Source: Modestobacter sp. DSM 44400
Lineage (GTDB): Bacteria; Actinomycetota; Actinomycetes; Mycobacteriales; Geodermatophilaceae
Direction of reading: 5' to 3'
NCBI RefSeq assembly: GCF_900107175.1
Contig: NZ_FNOZ01000001.1
Coordinates: 186,001-250,000, forward strand
Length of the DNA: 64,000 nt
Of the stretch, positions 1-64,000 are shown piece by piece. Under the pieces are notes generated by a model. The model searched no databases. It was not told where the DNA came from and was given only the letters and a program-made list of their open reading frames with translations. Both the position numbers and the translations under genes were made by a program. Each line of letters opens with the position of its first letter. Within the stretch, counting starts at the first letter, position 1.

Positions 1-564
1 GATCGACCACGCGGGGTTGACGAAGCTCGACCCGACCAGGGTGTCCCGGCCCCACATCTGCGTCATGGACAACTGACTGGCGAGGTGACGGAGATCGGCT
101 GCCGGGTGCGGCGACACGACGTCGGTCCGCAGCCCGATGTCCTGCGCGACCAGGATGAGCGAGAAGGCGACGACGGTAACCACCGCATAGGCGGGCCAGA
201 CCCGGGCGAACCGGTTGAAGAGGAACCGCAGCGCTCCGCGCGTGCTCCACCGCCGGCCACACTCGTCGAGGTAGCTGCGGGCGATCACGACTCCGCTGAG
301 CACGAAGAACAGCTCGACGCCGGTCCAGCCCGCGTTGAGGAGCGGCTTCAGGAACGGCGCCTGGTCGGTGATCGGCCACAGCTGTCCCTGGAAGTGGTAG
401 AGCACGACCCAGGTTGCGGCCACCGCCCGGAGCCCGGTGAGGGCCTTGATCTCCCCCCGGGGCGCCGTGGACCCCTGCGGGCTCCGCGCTGGACGCAGTG
501 CAGTGGACAACAGGACTCCCCCGGGACGAACGACGTGAAGGAACGGTCCGCGAGCCTTCGTCAT
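1..564 (-). CDS. Acyltransferase family 3 membrane protein, partial (cut by left edge)
   Basis: Reading the minus strand from an ATG at 564 gives 188 uninterrupted codons that run off the left edge. After about 40 residues comes the start of an acyltransferase-3 (OafA/YrhL-type) domain: the Arg/His segment TGLRAVAATWVVLYHF, then GVELFFVLSG, then a basic FNRFARVWPAY turn followed by a membrane helix. The fragment ends in NPAWSI, where this family normally continues towards WSLSVE. These proteins move acyl groups onto extracytoplasmic sugars or cell-wall polymers; the acceptor cannot be told here. No strong ribosome binding site precedes the ATG, so the start is only the best available. A second member of the family lies at 6816-8915. 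The family call is firm; the C-terminal part is not visible. Confidence 0.85.
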   Translation of the reverse strand, partial: MTKARGPFLHVVRPGGVLLSTALRPARSPQGSTAPRGEIKALTGLRAVAATWVVLYHFQGQLWPITDQAPFLKPLLNAGWTGVELFFVLSGVVIARSYLDECGRRWSTRGALRFLFNRFARVWPAYAVVTVVAFSLILVAQDIGLRTDVVSPHPAADLRHLASQLSMTQMWGRDTLVGSSFVNPAWSI

Positions 565-678
565 CGACGCTATCCGTGGCCGCCGCGCGTCACTCGGGCA
601 TGACGTTCCACAATCCTCACCGCTGCGTCGTCAGGTACTGACAGTCCGTGACCGAAGGCGCCGCGCTGGGGCACGCGG

Positions 679-1221
679 TCAGCCAGAGCCGAGGCGGTCC
701 CCCGGATACCCGGACCTTCCCTGCGCCCGGCGGTCGGCGTCCTCCTCGACCAGCTGGTTGAGCAGCTGCTGGGCCTCGTCACTGTCGGGCAACGAGGAGA
801 AGACGGTGGGGCCTCCTTCGCCGGCCGTCTCCACCGTGAGGCTGCCCGAGTTGATCATGCGTTCCCACAGGCTCTGCCGGTAGGAGACGTCCGTGATCCG
901 GGACAGCCCGATGTCGCGACCGCTGCGGGACAGGATGCCGGTGCGGTAGAGCAGCCGGTGCGTGGTGATGACGTAGTGGGTGGTCCGCCACCGCAGCAGC
1001 GGCACGGCCACCAGCACCAGGGCGAGCACCAGGGCCACCCCGGCCACGACCAGTCGCCAGAGGGCCTGCTGGTTCCCGGCCGGCACGACCGCGGCGCCGA
1101 AGGAGGCCCCGCCCACCAGCAGCAGGAAGACCACGAACGGCCAAAAGACGGTCAGCCAGTGCGGGTGCAGGTGACGCACGACCTCTTCGTCGTCACCGAG
1201 GATCCGGTCGGGGTACGCCAC
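679..1221 (-). CDS. Bacterial PH-domain membrane protein (YdbS/DUF304 type)
   Basis: A 180-residue protein starting at GTG 1221. Two hydrophobic helices lie at about residues 23-45 and 55-78 (FWPFVVFLLLVGGASFG and VVAGVALVLALVLVAVPLL). A bacterial PH (bPH2) domain follows, with the typical YVITTHRLLYRTGILSRSGRDIGLSRITDVSYRQS pattern interrupted only by normal family variation. The tail is charged and variable. It lies next to birA, the same pairing as Rv3278c-Rv3279c in M. tuberculosis as I recall it. The molecular role is not established. There is no Shine-Dalgarno sequence; a CATCCT hexamer ends 7 nt before the GTG, which suggests a leaderless mRNA. Confidence 0.88.
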   Translation of the reverse strand: MAYPDRILGDDEEVVRHLHPHWLTVFWPFVVFLLLVGGASFGAAVVPAGNQQALWRLVVAGVALVLALVLVAVPLLRWRTTHYVITTHRLLYRTGILSRSGRDIGLSRITDVSYRQSLWERMINSGSLTVETAGEGGPTVFSSLPDSDEAQQLLNQLVEEDADRRAQGRSGYPGDRLGSG

Positions 1222-1228
1222 GCCTACA

Positions 1229-1234
1229 AGGATG
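1229..1234 (-). promoter_or_regulatory. Candidate -10 of a leaderless promoter, PH-domain gene
   Basis: On the minus strand CATCCT is followed by 7 nt and then the GTG start at 1221. No ribosome binding site is present. The match to TAnnnT is imperfect at the first base. Confidence 0.4.
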
Positions 1235-1398
1235 GCGCACCCAGGCGGCCTGATCCCGGAAAGCGCCCGTCGCGGCGCCGTCCGCTCCGGACGACGAGGC
1301 GGGCCGGAGTCTCGTCGAGGAGGACCGGAAAGAGCCTCAGCGCCGCCGGACCACTCCCCTGGCCGCGATGTCGCCCGACAGGGTCACGATCTGCACGG

Positions 1399-2223
1399 TC
1401 ACGATGTCGTCCCCCGCACGTGTAGCACGTCGCCGGAGGCCAGCTCGACCACGCCGCCGTGGGTGCGAACGACCAGCCGCCCGTCCCAGTCGACCGCCTC
1501 GGCGACGCCGTGCAGCGCCGACCCGTCGGGCATCGTCACGGTGACCGCCGTCCCGACCGTCGAGCACCAGGCCAGGTAGTCCTGCGCCAGCCCCGAGGAG
1601 ACCGGGTCGCCGAGCGCCCCGACCCAGCGCAGGTAGCGGCGCTCGAAGGCCCGCAGGTAGGCGAGCAGGACCGCGCCCCGGTCCACCGGCCCGCCGGCGA
1701 CCAGCGCCAGAGCCGTCCCGGTGTCGGGCAACTCGTCGGCCCGGGTGGACACGTTCAGCCCCGTGCCGATCACCACGGCCCGCCCGCTGGTCTCGGCGAG
1801 GATGCCGGCGAGCTTCGCACCACTGGGGGCGAGCAGGTCGTTGGGCCACTTCAGCGAGGTCCGGACGCGGGCGACCTCCGACACGGCCTCGGCCAGCGCC
1901 ACGCCGGTGAGCAGCGACAGCCAGGCCCGGCGCGCGGCCGGCACGTCGGGGCGCACCAGCAGCGAGACGGTCAGGCCGGCGCGCGGCGGGGAGGTCCAGA
2001 CCCGGTCCAGCCGGCCACGTCCGGCGTCCTGGTGCTCGGCGACCAGAACCGCGCCCTCGGGGGCGTCGCCGGCGGCGGCCGTCACCAACGCGGCATTCGT
2101 CGAGCCGATCCGGTCGACAACTTCCAGCGATCGCCACAGCGAGCTGGCCCCGAGGAGGTCGGCGGCCAGCGCTGGGGCGTCCAGCGCCGGGCGGTCGGGC
2201 TCCGCGGAGTCGGCGTCGGGCAT
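1399..2223 (-). CDS. birA: Biotin-[acetyl-CoA-carboxylase] ligase
   Basis: BirA makes biotinyl-AMP and attaches biotin to the lysine of biotin carboxyl carrier domains, here presumably the one in AccA3 at 4837-6597. The start is taken at ATG 2223 ([10 protein letters not shown]), giving 274 residues; a longer reading would run into accD5. Catalytic-domain landmarks in order are the substrate segment [10 protein letters not shown], the adenylate-binding segment [41 protein letters not shown] and [10 protein letters not shown]-terminal SH3-like region ([21 protein letters not shown]) follows. The N-terminal DNA-binding helix-turn-helix of the E. coli protein is missing, as is usual in actinobacteria, so it should not act as a repressor. 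It is divergent from accD5 with only 20 bp between starts. Confidence 0.95.
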
Positions 2224-2229
2224 GTCACC

Positions 2230-2236
2230 TACGCTA
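2230..2236. promoter_or_regulatory. Overlapping divergent -10 elements for birA and accD5 (both leaderless)
   Basis: The heptamer TACGCTA reads TACGCT on the plus strand, 8 nt before the accD5 GTG at 2244. On the minus strand it reads TAGCGT, 7 nt before the birA ATG at 2223. Both fit TAnnnT and neither gene has room for a normal ribosome binding site. The two promoters share five of their six bases, so only one polymerase could sit here at a time. Confidence 0.6.
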
Positions 2237-2243
2237 CGGCGCT

Positions 2244-3872
2244 GTGAGTGCTGCTGAACTCGAGAGCGCCGGGGAACACGTCCCGGACGACGTCGACATC
2301 CACACCACAGCCGGGAAGCTGGCCGAGTTCGAACGCCGCGTGCAGGAGGCCACGCATGCGGGGTCCGATCGGGCCGTGGAAAAGCAGCACGCGGCCGGCA
2401 AGATGACCGCCCGCGAGCGGATCGAGGCACTGCTGGACCCGGGCTCATTCACCGAGCTCGACGAGTTCGCCCGGCACCGCTCCACCAACTTCGGCATGGA
2501 CGCCAAGCGACCCTCCGGCGACGGCGTGGTCACCGGCTACGGCACCGTCGACGGCCGGCCGGTGTGCGTGTTCTCCCAGGACGTCACGGTCTTCGGCGGA
2601 AGCCTTGGCGAGGTGTACGGCGAGAAGATCGTCAAGGTGCTGGACCTGGCGGTGCGCACGGGCTGCCCGATCATCGGCATCAACGAGGGCGGCGGCGCAC
2701 GGATCCAGGAGGGTGTGGTCTCCCTGGGCCTGTACGCCGAGATCTTCCGGCGGAACGTGCATGCCTCCGGGGTCATCCCGCAGATCTCGCTGGTGATGGG
2801 CGCGGCGGCCGGCGGGCACGTCTACTCACCGGCGCTGACCGACTTCATCGTGATGGTCGACAAGACCAGCCAGATGTTCATCACCGGGCCCGACGTGGTC
2901 AAGACCGTGACCGGCGAGGACGTCACGCTCGAAGACCTCGGCGGCGCGCGCACACACAACACCAAGTCGGGAGTCGCCCACTACCTGGCCGAGGACGAGG
3001 CCGACGCCCTCGACTACGTCAAGGCGCTGCTGTCCCACCTGCCCAGCAACAACCTCGACCCGCTGCCGGCGATCGAGGTGGCCTCGGTCGACATCGCACT
3101 GCCAGACGCACTCACCGAGGACGACCGGGAGCTGGACACCTTCATCCCCGACTCCCCCAACACCCCCTACGACATGCACACCGTGATCGAACACGTGCTC
3201 GACGACGGTGAGTTCCTCGAGGTCCAGGCGCTGTGGGGTGCCAACATCCTGATCGGCTTCGGCCGGGTCGAGGGCCGGCCGGTGGGCGTCGTGGCCAACC
3301 AGCCGACCCAGTTCGCCGGCACCCTGGACATCGACGCCAGCGAGAAGGCCGCCCGCTTCGTGCGCACCTGCGACGCCTTCAACATCCCGGTGCTCACCTT
3401 CGTCGACGTCCCGGGCTTCCTGCCGGGCACTTCGCAGGAGTGGGACGGCATCATCCGCCGCGGAGCGAAACTGATCTACGCCTACGCCGAGGCGACGGTC
3501 CCGCTGATCACAGTGATCACCCGAAAGGCCTACGGCGGCGCCTACGACGTCATGGGGTCCAAGCACCTCGGCGCCGACGTGAACCTGGCCTGGCCGACCG
3601 CCCAGATCGCGGTCATCGGGGCACAGGGCGCGGTGGGGATCCTGTACCGCAAGGAACTGGCCGCCGCCGAAGATCCCGACGCGCTGCGTGCCGAGTTGAT
3701 CAGCGACTACGAGGACACGCTGGCCAACCCCTACATCGCCGCCGACCGAGGGTACGTCGACGCGGTCATCCCCCCGTCGCACACCCGCATCCACATCGTC
3801 CGGGCGCTACGGTTGCTGGCCAACAAACGGCAGACCCTGCCCCCGAAGAAGCACGGGAACATCCCCCTCTGA
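2244..3872 (+). CDS. accD5: Acyl-CoA carboxylase beta subunit (carboxyltransferase)
   Basis: This 542-residue subunit transfers carboxyl from carboxybiotin to an acyl-CoA, normally propionyl-CoA (and acetyl-CoA) in AccD5-type enzymes. The crotonase-like N-terminal half contains [13 protein letters not shown] and the oxyanion-hole glycine region [15 protein letters not shown]. The C-terminal half contains [19 protein letters not shown] and [14 protein letters not shown]. The aspartate in GGAYDVMGS is, as I recall, the residue linked to propionyl-CoA preference in Streptomyces PccB and mycobacterial AccD5. The GTG at 2244 is chosen because a -10 hexamer ends 8 nt before it and birA starts 20 bp away. 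The stop TGA overlaps the ATG of accE by one base, so the two are translationally coupled. Confidence 0.96.
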
Positions 3873-4099
3873 TGGCCGGGGCTACCGAGGAGCAGCAGCC
3901 TCCGCTGCTGCGGGTCGTGACGGGCGAGCCGACGCCTGCGGAATTGGCCGCGCTGACCGCCGTCGTCGCGGCGCTGTCCCAGCGCCGCCCCCGTCGCCGG
4001 CCGACGCCGGTGGGCGGCTGGGCCGAGCGGGGCGACGCCGTTCGGCGGCCCCTGCAGGCCGGCCCCGGTGGCTGGCGAGCTGCGGGCAGGTTCGCGTGA
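3872..4099 (+). CDS. accE: Acyl-CoA carboxylase epsilon subunit
   Basis: A small 75-residue protein begins at ATG 3872, which shares its A with the accD5 stop (TGATG). It has the epsilon-subunit signature LLRVVTGEPTPAELAALTAV, a linker rich in Arg and Pro, and a Trp-containing tail (GGWRAAGRFA). In the actinobacterial family this subunit bridges and stimulates the alpha-beta complex. Its size, composition and position directly after accD5 match AccE5 and PccE. The stop codon opens into a GAGCGAGC-type repeat that fills the gap before maf. Confidence 0.88.
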   Translation: MAGATEEQQPPLLRVVTGEPTPAELAALTAVVAALSQRRPRRRPTPVGGWAERGDAVRRPLQAGPGGWRAAGRFA

Positions 4100-4120
4100 G
4101 CGAGCGTGCGAGCTCACGCA
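4097..4120. repeat. Stop-associated GAGCGAGC repeat after accE
   Basis: The accE stop codon is the start of TGAGCGAGCGTGCGAGCTC. Similar sequences start at the stop codons of the ABC ATPase (48632) and the nucleoside permease (52763). Confidence 0.5.
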
Positions 4121-4172
4121 TGAACACGGCAGCGTCGCGAACGCGGCTGACGAGCGCCAGCCAGGAGGACTC

Positions 4173-4781
4173 GTGAGCGTGGACCGGCGTCTGGTGCTCG
4201 CCTCTGCCTCCCCCGCCCGGCTGCAGCTGCTGCGCCAGGCCGGGCTCTCCCCCGACGTCGTGGTGAGCGGGGTGGACGAGTCGGCCGTGACCGCCCCGCG
4301 GGTGGCCGAGCTGGTGGCCCTGCTGGCCGCGGCCAAGGCGCAGGCGGTCGCGAAGGACGAGACCGACGCCCTGGTGGTGGCCGCCGACTCCCTGCTTGAG
4401 TTCCGCGGTGCCGGGATGGGCAAGCCCGCCGACGCCGAGGACGCGCGCACCCGGTGGCAGCGGATGAGCGGGCGCAGCGGCACGCTGCACACCGGCCAGG
4501 CGGTCTTCGACGTCCGGGAGGGCCGGATCGCCGCCCGCGAGGTCGGGGTGACCTCCACCGTCGTCCACTTCGCCTCTCCCAGCCCGGCCGAGATCGAGGC
4601 CTACCTGGCGACCGGCGAGCCGCTGGCGGTGGCCGGGGCGTTCACGCTGGACGGGCTGGGTGCCCCGTTCGTCCGCCGGATCGAGGGCGACCCGTCGTCG
4701 GTCGTCGGGCTCTCGCTTCCCCTGCTGCGCACCCAGTTCGGCAGGCTCGGGCTGTCGATGAGCGACCTGTGGCGACGCTGA
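4173..4781 (+). CDS. maf: Maf-like nucleoside triphosphate pyrophosphatase
   Basis: Maf proteins hydrolyse non-canonical or modified nucleoside triphosphates to the monophosphate and pyrophosphate. The sequence opens with the family signature [18 protein letters not shown] and continues with [16 protein letters not shown] (catalytic Asp region), [14 protein letters not shown] and [20 protein letters not shown]. The start is GTG 4173, preceded by AGGAGG at 4163-4168. An ATG further upstream in frame (4068) would add a tail derived from repeat DNA and the end of accE and is rejected. The length of 202 residues is normal. It sits between accE and accA3 as in mycobacteria, but the rhodanese gene sseA, which I recall between them in M. 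tuberculosis, is absent. Confidence 0.93.
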
Positions 4782-4836
4782 CCGGCGCCTTCCCAGCTCA
4801 ACCCGTCCGCTGGACGTCTTTCGAGGGAGAACGAAC

Positions 4837-6597
4837 GTGCAGAAGGTCCTGATCGCCAACCGCGGCGAGATCGCGGTGCGGGTGGCCCGCGCCTGCAAGG
4901 ACGCCGGACTCACCAGCGTCGCGGTCTACGCCGAGCCGGACCGGGACGCCCTGCACGTGCGCACGGCCGACGAGGCGTTCGCCCTCGGCGGGACGACGCC
5001 GGGGGACTCCTACCTGGTCATCGACAAGATCCTGGACGCCGCCCGCCAGTCCGGCGCGGACGCCGTGCACCCCGGCTACGGCTTCCTCTCCGAGAACGCC
5101 GACTTCGCCCAGGCCGTGCTCGACGCCGGCCTGACCTGGATCGGCCCTCCTCCGCAGGCGATCATCGACCTCGGTGACAAGGTCGCCGCCCGGCACATCG
5201 CCACCAAGGTCGGCGCCCCCCTGGTGCCGGGCACCACCGACCCGGTGGGCGGTGCCGACGAGGTGACCGCGTTCGCCGAGGAGCACGGGCTGCCGGTGGC
5301 GATCAAGGCCGCGTTCGGCGGCGGCGGGCGCGGCCTGAAGGTGGCCCGCACGATGGAGGAGATCCCCGAGCTGTTCGACTCCGCCGTTCGGGAGGCGGTC
5401 TCCGCCTTCGGCCGCGGCGAGTGCTTCGTGGAGCGCTTCCTGGACAAGCCGCGGCACGTCGAGGCGCAGGTGCTGGCCGACACGCACGGCACCGTCGTCG
5501 TCGTCGGCACCCGCGACTGCTCGCTGCAGCGACGCAACCAGAAGCTGGTCGAGGAGGCCCCGGCGCCGTTCCTGACCGACGAGCAGCGCGAGCGCATCCA
5601 CTCCTCGGCCAAGGCGATCTGCCTGGCCGCCGGCTACGTGGGCGCCGGCACGGTGGAGTACCTCGTCGGCGTGGACGGGTCGATCTCCTTCCTCGAGGTC
5701 AACACCCGGTTGCAGGTCGAGCACCCGGTCAGCGAAGAGACCTCCGGCATCGACCTGGTCCGCCAGCAGTTCCGGATCGCCGAGGGTCTGCCGCTGGAGA
5801 TCACCGAGGACCCCGCCCCGCGCGGGCACAGCATCGAGTTCCGGATCAACGCCGAGGACGCCGGCCGCAACTTCATGCCCGCCCCTGGACCGGTGACGAA
5901 GCTGGAGGTCCCGCAGGGGCCCGGCGTCCGCTGGGACTCCGGCGTGGAGACCGGCGGTGAGGTGGCAGGCGCCTTCGACTCCATGCTGGCCAAGCTGATC
6001 ATCACCGGCGCCACCCGCGCGGAGGCCCTGCAGCGGGCCCGCCGGGCACTCGACGAGCTCGTCGTGGAGGGCATGCCCACGGTCGTCGCGTTCCACCGCG
6101 CGGTTGTCCGGGATGCCGCCTTCACCAGCGAGCCGTTCACCGTGCACACCCGGTGGATCGAAACCGAGTGGGACAACCAGGTGCCGCCGTACGCTGCCGC
6201 GCCGGTCGAGGCCGAAGAGCCGGAGCCGCGGCAGACCATCGTGGTGGAGGTCGGCGGACGCCGGCTGGAGGTCTCGCTGCCGGCCGGACTGGCCGCCGGT
6301 GGGGGCGCCCCCGGGGCGGTGGCCAAGCCGCGTCGGCGGAGCGGTGGCGGCGCCGGTGCGGCCGCCTCCGGGAACAGCCTCACCGCGCCCATGCAGGGCA
6401 CCATCGTCAAGGTGGCGGTGCAGGACGGCGCCACCGTGGCCGCCGGGGACCTGGTCGTCGTCCTCGAGGCGATGAAAATGGAGCAGCCGATCACCGCGCA
6501 CAAGGCGGGCGCCGTCTCCGGGCTGGCCGCCGAGGTGGGCGCGACCGTCACCAGCGGTACGGTCATCTGCACGATCACCGACGCGGCGGAGGCCTAG
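4837..6597 (+). CDS. accA3: Acyl-CoA carboxylase alpha subunit: biotin carboxylase plus biotin carrier
   Basis: This 586-residue subunit carboxylates its own biotin with ATP and bicarbonate and hands the carboxyl group to AccD-type partners. In order it shows the biotin carboxylase N-terminal domain ([17 protein letters not shown]), the [14 protein letters not shown] segment, an ATP-grasp domain with the glycine-rich [30 protein letters not shown], and the C-terminal carboxylase domain. A flexible Gly/Ala linker leads to a biotinyl domain ending in EAMKMEQP, whose lysine (about residue 547) BirA should modify. The GTG start at 4837 follows GAGGGAGA. It probably forms one transcription unit with accD5-accE-maf and may also serve other carboxylases. 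Confidence 0.97.
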
Positions 6598-6739
6598 CCC
6601 CCGCGGCACCGGCGGGCGCCGGGAGGGCGCTGGACGGGACGCAGCGCCGCCGGCCGGGCGGTGTGTCCGACGGCGACCTGAGCTTGCGATGCCGCCCTCG
6701 TGCGGTTGACGGCCCACCGCTACTGAGATCGGTGCGGGT

Positions 6740-6745
6740 TATCGT
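6740..6745 (+). promoter_or_regulatory. Possible -10 hexamer upstream of the acyltransferase/SGNH gene
   Basis: TATCGT lies about 70 nt before the GTG at 6816 in the 218-nt gap after accA3. I could not place a convincing -35, so this is tentative. Confidence 0.25.
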
Positions 6746-6815
6746 GGCTCATCGGTATCCGGGCCCGTGCGCTGACGCCCGTTCATCCGGACGGACATGG
6801 TGACAGGGAGCGACG

Positions 6816-8915
6816 GTGGACACCCTCGAGGCACCCCGGTTGCGCCAGCAGGGGACGACGAGGACGTTCCTCCCCGAGGTGCAGGCGCTCCGGGCGCTGG
6901 CGGTCCTGCTGGTCGTCGTCTACCACTTCTGGCCGGACGTGCTCCCGGGCGGTTACGTCGGTGTCGACGTCTTCTTCGTCATCTCCGGCTTCCTCATCAC
7001 CTCCCACCTGCACCGAGAGCTGCTGACCCGGGGCACCGTCTCCCTGCGCGCCTTCTACGCACGCCGCGCCCGTCGACTGCTCCCCGCCTCGATGCTCGTG
7101 CTGGTGGTGGCCACGCTCGCCACGTGGCTGTTCCTGCCGGTGACGCGGTGGGCGGGAACGGCCAAGGAGGTGCTGGCCAGCTCCTTCTACGTGCAGAACT
7201 GGCTGCTGGCCACCCGGGCCGTGGACTACTCGGCGCTGGACGACGCGGCGTCCCCGGTCCAGCACTTCTGGTCGCTCTCGGTGGAGGAACAGTTCTACCT
7301 GGCCTGGCCCCCCCTCATCCTGCTGCTCGTAGCGCTCGCCCGGCGCTCGGGCGGCGACCGGCCGTACCGCCTGGTGTTGCCCGGCATCCTGGTGGTCACC
7401 GGCCTCTCACTGGCCTACTCGGTGTACGCGACCGCGCACACGCCGTCGGCCGCCTACTTCGTGACTCCCGGCCGGATCTGGGAACTCGGGGTCGGGGCGG
7501 TTCTGGCGCTCTGGATGCGCACCAAGGCAGTGAGTCCCCGCACCGGGCGTGGGGCCTTGCCGCTCATCCCCCCGATCGGCCTCCGGTGGGGCGGCCTGGC
7601 CGCGGTGCTCGCATCCGCCGTCCGCTACTCCAGCGCCGCTCCGTTCCCGGGGTGGCTGGCACTCGTGCCGGTGCTGGGCACGGCGGCCGTGATCGCGGCA
7701 GGCGAGACGCGTGGCCGCGATCCCCTCGGGCCGCTGTTCGGTCTGTGGCCGACCCAGTTCCTGGGCGCTGTCTCCTACTCGCTGTACCTCTGGCACTGGC
7801 CGGTCCTCATCATCAGCCCGTTCGTCCTGGGTCACGCCCCGGCCTGGCCGGAGAAGATCGCGCTGATCGGGCTCAGCATCGGCGTGGCGTGGGCGACGAA
7901 GGTCCTGGTGGAGGACTCGGCGCAGAAGTCGCGCCGGCTCGCCACGCGGCCCGCCCTCACCGCTGTCCTGACGGCGCTGACGATGGCCGTGGTCGCGGGC
8001 GTGGCCGCGCTGCAGTTGCACGACGTCGCCCAGCGGCAGGACACGGCCCGCGCCGGGCTGGCCCTAGCGGACGGCCGGCCGTGCTTCGGTGCTGCCGCCC
8101 TGGCGCCGGGGTCGGGGTGCTCGGAGGTCTTCGGGCCGCCACTGTCGGTATCGCTCACCCCCGAGGACGAACCCTGGTTCACCGACCCGGCGTGCACGGT
8201 CACCGAGGACGACCTGCGGGTGGCCACCTGCCGGTTCAGCGCCGAGCCCCCCACGCGACGGGTCGCCCTGGTCGGCGACTCGCACGCCGAGCACTGGCGC
8301 GGCGCCCTACACCGGATCGCGCGTGAGGAGAACTGGGAGCTGGTCGAGGTGTTCCAGGGCGGTTGCCCGGCGACCGCGGCCCGCGTGCTGCTCTTCGACG
8401 GCGACGGCGTCAACACCCGAGCCTGTCACCAGTGGGGGCAGGACGTGCAGGAGCTGCTGGCAGCGGACCCGCCGGACTACGTCTTCACCTCCGCCTTCGC
8501 AAGCGCCTACACGTTCGCGGCCACGGGCTACGATTCGCCGGAGACCGGCGCCTATGGCTTTGCGGACATGTGGACTGCGTGGGCCGGCACGGGGGCGCAG
8601 GTGTTCGTGCTGAGGGACATCCCCACGACCGGGGACCGCCAGGTCCCCGAGTGCGTCGCCACCCATCCCGACGCGCCGGTGGAGTGCGCCCGGAACCGGG
8701 ACGCCGCCTTCCCGGAGGACGCCGCCACGGCGGCCGCCGGCCTCGTCGAGTCCGATCGGATCCGGATGCTGGATCTCTCGGGCCGTTTCTGCGACGAGGA
8801 CACCTGCTACGCCGTCGTCGGCGGTGCGCTGGTCTACTGGGACGCCAACCACATGTCCGCGCAGTTCAGCCGGACGCTCGCTCCCGCACTGCTCGAGCTC
8901 GTCGACGCCGGCTGA
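6816..8915 (+). CDS. Acyltransferase-3 / SGNH hydrolase fusion (OafA-like)
   Basis: A 699-residue envelope protein. Residues about 20-380 are an acyltransferase-3 membrane domain: EVQALRALAVLLVVVYHFW (Arg and His of the active site), YVGVDVFFVISGFLI, FYARRARRLLPA, and HFWSLSVEEQFYLAWP, with about ten hydrophobic segments. Residues about 400-699 form an extracytoplasmic SGNH domain, with ALVGDSHAEHW near residue 487 giving the nucleophile block and WDANHMS near 675 the catalytic Asp-His block. Such fusions O-acetylate surface polysaccharides or peptidoglycan; the substrate is unknown here. The GTG start is preceded by AGGGAG. It is convergent with the LGFP metalloprotease gene. Confidence 0.92.
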   Translation: MDTLEAPRLRQQGTTRTFLPEVQALRALAVLLVVVYHFWPDVLPGGYVGVDVFFVISGFLITSHLHRELLTRGTVSLRAFYARRARRLLPASMLVLVVATLATWLFLPVTRWAGTAKEVLASSFYVQNWLLATRAVDYSALDDAASPVQHFWSLSVEEQFYLAWPPLILLLVALARRSGGDRPYRLVLPGILVVTGLSLAYSVYATAHTPSAAYFVTPGRIWELGVGAVLALWMRTKAVSPRTGRGALPLIPPIGLRWGGLAAVLASAVRYSSAAPFPGWLALVPVLGTAAVIAAGETRGRDPLGPLFGLWPTQFLGAVSYSLYLWHWPVLIISPFVLGHAPAWPEKIALIGLSIGVAWATKVLVEDSAQKSRRLATRPALTAVLTALTMAVVAGVAALQLHDVAQRQDTARAGLALADGRPCFGAAALAPGSGCSEVFGPPLSVSLTPEDEPWFTDPACTVTEDDLRVATCRFSAEPPTRRVALVGDSHAEHWRGALHRIAREENWELVEVFQGGCPATAARVLLFDGDGVNTRACHQWGQDVQELLAADPPDYVFTSAFASAYTFAATGYDSPETGAYGFADMWTAWAGTGAQVFVLRDIPTTGDRQVPECVATHPDAPVECARNRDAAFPEDAATAAAGLVESDRIRMLDLSGRFCDEDTCYAVVGGALVYWDANHMSAQFSRTLAPALLELVDAG

Positions 8916-9246
8916 GCCGGGGGCCCCGGGCGGGGCCTCCTTCGGACGGCCGGGCACCCGTGACCTTCCCGACGGCCGGGGACGGCGCCGGTGTCCTCGG
9001 CGGCCACACTCGGCCACCTCGGGCGGGGGTCAGCCCGCGCCGCCCTGATCGGTCGCCCGACAGCCGTCGGACGGCGACTGCGCTGGCCGCGACCCGAGCT
9101 CCCGTCATGGGCCGAGGCGCGTGCCTGCCCCACCGTCGGACCCTCAGCACAGCGCGGTGGGCGCTCCGGGTCCCGGGGCATCCTCGACCGGACCGGTGCT
9201 CCAGCAGGGCCGCGCCATTCGACCGGCGGCCAGCCGGTCCGGCGGA
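8916..9246. other. 331-nt convergent intergenic region, no gene recognised
   Basis: This lies between the stop codons of the acyltransferase (plus) and the LGFP protease (minus). I see no coding sequence. The only structure noted is an imperfect hairpin at 9052-9078 (GTCGCC-CGAC, loop AGCC, GTCG, a 3-nt bulge, GGCGAC), which could serve as a terminator but has no T-tract. Confidence 0.4.
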
Positions 9247-11952
9247 TCAGGAGCGGAAGACCTGCTTCCTCGTGGCGTTCCAGGTGAGCGTGCCGCCCTG
9301 GAAGTGCTGCACCACGCCGTCGAAGAGCGAGGCCGGACCGTCGACGGGATAGCCGAGCGAGCCGCCCTCCGCGCCCAAGTAGCTGTAGCTGCCGGCGATG
9401 GCCCCGTTGACGGGCTGTGCCCCCGTGCCCGGGGACCAGAGGAGCCACCCGCCCTCGAAGCGCTGCGAGCACCCGCCGTCCCGCAGACCGCACCGTGCGC
9501 CCACCATCGGGTAACCGAGGTAGCCGTTCTCCGCGCCCAGCGAGCCCCACCGCACCAGGATCGCCCCGTTGACGATCACGGCACCGGTCGCCGGCGACCA
9601 GTAGACCGACCCGCCCTCGAAACGCTGCACGCAGCCCCCGTTCCGCAGAACGCACTGCTCTCCGGACGTCGCATAGCCCAGGAACCCGTTCTCGCCTGCC
9701 GCGGCTGCCCACGCCCCGCGAATGGCGCCGTTGACCGGCTGCGCTCCGGTGGCCGGGGACCAGTACATCGCGCCGGCCTGGAACTGCTGCTCGCAGCCGC
9801 CGTTCCGCTTGCCGCACTGTGCGGTGGACACCGGGTAGCCCAGGAAGCTGTTCTCGGCCCCCAGCGCCTTCCACCGCGCCAGGATCGCGCCGTTGACCGG
9901 CTGTGTTCCGATGGCCGGGGTCCAGTAGACCGCGCCGCCCTGGAACGGCTGCCCGCATCCTCCGCCGCGCAACCCGCACTGCTCGCCGGCCACCGGGTAC
10001 CCGAAGAAGGAAGCCACGCCGCCGTACGCGGTCCACAGCGAGCGGATGGCGCCGTTGACCGTCTGCGCGCTGCTCGCCGGGGACCAGTACAGCGAGCCGC
10101 GCTGGTACTGCTGCACGCACCCCGCACCGCGCAGCCCGCACTGCTCGCCGGTCACTGGATAGCCCAGGAAGGAGGCCTCCGCGCCTAGCGACGTCCAGCG
10201 GGCCCGGATCGCGCCGCCGACCGGCAGTGCACCGCTGGCGGGTGACCAGTACACGGAGCCGCCCTCGAACTGCTGCCCGCAGCCGCCGGCAACGAGACCG
10301 CACCGCGCGTCCGTGACGGGGTAACCCAAGTAGCCGTTCTCCCGCCCGAGACCGCGCCAGGTGGCGAGGATGGCCCCTTCGACCGCGTGGGCTCCGCCTG
10401 ATGGTGTCCACCCGATCACGGCCCGCTGGTAATCCTGAGAACAGGCGGCGCGATCGCTCTGGCACTGCCCCGTGCCGGGCGCCCCGTAGGGCCCCGTTGC
10501 CCCTCCGCTGGCCTGGTAGACGGCGTCGATGTCGTCGGGCCCGGTCGCGGTGGCCGAGAGGACCCGGACCCCGGCGCCCGACGTGCCCGCGCTGAGGACC
10601 GTCACCTGGTAGGCCCCGTTGGACACTGTGACCGGTGCGCCGACGGGCAGCGCCACCGCTCGGTCGCGCGGCCAGGCCGACTGTGCCGACGGCGTGGGAT
10701 CCAGCAGCAGGGAGGTGTCCGAGCCGTCACTCGCCCGGCGCAGTGTCACCCCGCTCTGCAGGCCGGCCTGATTCAGCGTCGAGTTCCCGAGCCAGCTGTC
10801 CTGTCCGCTCGGCTGGCGGTACTCCAGCCAGTACGTGTCGCCGTCGCCGTCGACCAACTTCACCGCCCGGGTGCCGCCAGTGGTCGAGGAGACGGGGACC
10901 AGCGTGACGTCGGTGGGCGGGCTGGCCACGCTGAGGGAAACTCGCTCCGACTCCGGCAGCAGGCCCAGGAGGTCAGCCTGCGGGGTGTTCAGCGTGCCGA
11001 CCTGCTCCCAGGAGATGCCCATGACGTCGTAGTAATCGCCGTAACCGACCGTCTGGCAGGTGCCCGCCTCAGTGCCCTGGTCGCACTGCACGGCCGAGGA
11101 GTGCCCGAGGCCAAGGTTGTGGCCGAACTCGTGGGCGACGACGGAGGTCGCGGTGCCCTCCACGTAGGCCAGGCCACCGGCGTCCAGACTGCCACCCACG
11201 GTGCCCAGACCGTAGGAGCAGCCGGGTGACTGGTACGGCACGTAGACGAGGAGGTGCTTGCCTGGGCCCTCCGTCCAGCCCGCCCGGGTAGCTGCGGCCC
11301 GCCACAGGTCGAAGGGTTGAGTGCAGCTGGCCGTGGTGGGTGCCCAGTCGTAGCTGGCGACGACGCCGAACCGGACCGCACCGCCGGTCTGCTGCTCCCA
11401 GAAGTCCCCGACCGGCCCGTTGACCGCGGCCACCACCTGGGCGAGGGTCGTCGAGTCGGCTGCGCGCTGGGCCGCCATACCGGCCGGCTCCAGCATGACC
11501 ACGGTGACCGGATGGTTGACCGGCGCCGTGGTGGCCGCCGTGGCCGGCTGCTCGGCCGGCGCGACGACCTCGGCCGCGAGCACGTCCCGCGCCGGCTCCA
11601 GGCCGTCCGCCGAGGCCTCGTCGCGGACCGTGCCGCCGACGGTGACCTCCACCGTGGACCCGGCATCGACGTCGACGAGGTCACTGGTGGGCACCCGGAC
11701 CGCCTCGCCGGGGGCGGTCTGCACCCAGCTCAGCAGGCCGCTGCCGTCGTCCGCAGGCTCCGGAGCGGCGTCCGTCGCCGGGCCGGGGTCGGCGTAGCCC
11801 TGGACGAGTTCACCGACGATCGTGTCGCCGGCGGCCACGGCAGCGCCGTCGTCCGCCCGGGCGGACGGGACACCGACCAGCGAGCCGGCCAGGACGACGG
11901 CCGCAGCCATGACGAGGGACCGCGGGGACCGCAGCAGGTGGATCGTGAGCAC
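9247..11952 (-). CDS. Secreted metzincin-type zinc metalloprotease with LGFP repeats
   Basis: The product has three parts. A signal peptide comes first (residues 1-33, cleavage expected after PSARA). A metzincin protease domain follows, with HEFGHNLGLGH at 274-284 and a Met-turn YDVMG near 308-312; it looks closest to the M11/gametolysin type. From residue 487 come seven consecutive 54-residue LGFP-type repeats and a final partial one without cysteines. Each full repeat carries a C-x6-C pair, probably a disulfide. LGFP repeats are thought to anchor proteins to the actinobacterial cell wall, so this is probably a wall-bound protease. The GTG at 11952 is preferred over the ATG at 11988 because GGAG sits 6 nt before it and the signal peptide begins right there. 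Product length is 901 residues. Confidence 0.9.
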   Translation of the reverse strand: MLTIHLLRSPRSLVMAAAVVLAGSLVGVPSARADDGAAVAAGDTIVGELVQGYADPGPATDAAPEPADDGSGLLSWVQTAPGEAVRVPTSDLVDVDAGSTVEVTVGGTVRDEASADGLEPARDVLAAEVVAPAEQPATAATTAPVNHPVTVVMLEPAGMAAQRAADSTTLAQVVAAVNGPVGDFWEQQTGGAVRFGVVASYDWAPTTASCTQPFDLWRAAATRAGWTEGPGKHLLVYVPYQSPGCSYGLGTVGGSLDAGGLAYVEGTATSVVAHEFGHNLGLGHSSAVQCDQGTEAGTCQTVGYGDYYDVMGISWEQVGTLNTPQADLLGLLPESERVSLSVASPPTDVTLVPVSSTTGGTRAVKLVDGDGDTYWLEYRQPSGQDSWLGNSTLNQAGLQSGVTLRRASDGSDTSLLLDPTPSAQSAWPRDRAVALPVGAPVTVSNGAYQVTVLSAGTSGAGVRVLSATATGPDDIDAVYQASGGATGPYGAPGTGQCQSDRAACSQDYQRAVIGWTPSGGAHAVEGAILATWRGLGRENGYLGYPVTDARCGLVAGGCGQQFEGGSVYWSPASGALPVGGAIRARWTSLGAEASFLGYPVTGEQCGLRGAGCVQQYQRGSLYWSPASSAQTVNGAIRSLWTAYGGVASFFGYPVAGEQCGLRGGGCGQPFQGGAVYWTPAIGTQPVNGAILARWKALGAENSFLGYPVSTAQCGKRNGGCEQQFQAGAMYWSPATGAQPVNGAIRGAWAAAAGENGFLGYATSGEQCVLRNGGCVQRFEGGSVYWSPATGAVIVNGAILVRWGSLGAENGYLGYPMVGARCGLRDGGCSQRFEGGWLLWSPGTGAQPVNGAIAGSYSYLGAEGGSLGYPVDGPASLFDGVVQHFQGGTLTWNATRKQVFRS
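9250..10494 (-). repeat. Tandem 162-bp coding repeats (LGFP repeats)
   Basis: Seven in-register 162-bp units and a 111-bp partial unit encode the C-terminal half of the LGFP metalloprotease. Every full unit encodes one motif of the LGYP type (FLGYP, FFGYP or YLGYP, degenerate in the first), one C-x6-C pair, one aromatic YWSP-like turn and a VNGAI-like motif. Register is exactly 54 codons throughout, which points to unequal recombination as their origin. Confidence 0.85.
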
Positions 11953-12073
11953 GTACAGCTCCAGGGCAGAAGGGACCACCCCCTCCATCGGCGTCCCGGT
12001 CCGAGAACTGGAGCGTCCCGTGCCAACGTCACCCGTTCAGGGGACAGCGAAACCCCACCTGCCACAACAGCCC

Positions 12074-13483
12074 TCAGGAGACGTCGTCGGTGCCGCCCAT
12101 CAGCCGGCGCCCGGCCTCGGTGATGGAGCCCGACAGCGACGGGTAGATCGCGAAGGTGTTGGCCAGGTCGCCGGCGGTCAGGCCCTTGGCCACGGCGAGC
12201 GCGATCGGCAGGATCAGCTCCGACGCGCCGGGCGCCACCACCACGCCGCCGATGACCACGTCGGTCGAGCGGCGGGTGAACAGCTTGACGAAGCCGTCGC
12301 GCAGGTCGCTCATCTTGGCCCGCGCGTTGGTGGCCAGCGGCAGCTGGACGACCTCCACGTCGGCCCCTTCGGTCAGCGACTTCTCCTGCACCCCGACGGT
12401 GGCGATCTCCGGGTGGGTGAAGACGTTCGCCGCCACGGTCTTGAGCTTGATCGGCGCAACCGCCTCGCCCAGGGCGTGCCACATGGCGATGCGGCCCTGC
12501 ATGGCGGCGACGGAGGCGAGCTGGAAGACACCGGTGACGTCGCCGGCGGCGTAGATGCCGGGGACCGTCGTCCGGGAGACGCGGTCGACCAGCACGTGGC
12601 CGGACGGCGACAGCTCCACCCCGACGGCCGCCAGGTTCAGCCCGGCGGTGTTGGGCACCGTGCCCACGGTCATCAGCGCGTGCGACCCCTCGACGACCCG
12701 GCCGTCGGTCAGCGCGACGCGCACGCCCTTCTCGGTCCGGACGACGGACTCCGCGCGCCCCTTCTCCGCGATGCGCCCGCCGCGGGACTGGAAGACCGTC
12801 TCCACCACCGCAGCGGCGTCGCTGTCCTCACCGGGCAGCACCTGCTCGCGGGAAGAGACCAGCGTGACCGGGACGCCGGCCTCCAGGTAGCCGGAGGCGA
12901 ACTCGGCGCCGGTGACGCCGGAGCCGATGACGACCAGGTGCTCGGGCATGTCCTCGAGGTCGTACACGTCGCGCCAGGACAGGATCCGGTCACCGTCGGG
13001 CTCCGCGCCGGGCAGCACGCGGGGGTCGGCCCCCGTGGCGATGAGGACGACGTCGGCCTCGAGCTCGCGCGTGACCTCGCCGTCTCCGTCGAGCACCTCG
13101 ACCCGGTGGGCGGCCAGCCCGCGGATGTCGTCGGACAGCCGGGCCTGACCGGCGAAGATCGTGACGGCCTCGGACTCCAGCCGGGCGTGGATGTCGGCGG
13201 ACTGCGCGACAGCCAGGCCGCGGATGCGGCTGTTGACGTGCGCGAGATCCAGGCCGACGGTGGCGAGGTCGCTGCCCTGCAGGCCGAGGACGGCGGAGTC
13301 GCGGACCGCGGTCATCGCGCCGGCGGCGGCGATGAACGCCTTGGAGGGGACGCAGTCGGTGAGCACGCTCGCGCCACCGATGCCGTCCCGCTCCACGACG
13401 GTGACCTGGGCACCGAGTTGGGCGGCGACCAGCGCGGCCTCGTAGCCGGCCGGGCCGCCGCCGATGATCACGATGCGGGTCAT
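12074..13483 (-). CDS. lpdA: FAD-dependent NAD(P)H quinone reductase, LpdA type
   Basis: A 469-residue flavoprotein of the pyridine nucleotide-disulfide oxidoreductase fold. FAD binding is shown by RIVIIGGGPAGYEAALVAAQ and by PGIYAAGDVTG, and NAD(P) binding by LVVIGSGVTGAEFASGY. Where lipoamide dehydrogenases have CxxxxC, this protein has GGASVLTDCVPSK, so the first redox cysteine is missing. The C-terminal His-Glu pair of disulfide reductases is also not apparent. This matches mycobacterial LpdA (Rv3303c), which reduces quinones rather than disulfides. ATG 13483 is preceded by AAGGA. The neighbouring GGCT-like gene also fits the mycobacterial lpdA-Rv3304 order as I recall it. Confidence 0.9.
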   Translation of the reverse strand: MTRIVIIGGGPAGYEAALVAAQLGAQVTVVERDGIGGASVLTDCVPSKAFIAAAGAMTAVRDSAVLGLQGSDLATVGLDLAHVNSRIRGLAVAQSADIHARLESEAVTIFAGQARLSDDIRGLAAHRVEVLDGDGEVTRELEADVVLIATGADPRVLPGAEPDGDRILSWRDVYDLEDMPEHLVVIGSGVTGAEFASGYLEAGVPVTLVSSREQVLPGEDSDAAAVVETVFQSRGGRIAEKGRAESVVRTEKGVRVALTDGRVVEGSHALMTVGTVPNTAGLNLAAVGVELSPSGHVLVDRVSRTTVPGIYAAGDVTGVFQLASVAAMQGRIAMWHALGEAVAPIKLKTVAANVFTHPEIATVGVQEKSLTEGADVEVVQLPLATNARAKMSDLRDGFVKLFTRRSTDVVIGGVVVAPGASELILPIALAVAKGLTAGDLANTFAIYPSLSGSITEAGRRLMGGTDDVS

Positions 13484-13587
13484 GAGGGTCCTTCTGCTGT
13501 CCGGGGGCGTTCCGCGGGCCATTCTCCCCGGTGCATCCCCGGAACGGCGGAACCGCCCCTCGTCGGGGCCGCCACACCGACCGTGGC

Positions 13588-13593
13588 TAGGCT
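13588..13593 (+). promoter_or_regulatory. -10 of a leaderless promoter for the GGCT-like gene
   Basis: TAGGCT ends exactly 7 nt before the ATG at 13601. No ribosome binding site lies between. Confidence 0.55.
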
Positions 13594-13600
13594 CAACCCG

Positions 13601-14059
13601 ATGGGCCTCTATGCCGCGTACGGGTCGAACATGGATCCTGCGCAGATGCTGCGACGCTGCCCCTCCTCCCCCTTCGCCGGCACCGGCTGGATCCCCGGCT
13701 GGCGTCTGACGTTCGGCGCCGAGGAGTTCGGCTGGGAGGGCGCCCAGGCCACGCTGGTCCCGGCCGAGTCGGCCTCCCCGGGTGTGTTCGTCGGGCTCTA
13801 CGACCTCACCGAGGCCGACGAACGCGCGCTGGACGCCTGGGAGGGCGCCGACCACGGCCTCTACCGCAAGGTCCGCCTCCGGGTGCACACGCTGGCCGGC
13901 GACGTGGTCGCCTACGCCTACGCGCTGGACGCCTTCGAGGGCGGACTGCCCTCGGCCCGGTACCTGGGATCGATCGCCGACGCCGCCGAGGCCGCCGGCG
14001 CGCCCGACGACTACCTGCTCGGCCTACGCTCACGCGACTGCCGCTCGACCGGCGTCTGA
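13601..14059 (+). CDS. Gamma-glutamylcyclotransferase-fold protein
   Basis: A 152-residue protein of the GGCT/AIG2-like fold. It opens with the family signature GLYAAYGSNMDPAQM, where the YGSN loop binds substrate. It continues with PGWRLTFG, GVFVGLYDLTEADERALDAWEG (conserved acidic catalytic region) and a C-terminal SARYLGSIADAAEAAGAP segment. Such enzymes convert gamma-glutamyl compounds to 5-oxoproline; the substrate here is unknown. The start is the ATG that follows TAGGCT by 7 nt. The much longer open frame upstream is antisense to lpdA and is not coding. A 66-bp palindromic element begins 17 bp after the stop. Confidence 0.85.
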   Translation: MGLYAAYGSNMDPAQMLRRCPSSPFAGTGWIPGWRLTFGAEEFGWEGAQATLVPAESASPGVFVGLYDLTEADERALDAWEGADHGLYRKVRLRVHTLAGDVVAYAYALDAFEGGLPSARYLGSIADAAEAAGAPDDYLLGLRSRDCRSTGV

Positions 14060-14075
14060 CCTCTCCCTTCCCCGT

Positions 14076-14141
14076 GATTATGGAGCTGGCGTGGCGACAC
14101 ACCGGCGGACGTCGGCGCGTCGGCACCGCAGCTCCATGATC
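14076..14141. repeat. 66-bp palindromic element, left copy
   Basis: It begins GATTATGGAGCTG and ends CAGCTCCATGATC, so its ends form a long imperfect hairpin. It is the same length as the copy at 15123-15188, and 50 of 66 positions agree in a gapless alignment by my count, with the disagreement concentrated at the centre. It lies 1 bp beyond the stop codon of the DUF559-type gene. No transposase or target duplication was seen. Confidence 0.75.
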
Positions 14142-14142
14142 G

Positions 14143-15037
14143 TCACCCGGGGACGAACTCGAGCGCGCGAGCCACCGTGGCGACCATCGGCTGCCACCGG
14201 CGGTAGACGTCGACGCCCGTGAAGTGCAGCAGCGTCCACTGGTGCTCGGTGAGCCAGTTGTGCCGATGCCGGTCGTCCCGCAGCTGGGTCGCGGTCATGT
14301 GGGCCTCGAGCCCGTCGAACTCCGCACCGACCCGCTGCTTGCGCCAGGCGGTGTCCATCTCCGGCCACGAGGCCGCGTCGACCACCCGCACCTGCAGCTC
14401 AGGGGCCGGCAGCCCGCCGTCGATGAAGCGCCACCGCATGCGGGACTCCATCGGCGAGGCCGCTCCGGGATCGGCGTGCGGACCAGCTGCCGCAACCGGA
14501 CCACGTCGCGCAGTCCAGCCTGAGCGAAGGCCGCCGCCGCCAGCTCGTCGGGGTCGCACGTCCCACTGCGGAGCGCCGCGTCGAGGCTGGCCAGGCCGTC
14601 GATCGGCGCGGACAGCCGGACGACGTCGCAGGCCGTTCGGGCGGGGGGTGTGCACCACACGCCGTCGACCAGGACGGCGTCGTCCGTGCCGAGGGACGAC
14701 GGGTGCACCTGGATGCCGGGCCGACTCCGGTGGGCCACCGACGGCGGCCCAAGGAAGTGCACCGTGTCGGTCGGGACGATGTCGAACTCGTGCAGTGCTG
14801 CGGCCGTGGAATGGCAGGCGACCAGGTCACCCCGATCACCAGGGCCGCCGCACGCACGGTCACACCGATCCGGTCGGGGAGCTCGGCGTCCACGAGGACC
14901 CCGCGCCACGGCGTGCGCCGCCAGCGGTCGGAGTGGACCAGCTGGCAGATCTCCCACTCGGTGTAGCGCTCTCGCGCCTGGGCAGTTGTGAACACCCCGC
15001 CCTGCTGGGCGATGGTGCGGTACAGGCTGAAGTCCAC
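14143..15037 (-). pseudogene. AbiEi/DUF559-type protein, disrupted by two frameshifts
   Basis: One protein is spread over three frames. The N-terminal part (GTG 15037) reads LYRTIAQQGGVFTTAQARE, the winged-helix start typical of AbiEi-like antitoxin-domain proteins. Near 14830-14833 (a run of four C on the plus strand) a base is missing, and the sequence goes on as VACHSTAAALHEFDIVP through ALRDVV-type helices. Near 14475 a second base is missing, and the sequence goes on as SPMESRMRWRFIDGG through GAEFDGLEAHM to a stop at 14143. The last part is the DUF559/very-short-patch-repair-like nuclease domain with its E-x-D/G-x-E region. A restored product would be about 297 residues. The gene lies exactly between two 66-bp palindromes. 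Whether the indels are real or assembly errors cannot be decided here. Confidence 0.75.
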
Positions 15038-15122
15038 CCGTGCACAGGGGAGCCCGGGACTGCCGCCGGGGGGCCCGTGCTCCGATCTGTGGACAGACGT
15101 CCCCGCTGTGGACGAGCGCGAT

Positions 15123-15188
15123 GATCATGGAGCTGCCGTGCCGACACGCCGCTGTGACTCGGCGGGTCGCCCCGCCAGGTCCATGATC
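15123..15188. repeat. 66-bp palindromic element, right copy
   Basis: It begins GATCATGGAGCTG and ends CAGGTCCATGATC and folds into a long imperfect hairpin. It is about 85 bp upstream of the start of the DUF559-type gene and 18 bp beyond the meaB stop. Orientation and length match the left copy at 14076-14141. Confidence 0.75.
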
Positions 15189-15206
15189 GCCGGGGAGTGG
15201 GGTCGT

Positions 15207-16214
15207 TCAGCCGGGGGCCGGGTCGGTCAGGAACGTCTCCAGCAGCTGGCCGGCGGCCAGCGCCGGGGTCAGCTCGCCCGCCAGCACCGCCTTCTCCAGT
15301 TCCGGGGCCAGCGCCCGGACGGCGGGGTGCGCGCGCAGCCGGTGCTCCAGCCCGTCGCGGACCATCCCCCACGTCCAGCGCACCTGCTGGGCCCGGCGGC
15401 GCTCGTCGAAGGCGCCCGAGGCGCGCATCCGGTCGCCGTGCGCCACGACCTGCGCCCACACCTCGGGCAGCCCGGCCCCGGTCAGTCCGGCGCAGGTCAG
15501 CACCGGGACCTCCCAGCCGTCGTCGCCGTGTCCGCGCAGCATCCGGATGGCGCCGGCAAGCTCGCGGGCGGCCCGGCGGGCGTCGATCTCCCCTGGACCG
15601 TCGGCCTTGTTCACCGCGATCACGTCGGCGATCTCCAGGATCCCGCGCTTGATGCCCTGCAGCTGGTCACCGGTCCGCGCCAGGGTCAGGAACAGGAACG
15701 AGTCGACCATCTCCGCGACAGTGACCTCGCTCTGCCCCACCCCGACGGTCTCCACCAGGACGACGTCGTAGCCGGCCGCCTCGACCACCACCATCGACTC
15801 TCGGGTCGCCTGGGCCACTCCACCCAGCGTGCCGGCGGTCGGGGCGGGCCGGATGAAGGCGGCGTCGTCGACGGCCAGCCGGGCCATCCGGGTCTTGTCG
15901 CCCAGGATCGACCCGCCCGAACGCGACGACGACGGGTCGACGGCCAGCACCGCAACCCGCGAGCCGACCGCGGTCAGCGAGACCCCGAGCGCGTCGATGA
16001 ACGTCGACTTGCCCACCCCGGGCACCCCGCTGATCCCGACCCGCCGCGCTCCCCCGGCATACGGCAGCAGCTCGATCAGCAGCTGCTGCGCGGCGTCCCG
16101 GTGGTCGGCCCGGCGGGACTCGACCAGCGTGATCGACCGCGCCAGAGCCCGCCGGTTGCCCGCGAGCACGCCCTCGGCGAGAGCCGGGACGTCGACCGGC
16201 CGGCCACCGGCCAT
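15207..16214 (-). CDS. meaB: Methylmalonyl-CoA mutase-associated GTPase MeaB
   Basis: MeaB is a G3E-family GTPase that gates cobalamin loading into methylmalonyl-CoA mutase and protects it from inactivation. The 335-residue sequence shows Walker A GVPGVGKST, the switch and base-loop region DPSSSRSGGSILGDKTRM, Walker B ETVGVGQSE and the guanine-specificity motif NKAD. The ATG at 16214 shares a base with the mutB stop (TGATG), so MeaB is translationally coupled to the enzyme it serves. The C-terminus is a dimerisation arm. Confidence 0.96.
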   Translation of the reverse strand: MAGGRPVDVPALAEGVLAGNRRALARSITLVESRRADHRDAAQQLLIELLPYAGGARRVGISGVPGVGKSTFIDALGVSLTAVGSRVAVLAVDPSSSRSGGSILGDKTRMARLAVDDAAFIRPAPTAGTLGGVAQATRESMVVVEAAGYDVVLVETVGVGQSEVTVAEMVDSFLFLTLARTGDQLQGIKRGILEIADVIAVNKADGPGEIDARRAARELAGAIRMLRGHGDDGWEVPVLTCAGLTGAGLPEVWAQVVAHGDRMRASGAFDERRRAQQVRWTWGMVRDGLEHRLRAHPAVRALAPELEKAVLAGELTPALAAGQLLETFLTDPAPG

Positions 16215-18421
16215 CAGTGCCCGAGACGCTGCGCCAGCGTGCGCAGCAGGTCCTGCGCCGCCTCGGCGATCACCGTCCCGGGCGGGAAGATCGCTGCCGC
16301 ACCCGCGGCCCGCAGCTCCTCGAAGTCACCGGGCGGGATGACCCCGCCGACCACGATCAACACGTCATCGGCGCCCAGCTCGGCGAGCGCGTCGCGCAGT
16401 GCGGGCACCAGGGTCAGGTGTCCGGCGGCCAGCGAGGAGACCCCGACCACGTGCACGTCGGCCTCCACCGCCTGCCGGGCGACCTCCTCCGGCGTCTGGA
16501 ACAGCGGGCCGACGTCGACGTCGAAGCCCAGGTCGGCGAAGGCCGTGGCGATCACCTTCTGGCCGCGGTCGTGCCCGTCCTGGCCCATCTTGGCCACCAG
16601 GATCCGCGGCCGGCGGCCCTCGGCGTCGGCGAAGTCGGCGGCCATCCGCCGGGTCTCCTCCACGGGTCCGGCGTCCCCTGCCTCGTCGCGGTACACCCCG
16701 GAGATGGTGCGCACCTGGCCGGAGTGCCGCCCGTAGACTGCCTCCAGCGCGTCGGAGATCTCCCCGACGGTCGCCTTGGCGCGGGCTGCGTCCACGGCCA
16801 GCTTCAGCAGGTTGGACTCCAGGCCGCTCCCCCGCCGTCCTTCGGCCGCGGCCCGGGCGGCGTCGGTCAGCCGGGAGAGCGCCTCCTGCACCGTCCCGGC
16901 GTCCCGGGAGGCCCGCAGCTCGGTCAGCTTGGCCTTCTGCTGGGCCAGCACGTCGGCGTTGTCGACCTTGAGCACCTCGACGGCCTCGTCCGAGGCCACC
17001 CGGTACTTGTTGACGCCGATCACCGGCTGGCGGCCGGAGTCGATCCGCGCCTGGGTGCGCGCCGCGGCCTCCTCGATGCGCATCTTCGGGATGCCGTCGT
17101 CGATCGCCTGGGCCATGCCGCCGTGCGCGGCGACCTCCTGGATGTGCGCCCACGCCCGGCGGGCCAGGTCGTAGGTGAGCCGCTCCACGTAGGCCGAACC
17201 ACCCCACGGGTCGATGACCCGCGTCGTCCCGGACTCCTGCTGCAGCAGTAGCTGGGTGTTGCGGGCGATCCGGGCGGAGAAGTCGGTGGGCAGCGCCAGC
17301 GCTTCGTCGAGCGCGTTGGTGTGCAGCGACTGGGTGTGGCCCTGGGTCGCGGCCATCGCCTCCAGGCAGGTGCGGACGACGTTGTTGTAGACGTCCTGCG
17401 CGGTCAGCGACCAGCCCGAGGTCTGCGAATGGGTGCGCAGTGACATCGACTTGTCCTTCTGCGCGCCCGCCTCCTTGACCAGCTTCGCCCACAGCAGCCG
17501 GCCGGCCCGCAGCTTCGCGACCTCCATGAAGAAGTTCATGCCGATCGCCCAGAAGAAGCTCAGCCGCGGCGCGAACACGTCGACGTCCAGGCCCGCGGCC
17601 TTGCCCGCCTGCAGGTACTCCACCCCGTCGGCCAGCGTGTAGGCCAGCTCAAGGTCGGCCGTCGCCCCGGCCTCCTGGATGTGGTACCCGGAGATGGAGA
17701 TCGAGTTGAAGCGGGGCATCTCGGTGGAGGTGAACGCGAAGATGTCGCTGATGATCTGCATCGAGGGCTTGGGTGGGTAGATGTAGGTGTTGCGGACCAT
17801 GAACTCCTTGAGGATGTCGTTCTGGATGGTCCCGGTCAGCTGGGCAGGGCTAACCCCCTGTTCCTCGGCAGCGACGACGTAGAGCGCCAGCACCGGCAGG
17901 ACGGCGCCGTTCATGGTCATCGAGACGCTCATCCGGTCCAGCGGGATGCCATCGAAGAGCTGCCGCATGTCCAGGATCGAGTCGATCGCCACTCCGGCCA
18001 TCCCGACGTCACCGACCACGCGGGGGTGGTCGGAGTCGTAGCCACGGTGGGTGGGCAGGTCGAAGGCGACCGACAGGCCCTTCTGCCCGGCGGCGAGGTT
18101 GCGCCGGTAGAACGCGTTGGACTCCGTCGCGGTGGAGAACCCGGCGTACTGGCGCACCGTCCACGGCTGGGTCGTGTACATCGTCGGGTAGGGCCCGCGC
18201 AGGTAGGGCGCGATGCCCGGGAACGTGCCGAGGAAGTCGACGTCGGCCAGGTCGGCCGGGGTGAACAGCGGCGGGACGGCGATCCCCTCGGGGGTCTGCC
18301 AGGTCGCCTCCCCCACGCCGCGGCCGGTGGTCTCCTCGTAGGCCTTCGCCCAGTTCTCGACGGAGGCGCTCGCGGACGGGCGGCCCAGCTCGAGGTCGCC
18401 GAAATCGGGGATCGTGCTCAT
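16214..18421 (-). CDS. mutB: Methylmalonyl-CoA mutase large (catalytic) subunit
   Basis: MutB isomerises methylmalonyl-CoA to succinyl-CoA with adenosylcobalamin. The 735 residues hold an N-terminal TIM-barrel substrate domain (the [21 protein letters not shown] region, then [12 protein letters not shown]) and a C-terminal cobalamin domain. The latter has GQDGHDRG, the DxHxxG motif whose His ligates cobalt, and GVSSLAAGH further on. Substrate-site segments such as [19 protein letters not shown] and [19 protein letters not shown] are intact. It starts at ATG 18421, overlapping the end of mutA by 4 bp, and ends on the meaB start. It completes the propionyl-CoA route that begins with the AccD5/AccA3 carboxylase. 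Confidence 0.97.
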
Positions 18422-20388
18422 GCCCGCGCCTCCTGCCCCGAGGGGCCAAAATGGCCATTTTGGCCCTGGTCGACCTCAAGCTGCTCGTGCACCGTCCGCA
18501 GCGCGGCCAGTGCGTCACATCCGGCGTACACGTACCCGTCGACGCCGTCCACCCCCAGCTTCGGCGACCCGGCCAGCCACACCGAGGTGGCACCGGCCGT
18601 CCGAAGCTGGGCGACCAGGCCGGCCGCCGACTCCGCGTAGTCCTTGTCGGTGCCGCACACGCAGGCCACCGTCGTCGACGCCGCCGCGAAGCCGCCCGCG
18701 TCCTCGCCGGACGGGGTCAGCAGGCCGCCGGCCTGGAACAGGTTGGCGGCGAAGGTGGCCCGGGCCGTGTTCCGGGCCACCGAACCGAGCGTGGCCAGGT
18801 ACACCGCTGGGCGTGGCTGCGCGGCCTCGGCCCGGCCGCGCAGCTCCTCGAACTCCGCGGCCGCCCGCACCCGGGGCAGCCCGCCCGACCCGGGCGGCAG
18901 CACGTCGGCTGCCGGACGGCGGACGGGGAGCACCTCGGTCGGGTTGGGGAACTCGCTGATGCCGGTCAGCGCGTCGGCGCGGTGCGCCAGCCGCTCGCTG
19001 CGGGTGGCCCACGCTGCGGAGATCCGCTCGGCCACCAGACCGGAGGACAGCGCCGCCGGCAGCCCGCCGGCCCGCTCCATCTCGGTGAACCAGGCCCACG
19101 CGGCCTGGGCGAGGTCCTCGGTCAGCGACTCGACGTACCAGGAGCCGCCGGCCGGGTCGAGCACCCTGGCGAGGTGCCCCTCCTCGACCAGGAGGCTCTG
19201 GGTGTTGCGGGCGATCCGCCGGGCGAAGGCGTCGGGCAGGCCGAGTGCCGCGTCGAAGGGCTGGACGGTGACCACGTCGGCGCCGCCCACCCCCGCGGCG
19301 AAGCAGGCCACCGTGGTGCGCAGCATGTTGACCCAGGGGTCGTGTCGGGTGGTCATCACCGAGGAGGTGACCGCGTGCTGGCGCTGCGCCCGCACCTCGG
19401 GGGCCGCGCCGCTGGCCTCGCCGACCCGGTCCCACAGCCGGCGGGCCGCCCGCAGCGCGGCGATGGTCGTGAACTGGTCGGCGCTCGCGGAGAAGCGGAA
19501 CTCGAGCTGGCCGAACGCCTCGTCGACGCTGAGGCCATCACCCCTGTCCGCGGAGTCGGTCAGCGCGCGCAGGTAGGTGACGCCCGCGGCCAGCGCGCAG
19601 CCGAGCTCCTCCACCGCCGAGGCGCCGGCGTCGGCGAAGACCGTGCCGTCGACGACGATCGTGCGCAGCCCGGGGTGGGCCATCGCACGGCGGGCCAGCG
19701 CGGGCAGGTCAGCCAGCGACTGCTCCTGGCCCGAGGTCGCCTGCACGCCCAGCGGATCCAGGCCCAGCGAGCCGCCCGCCGCCAGGTCGGTGCGGCCCTC
19801 GACCAGGGTCAGGAACGCCTCGGCGGCCGCCGGGCCGCCCTGCACGGTCACCGGCGCCAGGTCGAGGTGGACGGCGGCGAGCACGTCGGCCAGCGCGTCG
19901 ACCGGCACCGCACCCTCGCCCAGGACCAGCCACAGCGAGGAGACGCCGTTCTCCAGGTCGGCCAGCGCGGCGTCCCGGGTGGCGGCGACGTCGGGGTCGG
20001 CGTGCCGCTGACGGACGTCCCAGCTGCCGGGCACGTCGGCGTCCGCACCGCCCGCCGCGGTCACGCCCGCCGCACCGGCCCGCGCGCCGCGCACGAACGG
20101 CGGCAGCCCGGGCACCCCGACGGCGGAGGGCAGGTCGCCGGCGTCCTGGGCGGTGTACAGCGGCGCCACGCTCACCCCGGTCGCCACCGGCACCCGCAGC
20201 GCGTCCTCAACCGGGTCGGGCAGCTCCTCGCGACCGGCCTTGCGCAGCACCCCGGCGACCAGGTCGCGCCACTGCTCGCGGGTGGCCTCGGCGAACTCAC
20301 CGGCCAGCGCGAGTTCGTCGGGCGACTCGGGCTCGGCGGGCACCTCCTGATCGGGATGTGCCGCGGCCTGCTGGTCGGTCGGACTCAT
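18418..20388 (-). CDS. mutA: Methylmalonyl-CoA mutase small subunit
   Basis: MutA is the non-catalytic partner of MutB. The 656-residue product has the mutase barrel ([56 protein letters not shown]). Its C-terminal cobalamin-like domain lacks the DxHxxG cobalt-ligand motif ([18 protein letters not shown] at that position), as expected. The ATG at 20388 ([10 protein letters not shown]) is the start that clears the upstream gene; only a weak GGTGA precedes it. The last codons contain a perfect 24-bp palindrome (18443-18466) that encodes GQNGHFGP, which I do not recognise as a conserved part of the family. Confidence 0.94.
18443..18466. repeat. Perfect 24-bp palindrome with AT-rich core in the mutA tail
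   Basis: The first half is GGGCCAAAATGG and the second half is its exact reverse complement. It lies inside the last codons of mutA, 22 bp before the mutB start. The A4/T4 tracts stand out against the surrounding GC content. No other copy was seen in the window. Confidence 0.8.
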
Positions 20389-20443
20389 CGTCGGGTCACC
20401 GGCTCTCGTGGGCGGACGCTCGTGGAGACAGGTGTAACAGGCC

Positions 20444-21733
20444 TCAGGCCGCCGGGATGTTGGCGGGTACCGCAGCCTCGACGGGCGCCTCGGCAGCGGC
20501 GTCGGCGGAGAGCGCCTGCAGCGCCGTCCGGGCCAGCAGCCGGACGCCGACGCCGATCGACCGCTCGTCGACGTCGAAGGTGCCGCGGTGCAGGTCGAGC
20601 GGGGCACCGCCACCGTGCGTGCCCAGCCGGGCCAGCGCGATCGGCAGCGCCTCGGCGAACCAGCCGAAGTCCTCCCCGCCCATGCTCTGCGGGCTGAGCA
20701 CGACGCCCTCGGTGCCCACGGTCTGCAGCGCGGCCGAGCGCAGCAAAGCCACGTTGCGGGGGTCGTTGACCACCGGCGGGACACCCCGCGCGTACTCGAT
20801 GGACACCTCAGCACCCGAGGCCCCGGCCACCTGGGTGACCAGGGTGCGCACCAGCTCCTCCGCCGAGGCCCACACGTCGCGGTCCAGCACCCGCAGGGTG
20901 CCGCGCAGCTGCCCGGTCTCCGGGATCGTGTTGGGCGCGACCCCCGCGCTGACCGCGCCCCAGACCAGCGACATCCCCGAGCGCGGGTCGACCAGCCGGG
21001 ACAGCAGGCCCGGCACGTCGGTGACCACCCGGCCGAGCGCGTGCACCAGGTCCACGGTCAGCTGGGGGCGTGCCGTGTGCCCGCCGGGGCCGGTGAGCGT
21101 CACCTCGATCCGGTCGCAGGCGGCGGTGATCGCGCCGGTGCGCAGCCCCACCCGGCCGACCGGGACAGAGGGATCGCAGTGCAGGGCGAATGCCCGCGCG
21201 GCGCCCTCGAGCAGCCCCTCGTGGACGACCTGCAGCGCTCCGCCGGGCACCTGCTCCTCGGCGGGCTGGAAGACGCACCGCACGGTGCCGGGCAGCCGGC
21301 GCAGGGTGGCGAGCGCCTGGGCGACGCCGAGCAGCACGGTGGTGTGCACGTCGTGGCCGCAGGCGTGGCACAGGCCCGGCCGGGTCGAGGCGTATGCGAC
21401 GTCCTTGAGGTCGGGCAGCGGGAGCGCGTCGATGTCGGCGCGGAGCACGACCATCGGACCGGCGCCGGTGCCGACGTCGCAGCTGAGCCCGGTGCCGCCG
21501 GCCAGCCGCCGCGGCCGCAGCCCGGCCGCGGTCAGCCGCTGCTCGAGGAAGGCGGTCGTCTCGTGCTCGGCGAAGCCGAGCTCGGGGTGCGCGTGCAGGT
21601 GCCGCCGGGCGGCGACCAGGTCGGCGTTGTGGGCGTGTGCCCAGTCGTCGACCGCGGCGCCGGCCCGGGTGAGCGGCGTCTCGACCGGGATGGGGACGGC
21701 GGTGTCGATGGCGGTCCCCTCGCTCGTGGTCAC
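20444..21733 (-). CDS. amiB: M20-family metal-dependent amidohydrolase
   Basis: A 429-residue peptidase of the M20D (AmiB/AbgB/hippurate hydrolase) type, which cleaves N-acyl or peptide-like amides. Metal ligands are visible in the order expected: HACGHDVHT, FQPAEEQVPGG (catalytic Glu pair), ALHCDP, and the late SMGGEDFGWF. A dimerisation domain sits between (TGPGGHTARPQLTVDLVHAL). The GTG start at 21733 overlaps the stop of the upstream ligase gene by 4 bp (GTGA). Position near deoD and pmmB agrees with amiA1/amiB1 in mycobacteria as I recall; the natural substrate is not known. Confidence 0.9.
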   Translation of the reverse strand: MTTSEGTAIDTAVPIPVETPLTRAGAAVDDWAHAHNADLVAARRHLHAHPELGFAEHETTAFLEQRLTAAGLRPRRLAGGTGLSCDVGTGAGPMVVLRADIDALPLPDLKDVAYASTRPGLCHACGHDVHTTVLLGVAQALATLRRLPGTVRCVFQPAEEQVPGGALQVVHEGLLEGAARAFALHCDPSVPVGRVGLRTGAITAACDRIEVTLTGPGGHTARPQLTVDLVHALGRVVTDVPGLLSRLVDPRSGMSLVWGAVSAGVAPNTIPETGQLRGTLRVLDRDVWASAEELVRTLVTQVAGASGAEVSIEYARGVPPVVNDPRNVALLRSAALQTVGTEGVVLSPQSMGGEDFGWFAEALPIALARLGTHGGGAPLDLHRGTFDVDERSIGVGVRLLARTALQALSADAAAEAPVEAAVPANIPAA

Positions 21734-22902
21734 GCGGTCGCACTCCCCGCGGCGGCCGGGGCGGGCGCGGCGGGCAGGTCGTCGCGCATCTCGGCCAGCA
21801 GGCTGTCGACCACCGGGCGCAGGTTCCCGTCGTGTGCGGCCGCGACCGCACGCTGGCGCTGGTAGGAGGCCCCGACGGCCAGGATGCGCCGGACGTCGGC
21901 CAGCTCCTCGGCGCAGCCCAGCCGCGTGGCGGTCGGCGCGAGTTCCTCGACGAGGTCGGCGATGGCCTGCCGGACCGGGCGGACCGTGCCCTTCTCGTCG
22001 ACCACGATGTCGGCGTCCAACCCGTAGCGGGCCGCCCGCCACTTGTTCTCCCGTAGCACCCAGCTGGCCGGGACGGGGAGGGTGTAGCCGCGGTCCAGCT
22101 CGCGGTCGAACTGCTCGACCAGGCACTGCGACAGCGCGGCGACCGCGCCGATCTCGGTGAGGGTGGGCAGACCGTCGCAGATGCGCAGCTCGACGGTGCC
22201 GAAGTCGGGGTGCGGGCGGATGTCCCACCAGACCTCGCGCACGCTGTCGATGGCGTGCGTGGAAATCAGCGTCTCCATGTACTCCTCGAACCGGTCCCAG
22301 CCCGACAGCTGGTAGGGCAGCCCCGCGGTCGGCATGCCCTCGAAGACCTTGGATCGGGCCGAGGCCAGTCCGGTGTCGGCCCCTACCCAGTACGGCGAGG
22401 ACGCCGAGAGCGCGAGGAAGTGCGGAACGTACTGGGACAGCGCGTTGACGATCGGGATGACCTTGTCCGGCGAGCGGACGCCGACGTGCACGTGCACCCC
22501 GAAGATCTGCAGCCGGCGGGCCAGCCACTGCATCTTCTCCACCAACTGGAGGTAGCGCTCCCCCGGCGAGATCTGCTGCGTTTGCCAGTCGGTGATCGGG
22601 TGGGTGCCGGCGCACATCACCGCCAGGCCGTGCCGCTCAGCGGCGACCACCACCTCGGCCAGCGTGCCGGCCAGGTCCGCCTTCGCCTCGGCCACCGTGG
22701 TGCAGACGCCGGTGATGATCTCGATGGTCGACTGGAGCAGCTCGTGCTTGGCCTTGGGGTGCTCGTCGAGGCCGGCGGGGGTGATCTCGGCGAGGATCTC
22801 GATGGCGCCGGCGGTCAGCTCCCGCGTCTCCGGGTCGACCAGCTGCAGCTCCCACTCCACCCCCAGGCTCGAGCGCAGCGAGGAGTGGAAGGGGATCTGC
22901 AC
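21730..22902 (-). CDS. Carboxylate-amine ligase, YbdK/glutamate-cysteine ligase 2 type
   Basis: A 390-residue ATP-dependent ligase of the GCS2 family. Recognisable segments are SLGVEWELQLVDPETREL (metal/ATP site), STIEIITGVC, CAGTHPITDWQTQQISPGERY, FGVHVHVGV, ALSASSPYWVGADTGLASARS and WDIRPHPDFGTVELRICDG. Members make gamma-glutamyl amides with weak glutamate-cysteine ligase activity in vitro; the physiological product here is unknown. It starts at GTG 22902, with TAGACT ending 6 nt upstream and no ribosome binding site, so the mRNA is probably leaderless. It heads a minus-strand run with the M20 gene and perhaps mutA. Confidence 0.9.
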   Translation of the reverse strand: MQIPFHSSLRSSLGVEWELQLVDPETRELTAGAIEILAEITPAGLDEHPKAKHELLQSTIEIITGVCTTVAEAKADLAGTLAEVVVAAERHGLAVMCAGTHPITDWQTQQISPGERYLQLVEKMQWLARRLQIFGVHVHVGVRSPDKVIPIVNALSQYVPHFLALSASSPYWVGADTGLASARSKVFEGMPTAGLPYQLSGWDRFEEYMETLISTHAIDSVREVWWDIRPHPDFGTVELRICDGLPTLTEIGAVAALSQCLVEQFDRELDRGYTLPVPASWVLRENKWRAARYGLDADIVVDEKGTVRPVRQAIADLVEELAPTATRLGCAEELADVRRILAVGASYQRQRAVAAAHDGNLRPVVDSLLAEMRDDLPAAPAPAAAGSATA

Positions 22903-22908
22903 CCCGCG

Positions 22909-22914
22909 AGTCTA
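22909..22914 (-). promoter_or_regulatory. -10 of a leaderless promoter for the carboxylate-amine ligase
   Basis: TAGACT on the minus strand ends 6 nt before the GTG at 22902. No ribosome binding site is visible. Confidence 0.5.
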
Positions 22915-22960
22915 GAGTCGGTGACGATCATCCGCCCCCGGTCGCCGTCCCCGGGCACCT

Positions 22961-23025
22961 GAGGTATTGGAAGCTCTACCGCTACCTGAGCGCCCCATGC
23001 CTACCGGTATAGCTTCCAATACCTC
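22961..23025. repeat. 21-bp inverted repeat upstream of deoD
   Basis: The outer 15 bp are a perfect match: GAGGTATTGGAAGCT at 22961 pairs with AGCTTCCAATACCTC ending at 23025. The arms extend to 21 bp with one mismatch and enclose 23 nt. The arms are AT-rich for this genome. It lies in the divergent gap between the ligase gene and deoD, 22 bp upstream of the deoD -10. It could be an operator, a hairpin of the leader, or a small palindromic repeat element. Confidence 0.75.
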
Positions 23026-23046
23026 GGTCGCCGCCGGACTCTCGGC

Positions 23047-23052
23047 TAGCGT
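23047..23052 (+). promoter_or_regulatory. -10 of a leaderless promoter for deoD
   Basis: TAGCGT ends 7 nt before the GTG at 23060. This decides the start over the upstream in-frame ATG at 22967, which lies in the inverted repeat. Confidence 0.6.
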
Positions 23053-23059
23053 GCCCGGG

Positions 23060-23878
23060 GTGAACCAGTCCGCCCCCCTCCTCTCCAACGACCCCGCCGC
23101 ATTGGCCGTCCGCGCCGCCGAGGAACTGACCGCCGCCCTCGGCAGCGACCACGACGTAGCGGTGGTGATGGGCTCGGGCTGGGCCCCGGCCGCCGACGCC
23201 TTCGGCGGAACGCTGGCCAGCGTGCCGATCGGCGAGCTGCCCGGCTTCACCGCCCCCACGGTCACCGGCCACGGCGGCGAGATCCGCTCGGTCCAGGTGG
23301 GCGGCCACAAGGTGCTGCTGTTCCTCGGCCGCACCCACCTCTACGAGGGCCGCGGCGTCGAGCCGGTCGTGCACGGCATCCGCACGGCCGCCGCCGCCGG
23401 AGTGCGCACCGTCGTCCTGACCAACGCCGCCGGCGGCCTGTCCCCCGACCACCGGGTCGGCCAGGCGGTGCTGATCAGCGACCACCTCAACCTCACCGCA
23501 CGCTCGCCACTGGTCGGCGCCACCTTCGTCGACCTGACCGACCTGTACTCCGCCCGCCTGCGAGCGCTGGCGCAGGAGATCGACCCGTTCCTCGTCGAGG
23601 GCGTCTACGCAGCGCTACCCGGCCCGCACTTCGAGACCCCGGCCGAGATCCGGATGCTCACCACCCTGGGTGCGGACCTGGTCGGCATGTCCACCGCGCT
23701 GGAGGCGATCGCCGCCCGCGCGGCCGGGGTCGAGGTGCTGGGGCTGTCGATGGTGACCAACGCCGCGGCCGGCATCACGGGGGAGGCGCTGGACCACGTG
23801 GAGGTGCTCGAAGCCGGCAAGGCGGCCGCCGGCCGGCTCGGTGAGTTCCTGGTCGCGCTGATCGCCCGGCTCCCGTGA
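23060..23878 (+). CDS. deoD: Purine nucleoside phosphorylase (trimeric type)
   Basis: PNP splits purine (deoxy)ribonucleosides with phosphate into base and (deoxy)ribose-1-phosphate. The 272-residue sequence has [14 protein letters not shown] (phosphate loop), [75 protein letters not shown] and the base-binding [10 protein letters not shown] with Asn. This is the low-molecular-mass trimeric class, as in mycobacterial DeoD/PunA. The GTG start is set by the TAGCGT hexamer 7 nt upstream. Its stop overlaps the start of the next gene (GTGA). The sugar phosphate can go to the mutase two genes downstream. Confidence 0.95.
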
Positions 23879-24717
23879 GCGGCCCGGTCCTCATCACCGG
23901 CGCCGCCGGGCTGATCGGCACCTGGCTGCGCGGCGGCCTGCCCGAGCGCGGCTGGGCGGTGCGCAGCCTGGACGTCGTCCCGATCCCCGACACCCGACCG
24001 GGCGAGGAGCAGGTGGTCGCCGACGTGACCGACCTGTCGGCGATGGTCGACGCCAGCACCGGCGCCTCGGCCGTCGTCCACCTGGCCGGCATCGCCACCG
24101 AATCGACCTGGCCGGCGATCAGCCACAGCAACATCGAGGGCACCTACGCCGCCCTGGAGGCCGCCCGCCGGGCCGGCGTCCAGCGCGTCGTGCTTGCCAG
24201 CAGCAACCACGCCACCGGCTACACGCCGCGGCCGGGGCAGGGCCTGCTGCGCGAGGCCGACGCCCCGCACCGGCCGGACACCTACTACGGCGTCTCGAAG
24301 GCGACGATGGAGGCGCTGGGCTCGCTCTACGTCGACCGCTACGGCCTGGACGTCGTCTGCCTGCGGATCGGCAGCGCCCTTCCGGAGCCGACCACGGTCC
24401 GCCAGCTGGCCACCTGGCTGTCGCCGACCGATACCGTCGGGCTCGTGGACGCCGCGCTGCGCGCCCCCTCTCCCGGCTTCGCCGTCGTCTGGGGCGTCTC
24501 GGACAACACCCGCCGCTGGTGGGACCTCATCGCCGCACAGGCGCTGGGCTACGAGTCCGTGGACGACGCTGAGGTGTACGCCGCCGCGCTGCTGGAGGTC
24601 CACGGGCGGCCCGACCCGACCGACCCGGTGCACACCCGGGTGGGCGGGGAGTACGCGACCGCGGCGTTCGATGCAGAGACGATCGAGGCTCAGCAGGCCG
24701 GGCCCGCGGAGCCGTGA
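23875..24717 (+). CDS. NAD-dependent epimerase/dehydratase, uronate dehydrogenase-like
   Basis: An extended short-chain dehydrogenase of 280 residues. The NAD-binding motif is [13 protein letters not shown] and the catalytic YxxxK is YYGVSKATM. The segment [12 protein letters not shown], with SSNH before the tyrosine, and the later RIGS and LATWLSPTD segments recall uronate dehydrogenases, which oxidise uronic acids to lactones. That substrate is inferred from motif similarity only. The gene is coupled to deoD and to the phosphomutase by 4-bp overlaps on both sides, so it belongs to their operon even though a link to nucleoside metabolism is not obvious. Confidence 0.85.
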
Positions 24718-26360
24718 TCGCCGACATGCTGGAGTGCGCCCGGGCCTGGGCCGCCGATGACCCGCACGACGGCGACCGCGCCGAACTCGAGGCGCTGGTG
24801 GCCGCCTCGTCCACTGATCCCACGGCCACCGCCGAGCTGACCCGCCGGTTCGCCGGCCCGCTGACCTTCGGGACGGCGGGGCTGCGCGGGCCGCTGCGCG
24901 CCGGGCCGGCCGGGATGAACGCCGCGGTGGTCACCCGCGCCGCAGCCGGGCTGGCCCGGTACCTGGCCGAGGAGGGGCACGTCGGCCGTGGCATTGCGGT
25001 CGGCTTCGACGCCCGGCACCGCTCCGACGAGTTCGCCCGCGTCACGGCCGGGGTGCTCACCGGCGCCGGGTTCGCGGTCTCGGTGCTGCCCCGGCCGTTG
25101 CCGACGCCGGTGCTGTCCTTCGCTGTCCGGCACCTGGGTGCGGTCGCCGGAGTGATGGTGACCGCGAGCCACAACCCACCGCGGGACAACGGCTACAAGG
25201 TCTACCTCTCCGACGGCGCCCAGCTGGTGCCGCCGGCCGACCGGCTGATCGAGGCCGCCATCGGTGCCGTCGGATCGGCCCGCGACGTTGCCCGCGGGGA
25301 GGAGTGGACGATCCTCGGCGACGACGTCGAAGACGACTACGTGGCCGCCGTGGTCGCCGCGCTGCAGCCCGACCGGCTGGACGCCGCCGCCCGCCGTCGC
25401 CTCGTCGTGGCCTACACCGCGATGCACGGGGTCGGCGCGCAGACCACGGCCCGGGTCTTCGCGGCGGCTGGCTTCGCCCCGGTGCACTCGGTGCCGGAGC
25501 AGGAGCGGCCGGACCCGGAGTTCCCGACCGTCGCCTTCCCGAACCCGGAGGAGCCCGGCGCCGTCGACCTGCTGGTCGCCCTGGCTGATCGGGCCGGCGC
25601 AGACGTGGCGATCGCCGAGGACCCGGACGCTGATCGCTGCTCGGTGGTCTGCGGCGGCCGGCAGCTGACCGGCGACGAGGTCGGCGTGCTGCTGGCGGAC
25701 TGGCTGCTGCGCCGCGGCGTGCGCGGCACGTACGCCGCCTCGCTGGTCAGCGGCTCGCTGCTCGGCCGGCTGACCGAGGCGCACGGGGTGCCGTTCGCCG
25801 AGACCCCGACCGGGTTCAAGTGGATCATCCGGGCCGGGACGCCCGCAGCGCCGCTGGTGTTCGGGTACGAGGAGGCGCTCGGCTACGCGGTGACCCCGTC
25901 CGTGGCGCACGACAAGGACGGCATCTCGGCAGCGCTCGCCGTGGCGCTGCTCGCCGCCGAGCTGGCCGTGGACGGGCGCACGCTGACTGACCGGCTCGAC
26001 GAGCTGGCGCGCGAGCACGGGCTGTTCGCCACCGGTCAGCTCTCGGTCCGGGTGGAGGACCTGTCGCTGATCTCCGGCGCCATGGCCCGGCTGCGGGCGC
26101 GGCCGCCGGCGCAATTGCTGGGCCGGGACGTCGAGGCCACCGACCTGGCCGAGGCCGACCTGCCGGTGGATGCGGTGCGGCTGCTCGGCGAGGGCGTCCG
26201 GGTGATCGTGCGGCCCAGCGGCACCGAGCCCAAGCTCAAGGCCTACCTGGAGGTCGTCGTCCCGGTGTCCGACGACGCCGGGGTGCCGGCGGCCCGCCGC
26301 CGCGGTGCGGCCGAGCTCGACCAGCTGCGCGTGGAGATGATTTCGACGCTGGAGCTGTGA
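24714..26360 (+). CDS. pmmB: Phosphomannomutase/phosphoglucomutase-type phosphohexomutase
   Basis: A 548-residue alpha-D-phosphohexomutase. The four expected sites are present: the phosphoserine loop VMVTASHNPPRDNGYKVY (phosphorylated Ser), the metal loop AEDPDADRC, the sugar-binding loop GYEEALGYAV and the phosphate-binding loop RPSGTEPKLKAYLE. It matches PmmB of mycobacteria, which lies next to deoD as here. Acting with PNP, it could isomerise pentose or hexose 1-phosphates to 5- or 6-phosphates. GTG 24714 overlaps the upstream stop by 4 bp. It is convergent with the damaged hepT gene, with stops 1 bp apart. Confidence 0.93.
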   Translation: MIADMLECARAWAADDPHDGDRAELEALVAASSTDPTATAELTRRFAGPLTFGTAGLRGPLRAGPAGMNAAVVTRAAAGLARYLAEEGHVGRGIAVGFDARHRSDEFARVTAGVLTGAGFAVSVLPRPLPTPVLSFAVRHLGAVAGVMVTASHNPPRDNGYKVYLSDGAQLVPPADRLIEAAIGAVGSARDVARGEEWTILGDDVEDDYVAAVVAALQPDRLDAAARRRLVVAYTAMHGVGAQTTARVFAAAGFAPVHSVPEQERPDPEFPTVAFPNPEEPGAVDLLVALADRAGADVAIAEDPDADRCSVVCGGRQLTGDEVGVLLADWLLRRGVRGTYAASLVSGSLLGRLTEAHGVPFAETPTGFKWIIRAGTPAAPLVFGYEEALGYAVTPSVAHDKDGISAALAVALLAAELAVDGRTLTDRLDELAREHGLFATGQLSVRVEDLSLISGAMARLRARPPAQLLGRDVEATDLAEADLPVDAVRLLGEGVRVIVRPSGTEPKLKAYLEVVVPVSDDAGVPAARRRGAAELDQLRVEMISTLEL

Positions 26361-26361
26361 C

Positions 26362-26775
26362 TCACTGCTCTGCAAGGAAGTCCGCGACCGACCGCGCGAA
26401 GTGCTGCAGTGCATCGTGCTCAGCGAGCCGGGCGATGGTGACGGAGTGATCGACGTCGACGTACTGGTGCACCAGGACATTCCGGTAACCCACTGCCGCG
26501 GCCATGGTCTCAGCAAGTTCGGAAGACAAGACGCCATGGCGTCCCAGGACACGCATGGTCTCCGCGTTCGTGCCGGGGGGCCCCACCCCTCTGCCGAGCA
26601 GATGTGGTGCGCCACGTCGACACACGCCTCGAGGGCGTTGACGAAGACGAACTCGACTCGGCAGCCACAGCGGGTCACTGCGCCGCTTGGCTGAGGAGCG
26701 CAACTCACGATCGAGGGCATCGAGCGAGCGGGTGAGTGACTGCAGGAGCCGCCGGACTCGGGTCGGGTCAACCAC
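26362..26775 (-). pseudogene. hepT: HepT-type toxin, damaged by two offsetting frameshifts
   Basis: HepT (HEPN) toxins pair with MntA antitoxins. The N-terminus (GTG 26775, overlapping mntA by 8 bp) and the C-terminus are in one frame, and the C-terminus keeps the active motif R-x4-H-x-Y as RNVLVHQY. The middle is in another frame: from about 26657 to 26578 the frame that matches the family reads VEFVFVNALEACVDVAHHI and CSAEGWGPP. The first shift looks like one extra base near 26649-26664. The second looks like a base lost from a run of six G at 26575-26580. As written, the frame is open for 137 residues but about 25 central residues are scrambled, so the toxin is probably inactive unless the indels are sequencing errors. 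Confidence 0.75.
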
Positions 26776-27151
26776 GGCGCAGCATCTCCAGGAACTCATG
26801 GTGACCCCGGTCCAACCGGGGCTTCTCGTCGAAGTAGATCTTGCGGGTGGTGCCGACCCAGCGGACCCGGGCCGGCGGGTCGTCGTCGAAGAGCAGCACG
26901 CCCTCCAGCGACACCCGGCCGGCGAGCTCCAGCGGCGCGCCGTTGAGCACCATCAGGTCGACGTCGGCCGGCAGGTGTACCTCGAACGACGGCGGCGGGT
27001 CGGCGGCCCACCAGGCGGCGACATCAAGGTCGGAGTCGGGCCGGTGGGTGCCTCGTGCGCGGCTGCCGTGCACGAAGGCGAACCGGGCCCCGGCAGCCCG
27101 CAAGGCGACGGTGATCTGAACGGCCAGCTCATCGGGGACATGATCGACCAC
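26768..27151 (-). CDS. mntA: MntA-type nucleotidyltransferase antitoxin
   Basis: A 127-residue minimal nucleotidyltransferase. It contains the exact family motif GS-x10-D-x-D (GSRARGTHRPDSDLD), and a third acidic residue is expected in VDLMVLNG. MntA proteins neutralise HepT by adding AMP to the tyrosine of its R-x4-H-x-Y motif (type VII toxin-antitoxin). Here the antitoxin precedes hepT and overlaps it by 8 bp, the usual arrangement. It starts at GTG 27151, with CATACT ending 7 nt upstream and no ribosome binding site. It appears intact although its partner is damaged. Confidence 0.88.
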   Translation of the reverse strand: MVDHVPDELAVQITVALRAAGARFAFVHGSRARGTHRPDSDLDVAAWWAADPPPSFEVHLPADVDLMVLNGAPLELAGRVSLEGVLLFDDDPPARVRWVGTTRKIYFDEKPRLDRGHHEFLEMLRRG

Positions 27152-27158
27152 GGTCCGC

Positions 27159-27164
27159 AGTATG
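27159..27164 (-). promoter_or_regulatory. Candidate -10 of a leaderless promoter for mntA-hepT
   Basis: CATACT on the minus strand ends 7 nt before the mntA GTG at 27151. Only the first base departs from TAnnnT. Confidence 0.4.
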
Positions 27165-27306
27165 CCGCCCTGCCGCCCTGTCGCTCCAGCGCGACGGTGC
27201 GGGTGCCGAGCGTGCAGGATGCCGTCGGGGCGCGGTCACGCGCCGGCGGTCCGGGACGTCGACGGGTGGACGCGGGGCCGGTGCGAGCGACCAGGAGGCG
27301 GTCGGG

Positions 27307-27999
27307 ATGGACGTGCGCGCGCTGGTGTTCGACGTGTTCGGCACGGTGGTCGACTGGCGCAGCGGGGTGGCCCGCGAGGCTCGGCGGCTGCTCGGCGACC
27401 GGTTCGACGGGAACGCCTTCGCCGACGCCTGGCGCAAGCGCTACGCGCCGTCGATGGACCGGGTGCGCAGCGGCGAGCTGCCCTGGGCGCCGCTGGACGC
27501 GCTACACCGGACGTCGCTGGACGAGCTGCTGGCCGAGCTCGGCGCCGGGGACGTGGACGGCGCCACCCGGGCCGAGCTGGTGCTGGCCTGGCACCGGCTC
27601 GACCCGTGGCCGGACGCCGTCCCTGGTCTGATCCGGCTGCGGCGGCGGCACGTGCTGGCCCCGCTGTCCAACGGCAACGTCGCGCTGATCGTGGACATGG
27701 CCAAGCGCGCCAGCCTGCCCTGGGACGTGGTGCTGGGCGCCGAGCTCGTCGAGCACTACAAGCCCGACGCCGAGGTCTACGACTCCGCACCGCGGCTGCT
27801 CGCGCTGCAGCCCGGCGAGGTGCTGATGGTGGCCGCGCACGTGTCGGACCTGGCCGCCGCCCGCGCCCGGGGGCTGCGCACCGCCTACGTGCATCGGCCC
27901 GCCGAGTTCGGTGGCCGCGTCGACCCACCGGCCACCGATCCGGAGGCGGACCTGTCGGTGTCCTCGCTGACCGAGCTGGCCGACCGCCTCGGCTGCTGA
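27307..27999 (+). CDS. HAD-superfamily hydrolase, haloacid dehalogenase type II-like
   Basis: A 230-residue HAD protein. The nucleophile motif is LVFDVFGTVVDW, motif II is APLSNGN, the lysine is in EHYKPDAEVYDSA, and the acidic motif IV region is VAAHVSDLAAARARGL. The type II arrangement and the DVFGT nucleophile loop resemble L-2-haloacid dehalogenases, but many such proteins act on phosphate esters, so the substrate is open. The ATG is preceded by GGAGG 8 nt upstream. It stands alone between the toxin-antitoxin pair and a minus-strand run. Confidence 0.88.
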   Translation: MDVRALVFDVFGTVVDWRSGVAREARRLLGDRFDGNAFADAWRKRYAPSMDRVRSGELPWAPLDALHRTSLDELLAELGAGDVDGATRAELVLAWHRLDPWPDAVPGLIRLRRRHVLAPLSNGNVALIVDMAKRASLPWDVVLGAELVEHYKPDAEVYDSAPRLLALQPGEVLMVAAHVSDLAAARARGLRTAYVHRPAEFGGRVDPPATDPEADLSVSSLTELADRLGC

Positions 28000-28016
28000 C
28001 CGGCCCGGATCGGAGG

Positions 28017-28433
28017 TCACAGGCGGTAGGGCAGGCTCCCCGGATGGCCGGGCGGCGCGGGCGGCCCGTACCGGTTGGGGCCGCCGTCCCCGCGCAGGAA
28101 CCCGTTCTGGACCAGGAGCATGAGCACGCCGGCGACCGGCAGGAACACCCAGGCCAGCCACCACGCCGAGTGGCTCCGGTCGTGCAGCCGGGTCACCGTG
28201 GAGGAGATCTTCGGGACCAGCGTCAGCAGGGACACCAGCACGGCGAACGGCCCACCGGTGCCCACTTCGGCCGCGGACCCCGAGCCGCCGTAGGTGGCCA
28301 CGTCGTCGAAGCCGAACGACAGGTCGGCCAGGCTCGCCAGCACACTGAACGCCGCGAGCGGCAGCGTGTAGCGCAGCCACCAGGTGCGCCGGGTGATCCG
28401 CCCGCGCCGCAGGTACCACTGCCCAAAGGTCAC
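28017..28433 (-). CDS. DUF805 membrane protein
   Basis: A 138-residue inner-membrane protein. It starts in the DUF805 way, TFGQWYLRRGRITRRTWW, then has helices at about 22-40, 60-80 and 90-112, the last two separated by the family's RLHDRSHSAWW loop. The tail is rich in Gly and Pro. Function unknown. GTG 28433 overlaps the stop of the oxidoreductase gene by 4 bp, placing it last in the vapB-vapC-oxidoreductase-DUF805 run. Confidence 0.85.
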   Translation of the reverse strand: MTFGQWYLRRGRITRRTWWLRYTLPLAAFSVLASLADLSFGFDDVATYGGSGSAAEVGTGGPFAVLVSLLTLVPKISSTVTRLHDRSHSAWWLAWVFLPVAGVLMLLVQNGFLRGDGGPNRYGPPAPPGHPGSLPYRL

Positions 28434-29332
28434 CGGGACGAGCCCACGGTCTCCCGGCAGCCGATCCTCAGCGCCCGCTGCGCCACCCCGAGCACCCGGA
28501 CGACATCACGTCCGAAGGCGACGTCGCAGGGATGTGCGCCGCCGGTGAGGGCAGCGGCCGACAGCTCGGCGACGGCGATCTGGTGCGCCTCGACCGCGGT
28601 CCCGAAGTCCGGCAGGAGCACCAGCCGGCCGGCGTCGCCGTGCACCCACACCTCGACGCCGGCGGCCAGCGGCGCCACGGTCAGCGACAGGGTCGCCGTG
28701 CTCGCCCGGCCACCGCCGTGGGTCAGGACCAGGTGCACGGTGTCGCCCTGCCCGGCGCCGACCTGGACCGTCTCCACCGGCCCGAGCGTGGGCACCAGCA
28801 GCGAGAGTGCGTGTGGGCCGATGTCCCACAGCGCGCCGTGCTCGATCCGCCAGGCCGAGTCCTTGTAGGGGCTGTCCGGCGCGTAGTTGGAGCCCAGCCA
28901 GCTCAGCGCCCCGCCGGCGAGGGTCAGGCGGCCGGCCTGCTCGATCCAGGTAGAGGTCGCCGTCCGGAAGCGGGCGGTGAAGAAGACCACCGACGCGATT
29001 CCGGCCGCGTCAGCTGCGGCGACGACCCGGTCGGCGGCCGCGGTCGACAACGCCACCGGCTTCTCCAGCAGCAGGTGCTTCCCGGCGGCCGCGGCACGTT
29101 CGGCCAGCGATGCCTGCACGTCCGGGGGCACCGCGATGCTCACCGCGTCGACGTCGGCGAGCAGCGCGTCCAGGTCGTCGAACCCGGCGACGTCGAACTG
29201 CGCGCCGACCGCCTTCGCCTTGGCCAGGTCGCGGCCCCACACCCCGGCCAGTTCCACGTCCGGATGCGCTGCCAGCGATGCGGCGTGCACCGTCCGCGCC
29301 CAATGGCCGGTGCCGAGAACGGCAAACCTCAT
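28430..29332 (-). CDS. Gfo/Idh/MocA-family oxidoreductase
   Basis: A 300-residue NAD(P)-dependent oxidoreductase. The Rossmann N-terminus reads MRFAVLGTGHWARTVHAASL, and the family lysine is in HLLLEKPVAL. The C-terminal substrate domain includes DIGPHALSLLVPTLG. Substrates are usually sugars or cyclitols; none can be assigned. ATG 29332 is chosen because GGGAGG lies 7 nt before it; the other ATG at 29338 would have only 1 nt spacing. That ribosome binding site is inside the last codons of vapC, so expression is linked to the toxin-antitoxin operon. Confidence 0.87.
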   Translation of the reverse strand: MRFAVLGTGHWARTVHAASLAAHPDVELAGVWGRDLAKAKAVGAQFDVAGFDDLDALLADVDAVSIAVPPDVQASLAERAAAAGKHLLLEKPVALSTAAADRVVAAADAAGIASVVFFTARFRTATSTWIEQAGRLTLAGGALSWLGSNYAPDSPYKDSAWRIEHGALWDIGPHALSLLVPTLGPVETVQVGAGQGDTVHLVLTHGGGRASTATLSLTVAPLAAGVEVWVHGDAGRLVLLPDFGTAVEAHQIAVAELSAAALTGGAHPCDVAFGRDVVRVLGVAQRALRIGCRETVGSSR

Positions 29333-29334
29333 GC

Positions 29335-29754
29335 TCATACCTCCCACGGATCAACGACGATCAGGCCGAGCCCCTCGAAGTCCCTGATGTTCCGGGTCGC
29401 CAGAACTGCACCGTGGCGAGTGCCGATGGCTGCGATCTGCGCGTCCGCTGGGCCGATCGGCCGGCCCAGACGATCTCTGGTGGCCAGCAGCGGGCCGTAC
29501 CCCTCGGCCGCCGCCTGGTCGAACGGCAGAACCCGCCCGACAAACAGCTCGTCCACCATGATCCGCAGTCGCCTGGCGAGGTCGTTGCGACGACGCCCGT
29601 CCGGCAGACGGGCAACACCGTAGCCGAGCTCAGCAACTGTGACCGCGGTGAGATGGAGGTCGGGCAGCGCCTGGGCGTCGAACCACTGGATGACCCGACG
29701 ACTCCCCCGTGGGTGCACGATTTCCGAGACAACGTTGGTGTCGAGGACGATCAC
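29335..29754 (-). CDS. vapC: VapC/FitB-type PIN-domain toxin
   Basis: A 139-residue PIN-domain ribonuclease. The acidic catalytic residues are visible in VIVLDTNVVSE (Asp), TVAELGYG (Glu) and PIGPADAQIAA (Asp). VapC toxins cleave RNA, often tRNA or rRNA, and are held inactive by VapB. GTG 29754 overlaps the vapB stop by 4 bp (GTGA). A longer upstream reading is antitoxin sequence in another frame and is rejected. It looks intact. Confidence 0.92.
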   Translation of the reverse strand: MIVLDTNVVSEIVHPRGSRRVIQWFDAQALPDLHLTAVTVAELGYGVARLPDGRRRNDLARRLRIMVDELFVGRVLPFDQAAAEGYGPLLATRDRLGRPIGPADAQIAAIGTRHGAVLATRNIRDFEGLGLIVVDPWEV

Positions 29755-30008
29755 TCGCCGAAGTCGATCGGGCGGTGGGTCCCCGAACGCGGCGGGAGAT
29801 CGACGTCCCAACCCCCGACATCGGCGAAGAGCGCATGGATCCTGCTGCCCAGACCTCGCTCGAGCTCGGGCTTCGATTCCGACTCCGCTACGGCGGCGGC
29901 GAGGATCTCGCGGACCTCTGCCTCCATGGAGCGGCCGTGCTGGGCTGCCTTCACCCGAAGCCGCTGTCGGACTGCCTCGTCGAGGTTTCGGATCGTCAGC
30001 GTTGCCAT
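29751..30008 (-). CDS. vapB: VapB/FitA-type ribbon-helix-helix antitoxin
   Basis: An 85-residue antitoxin. The N-terminal ribbon-helix-helix reads MATLTIRNLDEAVRQRLRVKAAQHGRSMEAEVREIL, as a strand, two helices and a conserved GRSMEAEVR turn typical of FitA. The C-terminal tail should wrap VapC. The ATG at 30008 is preceded by GAGGAGG. An 18-bp palindrome (30035-30052) over the promoter -10 is the likely autoregulatory operator. Confidence 0.9.
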   Translation of the reverse strand: MATLTIRNLDEAVRQRLRVKAAQHGRSMEAEVREILAAAVAESESKPELERGLGSRIHALFADVGGWDVDLPPRSGTHRPIDFGE

Positions 30009-30034
30009 GTCAGCCTCCTCTGCACGAGAACGAC

Positions 30035-30052
30035 AGCAATGCTAGCAGTGCT
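30035..30052. promoter_or_regulatory. Palindromic operator overlapping the vapBC promoter
   Basis: The sequence AGCAATGCTAGCAGTGCT is a palindrome apart from two symmetric mismatches, with core TGCTAGCA. The minus-strand hexamer TAGCAT (30044-30039), a good -10, lies inside it. The transcript would start about 24 nt before vapB and include its GAGGAGG ribosome binding site. Binding by VapB is inferred from the family. Confidence 0.6.
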
Positions 30053-30056
30053 GCCG

Positions 30057-31325
30057 TCACGGGAGGGGTCCGAGCAGGTCCGAACTCTGCCCTTCCGGGA
30101 CCTCCGAGCCGGTGCTCCGGGCGTACCACCGCATGCCGGTCGTGGCGGTGAGGGTGTGCACGACCATCGACACCGCGACCGCCAGGCTCACCACCGCGAA
30201 GAACCGGCCCTCCTCCGCGAGGTCGAAGCGATCGACGTAGGTGGCGTAGTAGATGCTCCCGACTCCCAGCGGACCGAACCAGGACAGGAACCCGACCGAC
30301 CACCGTCCGGTACGGGTGGGTGTCAGCGCGGCGAGGCCGGCGAGCGGCCGGCGCAGCAGGAGCACCCAGGCGGCGAACACCAGCCCCGAGGCGCCGAGCG
30401 TGGCCCAGTCGCTCCAGGGCAGCACCGCGCCGAAGAGGAGGAACACCACCGTCGTCGCGACCTTCGTGAAGTTCTCCTGGGCGACCGCCACCGCACGGCG
30501 GACGTCCGGGTCGCGCGCCGTCCAGGACATGCCGACGCCGGCGAGGAAGGCGGCGAGCACCCCGCTGGAGCCCAGCAGCCCCGCGAGCGCCAGCACGAGC
30601 AGGCTGGTGGCCGGCGCGAGCACCGGCACGAACGTCTCCTCCACCGCACCCCTCGCCCGGGCGAGCCGGGTCAGCAGGCCGACCGCGACGCCGACCACCG
30701 GCCCCAGCACCAGGGCGATCCCCACCTCCCGGGCCATGTCGAGCAGCAGGTCACCCACGGAGTCGATGCCCGAGTCGGCGACGAGAAACCCGGCGAGCAG
30801 CACGAACGGCAGCGCCAACCCGTCGTTGACCCCGGACTCCATCTCCAGGGTCATCCGCAGTCGCTGCGGGAGCATCCGCTCGGCGAAGGAGCCCTGCACC
30901 AGCGTCGAGGCCACCGCCGGGTCGGTCGGGGTGAGCACGGCGCCCATCAGCAGCGCCAACGGCCAGGACAGCCCCAGCAGGAGCCAGGCCCCGGCCGAGG
31001 AGACCAGCCACATCACCAGCATCCCGATGCTGAGCAGGCTCAGCACCCGCCGCCCGTTCGCACGCACGTCCGGCCGTTGCAGGCGGAACCCGATGGAGGT
31101 CACCAACAGGGCCAGCGCCACCCGGCTGGTCTGCTCCAGCAGCGTGGTGCGGTCCACCGCACCCGAGGTCGGGTCCGCGACGTCGAGGACCTGGGGTCCA
31201 AGGACGGCCCCGACGACCACGGCCAGCAGGAACGGGGACAAGGTGTACTGCTTGGCGAGGCTGGCGGTCAGGCCGAGCACCACCAAGGTTCCCGCCACGA
31301 TGGCGAGCACGACGTCGAAGGACAT
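30057..31325 (-). CDS. CPA1-type monovalent cation:proton antiporter
   Basis: A 422-residue membrane protein with about twelve hydrophobic segments from residue 5 to 400. In the ion-binding region it has GAVLTPTDPAVAST and, downstream, SGVNDGLALPFVLL. The Asn-Asp pair is typical of electroneutral NhaP/CPA1 antiporters rather than the Asp-Asp of electrogenic ones. It probably exchanges Na+ or K+ for H+ in pH or salt balance. The ATG shares a base with the stop of the DUF2183-PLD gene upstream (TGATG), so the two are coupled. Confidence 0.9.
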   Translation of the reverse strand: MSFDVVLAIVAGTLVVLGLTASLAKQYTLSPFLLAVVVGAVLGPQVLDVADPTSGAVDRTTLLEQTSRVALALLVTSIGFRLQRPDVRANGRRVLSLLSIGMLVMWLVSSAGAWLLLGLSWPLALLMGAVLTPTDPAVASTLVQGSFAERMLPQRLRMTLEMESGVNDGLALPFVLLAGFLVADSGIDSVGDLLLDMAREVGIALVLGPVVGVAVGLLTRLARARGAVEETFVPVLAPATSLLVLALAGLLGSSGVLAAFLAGVGMSWTARDPDVRRAVAVAQENFTKVATTVVFLLFGAVLPWSDWATLGASGLVFAAWVLLLRRPLAGLAALTPTRTGRWSVGFLSWFGPLGVGSIYYATYVDRFDLAEEGRFFAVVSLAVAVSMVVHTLTATTGMRWYARSTGSEVPEGQSSDLLGPLP

Positions 31326-33573
31326 CAGAACGTGCGCCGGAGCTTCATGCCCGGTGGGCGCCCGTCGGGATCGAACAGCGTCGCGTAGGCGGGGGCGGTG
31401 AGCCAGCGTTGCCAGGCCGGTGGCGTCTTCGCGCGGTGGTTCCTCAGGCGCCCGGGCGGGCGCGGCCCCGTGCGGCCGTCGCGGTGCCAGCCGTCCAGAG
31501 CCGCGGCGCTGCGGCGCACGGTGGCGGCGGCGTCGTCCGGGTCGACCAGGTCCGCGTCGTCCCCGTCGGCGCGGTCGAGGTGCTCACGCAGCAGTTGCAG
31601 CCGCAGGTCGCGGGCGAAGCGACGCGCACCGTCGCCCTGGCCGGCCGGATCGACCGGATCGCGGGCGTCCCGGTCGGAGTCCAGGACGGCGGCGGTCAGC
31701 TCCGAGTCGTGCGTCCAGGACCGCCGGTTCAGGTTGCCGCTACCGACCGCCGCCCACACGTCGTCGACGATGCAGGTCTTCGCGTGCACGTACACCGGCG
31801 TGCCGTCCCCGATCTCCAGGTCGAGGACCTGCACCCGGTCGCCTCCCGCCTTGCGCACCATCGCCAGCGCTGCGGTCTGACCGAGCAGCGCCGAGGGGAC
31901 GTGGACGGTGCCCTCCTGGTCGGGGAAGCGGGGCGCGACGGCGATCAGGCGCAGCTGCGGGCAGCGCCGCAGGGCGGTGGCGAAGACCCGGGCGACGTCG
32001 GTGGACCACAGGTACTGGTCCTCGATGTAGACCAGCCGCTGCGCCCGGCTGAGCGCCTTGGCATAGCCCCGGGCGATGCTGCGCTCGCCGTGCGGCGCGA
32101 ACGGGTAGCCGGGCCAACGACGCGGATAGGTCCGCGACAGCTGCACTGCGCAGCTGCCCGCACGCGGCGGGTCGGGGAGCGCCGCCGGCAGTGGCGAGGC
32201 GGTCCGGTCGGCGCCGCGGACCACGTCCCCGAAAACCTGCCAGGGCGCCCGGGACACTGCCGTCGGGTCGTTCCACCGTTCCCGGAAGACGACCTCGGCG
32301 TCGGCGACCGCGGGCCCGTGCAGCTCGAGCTGGACGTCGTGCCAGGGCGGGGTGGCGCCGTAGGCGGCGGCGAACGGGCGGGGCTGAGCGTCCCCCCGGT
32401 GCGCCGCGTCGTCCCGGCGGGAGTGCGCCAGGTCGATGCCGCCCACGAATGCGACGTCGGCCGCGCTCCGCCGCGGGCGCCTGATCACGACAAGTTTCTG
32501 GTGATGGCTGCCCAGCGCGCGCACCCGCTGGTCCAGCAGGACCTCTCCGCCGGCGGCATTGACCTGCGTCGCGAATTTCCGGTTCGGTCCGGCGGAGAAG
32601 CCCATCCAGGTGGGGTGGGACCGCCAGGTCAGCCCCGCGACCCGGACGCCGCGTGTGAGGGCTGCGGTCAGCGTCTGCGCCACCGTGGGGCCCTCGTCGG
32701 CGAGCAGCTCGTCCGGGTCCGCCCGCCAGGCGGTGAAGGCGACCAGGTCGCCGGCGCCGGTGTCCGCGAGTTCCGCGGCCAGGACGGGAAAGTACGTGCG
32801 GCCGTGGACAAGGGGACGCACGTCGTTGCCCTCGGTCCAGCTTCGCAGCCCCGTCGTGTCGTTGCCCCGCTCCTGCGCGGTCAGGAACCAGTCGCGCTGG
32901 CCCTGCCCCTCGGGTCGGGGAAGTGTCAGCGCCTCCCGCAACCGGGGGGCCAGCTCCTGGCCGTTGGCTGCGCGGATGACGGGGACGTCCCCGGCCTTCC
33001 CGCCCGGGCCGGGACCCTCAGCCGGGAGCGGACCGGCCACCCGACGCAGCGCGATGGCGGCCACCTGACCGGGGAACCGCCGCGCCGTGTCCCCGTAGAG
33101 GTCCGGGTCGTCGTCGCCGTCGTCCCCGACCAGCACCCAGCGCACCCCGGGCTGCTCCGTGGCCAGGCGCTGCAGCGCGGTCTGCTTGTGGCCGGAGGCA
33201 TTCCGGGACCACGGTCGGGGGCAGCACCCGGCGCCGGCGTCTCGACGGTTCCCCGGGGATACCCGTCGCGGCGCAGCGCCTTCCTGATCGGACCGGCGAG
33301 CCGGCGCGGAGCGGTGGTGAGGTACACCACCGGCGCGTCCGGCGCGGCGTCGACCACCGCGACCAGGACGGCGGCCATGCCCAGCACCGAACGCAGGTCG
33401 CTGCGGTCGCGGCGGACCAACCGCCGCGCGGCACGCAGCGGATGGCGCAGCGCGGTCAACCCGAAGAGCCCGTCGACGTCACAGACGACACCCCAACGGG
33501 TCGAGGCCGCGCCGGGCGCCGGGTCGTCGGCGGGACCCCCGGCCGGCTCCCTCGCAGACCCGTTGCGCACCAC
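31325..33573 (-). pseudogene. DUF2183 (App1-like phosphatase)-phospholipase D fusion, one frameshift
   Basis: The N-terminal part from GTG 33573 carries an App1/DUF2183 phosphatidate-phosphatase-like start (WGVVCDVDGLFGL, APVVYLTTAPRRLAGPIRKAL). After ETPAPGAA the frame breaks at a run of five G (33217-33221, plus strand). The protein resumes as WSRNASGHKQTALQRL and VRWVLVGDDGDDDPDLYGD, the phosphatase C-terminus. About 480 further residues are a phospholipase D domain pair, with HHQKLVVIRR and HAKTCIVDD as the two HxK motifs and GSGNLNRRSW after the second. The whole would be about 749 residues. The PLD part alone is open from 33145. Restoring one base rejoins everything, so a sequencing slip is a serious alternative to decay. 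Confidence 0.78.
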
Positions 33574-33579
33574 CGAGGC

Positions 33580-33585
33580 AACCTA
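33580..33585 (-). promoter_or_regulatory. -10 of a leaderless promoter for the DUF2183-PLD gene
   Basis: TAGGTT on the minus strand ends 6 nt before the first of two adjacent GTG codons at 33573. No ribosome binding site is visible. Confidence 0.45.
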
Positions 33586-33651
33586 TGCCAGTGCGCGGTC
33601 GCCGGCACGGCCGGCCGGGCCGGCCGGCTCAGCCAGGCCCGGGCGACGACG

Positions 33652-35916
33652 TCACCGCACACCCTCCAGCGGCTGAGCCCGCGCCCCACGGTCGGTGGCC
33701 AGGCCACACACGGCCTGGTCGATGGCCCGCAGCTGCCGGCCGATCGCCGCCAGACCGTGTCGGTCGGACTCGCGCGCCGTGTCGACGTTCCGGTCCAGCG
33801 CATCCAGCGCAGCGTCGGCGGGGTGCACCAGGACTCCGGCCAGCCCCTCGTCGACCGCCCGCGCGACGGTGTCCACGTTGTCGCGGACGCCCTGGACGGC
33901 GCTTCCGAGCGCGCGGCACAGGTCGGGGTCCGCGGCGGCTGATCCCGCTGCGGTGTCGGCGACGCGGGCCAGCACCCGGGCGTGGTGTTCGCACGCGCCG
34001 AGGACACGCAGCGTCCGCCGGTACCCGGACCTGTTGGCCAGTCCGGCCAGGCCCTCGGTGAGCGGCTTGGCGGTGGACTTCAGGGAGTCGAAGCTCTCCC
34101 GGAGTGCACTCGCCTCCGCTTGCGCGCTGCTCCCCGTGGTCCGCTGCCCGGTCAACGTCGTCGTGAGGTGCTCGAGCAGCTCACCCAGATCGGTGAGGAA
34201 CTCCCCGGCGCCGCGGCGGACGGCGCCGCGGGTGCTGCTCGGGAACACCAGGAAGGACACCAGGACGCCGATCGCCGCCCCCGCCGCGGTCTCTTCCAGC
34301 CGCACCAGCAGCAACTCGACGCTGAACTGCCCCAGCAGCCCGTACAACAGAGCCAGCATGGCGGTAATGAAGAAGATCATCCAGCCGGACGAGATCCGCA
34401 TCAGATAGAACCCGAGGAAGACGCTCAGCACGATCAGCACGAGCGCGGCCACCGTGTTGCCCCCGACAAGAGCGGCGACCACCACCCCCGCGCCGACGCC
34501 GGCCAACGTGCCGAGCACCCGCTGCCAACCCTTGCTCAGGGTCTCGCCGCGGGTGGAGGCGCCGGTGAAGACGACGAACGCGGCGATGGCCGCCCAGAAC
34601 CACCGGGTGGAGGAAATCAGCTCGCCGACCGCGATGGCCAGCGCGGCGGCCAGTCCGACCTGGACGGCCTGTCGGGCGGTGTCCGCCCACCGACCTGGAG
34701 GTAGGTCGTCGTCCCCGGTGTCCCCGTCCCCCGTGGCCCCGCCCTCGACCCGGTCGACGGGCCCGTCGGGGATGGAGTCGTCGTGATGTGCGGCCGCGTC
34801 GGCGGGTCGTGGGTCCATGACCTGGAGCCAGCCGGTGACCGTGACCTGCAGAGCGCACACCAGCCGGTCGACCTGTTCGACGGACTGTCCACCACGAACC
34901 CGGGGGGCGCCCGCGGAGGAGGCAGCGGCCAGCACGCCCACGCGCGCGGCCGAGCGGGCGCCGGTCCCCTCCTGCAGGACGCCGCCGGCGCGGTCCAGCG
35001 CGGCGACGATCGCTTCCCGGATGTGCGCCGGCAGCTCCGCGACGCGGACGTGCGCAGCCACCGTCACCAGGTGCTCGACGCTGAGCTGGAGGTCGAAGAC
35101 CCGCACGCTGAGCTCATCGTTGTCGATGCCCTCGAGCAGCCGTTCCTCGGCGGAGTCCAGCCGTTGCTCGACCAGGCGGGCGGTCTCGCCGCACCCGGCC
35201 AGCCGGCTCTGCAGCCGGCCGGCCCGCCGCGACTCGGCAGTGCTCCCGTCGCACTCCCGGCTCAGCGCCTCAAGCACCGATCCGGCCCGGACCCCCAGCG
35301 CGGAGAGCATCCGGCGCAGGTCACGGTCGGGATGGCGCGGTCGCAGCAGGAACCCCACCCCGACGCTCACCAGGGCTCCCACCGCTGCCGACACGATCGC
35401 GACGGGGAGTTGCCCGACGGTCACCTGGACGAACAGGGCCAGGAAGTAGGCGATGAAGCCGATCATCCCCATCGCCAGGCCTCGGGGCCCAAGCAGGCGC
35501 AGGAACACCGCACCGATCGAGACAGCGACGAACCCCACGTCGGCGATCACCGGCCACGGGCTCAGCTCGGTGGCCAGGCCGGCCGATGCTGCCGCGCAGG
35601 GCACCAGCAGCGCAATGGTCGCTGCTCGCCTATTCGGCGTCGGCTCGTTGACCGCTATGGACGCGATCATGGCGACCAGCACCCCCAGCACGGCGGAGGT
35701 GACGGGCTGGCCCCACACGGTCACCAGCCCGTACAGCAGCCCCAGCGCAACGAGGAGGCTCCCCACGGTCGTGCCGGCCGACCGGAGCCGCTCCAGGCCC
35801 GGATCCGACGCCGTGACGACCGTCCACAGTCGCCTCGCCAGGCGACCTCGCGGACCCCGGACAACGGGCAGGTCACTGCCGGCGGCCGCACGCCCGGCCA
35901 ACTGCTCGCTGCCCAT
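33652..35916 (-). CDS. FUSC-family (aromatic acid exporter-like) membrane protein
   Basis: A 754-residue protein with two membrane halves. The first has about six helices (residues about 45-195, e.g. SLLVALGLLYGLV and GLAMGMIGFIAYFLALFVQV). A long helical cytoplasmic stretch follows. Then comes a second set of helices (VGLAAALAIAVGELIS, FWAAIAAFVVFTG, RVLGTLAGVGAGVVVAALVGG), the pattern of FUSC/YccS proteins, and a C-terminal helical domain. Members are thought to export aromatic carboxylates. ATG 35916 (MGSEQLAGRA) is preferred; the long extension upstream is low-complexity Arg-rich sequence. Substrate unknown. Confidence 0.82.
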   Translation of the reverse strand: MGSEQLAGRAAAGSDLPVVRGPRGRLARRLWTVVTASDPGLERLRSAGTTVGSLLVALGLLYGLVTVWGQPVTSAVLGVLVAMIASIAVNEPTPNRRAATIALLVPCAAASAGLATELSPWPVIADVGFVAVSIGAVFLRLLGPRGLAMGMIGFIAYFLALFVQVTVGQLPVAIVSAAVGALVSVGVGFLLRPRHPDRDLRRMLSALGVRAGSVLEALSRECDGSTAESRRAGRLQSRLAGCGETARLVEQRLDSAEERLLEGIDNDELSVRVFDLQLSVEHLVTVAAHVRVAELPAHIREAIVAALDRAGGVLQEGTGARSAARVGVLAAASSAGAPRVRGGQSVEQVDRLVCALQVTVTGWLQVMDPRPADAAAHHDDSIPDGPVDRVEGGATGDGDTGDDDLPPGRWADTARQAVQVGLAAALAIAVGELISSTRWFWAAIAAFVVFTGASTRGETLSKGWQRVLGTLAGVGAGVVVAALVGGNTVAALVLIVLSVFLGFYLMRISSGWMIFFITAMLALLYGLLGQFSVELLLVRLEETAAGAAIGVLVSFLVFPSSTRGAVRRGAGEFLTDLGELLEHLTTTLTGQRTTGSSAQAEASALRESFDSLKSTAKPLTEGLAGLANRSGYRRTLRVLGACEHHARVLARVADTAAGSAAADPDLCRALGSAVQGVRDNVDTVARAVDEGLAGVLVHPADAALDALDRNVDTARESDRHGLAAIGRQLRAIDQAVCGLATDRGARAQPLEGVR

Positions 35917-36030
35917 CCACCCCGACCTTTGCCCTCCGTCGGACGCACGTCCGGACGCCGGTGTTTCTCGCCGTCCCGCGGCCGAGGACCTTGCCGCACC
36001 TGCAGCAGACGACGATCGCCAAGTCGACGT

Positions 36031-36049
36031 CCGAACTCTCCTAGTTCGG
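36031..36049. other. Small perfect hairpin between the DUF2254 and FUSC genes
   Basis: CCGAACT, loop CTCCT, AGTTCGG. It lies in a 226-nt gap between two minus-strand genes and could be a terminator for the DUF2254 gene or part of the FUSC control region. There is no T-tract. Confidence 0.35.
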
Positions 36050-36142
36050 CGCCGCACCGGCGAGCCGAAGGCGGCCAGGCGGAGGTGGACGCGGTGGTCG
36101 ACGTGCCCACCGCGCAGTGGGGTCCCGCCGGGTGCCTGACTG

Positions 36143-37507
36143 TCAGTCGTTGACCGATGCCCAGCGGCCGACGAGAGCGTCGTCGACCGCAGCGTTCCAG
36201 CGACGCACGTCCTCAGACGTGCGGCCGGGGGGCGGATCGTCCAGCCACTGCGCGACCATCAGGTCCCGCTGGTGACGGACGGCGCGGCGTTGGTCGCTGG
36301 TGCGGCACCGCCAGCCGACCTCCGCCAACAGCGCGAACAAGCGGGCGACGGCGGCGCTTTCCGCGTGGCCGTAGTGCCGGATCTGGGTGACGGCCAGGTC
36401 CAGCAGCGCCGGAAAGTCCCACGCCGGAACCGCCAGCCGCTGGGTGCCGTCCTCGTCGCACCGCAGCCGGTGTTCGACGTCTCGGGTGGCCGCCTCACCC
36501 ACCAGGGCGGAGATGTGCGACAGGGCGTGGACGGCAGTCGTGGGATCGTTGATCCCTGGGGACAGTGACCGCACGGCGATGTCCACCAGCTTGCGCAGTC
36601 CGTTGCTCGGGCCCGCGGTGTCCGCACGCTCGTAGTGCACGACGAGCGCGCTCGCCAGCGCGTCCTCGAGGTCGTCGACGGGAAGGTCGCGCGCGGCGTC
36701 GTCGGTCCATGCCCACCCCACCGGCGTCCCCGCCACGACCGGGTCCCCGTGGCGCCGGTCCAACCGCAGGACCGCGCCCGCGTCGGCCAGGGTCTCCAAC
36801 AGCCGCTGCTCCCGGACGTCGACGAGGAAGCCACCCTTCCGGAAGCACACCGGGCGGGCATATGGCGGAACGGCCGGCAACCTCCGCTCGGGCAGCCCGT
36901 CCTCGGATCTCTCGTCCAGGCGGCCCAGCGCCGCGCCCGCCTCCTTGTGGACGTCGCGCATCATCGTCTCGACGCGCAGCTGCCTGGTCTGGTGGCTGAG
37001 GAAGGTCACCAGTGCCGCGACCCCGCCGAGGGCCAGCACGAAGGCGACACTCACCGACAGCCGGGGGACGAAGGCACCGGCGCCGGACTCATCCGCCGAC
37101 CGGACGGTGCGCAGCACGATCAGGGCGTAGACGAAGGTGGCGAGCAGCTCCCCCAGACAGACCTGGACGACCCGGTCACGGACGAAGGTCTGCAGCAGGC
37201 GCGGGGAGTACTGGCTGCTGGCCAGCTGCAGCGTCACGATGGTGAGGGAGAACAGCAGCGTCGTCACCGAGATCAGCGAGGTGGCAATCGCCGACAGCAC
37301 GGTACGTGCGGCGCCGGGACCGCCACCGAAAACCAACGCCAGCGACTCCCGCCCGCCGCGCTGGAGCGCCTCGTCCACGTGCGGGAGCAGGACGGCGAGC
37401 CCGACGGCCAGCAAAATCACGATCGTCGGGAGCGGCCACAGTGTGCCCGTGAGGGCGTTGCGGACCGACGTCAACAGACCACTATGCGGCCGCGAGCTGC
37501 TCGCCAT
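36143..37507 (-). CDS. DUF2254 membrane protein
   Basis: A 454-residue protein of the DUF2254 family. Four hydrophobic segments lie in the first 180 residues: WPLPTIVILLAVGLAVLLPH, TVLSAIATSLISVTTLLFSLTIVTLQLASSQYSPRLL, a third around CLGELLATFVYALIVL and a fourth around VSVAFVLALGGVAALVTF. A large soluble domain follows with the conserved SPGINDPTTAVHAL segment. The function is not known. ATG 37507 is chosen because GGGGAGG lies 4 nt upstream. It is downstream of upp on the same strand, with a 47-bp gap. Confidence 0.85.
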   Translation of the reverse strand: MASSSRPHSGLLTSVRNALTGTLWPLPTIVILLAVGLAVLLPHVDEALQRGGRESLALVFGGGPGAARTVLSAIATSLISVTTLLFSLTIVTLQLASSQYSPRLLQTFVRDRVVQVCLGELLATFVYALIVLRTVRSADESGAGAFVPRLSVSVAFVLALGGVAALVTFLSHQTRQLRVETMMRDVHKEAGAALGRLDERSEDGLPERRLPAVPPYARPVCFRKGGFLVDVREQRLLETLADAGAVLRLDRRHGDPVVAGTPVGWAWTDDAARDLPVDDLEDALASALVVHYERADTAGPSNGLRKLVDIAVRSLSPGINDPTTAVHALSHISALVGEAATRDVEHRLRCDEDGTQRLAVPAWDFPALLDLAVTQIRHYGHAESAAVARLFALLAEVGWRCRTSDQRRAVRHQRDLMVAQWLDDPPPGRTSEDVRRWNAAVDDALVGRWASVND

Positions 37508-37554
37508 CCCGCCTCCCCGCATCGTGCGCTGAATTCTCGTCGGCGCCGCTCAGC

Positions 37555-38178
37555 TCAGACCGCCCCGAACTGGCGGTCACCGGCGTCGCCGAGACCGGGG
37601 ACAATGTAGGCGGACTCGTTGAGCCGCTCGTCGACGCTGGCGGTGAACACCCGCAGCGGCAGGCCGCTCTCCTCGAGCCGGCGCAGCCCCTCCGGGGCGG
37701 CGAGGGCGCAGAGCACGGTGATGTCGGTGGCGCCGCGGGCAGTGAGCAGGCCACAGCAGTGCACCAGTGAGCCGCCGGTGGCCAGCATGGGGTCGAGCAC
37801 GAAGACCTGCCGGTCGACCAGCGACTCCGGCAGCGAGGCCATGTAGGCCTCCGGCTGGAAGGTCACCTCGTTACGGGCCAGGCCGACGAAGCCCATCTGC
37901 GACTCGGGCAGCATCCCATGAGCGGTGTCGGCCATGCCGAGCCCGGCGCGCAGTACCGGGACGATCAGCGGCGGCGCCGCCAGCCGGTAGCCGATCGTGT
38001 CGGTGACCGGGGTCGTGATCGGCTCCTCGGCGACCGAGAGGGCGCGGGTCGCCTCGTAGACCAGCATCTGGGTGAGCTCCCGCAGCGCGGCACGGAAGGT
38101 GGCGTTGTCGGTGCGCTCGTCGCGCATCCGCGACAGTCGGGCGCGGGCGAGCGGGTGGTCGACGACGGTCAGCTGCAC
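37555..38178 (-). CDS. upp: Uracil phosphoribosyltransferase
   Basis: Upp converts uracil and PRPP to UMP. The 207-residue sequence has [16 protein letters not shown], the regulatory or uracil-site region [14 protein letters not shown], the PRPP loop [17 protein letters not shown] and the C-terminal uracil-binding [18 protein letters not shown] 38178 follows TACCGT by 7 nt with no ribosome binding site, so it should be leaderless; this also trims a spurious 140-residue upstream extension. It is divergent from deoC across a gap holding a 40-bp inverted repeat. Confidence 0.96.
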
Positions 38179-38185
38179 GGGCTGG

Positions 38186-38191
38186 ACGGTA
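38186..38191 (-). promoter_or_regulatory. -10 of a leaderless promoter for upp
   Basis: TACCGT on the minus strand ends 7 nt before the GTG at 38178. Confidence 0.55.
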
Positions 38192-38226
38192 TCCGGCCGC
38201 GGCCCCCGAGGGGTTGAGCCGGGCAA

Positions 38227-38266
38227 CCGACCGGTGAGCCGGATCGTGAGCCGGCTTGCCGGTCGG
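38227..38266. promoter_or_regulatory. Inverted repeat in the divergent upp/deoC control region
   Basis: Outer arms CCGACCGG and CCGGTCGG are perfect. Inner arms GCCGG and CCGGC also pair, and GTGAGCCGG occurs twice as a direct repeat inside. It lies between two nucleoside-salvage genes and could be an operator for a shared regulator, but no regulator gene is nearby. Confidence 0.45.
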
Positions 38267-38311
38267 TGCGGTGGCTCACCCTCGGCCGAGCACGGGCCCC
38301 GGCAGTGAAGA

Positions 38312-39334
38312 ATGCCGGGCATGACCCATGTGCTCGACCCCGACGCGCTCTCACGCGAGGGCCGGCCGCTCCCCGAGCCCCTGGAGCCGTTCTCCGACGT
38401 GACCCGCTCGGACGCCGCCTTCCGCGCGTTCCTGCACGGGTTGCCCGGTGTCGACCAGGTTGGCGCAGAGGCCCGCACGAACGTGCTGGGCACCCGGTCG
38501 ATCAAGACCACGGCGAAGGCGTGGGCGATCGACACCGCCATCTCGATGGTCGACCTGACGACGCTGGAGGGCTCGGACACCCCGGGCAAGGTCCGCTCGC
38601 TGGCCGCCAAGGCCCGCCGTCCCGACCCCGAGGACCTGACCTGCCCGTCGGTCGCCGCGGTCTGCGTCTACGGCGACCTGGCCGGCGTCGCCAAGGAGGC
38701 GCTGGCCGGAACCGGGATCCACACCGCCGCGGTCGCCACCGCCTTCCCGTCCGGCCGGGCCAGCCGGGCGGTCAAGCTCGCCGACGTCCGGGACGCCGTG
38801 GCGGGCGGTGCCGACGAGATCGACATGGTCATCGACCGCGGCGCCTTCCTCGCCGGCCGCTACCTCGACGTCTTCGAGGAGATCGTGGCGGTCAAGGAGG
38901 CCTGCAGGCGTCCGGGCGGACAGGGCAGAGCGCACCTCAAGGTCATCCTGGAGACCGGCGAGCTGGTCACTCTGGACAACGTGCGACGCGCCTCCTGGCT
39001 GGCGATGCTGGCCGGCGGGAACTTCATCAAGACCTCCACCGGCAAGATCTCCCCGGCCGCCACGCTGCCGGTCTGCCTGGTGATGCTGAAGGCGGTCCGC
39101 GACTTCCGCACCGCCACCGGCCACCAGGTCGGGGTCAAGCCCGCCGGCGGCATCCGGACGACGAAGGACGCCGTCAAGCACCTGGTGATGATCAACGAGA
39201 CCGTCGGCGCGGACTGGCTGTCGCCCGACTGGTTCCGGTTCGGCGCCTCCAGCCTGCTCAACGACCTGCTCCTGCAGCGGCAGAAGCTCCGCACCGGGCA
39301 CTACTCGGGCCCTGACCATGTGAGTGTGGACTGA
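38312..39334 (+). CDS. deoC: Deoxyribose-phosphate aldolase
   Basis: DeoC cleaves 2-deoxyribose-5-phosphate to acetaldehyde and glyceraldehyde-3-phosphate. This is the long actinobacterial form (340 residues). It contains [68 protein letters not shown] (first Lys), [10 protein letters not shown] (Schiff-base Lys) and [13 protein letters not shown] 38312 is used; ATG 38321, nine bases on, is equally possible since neither has a clear ribosome binding site. The next gene, an aldehyde dehydrogenase, starts 1 bp after the stop, so acetaldehyde made here is probably oxidised at once. Confidence 0.95.
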
Positions 39335-39335
39335 G

Positions 39336-40781
39336 ATGACCAGCCTGTTCGAGTACGCCCCCGCCCTCGAGTCCCGCTCGATCGTCGACCTCCGGCCCAG
39401 CTACGGGCTGTTCATCGACGGCGAGTTCACCGAGGGCACCGGCACCCCGCTCAAGACGCTGAACCCGGCCACCGAGGAGGTGCTCGCCGAGGTCGCGACC
39501 GGCAGCGACGCCGACGTCGACCGGGCGGTGCACGCGGCCCGTCGCGCCTTCACCCGGGTCTGGGGCCCGATGCGCCCGGCCGACCGCGGCAAGTACCTGT
39601 TCCGGATCGCCCGGCTGCTGCAGGAGCGCGCCCGGGAGTTCGCCGTCCTGGAGAGCCTGGACAACGGCAAGCCGATCCGGGAGTCCCGCGACGTCGACGT
39701 CCCGCTGGCCGCTGCGCACTTCTTCTACCACGCGGGCTGGGCCGACAAGCTCGAGCACGCGGGCCTGGGCCCGGCACCGCGCCCGCTGGGCGTCGCCGGT
39801 CAGGTCATCCCGTGGAACTTCCCGCTGATGATGCTGGCCTGGAAGATCGCCCCGGCGCTGGCCACCGGCAACACCGTCGTCCTCAAGCCGGCCGAGACCA
39901 CCCCGCTGACCGCCCTGCTGTTCGCCGAGGTCTGCCAGCAGGCCGACCTGCCCCCGGGCGTGGTCAACATCGTGACCGGCGCCGGGGAGACCGGCCGGGC
40001 CGTCGTCGCCCACCCCGACGTCGACAAGGTCGCCTTCACCGGCTCGACGGAGGTCGGTCAGTCGATCGCCCGCGCGGTCGCCGGCACGGGCAAGCGGCTG
40101 ACCCTGGAGCTGGGCGGCAAGGCGGCGAACATCGTCTTCGACGACGCCCCGGTCGACCAGGCCGTCGAGGGCATCGTGCGTGGCATCTTCTTCAACCAGG
40201 GCCACGTCTGCTGCGCCGGGTCGCGGCTACTGGTGCAGGAGTCGGTGCACGACGAGGTGGTCGCCTCGCTGCAGCGGCGGATCGGCACGCTGCGGGTCGG
40301 CGACCCGCTGGACAAGAACACCGACCTGGGCGCGATCAACAGCGCCGAGCAGCTCGCCCGGATCCGTGCGCTGTCCGACGTCGGCGAGGCCGAGGGGGCG
40401 CAGCGCTGGCAGCCCGAGGGCGACCTCCCGACCCGCGGGTACTGGTTCAAGCCGACGGTGTTCACCGACGTCTCCCCCGCCCACCGGATCGCCCGGGACG
40501 AGGTGTTCGGCCCGGTGCTGTCGGTGCTGACCTTCCGCACCCCCGACGAGGCGGTGGCCAAGGCGAACAACACCAGCTACGGGCTGTCGGCCGGTGTCTG
40601 GTCGGAGAAGGGCTCGCGGATCCTGGCGATCACCAACAAGCTGCGCGCCGGCGTCGTCTGGGCCAACACCTTCAACGAGTTCGACCCCACCTCGCCCTTC
40701 GGTGGCTACAAGCAGTCCGGCTACGGCCGCGAGGGCGGCCGCCAGGGCCTGGCTGCCTACCTCCGCTCGGCGACCTCATGA
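39336..40781 (+). CDS. Aldehyde dehydrogenase
   Basis: A 481-residue NAD(P)-dependent aldehyde dehydrogenase. The cofactor fold shows QVIPWNFPLMMLAWKIAPALATGN, VLKPAETTPLTA and FTGSTEVGQSI. The general-base Glu is in LELGGKAANIVF and the nucleophile Cys in FFNQGHVCCAGSRL. EVFGPVLSVL and the C-terminal PFGGYKQSGYGREGG are in place. It starts 1 bp after the deoC stop, and the likely substrate is acetaldehyde from deoxyribose breakdown (inference from context). A truncated paralogue follows. Confidence 0.93.
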   Translation: MTSLFEYAPALESRSIVDLRPSYGLFIDGEFTEGTGTPLKTLNPATEEVLAEVATGSDADVDRAVHAARRAFTRVWGPMRPADRGKYLFRIARLLQERAREFAVLESLDNGKPIRESRDVDVPLAAAHFFYHAGWADKLEHAGLGPAPRPLGVAGQVIPWNFPLMMLAWKIAPALATGNTVVLKPAETTPLTALLFAEVCQQADLPPGVVNIVTGAGETGRAVVAHPDVDKVAFTGSTEVGQSIARAVAGTGKRLTLELGGKAANIVFDDAPVDQAVEGIVRGIFFNQGHVCCAGSRLLVQESVHDEVVASLQRRIGTLRVGDPLDKNTDLGAINSAEQLARIRALSDVGEAEGAQRWQPEGDLPTRGYWFKPTVFTDVSPAHRIARDEVFGPVLSVLTFRTPDEAVAKANNTSYGLSAGVWSEKGSRILAITNKLRAGVVWANTFNEFDPTSPFGGYKQSGYGREGGRQGLAAYLRSATS

Positions 40782-40799
40782 CCGGCACGACGATGTGGA

Positions 40800-40831
40800 C
40801 CCGACGCGGGGGCCGGAGGCTCCCCGTCGGG
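40800..40831. other. Hairpin between the two aldehyde dehydrogenase genes
   Basis: CCCGACG at 40800-40806 pairs with CGTCGGG at 40825-40831, and GGGG/CCCC add to the stem. It occupies the 119-nt gap between the full-length enzyme and its shortened paralogue and may attenuate or process the mRNA. Confidence 0.4.
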
Positions 40832-40900
40832 GGCGCAAGCAGCAGTACCCCGCAGGTGCGGGCACCAGAATTGGCCGCGATCGGAGTCCGGAGGACGACC

Positions 40901-41770
40901 ATGAACGCAGACCGGCTGACCGTGCGGAAGACCTACAAGCTGTACCTGGGCGGCGCGTTTCCCCGCTCGGAATCCGGGCGCACCTACGAGGTGACCGACG
41001 CCAAGGGCCACTTCCTGGCCAACGCCGCGTGGGCCTCCCGTAAGGACGCCCGGGACGCCGTCGTCGCCGCCCGCGCCGCGTTCGGGAAGTGGTCGGGGGC
41101 CACCGCCTACAACCGCGGTCAGGTGCTCTACCGGGTCGCCGAGGTGATGGAGGGTCGCGCCGCGCAGTTCGCCGAGGAGGTCGCCGCCGGCGAGGGGCTG
41201 TCGGCCACCCGGGCACGCGCCGCCGTGGACGCCGCCATCGACCGGTGGGTCTGGTACGCGGGCTGGACCGACAAGCTGGCCGCCGTGCTGGGCAGCAGCA
41301 ACCCGGTCGCCGGCCCGTACTTCGGCTTCTCGATGCCCGAGCCGACCGGGGTGGTCGCCGTCCTCGCGCCGCAGCGCAGTTCGCTGCTGGGCCTGGTCAG
41401 CGTGCTGGGCCCCGTGCTGGCCGGCGGCAACACCGCCGTGGTGATCTCCTCCAAGCAGTGCCCGCTGCCCGCGGTGACGCTGGGCGAGGTCCTGGCGACC
41501 TCCGACGTCCCCGGCGGCGTGGTGAACCTGCTGACCGGGGACGCCGCGGAGATCGGCCCGTGGCTGGCCGAGCACGCCGACGTTGACGGCATCGACCTGG
41601 CGGGCACGTCCGGTCCGCTGGCGATGGAGCTGGAGCGCTCCGCGGCCGGCACGGTCAAGCGGGTGCTGCGGGCGGCAGCCGAGGAGCCGGACTGGACCGC
41701 GGACCCCGGTCTGGCGCGGATGACACCGTTTCTCGAGACCAAGTCCGTGTGGCACCCGATGGGGGTCTGA
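40901..41770 (+). CDS. Shortened aldehyde dehydrogenase-like protein lacking the catalytic domain
   Basis: A 289-residue paralogue that covers only the N-terminal, cofactor-binding part of aldehyde dehydrogenases: YKLYLGGAFPRSESGRTYEV, AARAAFGKWSGATAYNRGQVLYRVAE, GVVAVLAPQRSSLLGLVSVLGPVLAGGNTAVV and VVNLLTGDAAEIGPWLAEH. It stops where the catalytic domain should begin, so the nucleophilic Cys and the ELGG glutamate are absent. It ends in a distinctive MTPFLETKSVWHPMG tail. The frame is clean and GGAGG precedes ATG 40901, which argues for a real gene. I recall similar short partners next to deoC in other actinobacteria; it may be a non-catalytic subunit. Confidence 0.8.
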   Translation: MNADRLTVRKTYKLYLGGAFPRSESGRTYEVTDAKGHFLANAAWASRKDARDAVVAARAAFGKWSGATAYNRGQVLYRVAEVMEGRAAQFAEEVAAGEGLSATRARAAVDAAIDRWVWYAGWTDKLAAVLGSSNPVAGPYFGFSMPEPTGVVAVLAPQRSSLLGLVSVLGPVLAGGNTAVVISSKQCPLPAVTLGEVLATSDVPGGVVNLLTGDAAEIGPWLAEHADVDGIDLAGTSGPLAMELERSAAGTVKRVLRAAAEEPDWTADPGLARMTPFLETKSVWHPMGV

Positions 41771-41885
41771 ACAAGGAGCCCTCCCTCCGAGGCCTTCGCA
41801 CGCTCAGGCCACGACAGGGAGGGGCCACTCCCTGGATCCCCTCGCGGGCTCGGGGACGCCCTGGGAGGAGGCCGAAAACCGGGCC
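41768..41885 (+). repeat. Stop-associated repeat, copy 1 (after the ALDH-like gene)
   Basis: It begins at the stop as TGAACAAGGAGCCC and continues with GC-rich hairpin sequence including GGATCCCCTCGCGGGCTCGG. This is a diverged member of the TGA-nn-AAGGAnCCC family. Confidence 0.55.
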
Positions 41886-41930
41886 GATACCGGCCTGCGG
41901 GCACCCAGGTGCATCGGGCAGGATCGTCCC

Positions 41931-43412
41931 GTGGCCAGGCCCAGCATCGTCCCCATCGCCCTTACCCTCGACGACCGCACGGGCTACACGCTCTGGGCGC
42001 CCCCATGGGAGGAGGACGGCGAGGAGTGGCAGGCGTTCCTCGGCAGCACGACCGAGGACGACGACGCGAATGACGACGACCCGGGCCCGGTCGCCCGGGT
42101 CCACCTCTTTCCCTCCCCCGCCGCGCTGGCCGCGTTCTGCCGGGTGAGCACCGACCACGACCTCGCCGACCATCCGGTCTGGCCGGTCGTCGCGACCCTG
42201 GGCGCCGCGGACCTCACCCCCGACGAGGACCACCGCTACGACCTCGACGGGGTCTACGACGTGGTCGCCGAGAACCCCGACCGGTGGGCCGTCGACGAGC
42301 TCGCCGCCGTCGTCGACATCGTCGGCCGGCTGGCCGAGTGCTGTGACACCAGTGGTTCCGACGACGACGAGGACAACGACGAGGACGAGGACGAGGACGA
42401 GGCCGACTTCGAGGCCGTGGCCGATCTCGTCGCCCGCCCGGAGTCCGCGGCGCTGAGTCTCGGCATCGACGCCTTCCTCGGCCGGACCGGCGAGGAGGCC
42501 TGGGCCGGCCTGGGCACCGCCGTGGACGAGCTGTGGGAAGACGTGCTCGAAGAGCTCAACGAGCACCTGGACTGGACCGGCGCGGGCACGGTGGCCGTCG
42601 AGGACTACCCGTCGGCGGCCCTGGAGGCCGAGGCGCACGCCGACCTGGGCGCGGAGGACGACGACGAGGACGACGACATCGAGCTCGTCGACGTCGCGGA
42701 CACCGCCACCCCCGTCGCCCGCACCGGCGCCACCGCGCGCGGCGTCGAGCGGCCCGCCGCGGGCTCCACCGCCGCGGCGCCCGAGGACGCCGCCACCGTC
42801 GCCACCCGTGCCATCCGGGGCGGCAGCCAGCTGACCGCCACCCCGGCCGCGGTGGCCGCCGCGGCGGAGTTCTGGGAAGCCGTCGGCATCCTGCCGGTCG
42901 AGCTGGTGGTCCCGGAGGGCTCCGGGGTGACGTTGCGCTGCTACGTCGAGGACCGGGCCCGCTTCCTCGGCCGCGACGGCGAGCTCTTCCTCTTCCCCGA
43001 CCCGGTGGCGCTGGCCCGCTTCTGCGCCGGCGACGAGGCACACGACCTGACCGAGATCGCGTCCTGGGCCGAGGTGGCCGACACGGACACGATGCCGCTG
43101 CCGGCCGACCAGGACCGCTACGACCTCAGCGGGCTGGGCGAGGTGCTCGGCGAGGTGGCCGACGGCGCCGGTGGGCTGATCGAGCACCGGGCGCTGCTCC
43201 AGCCGGTGGAGGGTGCCCGCGACGTCGCCGAGTACGCCGGGCTGACCCGGGTGGAGCAGCTGCTGACCGGCACCACCCCGCTGGGCCGGGCGATCGCCCG
43301 AAGCGAGGCTGAACCCGGCACGACGCTGCGCGCCGAGGACGCTGCCGTCCTGGCCGGCGCCTGGGACGAGGTCGTCACCGAGGTGGGGACGGCGCTGGTC
43401 TTCCGCGACTGA
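41931..43412 (+). CDS. Uncharacterised acidic protein with an internal duplication
   Basis: A 493-residue protein with no motif I can tie to a known activity. Two similar domains are separated by an acidic, Ala-rich linker. Domain 1 (about 10-137) reads YTLWAPPWEEDGEEWQAFLG, RVHLFPSPAALAAFCR and HRYDLDGVYDVV. Domain 2 (about 310-455) reads VTLRCYVEDRARFLGRDG, LFLFPDPVALARFCAG and DRYDLSGLGEVL. Residues 143-159 are nearly all Asp/Glu, and a second acidic run lies near 240. No signal peptide or membrane segment is visible. Homologues in related actinobacteria are, as I recall, sometimes labelled primosomal protein, without support I can see. GTG 41931 is preceded by AGGA. The stop codon opens a repeat element. 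Confidence 0.8.
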   Translation: MARPSIVPIALTLDDRTGYTLWAPPWEEDGEEWQAFLGSTTEDDDANDDDPGPVARVHLFPSPAALAAFCRVSTDHDLADHPVWPVVATLGAADLTPDEDHRYDLDGVYDVVAENPDRWAVDELAAVVDIVGRLAECCDTSGSDDDEDNDEDEDEDEADFEAVADLVARPESAALSLGIDAFLGRTGEEAWAGLGTAVDELWEDVLEELNEHLDWTGAGTVAVEDYPSAALEAEAHADLGAEDDDEDDDIELVDVADTATPVARTGATARGVERPAAGSTAAAPEDAATVATRAIRGGSQLTATPAAVAAAAEFWEAVGILPVELVVPEGSGVTLRCYVEDRARFLGRDGELFLFPDPVALARFCAGDEAHDLTEIASWAEVADTDTMPLPADQDRYDLSGLGEVLGEVADGAGGLIEHRALLQPVEGARDVAEYAGLTRVEQLLTGTTPLGRAIARSEAEPGTTLRAEDAAVLAGAWDEVVTEVGTALVFRD

Positions 43413-43520
43413 GAAAGGACCCCGCTGCCCCCACGCCTCGCGAGCTCGCGGTGGGACCCTGCAGCGGGCCGGCTGCCCCCACCCCCCACGAGCCCCGGTG
43501 GGACCCGGCAGCGGGGCCGG
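43410..43520 (+). repeat. Stop-associated repeat, copy 2 (after the acidic protein gene)
   Basis: It starts at the stop codon as TGAGAAAGGACCCC. CCCGCTGC and GCAGCGGG form an outer stem around an inner CTCGCGAGCTCGCGG hairpin. A second, related half-unit follows. It probably ends transcription of the plus-strand gene. Confidence 0.6.
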
Positions 43521-43627
43521 ACACGCCGAACGGCCACCCCGGGAACGGCCAATGGCCGGCCCCCGCAGTGCGGGAGCCGGCCATTGCCGGTTCAGGCCCC
43601 GTCCCGAGTCCCACCCCGGGCTTGCGA

Positions 43628-43707
43628 GTGGAAGGACCCGCTCCACCCCACTCTCCTCGCAAGCTCGGAGCGGGACCGGGAGCAGGCCTGAGACGGGATC
43701 CTTTTCA
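43628..43707 (-). repeat. Stop-associated repeat, copy 3 (after the DEAD-box gene)
   Basis: On the minus strand it begins TGAAAAGGATCCC at the helicase stop and ends with CGGGTCCTTCC. The two ends pair, so it could terminate in both directions between these convergent genes. Confidence 0.55.
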
Positions 43708-45405
43708 GTAAGAGCGGGCGGGACGCGCAGGGCGACCGCCGGGGCGGTGCCCTTCGGCCTGGCCCCCGCGATAGCCGCCGGGGCGGCGGTCGCGGGAGTC
43801 CCCACCCGGGGTGCGATCCCGGTCGCCGTAGGAGCGCTCACCCTGCGGGCGGCCTCCGTACGAGCGATCGCGGTCGCCGAACGAGCGGTCACCGGCCGGA
43901 CGATCCCGGTCGCCGTAGGAGCGCTCGCCCGAGGGGCGGTCTCCATACGTGCGATCGCGGTCGCCGGTCGGACGGCGCGGGCCACCGAACCCACCGGGAC
44001 GGTCGCCGTCCCGGCGGGGACGTCGGCCACCGGGGCCACCTGATGAGGCCGGACGCCGGGACTCGCGCACGGGACGCTCGACCGGCTCGACGTGGACGCC
44101 ACGGGCGACCAGCTCACCGATCGGGGCGTCACCGGGACGGATCCGGGTGACGGGGGTGTCGATGGCGGCCTGGCGGAACCGGCGCTTGGCCTGTCCCACC
44201 TGGTCGGGCAGCAGCAGGGAGACCACCACGCCACCGGCGCCGGCGCGGGCCGTGCGGCCCGAGCGGTGCAGGTAGGTCTTGTGGTCTGCCGGCGGGTCGT
44301 AGTGCAGGACCAGCGAGACGTCGTCGACGTGGATACCGCGGGCCGCGACGTCGGTGGCCACGAGCACCGGGCTGCGGGCGTCGGTGAACGCCTCCAGCGC
44401 GCGGCGGCGGGCCGCCTGCGGCAGACCGCCGTGGATCGGCTCGGCCTTGATGCCGACGGCCTGCAGGTTGTCGGCCAGCCGGTCGGCGCCGTGCTGGGTG
44501 CGCACGAAGATGAGCGTGCGGCCCGGGCGGGCGGCCAGCTGCTCGGTGACCTTCAGCCGGTCCGGGAAGGACACGCTGTAGGCCAGGTGCTCGGCCGGCG
44601 GGGCGGAGTCGGCGGCGGTGACCACCGAGTGCCGGGCCGGGTCCTTGAGGTAGCGGCGGACCAGGGAGTCGACCTCGCCGTCCAGCGTGGCCGAGAACAG
44701 CAGGCGCTGGCCGTCGGTTCGCGTCTGGTCGAGCAGCTCCTTGACCACCGGCAGGAAGCCGAGGTCGGACATGAAGTCGGCCTCGTCGATGACCGAGAGG
44801 CTGACCTCGGCCAGCGAGCACTCCCGCTGGTTGATCAGGTCCTGCAGCCGGCCGGGGGTGGCGATGACGACGTCGACGCCGCGCCGGAGCTGCTGGATCT
44901 GGCGGTACATCGAGGCGCCGCCGTAGACGGCGGCCAGCTGGACGCCGATCGACTGGCCGAGGGGGGCCAGGGCGTCGTGCACCTGCTGAGCGAGCTCGCG
45001 GGTCGGCACGAGGACCAGTCCGCGGGGGGCGCGGCGGCCGTGCTGCGGCTCGGCACCGAGGCGGGCCAGCAGCGGCAGGCCGAAGGCCAGGGTCTTGCCC
45101 GACCCGGTGGCCGCCTTGCCCAGCACGTCACGCCCGGCGAGGGCGTCGGGCAGCGCGACGGTCTGGATGGCGAACGGGTGGCTGATGCCCTTGCGCTCGA
45201 GCGCGGTGACCAGTGGCTGGGGCAGGCCCAGCTGGGCGAAGGAGGGGCCGGTCGGTGCTGCTGGCTCCGTGGGCAGCTCCGGAGCTGCGGTCTCCGGTGC
45301 GGTGGTCTCCGGGGTGAGAAGCTCCGCGACCGGGGTCTCGGGAGTGGTGTTCGAGGTGGTGCTGACGTCGACAGAGTCGAACGAGAAAGGGTCGATCAAG
45401 GGCAT
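43705..45405 (-). CDS. DEAD-box RNA helicase
   Basis: A 566-residue ATP-dependent RNA helicase. Motifs in order are Q-motif (FAQLGLPQPLVTAL to HPFAIQ), Walker A ATGSGKT, PTRELA, TPGRLQDL, DEAD as VIDEADFM, SAT as LFSATL, IFVRT, ATDVAARGIH and HRSGRTARAG. The N-terminus is a Thr/Pro/Glu-rich extension. The last 110 residues are a basic tail of repeats around YGDRDR and SGERSYGDR, expected to bind RNA. ATG 45405 (MPLIDPFSF) is preferred over an upstream ATG at 45528 because the intervening sequence resembles a leader. A leader of about 165 nt and the repeat-rich tail resemble cold-responsive helicases. Confidence 0.93.
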   Translation of the reverse strand: MPLIDPFSFDSVDVSTTSNTTPETPVAELLTPETTAPETAAPELPTEPAAPTGPSFAQLGLPQPLVTALERKGISHPFAIQTVALPDALAGRDVLGKAATGSGKTLAFGLPLLARLGAEPQHGRRAPRGLVLVPTRELAQQVHDALAPLGQSIGVQLAAVYGGASMYRQIQQLRRGVDVVIATPGRLQDLINQRECSLAEVSLSVIDEADFMSDLGFLPVVKELLDQTRTDGQRLLFSATLDGEVDSLVRRYLKDPARHSVVTAADSAPPAEHLAYSVSFPDRLKVTEQLAARPGRTLIFVRTQHGADRLADNLQAVGIKAEPIHGGLPQAARRRALEAFTDARSPVLVATDVAARGIHVDDVSLVLHYDPPADHKTYLHRSGRTARAGAGGVVVSLLLPDQVGQAKRRFRQAAIDTPVTRIRPGDAPIGELVARGVHVEPVERPVRESRRPASSGGPGGRRPRRDGDRPGGFGGPRRPTGDRDRTYGDRPSGERSYGDRDRPAGDRSFGDRDRSYGGRPQGERSYGDRDRTPGGDSRDRRPGGYRGGQAEGHRPGGRPARPARSY

Positions 45406-45750
45406 GCGGGGAAGATCTCCGATACAGATCGGCGCGCGTCCCGTGGTGATGCTGGTCGCCGGGTGCCCGGCGCCCTCACTGGTGATCGGCGGCGTCTGCA
45501 GTGACGCGTGATCTGCACGGATGCGCATGTACCCGGACAGGACCGCCCGGGAGGACGGCCGGCACTCGCCGGCACGATCAGGTTAGCAGCGCCGGGCCCC
45601 GATTGATTCCCGAGCCTGGGTGACCTGGCCCGCTCCGCGCTCGTCGGCCACCTCCCGGGGCCCGCCCCGAGCCTGCGAGGGGTGGGAGGAGTGGCTCCCT
45701 GCAGGGCCCCACCGCGAGCCTGCGAGCGGCGGGGGGCAGGGGGTCCTTGA
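45406..45750. other. 345-nt region: helicase leader and mgtC 3' repeat
   Basis: No gene is recognised. The right part (45640-45750) is a stop-associated repeat belonging to mgtC. The left part is the helicase upstream region: the minus-strand hexamer TAACCT (45585-45580) is a plausible -10, giving a leader of about 165 nt. The leader contains a GCCGGC-GAGT-GCCGGC hairpin and GGAG 11 nt before the ATG. Confidence 0.5.
45580..45585 (-). promoter_or_regulatory. Candidate -10 for the DEAD-box helicase gene
   Basis: TAACCT on the minus strand, about 175 nt before ATG 45405. It implies a long structured 5' leader. No convincing -35 was found. Confidence 0.35.
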
Positions 45751-45753
45751 TCA
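45640..45753 (-). repeat. Stop-associated repeat, copy 4 (after mgtC)
   Basis: On the minus strand it starts at the mgtC stop as TGATCAAGGACCCCC and continues with a CCGCTCGCAGGCTCGCGG hairpin closed by CTGCC/GCAGG. A second half-unit with CGCAGGCTCGGGG follows. Confidence 0.6.
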
Positions 45754-46494
45754 ATCGGCCTCCTCGTCGACGTCCGCCGCGGTGACCGCCAGCACCCCGT
45801 CGACGTCGGCCAGCCACGCGGCGAGGTCGGTGGCAGCCCCTCGGCCCTCCACGGTCAGCAGCACCGCCACCTGCCGCGGTCCGGTCGCGGCGTCGTCCTG
45901 CCGGCCCCGGTCCTGCTCCGGTGCGGCGGTCGACAGCTGCCGGACGGCGAAGCCCCGGCTGGTGCACACCGACAGCGCCCGGCGCAGCACGCCCTCGCCG
46001 TCCCGGTAGGTGAGCTGTACCTGGTGGATGCCCGGCAGCCGCTGCGACAGCCGGCGGGCCAGCGGGGTGAACAGGAACAAGATGACGAAGTGCCCGGCGG
46101 TGACCAGACCGGCCAGCAGCGGCAGGCCCGCACCGGCGGCCATGCCGACGGCGGCAGTCAGCCAGACGACCGCGGCGGTGGTCAGCCCGCGCACCGCGTC
46201 CCGCCGGACGAAGACCAGGCCACCGCCGATGAAGCCCAGCCCGGACACCACCTGCGCGGCCACCCGGGACGGGTCCTGACTGACGCCCGGGCCGGTCACG
46301 TCCGAGAAGCCGTACTTGCTGATCAGCATGAACAGCGCGGAGGCGAAGCCGACGATGGTCAGCGTGCGCAGCCCCGCGGCCTTCTGGCGGATCTCCCGCT
46401 CCAGGCCGATGAGGGCGGAGAGCGCGAAGGCCAGACCCAACTCGCCAACCTGGACCCAGCCCTGCCCGTAGGCGCCCGAGCCGAGCAGGTCCAT
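45751..46494 (-). CDS. mgtC: MgtC/SapB-family membrane protein
   Basis: A 247-residue protein. Its N-terminal 150 residues are the hydrophobic MgtC domain: GELGLAFALSALIGLEREIRQKAAGLRTL, VVSGLGFIGGGLVF and GLTTAAVVWLTAAVGMAAGAGL. An ACT-like soluble C-terminal domain follows. MgtC proteins are linked to growth at low Mg2+ and to control of ATP synthase or phosphate uptake. The ATG is 5 bp after the add stop on the same strand, so the two may share a transcript. The stop codon opens a repeat element. Confidence 0.9.
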   Translation of the reverse strand: MDLLGSGAYGQGWVQVGELGLAFALSALIGLEREIRQKAAGLRTLTIVGFASALFMLISKYGFSDVTGPGVSQDPSRVAAQVVSGLGFIGGGLVFVRRDAVRGLTTAAVVWLTAAVGMAAGAGLPLLAGLVTAGHFVILFLFTPLARRLSQRLPGIHQVQLTYRDGEGVLRRALSVCTSRGFAVRQLSTAAPEQDRGRQDDAATGPRQVAVLLTVEGRGAATDLAAWLADVDGVLAVTAADVDEEAD

Positions 46495-46499
46495 GGCGG

Positions 46500-47573
46500 T
46501 CAGTCCCGCAGCGCGGCGAAGCCGGGGCGGACGACGTCGGCCAGCAGCCGGGCCCGGACGGCGTCCTCGGCGAACGCGCCGGCCAGGGCCCGCTCGGTGA
46601 CCGTCTGCACGTCGTTCCAGCCCCAGCCGTGGGCAGCGGCGACGGCGGCGAGCTCGCTGGACGCCGACACCCCGCTCATCAGCCGGTTGTCGGTGTTGAC
46701 GGTGACCGCGAAGCCCAGCCGGTGCAGCCGGCCGACCGGGTGCGCGGCCAGTGACGGGTAGGCGCCGGTCTGCACGTTGGACGACGGGGCGACCTCCAGC
46801 GTCACCTGCTCGTCGCGCACCCGTCGGGCGAGGTCGCCCAGCGGACCCTCCGGCGGCACCTCGTCGGCGATCCGGACGCCGTGCCCGAACCGCTCTGCGC
46901 GGGCGCCGTCCAGGGCTGCCCGGATCGACGCGATCCCGGCGGCCTCACCCGCGTGGACCGTGCGGTGCGCCCCGGTCCGGTCCAGCACGGCGATGGCCTC
47001 CGGGATGCGGTCGGGCGGGAAGCCGTCCTCGGGGCCGGCCAGGTCGAAGCCGACCACCCCGGCGTCGCGGTGCCGGACGACGGCCTCGGCCACCTCGACC
47101 CACCGGTCGGCCTGGCGCATGGCGCACAGCAGCGTGCCGACGACGATCGGCCGGCCGGCGGCCGCGGCCTCGGCGCTGCCGGCGGCGAACCCGTCAAGCA
47201 TCGCCTCGATCGCGGTGTCCAGGGGCATGCTCGTGAGCAGCTCCGGGGCCATCCGGACCTCGGCGTAGACCACCCCGTCGGCCGCCAGGTCCAGCGCCGC
47301 CTCCCGGGCGACCCGCTGCACCGCCTCCGGGCGCTGCATCACCGCGACGCTGTGGGCAAAGGTCATCAGGTAACGCTCCAGCGACCCGGAGTCCGCGGCC
47401 TCCCGGAACCAGCGGCCGAGCCCGTCGGGGTCGCTGGTAGGCAGCCCCCGGTAGCCGACCTCGTCGGCCAGCTCGAGGACTGTCTGCGGCCGCAGCCCCC
47501 CGTCCAGGTGGTCGTGCAACAGCACCTTCGGGGCGCGGGCGAGGGTCTCGCGGGTCAACGGTGCGGCGGGCAT
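46500..47573 (-). CDS. add: Adenosine deaminase
   Basis: Add hydrolyses adenosine and deoxyadenosine to inosine and deoxyinosine. The 357-residue TIM-barrel shows the first zinc ligands in VLLHDHLDGGLRP (HxHxD), YAEVRMAPEL, GFDLAGPEDGF, the Zn-His and catalytic Glu in TVHAGEAAG, and RFGHGVRI followed by EVAPSSNVQTGA and VTVNTDNRLMSG (metal Asp). The order add-deoA-cdd is found in mycobacteria, though here an ABC exporter lies between add and deoA. ATG 47573 (MPAAPLTRE) is used; a longer frame upstream is low-complexity. Confidence 0.95.
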   Translation of the reverse strand: MPAAPLTRETLARAPKVLLHDHLDGGLRPQTVLELADEVGYRGLPTSDPDGLGRWFREAADSGSLERYLMTFAHSVAVMQRPEAVQRVAREAALDLAADGVVYAEVRMAPELLTSMPLDTAIEAMLDGFAAGSAEAAAAGRPIVVGTLLCAMRQADRWVEVAEAVVRHRDAGVVGFDLAGPEDGFPPDRIPEAIAVLDRTGAHRTVHAGEAAGIASIRAALDGARAERFGHGVRIADEVPPEGPLGDLARRVRDEQVTLEVAPSSNVQTGAYPSLAAHPVGRLHRLGFAVTVNTDNRLMSGVSASSELAAVAAAHGWGWNDVQTVTERALAGAFAEDAVRARLLADVVRPGFAALRD

Positions 47574-47619
47574 TGAGCCATTACATCGCGACGCTCCCCA
47601 CGGCCGCCCGCCAGGGCGT

Positions 47620-47663
47620 CCGGGTCCGAATCGCGGGGCCGGAGGCTCCCGACCTGGACCCGG
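47620..47663. terminator. Hairpin downstream of the ABC permease gene
   Basis: CCGGGTCC at 47620-47627 pairs with GGACCCGG at 47656-47663 and an inner GGGGCC/GGCTCC stem fits. It lies between the stop of the permease (minus) and the start of add, so it could terminate the exporter operon. There is no T-tract. Confidence 0.4.
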
Positions 47664-47724
47664 GCAACGGCTCAACGCGTCAGGAGGGCGGCCTGGCCGC
47701 GGCGCGGCCCGGAGGGTCGCGATG

Positions 47725-48549
47725 TCATCGGTTCCCTCTGTCCTGCCAGGTGAACGTGCGCACGCAGAGCGCCAGGCCGACGACGCACCAGATGCCGAGC
47801 ACCAGTGCCACCCGGCCGAGCTCCCAGCTGCCGGCCGGCTCGGAGGCGGCCAGGGCGTCGGGCAGGAAGACCGAGCGCAGGCCCTGCGCCATCCACTTGA
47901 GCGGGAAGATCGAGGCGACCGTCTGCAGCCAGGTCGGCACCTGGCTGAACTGGAAGAAGACCCCGGAGATGAACTGCAGGACCAGGGCCACCGGGGTGAC
48001 CGTCGCCGACGCCGAGCGGCCGTTGCGGGCCAGGCTGGAGACCGCGATGCCCAGCAGCGTGGAGGCCGCCGAACCGAGCGCGGCCACCCAGGCGAAGGTG
48101 AGCCAGTCGGTGCCCGAGGGCAGGTCGATGCCGTAGAAGGCCACCCCGATCACCAGCAGGATCGCCACGAGCGCCACCGTGACGACGAAGACCTGCACGA
48201 CCTTGCCGACGAAGTAGGCGCTCTTGGGCATCGGCGTGCCGGCCAGCCCCTTGAGGGTGCCGTCACTGCGCTCGGTGGCGATACCGATCGCCATGTTCTG
48301 CAGGCTGGCGCCCAGGATGCCGGCGGCGATGACCCCGGCCATGAAGTACTGGGTGAAGGAGACGCCGCTGCCCAGGTCGTAGTCGAGGACCGCGCCGAAG
48401 ACCAGCAGCAGGATCACCGGGAACATCAGCGTGAAGACCACGGACTCCCGCTGCCGGAAGAACTCCTTGAGCTCCACCCCCGCCCGGGTGCGGCAGACGG
48501 CGGCGATCGAGGGCAGCGTCCGCCGGGGAGCGTCCACAACGGTCACCAT
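47725..48549 (-). CDS. ABC-2 type transporter permease
   Basis: A 274-residue membrane component of a drug- or lipid-exporting ABC-2 system. It has six hydrophobic segments: VVFTLMFPVILLLVFGAVL, FMAGVIAAGILGASLQNMAIGI, VVQVFVVTVALVAILLVIGVAF, WVAALGSAASTLLGIAVSSLA, TVTPVALVLQFISGVFFQF and ALVLGIWCVVGLALCV. The ERSDGTLKGLAGTPMPKSAYFVGK loop between the second and third is typical of ABC-2 permeases. ATG 48549 is used. The ATPase lies just upstream on the same strand, separated by an 80-nt GAGCGAGC repeat. Substrate unknown. Confidence 0.9.
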   Translation of the reverse strand: MVTVVDAPRRTLPSIAAVCRTRAGVELKEFFRQRESVVFTLMFPVILLLVFGAVLDYDLGSGVSFTQYFMAGVIAAGILGASLQNMAIGIATERSDGTLKGLAGTPMPKSAYFVGKVVQVFVVTVALVAILLVIGVAFYGIDLPSGTDWLTFAWVAALGSAASTLLGIAVSSLARNGRSASATVTPVALVLQFISGVFFQFSQVPTWLQTVASIFPLKWMAQGLRSVFLPDALAASEPAGSWELGRVALVLGIWCVVGLALCVRTFTWQDRGNR

Positions 48550-48552
48550 GAC

Positions 48553-48632
48553 ATGCTCCCTCGCTCCGCTCGGCCGTTCGCTCCGCTCCTCGCTCGCCGG
48601 CGCTCGCCGGCGCTCGCTGCGATGCTCGCTCA
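48553..48632 (-). repeat. GAGCGAGC-type repeat between ABC ATPase and permease
   Basis: From the ATPase stop it reads TGAGCGAGCATCGCAGCG on the minus strand and goes on with GAGCGCCGGC units and GAGCGGAGCG units to the permease start. It fills the whole gap and resembles the segments at 4097 and 52763. Confidence 0.55.
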
Positions 48633-49535
48633 CTCCCGTGACTCGCCGATCATCCGCAGGTACACGTCTTCCAGGGTCGGGCGGGCGACCGCCAGGTCGG
48701 GCACCTCGCCGGGGAACCGGCCGGCCAGCTCCCGGACGAACGCCGTCGGGGTGGCCGTCTCCGCCGTCCGGCGGACGCCGTCCTCGGTCCACTGGACGAC
48801 GGCCGGCGCTTGGCCGCGGCCACCGAGCTCTGCCGGGACGGCGACCTCCACCAGTCGGCCGCGGGCGATGACGCCGACCCGGTCGGCCAGCTCCTCGGCC
48901 TCGTCGAGGTAGTGGGTGGTCAGCAGCATCGTCGTTCCGAGGTCACGCAGGGAGCGGATCAGCGACCAGAACTGGCGGCGCGCCTCGGGGTCGAAGCCGG
49001 TGGTCGGCTCGTCGAGGAACAGCAGCCGGGGGCGGCCGACGATGCCCAGCGCCACGTCGAGGCGGCGGCGCTGGCCACCGGACAGCGTCCGGCCGCGGGA
49101 CCCGGCCTTCTCGGTCAGCCCGACCAGTTCGAGGACCTCGGCGGGGTCCCGGGGGTCGGGGAAATAGGCGGCCTGGGCGCGCAGCAGCTCCAGGCAGGTC
49201 AGCTGGCTGTCGCCGGCGCCGGACTGCAGCACGATGCCCAGGTCGGCCTTCCACTGCCGGCCGCCGGTGGCCGGGTCGACGCCCAGCACCCGGACGTCCC
49301 CGCCGTCCCGGTCGCGGTAACCCTCCAGGACCTCCACGGTGGTGGTCTTGCCCGCGCCGTTGGGGCCCAGCAGGGCGAAGATCTCGCCGCGGCGGATGTC
49401 CAGGTCGAGGCCGGCGACGGCGGTGCTCTCGCCGTAGCGCTTCACCAGCCCGCGGATCGAGATCGCGGCGTCGGGATCCAGCGGGGTCGCGGGTCGCACG
49501 TCTCCGGGCGCGGTCGCGGCGGGCGTTCGGGTCAC
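48630..49535 (-). CDS. ABC transporter ATP-binding protein (DrrA/CcmA type)
   Basis: A 301-residue ATPase of the drug-export subfamily. It has Walker A ALLGPNGAGKTTTVEVLEG, a Q-loop in DLGIVLQSGAG, signature GRTLSGGQRRRLDVALGI, Walker B PRLLFLDEPTTGFDPEARR and the switch His in MLLTTHYLDEAEELADRVGVIARG. The C-terminus has the extra domain typical of DrrA. GTG 49535 is preferred over the longer frame; CACTAT ends 6 nt before it, a candidate leaderless -10. It works with the permease at 47725-48549. Confidence 0.92.
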   Translation of the reverse strand: MTRTPAATAPGDVRPATPLDPDAAISIRGLVKRYGESTAVAGLDLDIRRGEIFALLGPNGAGKTTTVEVLEGYRDRDGGDVRVLGVDPATGGRQWKADLGIVLQSGAGDSQLTCLELLRAQAAYFPDPRDPAEVLELVGLTEKAGSRGRTLSGGQRRRLDVALGIVGRPRLLFLDEPTTGFDPEARRQFWSLIRSLRDLGTTMLLTTHYLDEAEELADRVGVIARGRLVEVAVPAELGGRGQAPAVVQWTEDGVRRTAETATPTAFVRELAGRFPGEVPDLAVARPTLEDVYLRMIGESRE

Positions 49536-49541
49536 GGACGG

Positions 49542-49547
49542 ATAGTG
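49542..49547 (-). promoter_or_regulatory. Candidate -10 for the ABC exporter operon
   Basis: CACTAT on the minus strand ends 6 nt before the GTG at 49535. The first base does not match TAnnnT. Confidence 0.35.
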
Positions 49548-49592
49548 TGCTCCATGACCCTGTGACGAGGTGCGAGTGGAGTGCCACGGCGC

Positions 49593-49705
49593 CAGATGGC
49601 CCCCTCCAGGGCGTGCCCGAAGCCCCGATGGCCCCTCCAGGGCGTCCCCGAGCCTGCGAGGGGATCCAGAAGGGCGGCCTTCCTCCAGGAAGGGGTCCTT
49701 CCTCA
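49593..49705 (-). repeat. Stop-associated repeat, copy 5 (after deoA)
   Basis: On the minus strand it begins TGAGGAAGGACCCC at the deoA stop. It contains a pair of near-identical direct repeats (49595-49620 and 49627-49651, core CCTCCAGGGCGT), so this copy appears to have expanded. Confidence 0.6.
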
Positions 49706-50986
49706 GCCGGTGATGCGGTCCAGCACCAGCGGCAGCGGCGTGTCGCCGGTGTCCACGCCGATCGCCCCCTCCAGCGCCTCCAGGGCGCGCGGGATGCGGC
49801 CGGCGTCGTCGGTCTGCAACTCCAGCAGCGGCTGACCGGCGGTGACCTGCTCCCCCACTCCGGCGGTCCACACCACCCCGGCCGCGGCCGACACCGGGTC
49901 CTCCTTGCGCGCCCGCCCCGCGCCCAGCCGCCAGGCAGCCACGCCCAGGGCGTAGGCGTCCAGGCGGGTAAGGGTGCCGCTGGCCGGGGCGGTGACCACG
50001 TGCCGCTCGGCCGGCTGCGGGAGCGCGGCGTCGGGGTCGCCGCCCTGCGCCGCGATCATGCGCCGCCAGACGTCCATGGCGCGGCCGTCGGCGAGCGCGT
50101 CGGCCGGGTCGACGTCCTCGCGCCCGGCGCCGGCGAGCATCTCCCGGGCCAGCGCGAGGGTCAGCTCCACCACGTCGGCGGGCCCCCCGCCGGCGAGCAC
50201 CTCGACGGACTCGGCGACCTCGACGGCGTTGCCCGCGGCCCGGCCCAGCGGGCGGTCCATGGCGGTGACCAGGGCGACGGTGCGGACGCCGGCCGCCCGG
50301 CCGAGACCGACCATGGTGCGGGCCAGGGTGCGGGCGTCGTCCGGGTCGCGCATGAACGCCCCCGACCCGGTCTTGACGTCCAGCACCAGGGCGTCGGCGC
50401 CCTCGGCGATCTTCTTGCTCATGATCGAGCTGGCGATCAGCGGGATCGACTCGACGGTGCCGGTGACGTCGCGCAGCGCGTAGAGCGCCTTGTCCGCCGG
50501 GGCCAGATCGTTGCCGGCCGCGCAGATGACCGCGCCGACATCCCGCAGCTGCGCCAGGTACTCGGCGTCGGACACGTCGGCCAGCCAGCCGGGGACCGAC
50601 TCCAGCTTGTCCAGCGTGCCGCCGGTGTGGCCCAGCCCCCGGCCGGACAGCTGCGGGACCGCGACGCCGCAGGCGGCGACCAGCGGCGCGAGCGGCAGCG
50701 TGATCTTGTCGCCGACACCGCCGGTAGAGTGCTTGTCGGCGGTCGGCCGGCCCAGCGCCGAGAGGTCCTTACGGACGCCGGAGTCGATCATCGCCTGGGT
50801 CCAGACGGCCAGCTCGTCGTCGTCCATGCCGCGGAAGAAGACCGCCATGAGCAGCGCGCTCATCTGCTCGTCGGGCACCACCCGGTCGGTGTATGCGCCG
50901 ATCACCCAGCGGATCTGGTCGGCGGTCAGCCGGGCGCCGTCCCGCTTGGCCCGGATGACGTCGATCGCGTCGAACCGGCTGCTCAT
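49703..50986 (-). CDS. deoA: Thymidine phosphorylase
   Basis: DeoA splits thymidine or deoxyuridine with phosphate. The 427-residue sequence has the helical N-terminus FDAIDVIRAKRDGARLT, the family signature SGRGLGHTGGTLDKLESVPG, the phosphate site in PTADKHSTGGVGDK, the base site ALRDVTGTVESIPLIASSIMSKKIA, and LVLDVKTGSGAFM. The C-terminal domain is complete. ATG 50986 overlaps the cdd stop by 4 bp. It is the last gene of the nucleoside uptake run, and its product deoxyribose-1-phosphate can feed DeoC after mutation to the 5-phosphate. Confidence 0.96.
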   Translation of the reverse strand: MSSRFDAIDVIRAKRDGARLTADQIRWVIGAYTDRVVPDEQMSALLMAVFFRGMDDDELAVWTQAMIDSGVRKDLSALGRPTADKHSTGGVGDKITLPLAPLVAACGVAVPQLSGRGLGHTGGTLDKLESVPGWLADVSDAEYLAQLRDVGAVICAAGNDLAPADKALYALRDVTGTVESIPLIASSIMSKKIAEGADALVLDVKTGSGAFMRDPDDARTLARTMVGLGRAAGVRTVALVTAMDRPLGRAAGNAVEVAESVEVLAGGGPADVVELTLALAREMLAGAGREDVDPADALADGRAMDVWRRMIAAQGGDPDAALPQPAERHVVTAPASGTLTRLDAYALGVAAWRLGAGRARKEDPVSAAAGVVWTAGVGEQVTAGQPLLELQTDDAGRIPRALEALEGAIGVDTGDTPLPLVLDRITG

Positions 50987-51399
50987 GAGCGGGCCGCCGC
51001 GGCGACCAGGTCGTCGGGGCCGAAGGCATCGGGCAGCACCTCGCGCATCGGCACGATGCCCAGCGACACGGTCTCGATCAGCATCTCCGCGCCGCCGTGC
51101 TCCCAGAGCAGCTGCCGGCACCGTCCGCAGGGCATCAGCGGCTGGCCGTCACTGCCGACGCAGGCGACCGCGACCAGCCGGCCCCCGCCGCTGCGCACCA
51201 GGTCGCTGACCATGCCGCACTCGGCGCACAGAGCCAGCCCGTAGGAGGCGTTCTCCACGTTGCAGCCGGTGACGACCCGGCCGTCGTCCACGAGCCCGGC
51301 CACGCCCACCGGGAAATGCGAGTACGGCGCATAGGCGTGCGTCATCGCTTTCCGAGCGGCCGCCCGCAGGGCGTCCCAGTCCAGGTCGGGAACCGGCAT
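50983..51399 (-). CDS. cdd: Cytidine deaminase
   Basis: Cdd converts cytidine and deoxycytidine to uridine and deoxyuridine. At 138 residues it is the short tetrameric class. Zinc ligands and catalytic Glu are in CNVENASYGLALCAE and PCGRCRQLLWE; the substrate loop SHFPVGVAGL precedes them. ATG 51399 lies 1 bp from the upstream permease stop. Its product, deoxyuridine, is a substrate of the next gene deoA. Confidence 0.96.
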   Translation of the reverse strand: MPVPDLDWDALRAAARKAMTHAYAPYSHFPVGVAGLVDDGRVVTGCNVENASYGLALCAECGMVSDLVRSGGGRLVAVACVGSDGQPLMPCGRCRQLLWEHGGAEMLIETVSLGIVPMREVLPDAFGPDDLVAAAARS

Positions 51400-51400
51400 C

Positions 51401-52681
51401 TCAGTGCTCTCCTCGTCGGTACACGAGCCCGTCGGCCTTCGGCATCCGCAACCGCTGGGAGGCCAGCGACAGCACCAGCAGCGTGGTGATGTGCGGGGTG
51501 AAGGACACGATGCCGTCGGGCAGTTCGTCGATGGTCAGGAAGCCGGCCAGCGCCGCCGCGGCGAACACCGCGGCCAGCACGGCCTGCAGCTGCTTGCCCT
51601 GCAGGCCCTGGACGACCGATACCGCCGCCAGCAGCAACGCCACCAGCAGCAACAGCGCGACGACCGCGGTCTGGCTGCGCAGCTGCAGGGCGTCGGCGTA
51701 GCCGAACAGGCCGGCGCCCGCGGCCAGCCCGCCGGGCCGCCAGTTGCCGAAGATCAGCGCCGCCAGGCCGATGAAGCCGCGGCCGTTGGTCTGGCCCTCG
51801 CGGTAGATGTTGGCGATGAAGACCAGGAAGACCCCGCCCAGGCCGGCCAGGGCGCCGGAGACGACCACGGCGATGTATTTGAGCCGGTAGACCGGGACGC
51901 CGAGGGAGTCCGCCGCCGCCGGGTTCTCCCCGCAGGAACGCAGCCGCAGGCCGAACGCCGTCCGCCACAGCACCAGGTAGGACGCCGGGATCAACAACAC
52001 CGCCACGACGGTGAGCACGCCGACGTCGCTGGTCACCCCACGCAGCAGTCCGGCCAGGTCCGACAGTAGGAACCAGTGCTTGGCCTCGAGGTCGCCGAGC
52101 AGGTCCGGGCCGGAGGACAGCACCGGCAGTGAGAAGCTCGGTGGACTGGAGGACACCGGTGGTGACTGCGTCACCCCACCACCGGCCGGGTTGTCGGCGT
52201 ACAGCGTCTCGGACAGGAAGCGCACGGCCCCGCCGGCCAGAATGTTGATCGCCACGCCGGAGACCACGTGATCGACGCCGAAGGTGACCGTGGCGATCGC
52301 GTGCAGCAGGCCGCCGAGGGCGCCCATGACCAGCCCGCCGACCACCGCACCGACCCAGCCCCACTGGTAGCCGGCCCAGCCCGCGCCCCAGGTGCCCAGG
52401 ATCATCATCCCGTCCAGGCCGATGTTCACCACGCCTGCGCGCTCGGAGAACAGGCCACCGAGGGCCGCCAGCGCCAGCGGCACGGCCAGCAGCAGCGCCG
52501 CCGACAGCGTCGAGGACGACGTCAGCGCCTGCTCACCGCTGACCACCCGGACCACCGAGAACAGCACCACCAGGCCCACGAACAGCCAGGTCAGCCGGCG
52601 CGCGCGGCCGCCGCCGGTGAACAACTCGGTGACCGCTCCGCGTCTCGTGCGGGCCGGCGCCGTCTGCGTCGCGGTGCTCAT
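51401..52681 (-). CDS. Nucleoside ABC transporter permease (NupQ/YufQ type)
   Basis: A 426-residue permease of the branched-chain/sugar BPD_transp_2 fold. About ten hydrophobic segments surround the family signature ALGGLFSERAGVVNIGLDGMMILG and the loop GLRLRSCGENPAAADSLGVPVYRLK. The last resembles the cytoplasmic coupling loop of nucleoside permeases. It is larger than usual because of a Pro/Ser-rich extracytoplasmic insert near residue 165-185. With the second permease, the ATPase and BmpA it should form a nucleoside importer. ATG 52681 is the first start clear of the repeat. Confidence 0.9.
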   Translation of the reverse strand: MSTATQTAPARTRRGAVTELFTGGGRARRLTWLFVGLVVLFSVVRVVSGEQALTSSSTLSAALLLAVPLALAALGGLFSERAGVVNIGLDGMMILGTWGAGWAGYQWGWVGAVVGGLVMGALGGLLHAIATVTFGVDHVVSGVAINILAGGAVRFLSETLYADNPAGGGVTQSPPVSSSPPSFSLPVLSSGPDLLGDLEAKHWFLLSDLAGLLRGVTSDVGVLTVVAVLLIPASYLVLWRTAFGLRLRSCGENPAAADSLGVPVYRLKYIAVVVSGALAGLGGVFLVFIANIYREGQTNGRGFIGLAALIFGNWRPGGLAAGAGLFGYADALQLRSQTAVVALLLLVALLLAAVSVVQGLQGKQLQAVLAAVFAAAALAGFLTIDELPDGIVSFTPHITTLLVLSLASQRLRMPKADGLVYRRGEH

Positions 52682-52682
52682 G

Positions 52683-52763
52683 ACTCGACTCCGAACTCGT
52701 TCCGCTCCTCGGTCGCTGACGCTGCCTGCGATGCTCGCTCGCCCGTCGCCTTCGCGGTGCTCA
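52683..52763 (-). repeat. GAGCGAGC-type repeat between the two nucleoside permease genes
   Basis: Minus strand: TGAGCACCGCGAAGGC at the upstream stop, then GGGCGAGCGAGCATCGC and GAGGAGCGGAACGAG. It fills the 79-nt gap and matches the repeat at 48553-48632 in its GCGAGCATCGCAG core. Its start (GAGCACCGCGAAGG) also resembles the beginning of the next gene (ATGAGCACCGCG), a possible duplication. Confidence 0.55.
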
Positions 52764-53951
52764 TGCGGGGGTCCCCCGCCGTTCGTCACTGGGCTCGCCG
52801 GCGCCGATGCCGGCGTGCAGCGCCGGGCCGGTGCCGCCGTCACCGGTCGGAGGCGCGGCCACCACCGAACCGCGCTCGGCCTGCCGGCGGGTCAGCCGGC
52901 GGGCGACCTCATTGGCGATGACGACGGCGAGCACGATCGTGCCCTGGATGATCGTGACCACCGAGGACGGGATCTGGGCGATCTGCAGCGGCACCGCGGC
53001 CCGGTCGAGGAAGGCGAACAGCAGCGCCCCCAGGGCGATGCCGACCGGGGAGTTACGGCCGAGCAACGCCACGGCGATGCCGAGGAACCCCAGCCCCGAG
53101 GTGAACTCGGTGCCGTAGCTGTGGTCGCGGCCCAACAGGTCGGGCAGCCCGATGAGGCCGGCTACTGCTCCGGACAGCAGCATCGTCTTGACCACCATGC
53201 CCCGGGCGTCGACGCCGCTGGCCGAGGCCGCCGACGGGGACAGGCCGCTGGCGCGCAGGTCGAAGCCGAACCGGGTCCGCTTGAGCAGCACCGAGACCAG
53301 CAGGCCGACGACGAGCGCCACGATCAGGAACCCGTAGAGCTGCCGCGGCGGGTTGGCCAGGCCCAGGAGGTCGAAGATCCCGTTCAGCGACGGCATCCAG
53401 CCCGACTCCGGGATGTCCGAGGTGGTGATGATCGACGCGCCGGGCTCACTCCCCCGCAGCGGGCCGGTGAGCAGATAGGACGCCGTCCCCAGGGCGATGA
53501 AGTTGAGCATGATCGAGCTGATGACCTCGCTCACGCCGCGGGTCACCTTGAGCACCGCCACGATGCCGGCCCACAGCGCGCCCACCGCCATGGCGACCAC
53601 GACGATGAGCAGCACGTGCAGCGGCCCCGGCAGGACGACCGCGGCGCCCACGCCGGCAGCCAGCACCGTGGCCATCCGGTACTGGCCCTCGACGCCGATG
53701 TTGAACAGGCCGGCACGGAAGGCGATGGCCACGGCGATTCCGGCCAGGAACAGCGGCACGGCGCGATCGAGCACGACCACCAGGGCGGTGATCTGCTGGG
53801 ATGGGCTGTCACCGAAGTCGACCATCACCCGCAGCGCGTCCAGCGGGTTGACCCCGATGGCCAGCATGACCACCGCGGAGATGATCAGCGCGATGACCAC
53901 CGCGACGACGGGGGCCAGCGCCGACTGCGCGACGCGCCGGGCCACGCTCAT
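52761..53951 (-). CDS. Nucleoside ABC transporter permease (NupP/YufP type)
   Basis: A 396-residue permease. It has an N-terminal helix LAPVVAVVIALIISAVVMLAIGV and then VPLFLAGIAVAIAFRAGLFNIGVEGQYRMATVLAAG, the signature of this group. Further on are GVSEVISSIMLNFIALGTASYLL, a coupling loop LRASGLSPSAASASGVDARGM and GLGFLGIAVALLGRNSPVGIALGALLFAFL. The last 35 residues are a Gly/Pro-rich cytoplasmic tail. ATG 53951 overlaps the ATPase stop by 4 bp. Confidence 0.9.
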   Translation of the reverse strand: MSVARRVAQSALAPVVAVVIALIISAVVMLAIGVNPLDALRVMVDFGDSPSQQITALVVVLDRAVPLFLAGIAVAIAFRAGLFNIGVEGQYRMATVLAAGVGAAVVLPGPLHVLLIVVVAMAVGALWAGIVAVLKVTRGVSEVISSIMLNFIALGTASYLLTGPLRGSEPGASIITTSDIPESGWMPSLNGIFDLLGLANPPRQLYGFLIVALVVGLLVSVLLKRTRFGFDLRASGLSPSAASASGVDARGMVVKTMLLSGAVAGLIGLPDLLGRDHSYGTEFTSGLGFLGIAVALLGRNSPVGIALGALLFAFLDRAAVPLQIAQIPSSVVTIIQGTIVLAVVIANEVARRLTRRQAERGSVVAAPPTGDGGTGPALHAGIGAGEPSDERRGTPA

Positions 53952-55483
53952 GCGGCACCAGCCGGTTGCGCGGCGCCGGTCATGTGGCTGCCGAGCTCCT
54001 CCGGGGTCAGCCGAGCCGGGTCCAGTGCGGCGACCACCCGGCCGCGCAGCATGACCCGGAGGGTGTCCGACAGCCCGATCAGCTCGTCCAGGTCCGCCGA
54101 GATCAGCACGATCCCCAACCCCCCCGCCCGCGCGTCCTTGAGCAGTTCCCAGATGGCCGACTGGGCGCCGACGTCGACCCCGCGGGTCGGGTGCGCGGCG
54201 AGCAGCAGCCGTGGCGACGCGCTCATCTCCCGGCCCACGATCAGCTTCTGCTGGTTGCCGCCGGACAGCGCCACGGCCAGCGTGTCCGGACCCGGGGCAC
54301 GGACGTCGTACTCCCGCATGATCCGCTCGGTGTCGGCCCGGGCGCCCTTCCGGTCGATGAACGCACCCTTGGCCGACGGCGGGCGCGTCTGGTGCCCCAG
54401 GATCCGGTTCTCCCACAGCGGCGCGTCCAGCAGCATCCCCTGGCGGTGCCGGTCCTCGGGGATGAACCCGATGCCGCCGTCGCGGCGCTGTCGGGTGCTC
54501 CAGCGCGTCACGTCGTCCGTGCCGAGCACGAGGGTGCCGCCGACCAGCGGGCGCAGCCCCATGATGGCGTCGACGAGCTCGGCCTGACCGTTGCCCTCAA
54601 CGCCGGCGATGCCCACGACCTCGCCCTCGTGCACCGTGAAGGAAACGTCGTCGACGACCCGGCGGCCGTCCAGCGAGGCGACGGTCACGCCGGTCAGCTG
54701 CAGCACTGGGGCCTCGCGCACGGTGGACGTGCGGGTCGCCGGGGTCGGCAGCTCCGCGCCGACCATCATCTCGGCCAGCTGCTTCGCCGTCGTCGTCCGG
54801 GGGTCGGCGGTACCGACGGTGGTGCCGCGACGGATGACGGTGATCGAGTCGGCGACCTTGCGCACCTCGTCCAGCTTGTGGGAGATGAAGATGACGGTGA
54901 GGCCCTCGCGCTTGAGCTCGGCGAGGTTGCCGAACAGCTCGTCGACCTCCTGCGGCACCAGGACGGCGGTGGGCTCGTCCAGGATCAGCGTCCGTGCGCC
55001 GCGGTAGAGCACCTTGGCGATCTCCACCCGCTGACGGTCGCCGACCCCGAGATCCTCGACCAGGGTGTCGGGATCGAGCCCCAGGGCGTAGCTGTCGGAG
55101 ATCTCCCGGATGCGGCGGCGAGCCTCGGCCCGGTCCAGCCGGACGCCCTTGGTGGGCCCGCTGCCCAGCACGACGTTCTCCAGCACGGTGAAGTTGTCGG
55201 CGAGCATGAAGTGCTGGTGGACCATCCCGACCCCGGCGGCGATCGCGTCGGCGGGACTGCGGAAGGTGACCGGCGTGCCGTCGAGCAGGATCTCGCCCTC
55301 GTCGGGGCGGTGCATGCCGTACAGGGTCTTCATCAGCGTCGACTTGCCGGCGCCGTTCTCCCCCACGATGGCGTGCACCTCACCCCGGCGGACCCGCAGC
55401 TCGATGTCCTTGTTCGCCACCACGCCCGGGAAGCGCTTGGTGATGCCGCGCAGCTCGACCGCCAGGGGTGCGGACTCGTCCAT
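53948..55483 (-). CDS. Nucleoside ABC transporter ATPase, two ABC domains (NupO/YufO type)
   Basis: A 511-residue protein with two ATPase cassettes in tandem. The first has a canonical Walker A (IVGENGAGKSTLMKTLYG) and LILDEPTAVLVPQE. Its signature region VEDLGVGDRQRVEIAK is non-canonical, as in this family. The second has a degenerate Walker A (IAGVEGNGQAELVDA) but a good signature (VALSGGNQQKLIVGRE) and LLLAAHPTRGVDVGAQ. This asymmetry is normal for sugar and nucleoside importers. GGAGGAG precedes ATG 55483. It is separated from bmpA by a gap with three hairpins. Confidence 0.93.
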   Translation of the reverse strand: MDESAPLAVELRGITKRFPGVVANKDIELRVRRGEVHAIVGENGAGKSTLMKTLYGMHRPDEGEILLDGTPVTFRSPADAIAAGVGMVHQHFMLADNFTVLENVVLGSGPTKGVRLDRAEARRRIREISDSYALGLDPDTLVEDLGVGDRQRVEIAKVLYRGARTLILDEPTAVLVPQEVDELFGNLAELKREGLTVIFISHKLDEVRKVADSITVIRRGTTVGTADPRTTTAKQLAEMMVGAELPTPATRTSTVREAPVLQLTGVTVASLDGRRVVDDVSFTVHEGEVVGIAGVEGNGQAELVDAIMGLRPLVGGTLVLGTDDVTRWSTRQRRDGGIGFIPEDRHRQGMLLDAPLWENRILGHQTRPPSAKGAFIDRKGARADTERIMREYDVRAPGPDTLAVALSGGNQQKLIVGREMSASPRLLLAAHPTRGVDVGAQSAIWELLKDARAGGLGIVLISADLDELIGLSDTLRVMLRGRVVAALDPARLTPEELGSHMTGAAQPAGAA

Positions 55484-55517
55484 CGGCGTCTCCTCCGGGA
55501 TGGGTGCGATGGGACGT

Positions 55518-55542
55518 CCGGACCGCAAGCGCTCCGGTCCGG
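55518..55542. other. Hairpin 1 in the bmpA-ATPase gap
   Basis: CCGGACCG (55518-55525) pairs perfectly with CGGTCCGG (55535-55542) around 9 nt. It is the hairpin nearest the ATPase start and could affect its translation or protect processed mRNA. Confidence 0.5.
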
Positions 55543-55544
55543 GT

Positions 55545-55570
55545 GGCGGACGACGACGTCGTCGTCCGCC
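55545..55570. repeat. Hairpin 2: perfect 26-bp palindrome in the bmpA-ATPase gap
   Basis: The first half is GGCGGACGACGAC and the second is its exact reverse complement. It lies between the terminator-like hairpin and hairpin 1. Confidence 0.7.
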
Positions 55571-55594
55571 GCCGCCGCCGAGACGGTACACACG

Positions 55595-55637
55595 GAAAAC
55601 GGCGGGCCCGGGGGCGTGACGTACGCCCGGGCCCGCC
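55595..55637 (-). terminator. Hairpin 3: terminator-like stem after bmpA
   Basis: On the minus strand a perfect 12-bp stem (GGCGGGCCCGGG with its complement, 55601-55612 and 55626-55637) is followed by GTTTTCC, a short T-tract. It begins about 28 nt after the bmpA stop. A leaky terminator here would give much more BmpA than transporter, the usual need for a binding protein. Confidence 0.6.
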
Positions 55638-55665
55638 GTGTCCAGTGCTGCTCAGGACGGGGGCA

Positions 55666-56724
55666 TCACGGGGTCTCGGGAACCGTGATCTCGCCGTCGA
55701 TGATCTTCTGCTTGTACTCGTCGACCTGGTCCTGGATGTCGTCGATGAAGCCGCCGGAGGCCGCCAGGCCGACGCCATCGGTGGACAGGTCACTGACGAT
55801 GTCCGTGCCGCCCTTGACGTTGCCGTCGACGAAGTCGCCGATGAAGGCCTCGACCGCGTTGTCCACGCGCTTGAGCACCGAGGTCATGATCACCGGCTGG
55901 AGGGCCGGGTCGCCGACCGTCTGGTACTGGTCGGAGTCCACGCCGATCGCGCGCTTGCCCGACGCCGCGGCAGCCTGGAAGACACCGATGCCCGAGCCGC
56001 CGGCGGCGGCGTAGACGATGTCGGCGCCCTTGTCGTACATGCCCTGGGCGACGATCTTGCCCTTCGCCGGGTCGCTGAAGCCGGAGAAGTCACCGGCCGG
56101 CGAGATGTAGCTCACGTCGACGACGATGTCGGGGTTGACCGCTTTAGCCCCGGCGACGTAGCCGGCCTCGAAGCTCTGGATCAGCGGGGTCTCGACGCCA
56201 CCGACGAAGCCGACGTGGTCGGTCTCGGACTTCAGCGCCGCTGCGACGCCCCCCAGAAAGGACCCCTCGTTGGCGGCGAACTGCAGACCGGTGACGTTGC
56301 CGGTTCCCAGGTCCACGCCGGTGGAGTCGACGACGGCGAAGGTGGTCTCCGGGTACTGCTTCGCCACGTCGCCGATGACGTCGCCGTAGGCGAAGCCCAC
56401 CGCGATGATCGGGTTGTAGCCGCCGTCGGCCAGCTGGGTGAGCAGGTCGGCCCGGTTGGAGGCGTCGCTGTTGGGCGAGAGCTCCTGTACCTCGCCGCCG
56501 TTGGTCTTGATGGCCGCCTCGACGCCGGCGTAGGCCGAGTCGTTGAACGACTTGTCGCCACGGCCGCCGGTGTCGTAGGCGAGACCGATCTTCAGGTCGC
56601 CGGCGCTGGCGCTGCTGCCGCTGCCCCCGGCCGTGCTGTCGGTCTCGTCGCTGGCGCAGGCCGCAAGGGCCATGCTGCCGGCCAGCAGCAGAGCCGCGGC
56701 CTTCATCCCACGCACGTGGCGCAA
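55666..56724 (-). CDS. bmpA: BMP-family nucleoside-binding lipoprotein
   Basis: A substrate-binding lipoprotein of the BmpA/PnrA/Med family that delivers nucleosides to the ABC permeases. The signal peptide ends in a lipobox SMALAAC; mature residues start Cys-Ala-Ser-Asp. The body shows KIGLAYDTGGRGDKSFNDSA, SNRADLLTQLADGGYNPIIAVGF, FAVVDSTGV, ANEGSFLGGVAAALKS and GVDSDQYQ. TTG 56724 is chosen because GAGGAG lies 6 nt before it; the first ATG, 18 nt in, has no ribosome binding site and would lose the basic n-region. It heads the run bmpA-ATPase-permeases-cdd-deoA. Confidence 0.92.
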   Translation of the reverse strand: MRHVRGMKAAALLLAGSMALAACASDETDSTAGGSGSSASAGDLKIGLAYDTGGRGDKSFNDSAYAGVEAAIKTNGGEVQELSPNSDASNRADLLTQLADGGYNPIIAVGFAYGDVIGDVAKQYPETTFAVVDSTGVDLGTGNVTGLQFAANEGSFLGGVAAALKSETDHVGFVGGVETPLIQSFEAGYVAGAKAVNPDIVVDVSYISPAGDFSGFSDPAKGKIVAQGMYDKGADIVYAAAGGSGIGVFQAAAASGKRAIGVDSDQYQTVGDPALQPVIMTSVLKRVDNAVEAFIGDFVDGNVKGGTDIVSDLSTDGVGLAASGGFIDDIQDQVDEYKQKIIDGEITVPETP

Positions 56725-56855
56725 GACGGTCTCCTCTCTCGGAGGGCGCCGGCCGAGGTTGGTCGGCCACGCCCCGGTGGGGTGGATCGAGCTGATCGCA
56801 TCCGCCTTCCGGCCGGCCACAGGAAGCAGCCTCACCTGGCGACGGCGATCCGGGC

Positions 56856-56886
56856 ACGCTAACCGCGGGGTCGCCTCGCGGACCCC
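56856..56886 (-). promoter_or_regulatory. Candidate bmpA promoter with inverted repeat
   Basis: TAGCGT on the minus strand (56861-56856) is a good -10 and would leave a leader of about 125 nt. Just upstream an inverted repeat GGGGTC/GACCCC (56867-56872 and 56881-56886) and a direct repeat CTCGCGGA lie where a regulator could act. I recognise no known riboswitch in the leader. Confidence 0.4.
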
Positions 56887-56994
56887 CTCGCGGAGAGGAC
56901 CGATGCCGGATCGTTGCCAACCGGCACGGTCGGCCATTCCCCTGGGCCACCGTGGGTGAGGCAGGCCACACGCCTGGCGCGGCGGCGCACCGGC

Positions 56995-57000
56995 TAACGT
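56995..57000 (+). promoter_or_regulatory. -10 of a leaderless promoter for the D,D-carboxypeptidase
   Basis: TAACGT ends 8 nt before ATG 57009. No ribosome binding site is visible. Confidence 0.5.
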
Positions 57001-57008
57001 CGCTGCCC

Positions 57009-58302
57009 ATGCGCTGCCTGCCGTTCGCGGCCACGGTGGGCGGCCGGTTGCCGGGCGCGCTGGCCGGGTTGCTGACGGCCGTGGTGCTGGTGCTGGGCCC
57101 CGGCGGCCCAGCCCTGGCAGAGAGTTCCCGGCCCACCGTCGACCCCGTCGCTCCCACCCCGACCTCACCGTCGGCGGGCGCGCCTCCGCAGGGCACCGCC
57201 CCGGACGGCAGCACGGTAGGCGGCGAGCTGCTGGACACCCGGGGCCTGGTCACCGTGCCCGGTGCTCCCCCGGTGCCCGAGGGCATCGACGCCCACGGCT
57301 GGCTGGTGGCCGACGCCACCACCGGCGCCGTCCTCGGCGCCCGCGACCCGCACGGCCGCTACTACCCCGCCAGCACCCTCAAGACGCTGACCCTGCTGAC
57401 CCTGTCGCCCCTGCTGGACCCCGCACTCGTCGTGGCGGGCACGGTGGAGGACGAGGCCATCGAGGGCAGTCGGGTGGGACTGGTGCAGGGTGGCCACTAC
57501 CCGGTCTCGCTGCTGTTCCGCGCCCTGGTGATGCAATCGGGCAACGACGCGGCCAACGCGCTGGCCCGGGCCGCGGGTGGGGTGGCGCCCACGGTCGCGG
57601 CGATGAACACCACGGCGGAGCGGATCGGCGCCTACGACACCGTTGCCGGCACGCCCTCGGGCCTGGACGTCGCGGGTCAATCCTCCTCGCCCTACGACCT
57701 GGCCCTGATCATGCGGCAGCTGGTCGCCGACCCGGCCATCCTGGCGGTGCTGCAGACCCGCACCGCCCAGATGCCCGCCGTCGCGGGGCGGAGTCCCGGG
57801 TACGAGATCCAGACGCAGGACACCCTGCTCGCCGACTACCCGGGCGCCCTCGGTGGCAAGACCGGCTTCACCGACGCCGCCCGTCACACGTTCGTGGCCG
57901 CCGCCGAGCGCGACGGCCGCCGACTGGTGGTCAGCCTCATGCAGGCCGAGCGACGCCCGGTGCACGAGCTCGAGCAGGCCGAGCGCCTGCTGGACTGGGG
58001 CTTCACCACCGCACCCGGGACCGGCGGGGTGGGCCGGCTGGTCGATCCGGGCGAGGCCACCGCAGCCCCGGTCGCGATGACGTCCGCCGCCGCGGCCAGC
58101 CCGGCTCCGATGACGACTGCGACCACCACGGCCGCCGCGCCGGGCACCCGGGCGTCCTCGTCGGGACGACCGGCCGGGGAGTCACCACTGCTACCCCTCG
58201 GCCTCGGCGCCGGGGCGGTGGCCATCGTGGCGGCCACGGTGGTGGGCCGGCGACGCGCCGTCCGCCCGGTGGCCTTCCCGGGCGAGGGCGGCGTGCCGGC
58301 GG

Positions 58303-58322
<20 letters not shown>
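57009..58322 (+). CDS. D-alanyl-D-alanine carboxypeptidase (peptidase S11)
   Basis: A 437-residue PBP5-like enzyme that trims the terminal D-Ala from peptidoglycan stem peptides. It has a signal sequence (about residues 1-38, GLLTAVVLVLGPGGPALA), the nucleophile SxxK as PASTLKTLTLL, SxN as MQSGNDAANALA, and KTG as LGGKTGFTDAARHTF. A Pro/Ala/Thr-rich linker then leads to a C-terminal membrane helix (LGLGAGAVAIVAATVVG) and a short basic tail, so it is anchored at both ends. ATG 57009 is set by TAACGT 8 nt upstream. Its last 20 bp overlap the end of the convergent 2H phosphoesterase gene. Confidence 0.93.
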
Positions 58323-59942
<1,620 letters not shown>

Positions 59943-60011
59943 TCAGGCTCCCGGGCCGCCCGGAGCCGCGCTGGTCAGGACGGCGTTCAGCGCGGCGCAG
60001 CCGCTCCGCTC

Positions 60012-61136
60012 CTACACCGCAGGTGCGTTGGTCAGCTCGGTGTCCCGCACGTCGTCGAGCGCGGTGATGAAGACGTCGTCCTCCTCGGGGGTGCCCACGG
60101 TGACCCGCAGCCCCTCCCCGGCGAACGGTCGGGTGATGACCGCCCGCGCCTCCAGGGCCGCGGCGGTCGCGGCGGTCGCCTCGCCCAGCGGCAGCCAGAG
60201 GAAGTTGGCCTGGCTGTCGGCCACCGCGCGGCCGCGCTCGCGCAGGGCCGCGGTGAGCCGGGTGCGCTCGACGACGACGGCGGCGCAGCGCTCCCGCACC
60301 TCGTCCTCGCTGGCCAGCGCGGCGACCGCGGCCGCCTGGGCGAGGGTGGAGACGCTGAACGGGACGTGGGTCTTGCGCACCGCCTCAGCCACCGCCGGGT
60401 CCTCCGCGAGGAGATAGCCGACCCGGAGCCCGGCCAGGCCCCACGCCTTGGAGAACGTCCGCAGCACGGCCACGTTGGCCCGGCCCCGCATCAGCTCCAC
60501 GCCGTCGGGTACCTCCGGGTCGGTGACGAACTCGCGGTAGGCCTCGTCGAGCACCACGAGGGTCTCGGCGGGCACCGCGTCCAGGAAGCGTTCGAGCTCG
60601 GCCCGGCGCACCGCCGTCCCGGTGGGGTTGTTCGGGTTGCAGACGAAGACCAGCCGGGTGGTCTCGTCGGCCGCGGCCAGCAGGCCGTCCAGGTCGTGGG
60701 TGTCGGCCGGCCCGCCAGGCGTGCCGGGCACGAGCGGCACCCGGACGGCGCGGGCACCGGCGACCTCGGCCAGCAGCGGGTACATCTCGAAGGACCGCCA
60801 GGCGAAGACGATGCTGGTGCCCGGGTCGTTGAACGCCTGGGCCAACTGCTGGCAGACCGTCACCGCGCCGCAGCCGGTGGCCACCTGCGCGGGCTCCACG
60901 CCGTACCGCTCGGCCAGGGCGGCAGTCAGGACCGTCGCCCCGTTGTCGGGGTACCGGTTGGTCTCCCCCGCGGTCGCGGCGATCGCCTGCACGACCGCCG
61001 GCAGCGGGGGGAACGCCACCTCGTTGCTGGCCAGCTTCACCGCCCGCTCGACGCCGATCTCGCGGGCGAGGTCGGCGGGGTTGCGGCCGGGCCGGTAGGC
61101 CGGCAGGGCGGCGACCGCGGGACGTGCGCTGACCAC
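60012..61136 (-). CDS. pat: Histidinol-phosphate/aromatic aminotransferase family, Pat type
   Basis: A 374-residue PLP-dependent class I/II aminotransferase. It starts with the HisC/Pat-like VAALPAYRPGRNPADLAREIG and VKLASNEVAFPP. FVCNPNNPTGTAV, LDEAYREF and the PLP lysine region RTFSKAWGLAGLRVGYLL are all intact. The sequence resembles actinobacterial aromatic amino acid aminotransferases (Pat, HisC2) more than biosynthetic HisC, and no his genes are nearby. GTG 61136 is preceded by AGGAGG at 8 nt. It is divergent from galE. Confidence 0.9.
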   Translation of the reverse strand: MVSARPAVAALPAYRPGRNPADLAREIGVERAVKLASNEVAFPPLPAVVQAIAATAGETNRYPDNGATVLTAALAERYGVEPAQVATGCGAVTVCQQLAQAFNDPGTSIVFAWRSFEMYPLLAEVAGARAVRVPLVPGTPGGPADTHDLDGLLAAADETTRLVFVCNPNNPTGTAVRRAELERFLDAVPAETLVVLDEAYREFVTDPEVPDGVELMRGRANVAVLRTFSKAWGLAGLRVGYLLAEDPAVAEAVRKTHVPFSVSTLAQAAAVAALASEDEVRERCAAVVVERTRLTAALRERGRAVADSQANFLWLPLGEATAATAAALEARAVITRPFAGEGLRVTVGTPEEDDVFITALDDVRDTELTNAPAV

Positions 61137-61204
61137 GACTGTTCCTCCTGCACCTGCCGCCCCGGGGCACGCACCGTTGTGCGACCCCGGGCCGGCGACG
61201 TCTC

Positions 61205-61210
61205 TAGGGT
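61205..61210 (+). promoter_or_regulatory. -10 of a leaderless promoter for galE
   Basis: TAGGGT ends 6 nt before ATG 61217. No ribosome binding site is visible. Confidence 0.5.
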
Positions 61211-61216
61211 GGGCCC

Positions 61217-62176
61217 ATGCGCGTACTCGTCGCCGGCGGTGCCGGCTACATCGGCAGCGTAGTCACCGCGGCCCTGCTGGAGTCCGGTCACGAGGTGACC
61301 GTGCTCGACGACCTGTCCACCGGGCACGCCGACGCGGTCCCGGAGGGCGCGACGCTGGTCCGCGCCTCGCTGCACGACTCGGCCCCGGTGCTGGCCGACG
61401 TGCGACCCGAGGCGGTGCTGCATTTCGCGGCCAAGAGCCTGGTAGGGGCCAGCCAGGTGACACCGGAGGACTACTGGCACACCAACGTCGGTGGCTCCCT
61501 GGCGCTGCTCGAGGCGATGCGCGCGGCCGACTGCCGGCGGATCGTGTTCTCCTCGACCGCGGCCACCTACGGCGAGCCCGATGTGGTCCCCATCCCCGAG
61601 GACGCGCCCACCCGCCCGACCAACACCTACGGGGCCAGCAAGCTGGCGGTCGACCACATGCTGACCTCGTACGCGGTGGCGCACTCCTTCGCCGCGGTCA
61701 GCCTCCGGTACTTCAACGTCGGGGGCGCCGCCTACGGGTGCGGTGAGCGGCACGCCACCGAGACCCACCTTATCCCGATCGCCCTGCAGGTTGCCGCGGG
61801 CACCCGCGACGCGCTCACCGTCTTCGGCGAGGACTACCCCACACCCGACGGCACCTGCATCCGTGACTACGTGCACGTCACGGACCTGGCCGCCGCGCAC
61901 CTGCTGGCGCTGCCGGCGCCGGCGCCGGCTGAGCACCGCATCTACAACCTGGGCAGCGGCACCGGCTTCTCGGTCCAGCAGATGGTCGACGCGGTCCGCA
62001 CCGTCACCGGGCACCCGGTGCCGGTGGTCGTGGGGGCCCGGCGGACCGGCGACCCGGCCCGGCTGGTGGCCAGCTCCGCGCGCATCCACCGGGACCTCGG
62101 CTGGGCGCCCGAGTACACCGAACTCACCGAGATCGTCGCTGACGCCTGGGAGTTCGCGCAGCAGCGCACCGCCTGA
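61217..62176 (+). CDS. galE: UDP-glucose 4-epimerase
   Basis: GalE interconverts UDP-glucose and UDP-galactose, needed for galactan and glycoconjugates. The 319-residue SDR has the NAD motif VAGGAGYIGSVV, the DDLSTGHADAVP segment, FAAKSLVGASQ, catalytic Ser in VFSSTAATYGEP, YxxxK as YGASKLAVDHM, RYFNVGGA and the UDP-sugar segment RDYVHVTDLAAAHLL. It is slightly shorter than E. coli GalE but complete. It is convergent with the CNNM/CorC gene across a 70-nt gap made of a repeat element. Confidence 0.95.
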   Translation: MRVLVAGGAGYIGSVVTAALLESGHEVTVLDDLSTGHADAVPEGATLVRASLHDSAPVLADVRPEAVLHFAAKSLVGASQVTPEDYWHTNVGGSLALLEAMRAADCRRIVFSSTAATYGEPDVVPIPEDAPTRPTNTYGASKLAVDHMLTSYAVAHSFAAVSLRYFNVGGAAYGCGERHATETHLIPIALQVAAGTRDALTVFGEDYPTPDGTCIRDYVHVTDLAAAHLLALPAPAPAEHRIYNLGSGTGFSVQQMVDAVRTVTGHPVPVVVGARRTGDPARLVASSARIHRDLGWAPEYTELTEIVADAWEFAQQRTA

Positions 62177-62184
62177 AAGAGCAC

Positions 62185-62249
62185 CCGGCCCCTCTGCAGG
62201 GTCCCGCTCGCGAGCCTGCGAGCGGCGGCGGGCAGGGGGTCCTTTCTCA
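62185..62249 (-). repeat. Stop-associated repeat, copy 6 (between galE and the CNNM/CorC gene)
   Basis: On the minus strand it begins TGAGAAAGGACCCCC at the CNNM stop. It continues with CTGCC, a CCGCTCGCAGGCTCGCGAG hairpin and CTGCAG. It fills nearly the whole convergent gap and probably ends both transcripts. Confidence 0.6.
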
Positions 62250-63581
62250 GCCGGAGGCCGGCTCCGCGGAGACGCCGTCGGCGCCGGCCTCGGGCTGGGG
62301 CGCCGGGGACACCGAGATCCGGGCGATGCGCCGGCCGTCGAGCTCCTGCACGGTCAGCCCCCGACCCTCGACGCTCACCGAGTCGCCGATCACCGGCAGG
62401 CGACCGAGGTCGGCCAGCACGTAGCCGGCCACGGTCTCGTAGGGGCCGTCGGGCAGCTGGAGGCCGGTGGCGACGGCGAAGTCGTCGAGGTTGAGCAGCC
62501 CGTCGACCTCGTGCGGACCGCCCGCCGGGTCGTCGGTCTGCGGGGCGACCTCCTCGTCGTACTCGTCGTAGATCTCCCCGATGACCTCCTCGATGAGGTC
62601 CTCGAGGGTGACGATGCCGTCGGTGCCGCCGTACTCGTCCACGACGATCGCGAAGTGCCGGTTCTCCTTGCGCATCTCCGACAGGGCAGTGAGGACGCCG
62701 GCGGTGCCGGGCAGCTGTTTCACCTCGCGGGCCAGGTCACCGACGGTCGCCGCACGCCCGGCCGGGTGGTTGGGCAGGAACAGGTCCCGGACGTGCACGA
62801 AGCCCACGACGTCGTCCTCGCTGCGCCCGACGACGGGGTAGCGCGACCAACTGGAGTCGGCGACCTGCTTGGCCGCGCGGCTGGCGGTCATCGACGCGTC
62901 GAGGAAGTCGACCTCGGTGCGCGGGGTCATCACCTCGCGCACCTCGCGGTCACCGGCCCGGAAGACGTCGTCGATCAGCCGGCGCTCGTCGCTGGTCAGC
63001 GACTCGTGGGCGGCGACCAGGTCGCGCAGTTCCTCCTGGCCGATCGCCTCGCCGCTGGCCCTGGGGTCACCGCCGAGCAGCCGGACCAGCAGGTCGGTCG
63101 AGCGGGACAGCAGCCAGATGATCGGGCGGAAGACCACGGCGATGCCGTTGAGCGGGGCGGCGACCAGCAGTGAGAAGCCCTCGGCGCGCTGCAGCGCCAG
63201 CCGCTTGGGGGTCAGCTCGCCGACCACCAGCGACAGGTAGCTGATCGCAATGGTCACCAGCACGAAGGCCAGCGGCTCGGCCAGGCCGGGCTGCACGCCC
63301 CGGCCCATCAACCAGTCGCCCAGCGGCCCGGAGAGCGTGCTCGCGCCGAACGCTGCGGAGAAGAAGCCGGCCAGTGTGACGCCGACCTGGACCGCGGCCA
63401 GGAACCGGTTGGGCTCCGCGAGCAGCTTGGTCAGCGCCTTGCCGCGGCGGCCGCCGGACTCGCCCAGCGAACGGACCTGGGAGTCCCGCAGCGACACCAG
63501 GGCGATCTCGGCGCCGGAGAAGGCGCCTCCGATCAGCACGAAGGCGAAGACCATGACGATGTTGAGCCATACGTCGCTCAC
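62247..63581 (-). CDS. CNNM/CorC-family transporter-like protein (hemolysin C family)
   Basis: A 444-residue protein. The N-terminal CNNM membrane domain (VMVFAFVLIGGAFSGAEIALVSL, AAVQVGVTLAGFFSAAFGA, PLAFVLVTIAISYLSLVVGEL TPKRLAL) is followed by a linker with VREVMTPRTEVDFLD. A CBS pair comes next (SRYPVVGRSEDDVVGFVHVRDL and HFAIVVDEYGGTDGIVTLEDLIEEVIGEI), then a CorC_HlyC C-terminal domain. Family members are linked to Mg2+ or Co2+ transport. GTG 63581 follows GGAGGAG by about 10 nt; the longer upstream reading is Arg-rich noise. Confidence 0.9.
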   Translation of the reverse strand: MSDVWLNIVMVFAFVLIGGAFSGAEIALVSLRDSQVRSLGESGGRRGKALTKLLAEPNRFLAAVQVGVTLAGFFSAAFGASTLSGPLGDWLMGRGVQPGLAEPLAFVLVTIAISYLSLVVGELTPKRLALQRAEGFSLLVAAPLNGIAVVFRPIIWLLSRSTDLLVRLLGGDPRASGEAIGQEELRDLVAAHESLTSDERRLIDDVFRAGDREVREVMTPRTEVDFLDASMTASRAAKQVADSSWSRYPVVGRSEDDVVGFVHVRDLFLPNHPAGRAATVGDLAREVKQLPGTAGVLTALSEMRKENRHFAIVVDEYGGTDGIVTLEDLIEEVIGEIYDEYDEEVAPQTDDPAGGPHEVDGLLNLDDFAVATGLQLPDGPYETVAGYVLADLGRLPVIGDSVSVEGRGLTVQELDGRRIARISVSPAPQPEAGADGVSAEPASG

Positions 63582-63735
63582 CGGCGGCGTGCTCCTCCGG
63601 GGATGTCGTGCGCGACGGGGCTGTCCCGCGTCGACCACGGTAGTGGCCGATACCGACCGTGGTGCCGTCCCACGTCGGACTCCGGTCACACCAGCGTTGA
63701 CCGCAGACCACTTCCCGTGATCGCCTGCTCACGGT

Positions 63736-63763
63736 TAGTCTTTTGTGATAACAATTCGTGATC
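63736..63763 (+). promoter_or_regulatory. Candidate promoter and GTGAT repeats before the last gene
   Basis: TAGTCT (63736-63741) is a candidate -10. GTGAT occurs at 63745 and 63758, 13 bp apart, with a further GTGATC at 63717. TTGTGATAACAA (63743-63754) is also a small inverted repeat. Spaced direct repeats like these often bind response regulators; the regulator is unknown. Confidence 0.35.
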
Positions 63764-63778
63764 TTCGAGGACGTGCCC

Positions 63779-64000
63779 GTGCGCCACCGCCCCGTTCCAC
63801 CGCTCTCGCCCAAGGCCCGCGCCCGGCACTCCCGAGCAGCCGGTTCCCGATCACGCCGACACCCCGCCTGGGCTCCGCTCGCTCTCCTCGCCTCGGCGCT
63901 CGTCGTCGCGCTGGCCGCCCTGCTGCTCGCTGGTCCGGCCGGTCCACTGCTCGAGGACGCCGCCGGCGGTGCCGCTGCGACCGCAGATCCCGGAGAGGCC
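63779..64000 (+). CDS. Membrane-anchored or secreted protein, partial (cut by right edge)
   Basis: An open frame of 74 codons runs off the right edge. GTG 63779 is chosen because GAGG lies 8 nt upstream; two earlier in-frame GTGs (63758, 63773) lack a spaced ribosome binding site. The first 33 residues are strongly basic (RARHSRAAGSRSRRH). A hydrophobic helix APLALLASALVVALAALLLAG follows, and then an Ala/Gly-rich stretch. This fits a signal anchor or a signal peptide with a long n-region. The function lies beyond the window. Confidence 0.6.
   Translation, partial: MRHRPVPPLSPKARARHSRAAGSRSRRHPAWAPLALLASALVVALAALLLAGPAGPLLEDAAGGAAATADPGEA

Follow-up and report, generated by a model that had tools for sequence, protein, structure and literature searches.

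REP-like repeats rank with the most common bacterial repeats. In the literature we surveyed, the dedicated enzymes described for such repeats so far are HUH transposases; the locus analyzed here carries a different nuclease. A REPtron is composed of REP palindromes and a RAYT/TnpA-REP transposase, and its traits are a gene bordered by palindromes, cognate palindromes in intergenic DNA, mostly chromosomal and vertical inheritance, and co-diversification of enzyme and repeat (PMC8266576). In IS200/IS605 elements, too, palindromic ends border the coding region (PMC8266576). For AbiEi, binding to a pair of 23-bp inverted repeats within its promoter has been reported (PMC7319586).

In a window of 64,000 nucleotides from Modestobacter sp. 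DSM 44400 (contig NZ_FNOZ01000001.1, positions 186,001 to 250,000), we found a gene of the AbiEi-DUF559 family bracketed by two palindromes of one class. The features are as follows (positions are those of the window):

14076..15188, minus strand: whole unit, 1113 bp
14076..14141, no strand assigned: 3'-side palindrome, class B, GATNATGGAGCTG..CAGCTCCATGATC, 66 bp, from repeat comparison and folding
14143..15037, minus strand: AbiEi-DUF559 gene of MTES_1575/Vsr-like type, its pieces in three different frames of the assembly, from ORFs, Pfam, profile match and intact relatives
15123..15188, no strand assigned: upstream palindrome of the same class (B), 66 bp, from repeat comparison and folding

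The unit resembles a REPtron in that genes of this family are bordered by one-class palindromes (55/78 loci versus 0/65 ORFs), cognate palindromes are dispersed in intergenic DNA, the gene is mostly chromosomal and vertically inherited, and enzyme and repeat diversify together. It differs in its predicted enzyme, which combines AbiEi with a PD-(D/E)XK nuclease and is not an HUH tyrosine transposase; in its palindromes, which are 45-90 bp long and lack a GTAG tag wherever the ends were inspected (most inspected solitary copies end in GACGATCATG..CATGATCGTC, with no GTAG-type tetranucleotide); and in its copy numbers, which among those examined reach tens at most, not hundreds. As in IS200/IS605 elements, the coding region is bordered by palindromes, but the unit has no HUH transposase and, in the searched collections, shows no plasmid-borne mobility. 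With the AbiE type IV toxin-antitoxin system (AbiEi antitoxin; Rv2827c) it shares the predicted AbiEi fold and inverted repeats near the promoter; unlike AbiE, its protein is fused to a C-terminal nuclease domain, and its units have a second palindrome behind the gene as well as dispersed copies. The predicted nuclease fold is that of the EDxHD homing endonuclease I-Bth0305I and the Vsr endonuclease, whereas the present gene is free-standing and chromosomal, has no intron and encodes a fusion with an AbiEi part. The window unit and the examined family loci are intergenic with both palindromes whole, and we saw in them no intron, intein or interrupted target.

The preliminary description of this DNA had reported two 66-bp palindromes that fold end to end into hairpins, one lying 1 bp from the stop of the gene and the other about 85 bp before its start. 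All of these points were reproduced. The two palindromes are imperfect and share 76% gapless identity in the repeat comparison (68-nt family), with termini GATTATGGA..TCCATGATC and GATCATGGA..TCCATGATC, and when both strands of each element were folded as single-stranded DNA, the values were equalled by 0, 0, 1 and 0 of 200 dinucleotide shuffles, that is, by at most 1/200 for each strand tested. On the minus strand, 1 bp separates the stop at 14143 from the end of one palindrome (14141), and the GTG start at 15037 lies 85 bp away from the other, at 15123. The 14 relatives of the unit that were measured span 1017-1160 bp. The bracketed gene had been called small and nuclease/antitoxin-like; it does belong to the AbiEi-DUF559 family, but it is not intact in this assembly. 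Its fragments lie in three frames (14399-15037, 14295-15128 and 14143-14658), and the profile match to it also falls into separate parts, reflecting either mutation or a draft-assembly error. If the split is real, the palindromes are still present next to a dead gene. The neighboring genes carry a YAAYGSN motif and a GISGVPGVGKS motif, and we take them to be GGCT and meaB, respectively.

We analyzed the domain composition of the protein. Pfam matches of the window gene were to AbiEi_1, AbiEi_4 and MTES_1575, each under its cut-off. The N-terminal two thirds match AbiEi by both profile and fold, and the predicted fold matches AbiEi (6y8q) and the homing endonuclease I-Bth0305I (3r3p); a sequence search of the PDB gave weak nuclease matches only (3hrl, E 4.5e-4, with A2; 3r3p, E 1.4, with A3). 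The protein is predicted to be an AbiEi antitoxin part joined to a Vsr/I-Bth0305I-type nuclease. No transposase domain was detected in Pfam, NCBIfam, PHROG and PADLOC scans, which returned AbiEi, DUF559 and MTES_1575; an HUH transposase or a known mobile element was rejected on the same scans. The unit had been described as lacking a transposase, and these scans agree; that wording may nevertheless mislead, since the bracketed gene is itself the best enzyme candidate. An Rfam element was also rejected, as nothing reached the gathering score and the two weak rows were at chance level. In neighbor listings of six named loci, the window and annotated Tsukamurella and Arthrobacter loci, no AbiEii-like toxin gene was seen.

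Pairing of gene and palindromes was assessed by a fixed test, in which left and right arms had to be identical at 14 or more of 18 positions. A matched pair was present at 55 of the 78 AbiEi-DUF559 loci tested, 4 of the 82 loci taken having been left out because contig ends cut them short. Within Geodermatophilaceae, pairs were found at 26/29 loci of one set, which is not independent of pairing because alignment A1 (four relatives of the gene) was built from loci found via palindromes, and at 18/20 loci of another, which was chosen, as was the phylum set, from profile matches alone (44/49 for the two). The 20 loci of the second set stood lower in the match list, and in them palindromes were sought without any sequence assumption. 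In the rest of the phylum, 10/26 loci had a matched pair and 16 had none by the same test, and of three extra loci from this genome, one had a pair. As a control, 68 ORFs of at least 200 codons were taken from ten loci including the window; three positives were themselves AbiEi-DUF559 genes and were excluded, and none of the remaining 65 had a matched pair, by which chance or generic terminators were rejected as the source of pairs. When left and right flanks were exchanged between phylum loci, 2/650 combinations matched; exchange inside the 20-locus family set gave 57/380 matches, because orthologous units have classes in common.

A1 had matches in 111/112 Geodermatophilaceae genomes, 2-15 per genome (20 candidates scored per genome), and the best 30 A1 loci comprised 25 with palindromes on both sides and 5 with one side only, one of these 5 being clipped by a contig end. 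Elsewhere, the gene was found in 90 of the 246 genomes drawn from the phylum. Absence of the element from other genomes, or of pairing around DUF559 genes, had been named in advance as evidence against the original proposal; among the matches listed, all 11 palindrome pairs separated by under 1.6 kb enclose a member of the AbiEi-DUF559 family, so the proposal is not refuted on that ground. Six family loci of this genome were inspected by eye: four have pairs (the window, C92, C96 and C87), C78 has a single palindrome and C49 has none. Three large MTES_1575-domain proteins of the same genome (two in C51 and one in C165) had no pair on inspection, and the nuclease domain alone was accordingly rejected as the cause of pairing. 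The gene-private palindrome association is thus well established in Geodermatophilaceae and is also present in other actinobacteria.

Each unit has its own class of palindrome. The pattern ATCATGGN{34,60}CCATGAT was present in 70/112 Geodermatophilaceae genomes at up to 42 matches per genome, some of them chance occurrences within genes, and the reversed control pattern in none. Beyond a common ATCATG, the classes differ in the arm: A (54-56 bp, GCCGTGACCAC), B (the window type), C (GGGTTGTTGC), D (AAGTTCGGGAAG) and others. In 15 units, taken from six genomes and selected for having pairs, the left and right copies share 15-18 of their 18 arm bases; copies from different units of one genome share 9-12 of 18 (13 comparisons). 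With a private palindrome alphabet for each gene, a genome may run four or more systems side by side. At the GGCT-meaB locus the class is A, B or D depending on genus, and left equals right each time; of the best 30 loci, 22 have the GGCT motif and 16 have both the GGCT and meaB motifs. A second conserved family locus (L121, L123, L126, L127, L128, L130, L131 and L139) has several palindrome classes and is adjoined by genes with PGDCVFFA and GISN motifs, presumably aspartyl-tRNA synthetase-like and aldo-keto-reductase-like.

Palindromes and proteins diverge together. Across 47 units, protein similarity correlated with palindrome similarity (Spearman rho 0.39, a value reached by 0/2000 permutations), 8 of the 55 units having been left out, 7 of them for having no protein under the motif filter. 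In the mixed class B set, arm co-variation was 0.727 versus 0.643 when re-dealt (0/2000 reached the value); within single classes it was weak in A (42/2000 re-deals) and D (89/2000) and not clear in C (224/2000). Complete class D palindromes were present in at least 10/112 genomes among the matches listed: 14 copies in G013, 8 in G059, 7 in G107, 5 in G058, 2 each in G060 and G054, and one each in G002, G004, G111 and G062. The class D gene was present in 8 of these 10 genomes (fetched loci); the G062 gene has mixed palindromes, and G058, with its 5 complete palindromes, had no class D gene among the matches listed. The anatomy of the units is regular, with one palindrome 79-106 bp before the start and another -13 to +7 bp from the stop, each in 13/14 loci. 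The relative orientation of paired copies was direct in 28, inverted in 17 and tied in 11 cases, giving no consistent direct or inverted arrangement (n=56).

Palindromes also occur away from the gene. This genome has two more full-length matches to the 66-mer by blast (C94 and C84) and another palindrome at C166. Among 66 copies placed by a purpose-made GC-frame gene finder, 35 lay between co-directional genes, 18 between convergent genes, 12 within an ORF (some of these being chance pattern matches) and 1 was undecided; none of the 53 placed intergenic copies lay between divergent genes. For comparison, neighboring genes in the window were oriented co-directionally in 27, convergently in 6 and divergently in 6 cases. 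The median distance from a solitary copy to the nearest stop codon was 24 bp. A Tsukamurella copy in annotated sequence is situated between the ends of thiD and an HNH gene, which are convergent. Many solitary class B copies occupy identical sites in several Modestobacter species, indicating that the activity is old or rare.

We then compared occupied sites with those of relatives. Palindrome-free read-through was seen in four relatives each for the L232 and L235 sites, in two each for L241 and L240, and in one for L245, with the flanking intergenic DNA rewritten at the empty sites, and no clean insertion with sharp ends was found in the 25 genomes or sites studied. At the S235 site (L235, L269), an approximately 12-bp direct repeat bounds a larger palindrome-bearing insert, about 140 bp in G101 and about 900 bp in G102, and is single in four relatives (L260, L267, L268 and L270); the other empty sites have no sharp ends. 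A clean insertion was likewise not found for the two solitary copies of this genome (G000 C84:8680 and C94:13798) in comparison with relatives, which have extra DNA with a gene at both sites, implying that palindrome gain was accompanied by sequence loss. In a search for the GGCT-meaB interval, in which the GGCT gene was found in 16/25 genomes, the interval was empty in G095 (29 bp) and held a single palindrome of a different class in G048. A class B unit is present at another locus in Modestobacter sp. VKM Ac-2982, Modestobacter sp. VKM Ac-2985 and M. caceresii; at this locus G103 has no gene, and a 40-bp hairpin matching the core of the left palindrome remains, which we read as probable decay following loss. 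L261 and L262 retain half a solitary palindrome, the other half having been exchanged for a different GC-rich hairpin.

The preliminary description suggested that the unit looks mobile or selfish. Mobility was not supported: no clean insertion was found, the gene resides mostly at conserved chromosomal loci, and it is nearly absent from plasmid and phage collections. It was found in 5, 4 and 7 of 72,556 plasmid records in separate searches, all of them large replicons, and in one candidate contig among 50,697 phage records; none was confirmed among viral contigs. A phage or plasmid origin was rejected on this near-absence. The fixed test was matched by 4/9 loci from the plasmid and phage collections, two from Tsukamurella tyrosinosolvens and two from Arthrobacter. 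The two Tsukamurella units have a class of their own each, with palindromes at 11 and 19 places, exclusively in Tsukamurella records. The PLSDB "plasmids" of T. tyrosinosolvens NCTC13231 (NZ_LR134446 to NZ_LR134468) contain core genes, among them gatA and genes for purines and thiamine, and resemble pieces of chromosome. The accompanying comparison with REP elements fared better, in that the element is dispersed and the REP analogy is good, although what we found is a many-member gene family with one palindrome class for each member and not a single selfish module.

We consider it fairly likely that these units constitute a system of dispersed palindromes, REPtron-like in its working but built on an unrelated enzyme. 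At the level of sequence, the pairing, the single private class of each unit, the dispersal, the co-divergence, the position after stop codons and the predicted fold are all apparent. The idea of an autoregulated nuclease takes the upstream palindrome as an operator only and the downstream one as a terminator only; the solitary copies would be terminators or hairpins at mRNA 3' ends, and ordinary recombination would have spread them with the nuclease uninvolved. It draws on the binding of AbiEi proteins to inverted repeats in the promoter (PMC7319586), and on the location of solitary copies after stop codons (median gap 24 bp) and never between divergent genes (0/53). A terminator need not resemble an operator, however, and yet left and right copies agree in class; moreover, 0/65 other ORFs have such pairs and the class differs for each unit, which makes autoregulation alone unlikely.

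It is also very improbable that another transposase moves the palindromes as non-autonomous elements, with the DUF559 gene a passenger captured by chance. Empty sites do exist for the palindromes, and we know of no strand-transfer activity for the Vsr/EDxHD-type nuclease fold, but many unrelated palindrome classes, in several orders, show the same association, and the palindrome class tracks the DUF559 protein. A homing-type selfish gene, whose nuclease would cut unit-free chromosomes so that recombination copies the unit in, with the palindromes as edges of the copied tract, seems improbable in view of the position of the unit outside introns and conserved genes and of its unsplit palindrome, and would leave the dispersed solitary palindromes unexplained.

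A REPtron-like mechanism, comprising putative binding, cleavage and copying or transposition, is, we infer, the best single account. According to this REPtron-like model, a pair of AbiEi-like parts would occupy both halves of the cognate palindrome, the upstream copy would serve as the operator, and the copy at the stop codon would mark the opposite edge. The nuclease would make nicks or cuts in cognate palindromes or next to them; repair would then copy or capture a palindrome at new intergenic sites, copies surviving best directly after stop codons. The gene would be inherited mostly vertically, and the palindromes would change in step. Several observations count against this model: the 16/26 phylum loci without a pair, the lack of sharp-ended insertions at the sites studied, solitary copies shared between species, G058 with class D palindromes but no class D gene among the matches listed, the weak arm co-variation within single classes, the mixed orientation of paired copies, and the 57/380 matches after exchange inside the 20-locus family set. 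More tentatively, dispersed palindromes may be maintained and spread throughout the phylum by AbiEi-nuclease fusions, and REP-like repeats would then have two independent enzymatic origins: an operator-binding antitoxin-type protein would have gained a homing-type nuclease, and its own operator would have become a mobile repeat.

A search by title and abstract of the open-licence full-text literature, which leaves subscription journals and preprints largely outside, gave no paper linking DUF559/AbiEi-nuclease genes to bracketing palindromes, and the partnership of this nuclease with its dispersed repeats may be undescribed. The nuclease, for which DUF559 or AbiEi is the sole annotation, is tied to private palindromes in Geodermatophilaceae and in loci from several other actinobacterial orders. 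A large unannotated gene family gains a testable function, dispersed hairpins behind actinobacterial genes gain an account, and dozens of natural protein-palindrome pairs become available for studying joint change of a DNA-binding domain and its site.

Among named loci, pairs were present in eight Geodermatophilaceae records, and a ninth, from M. caceresii, is masked or unreadable on one side. An Antrihabitans locus had no pair and a Myxococcales MAG had a weak one only. Further named loci with pairs came from Streptomyces sp. SCUT-3, an actinomycetote MAG and Collinsella sp. 4_8_47FAA; in the Collinsella locus (L283) each flank of the gene holds two palindromes of one class, resembling a small array.
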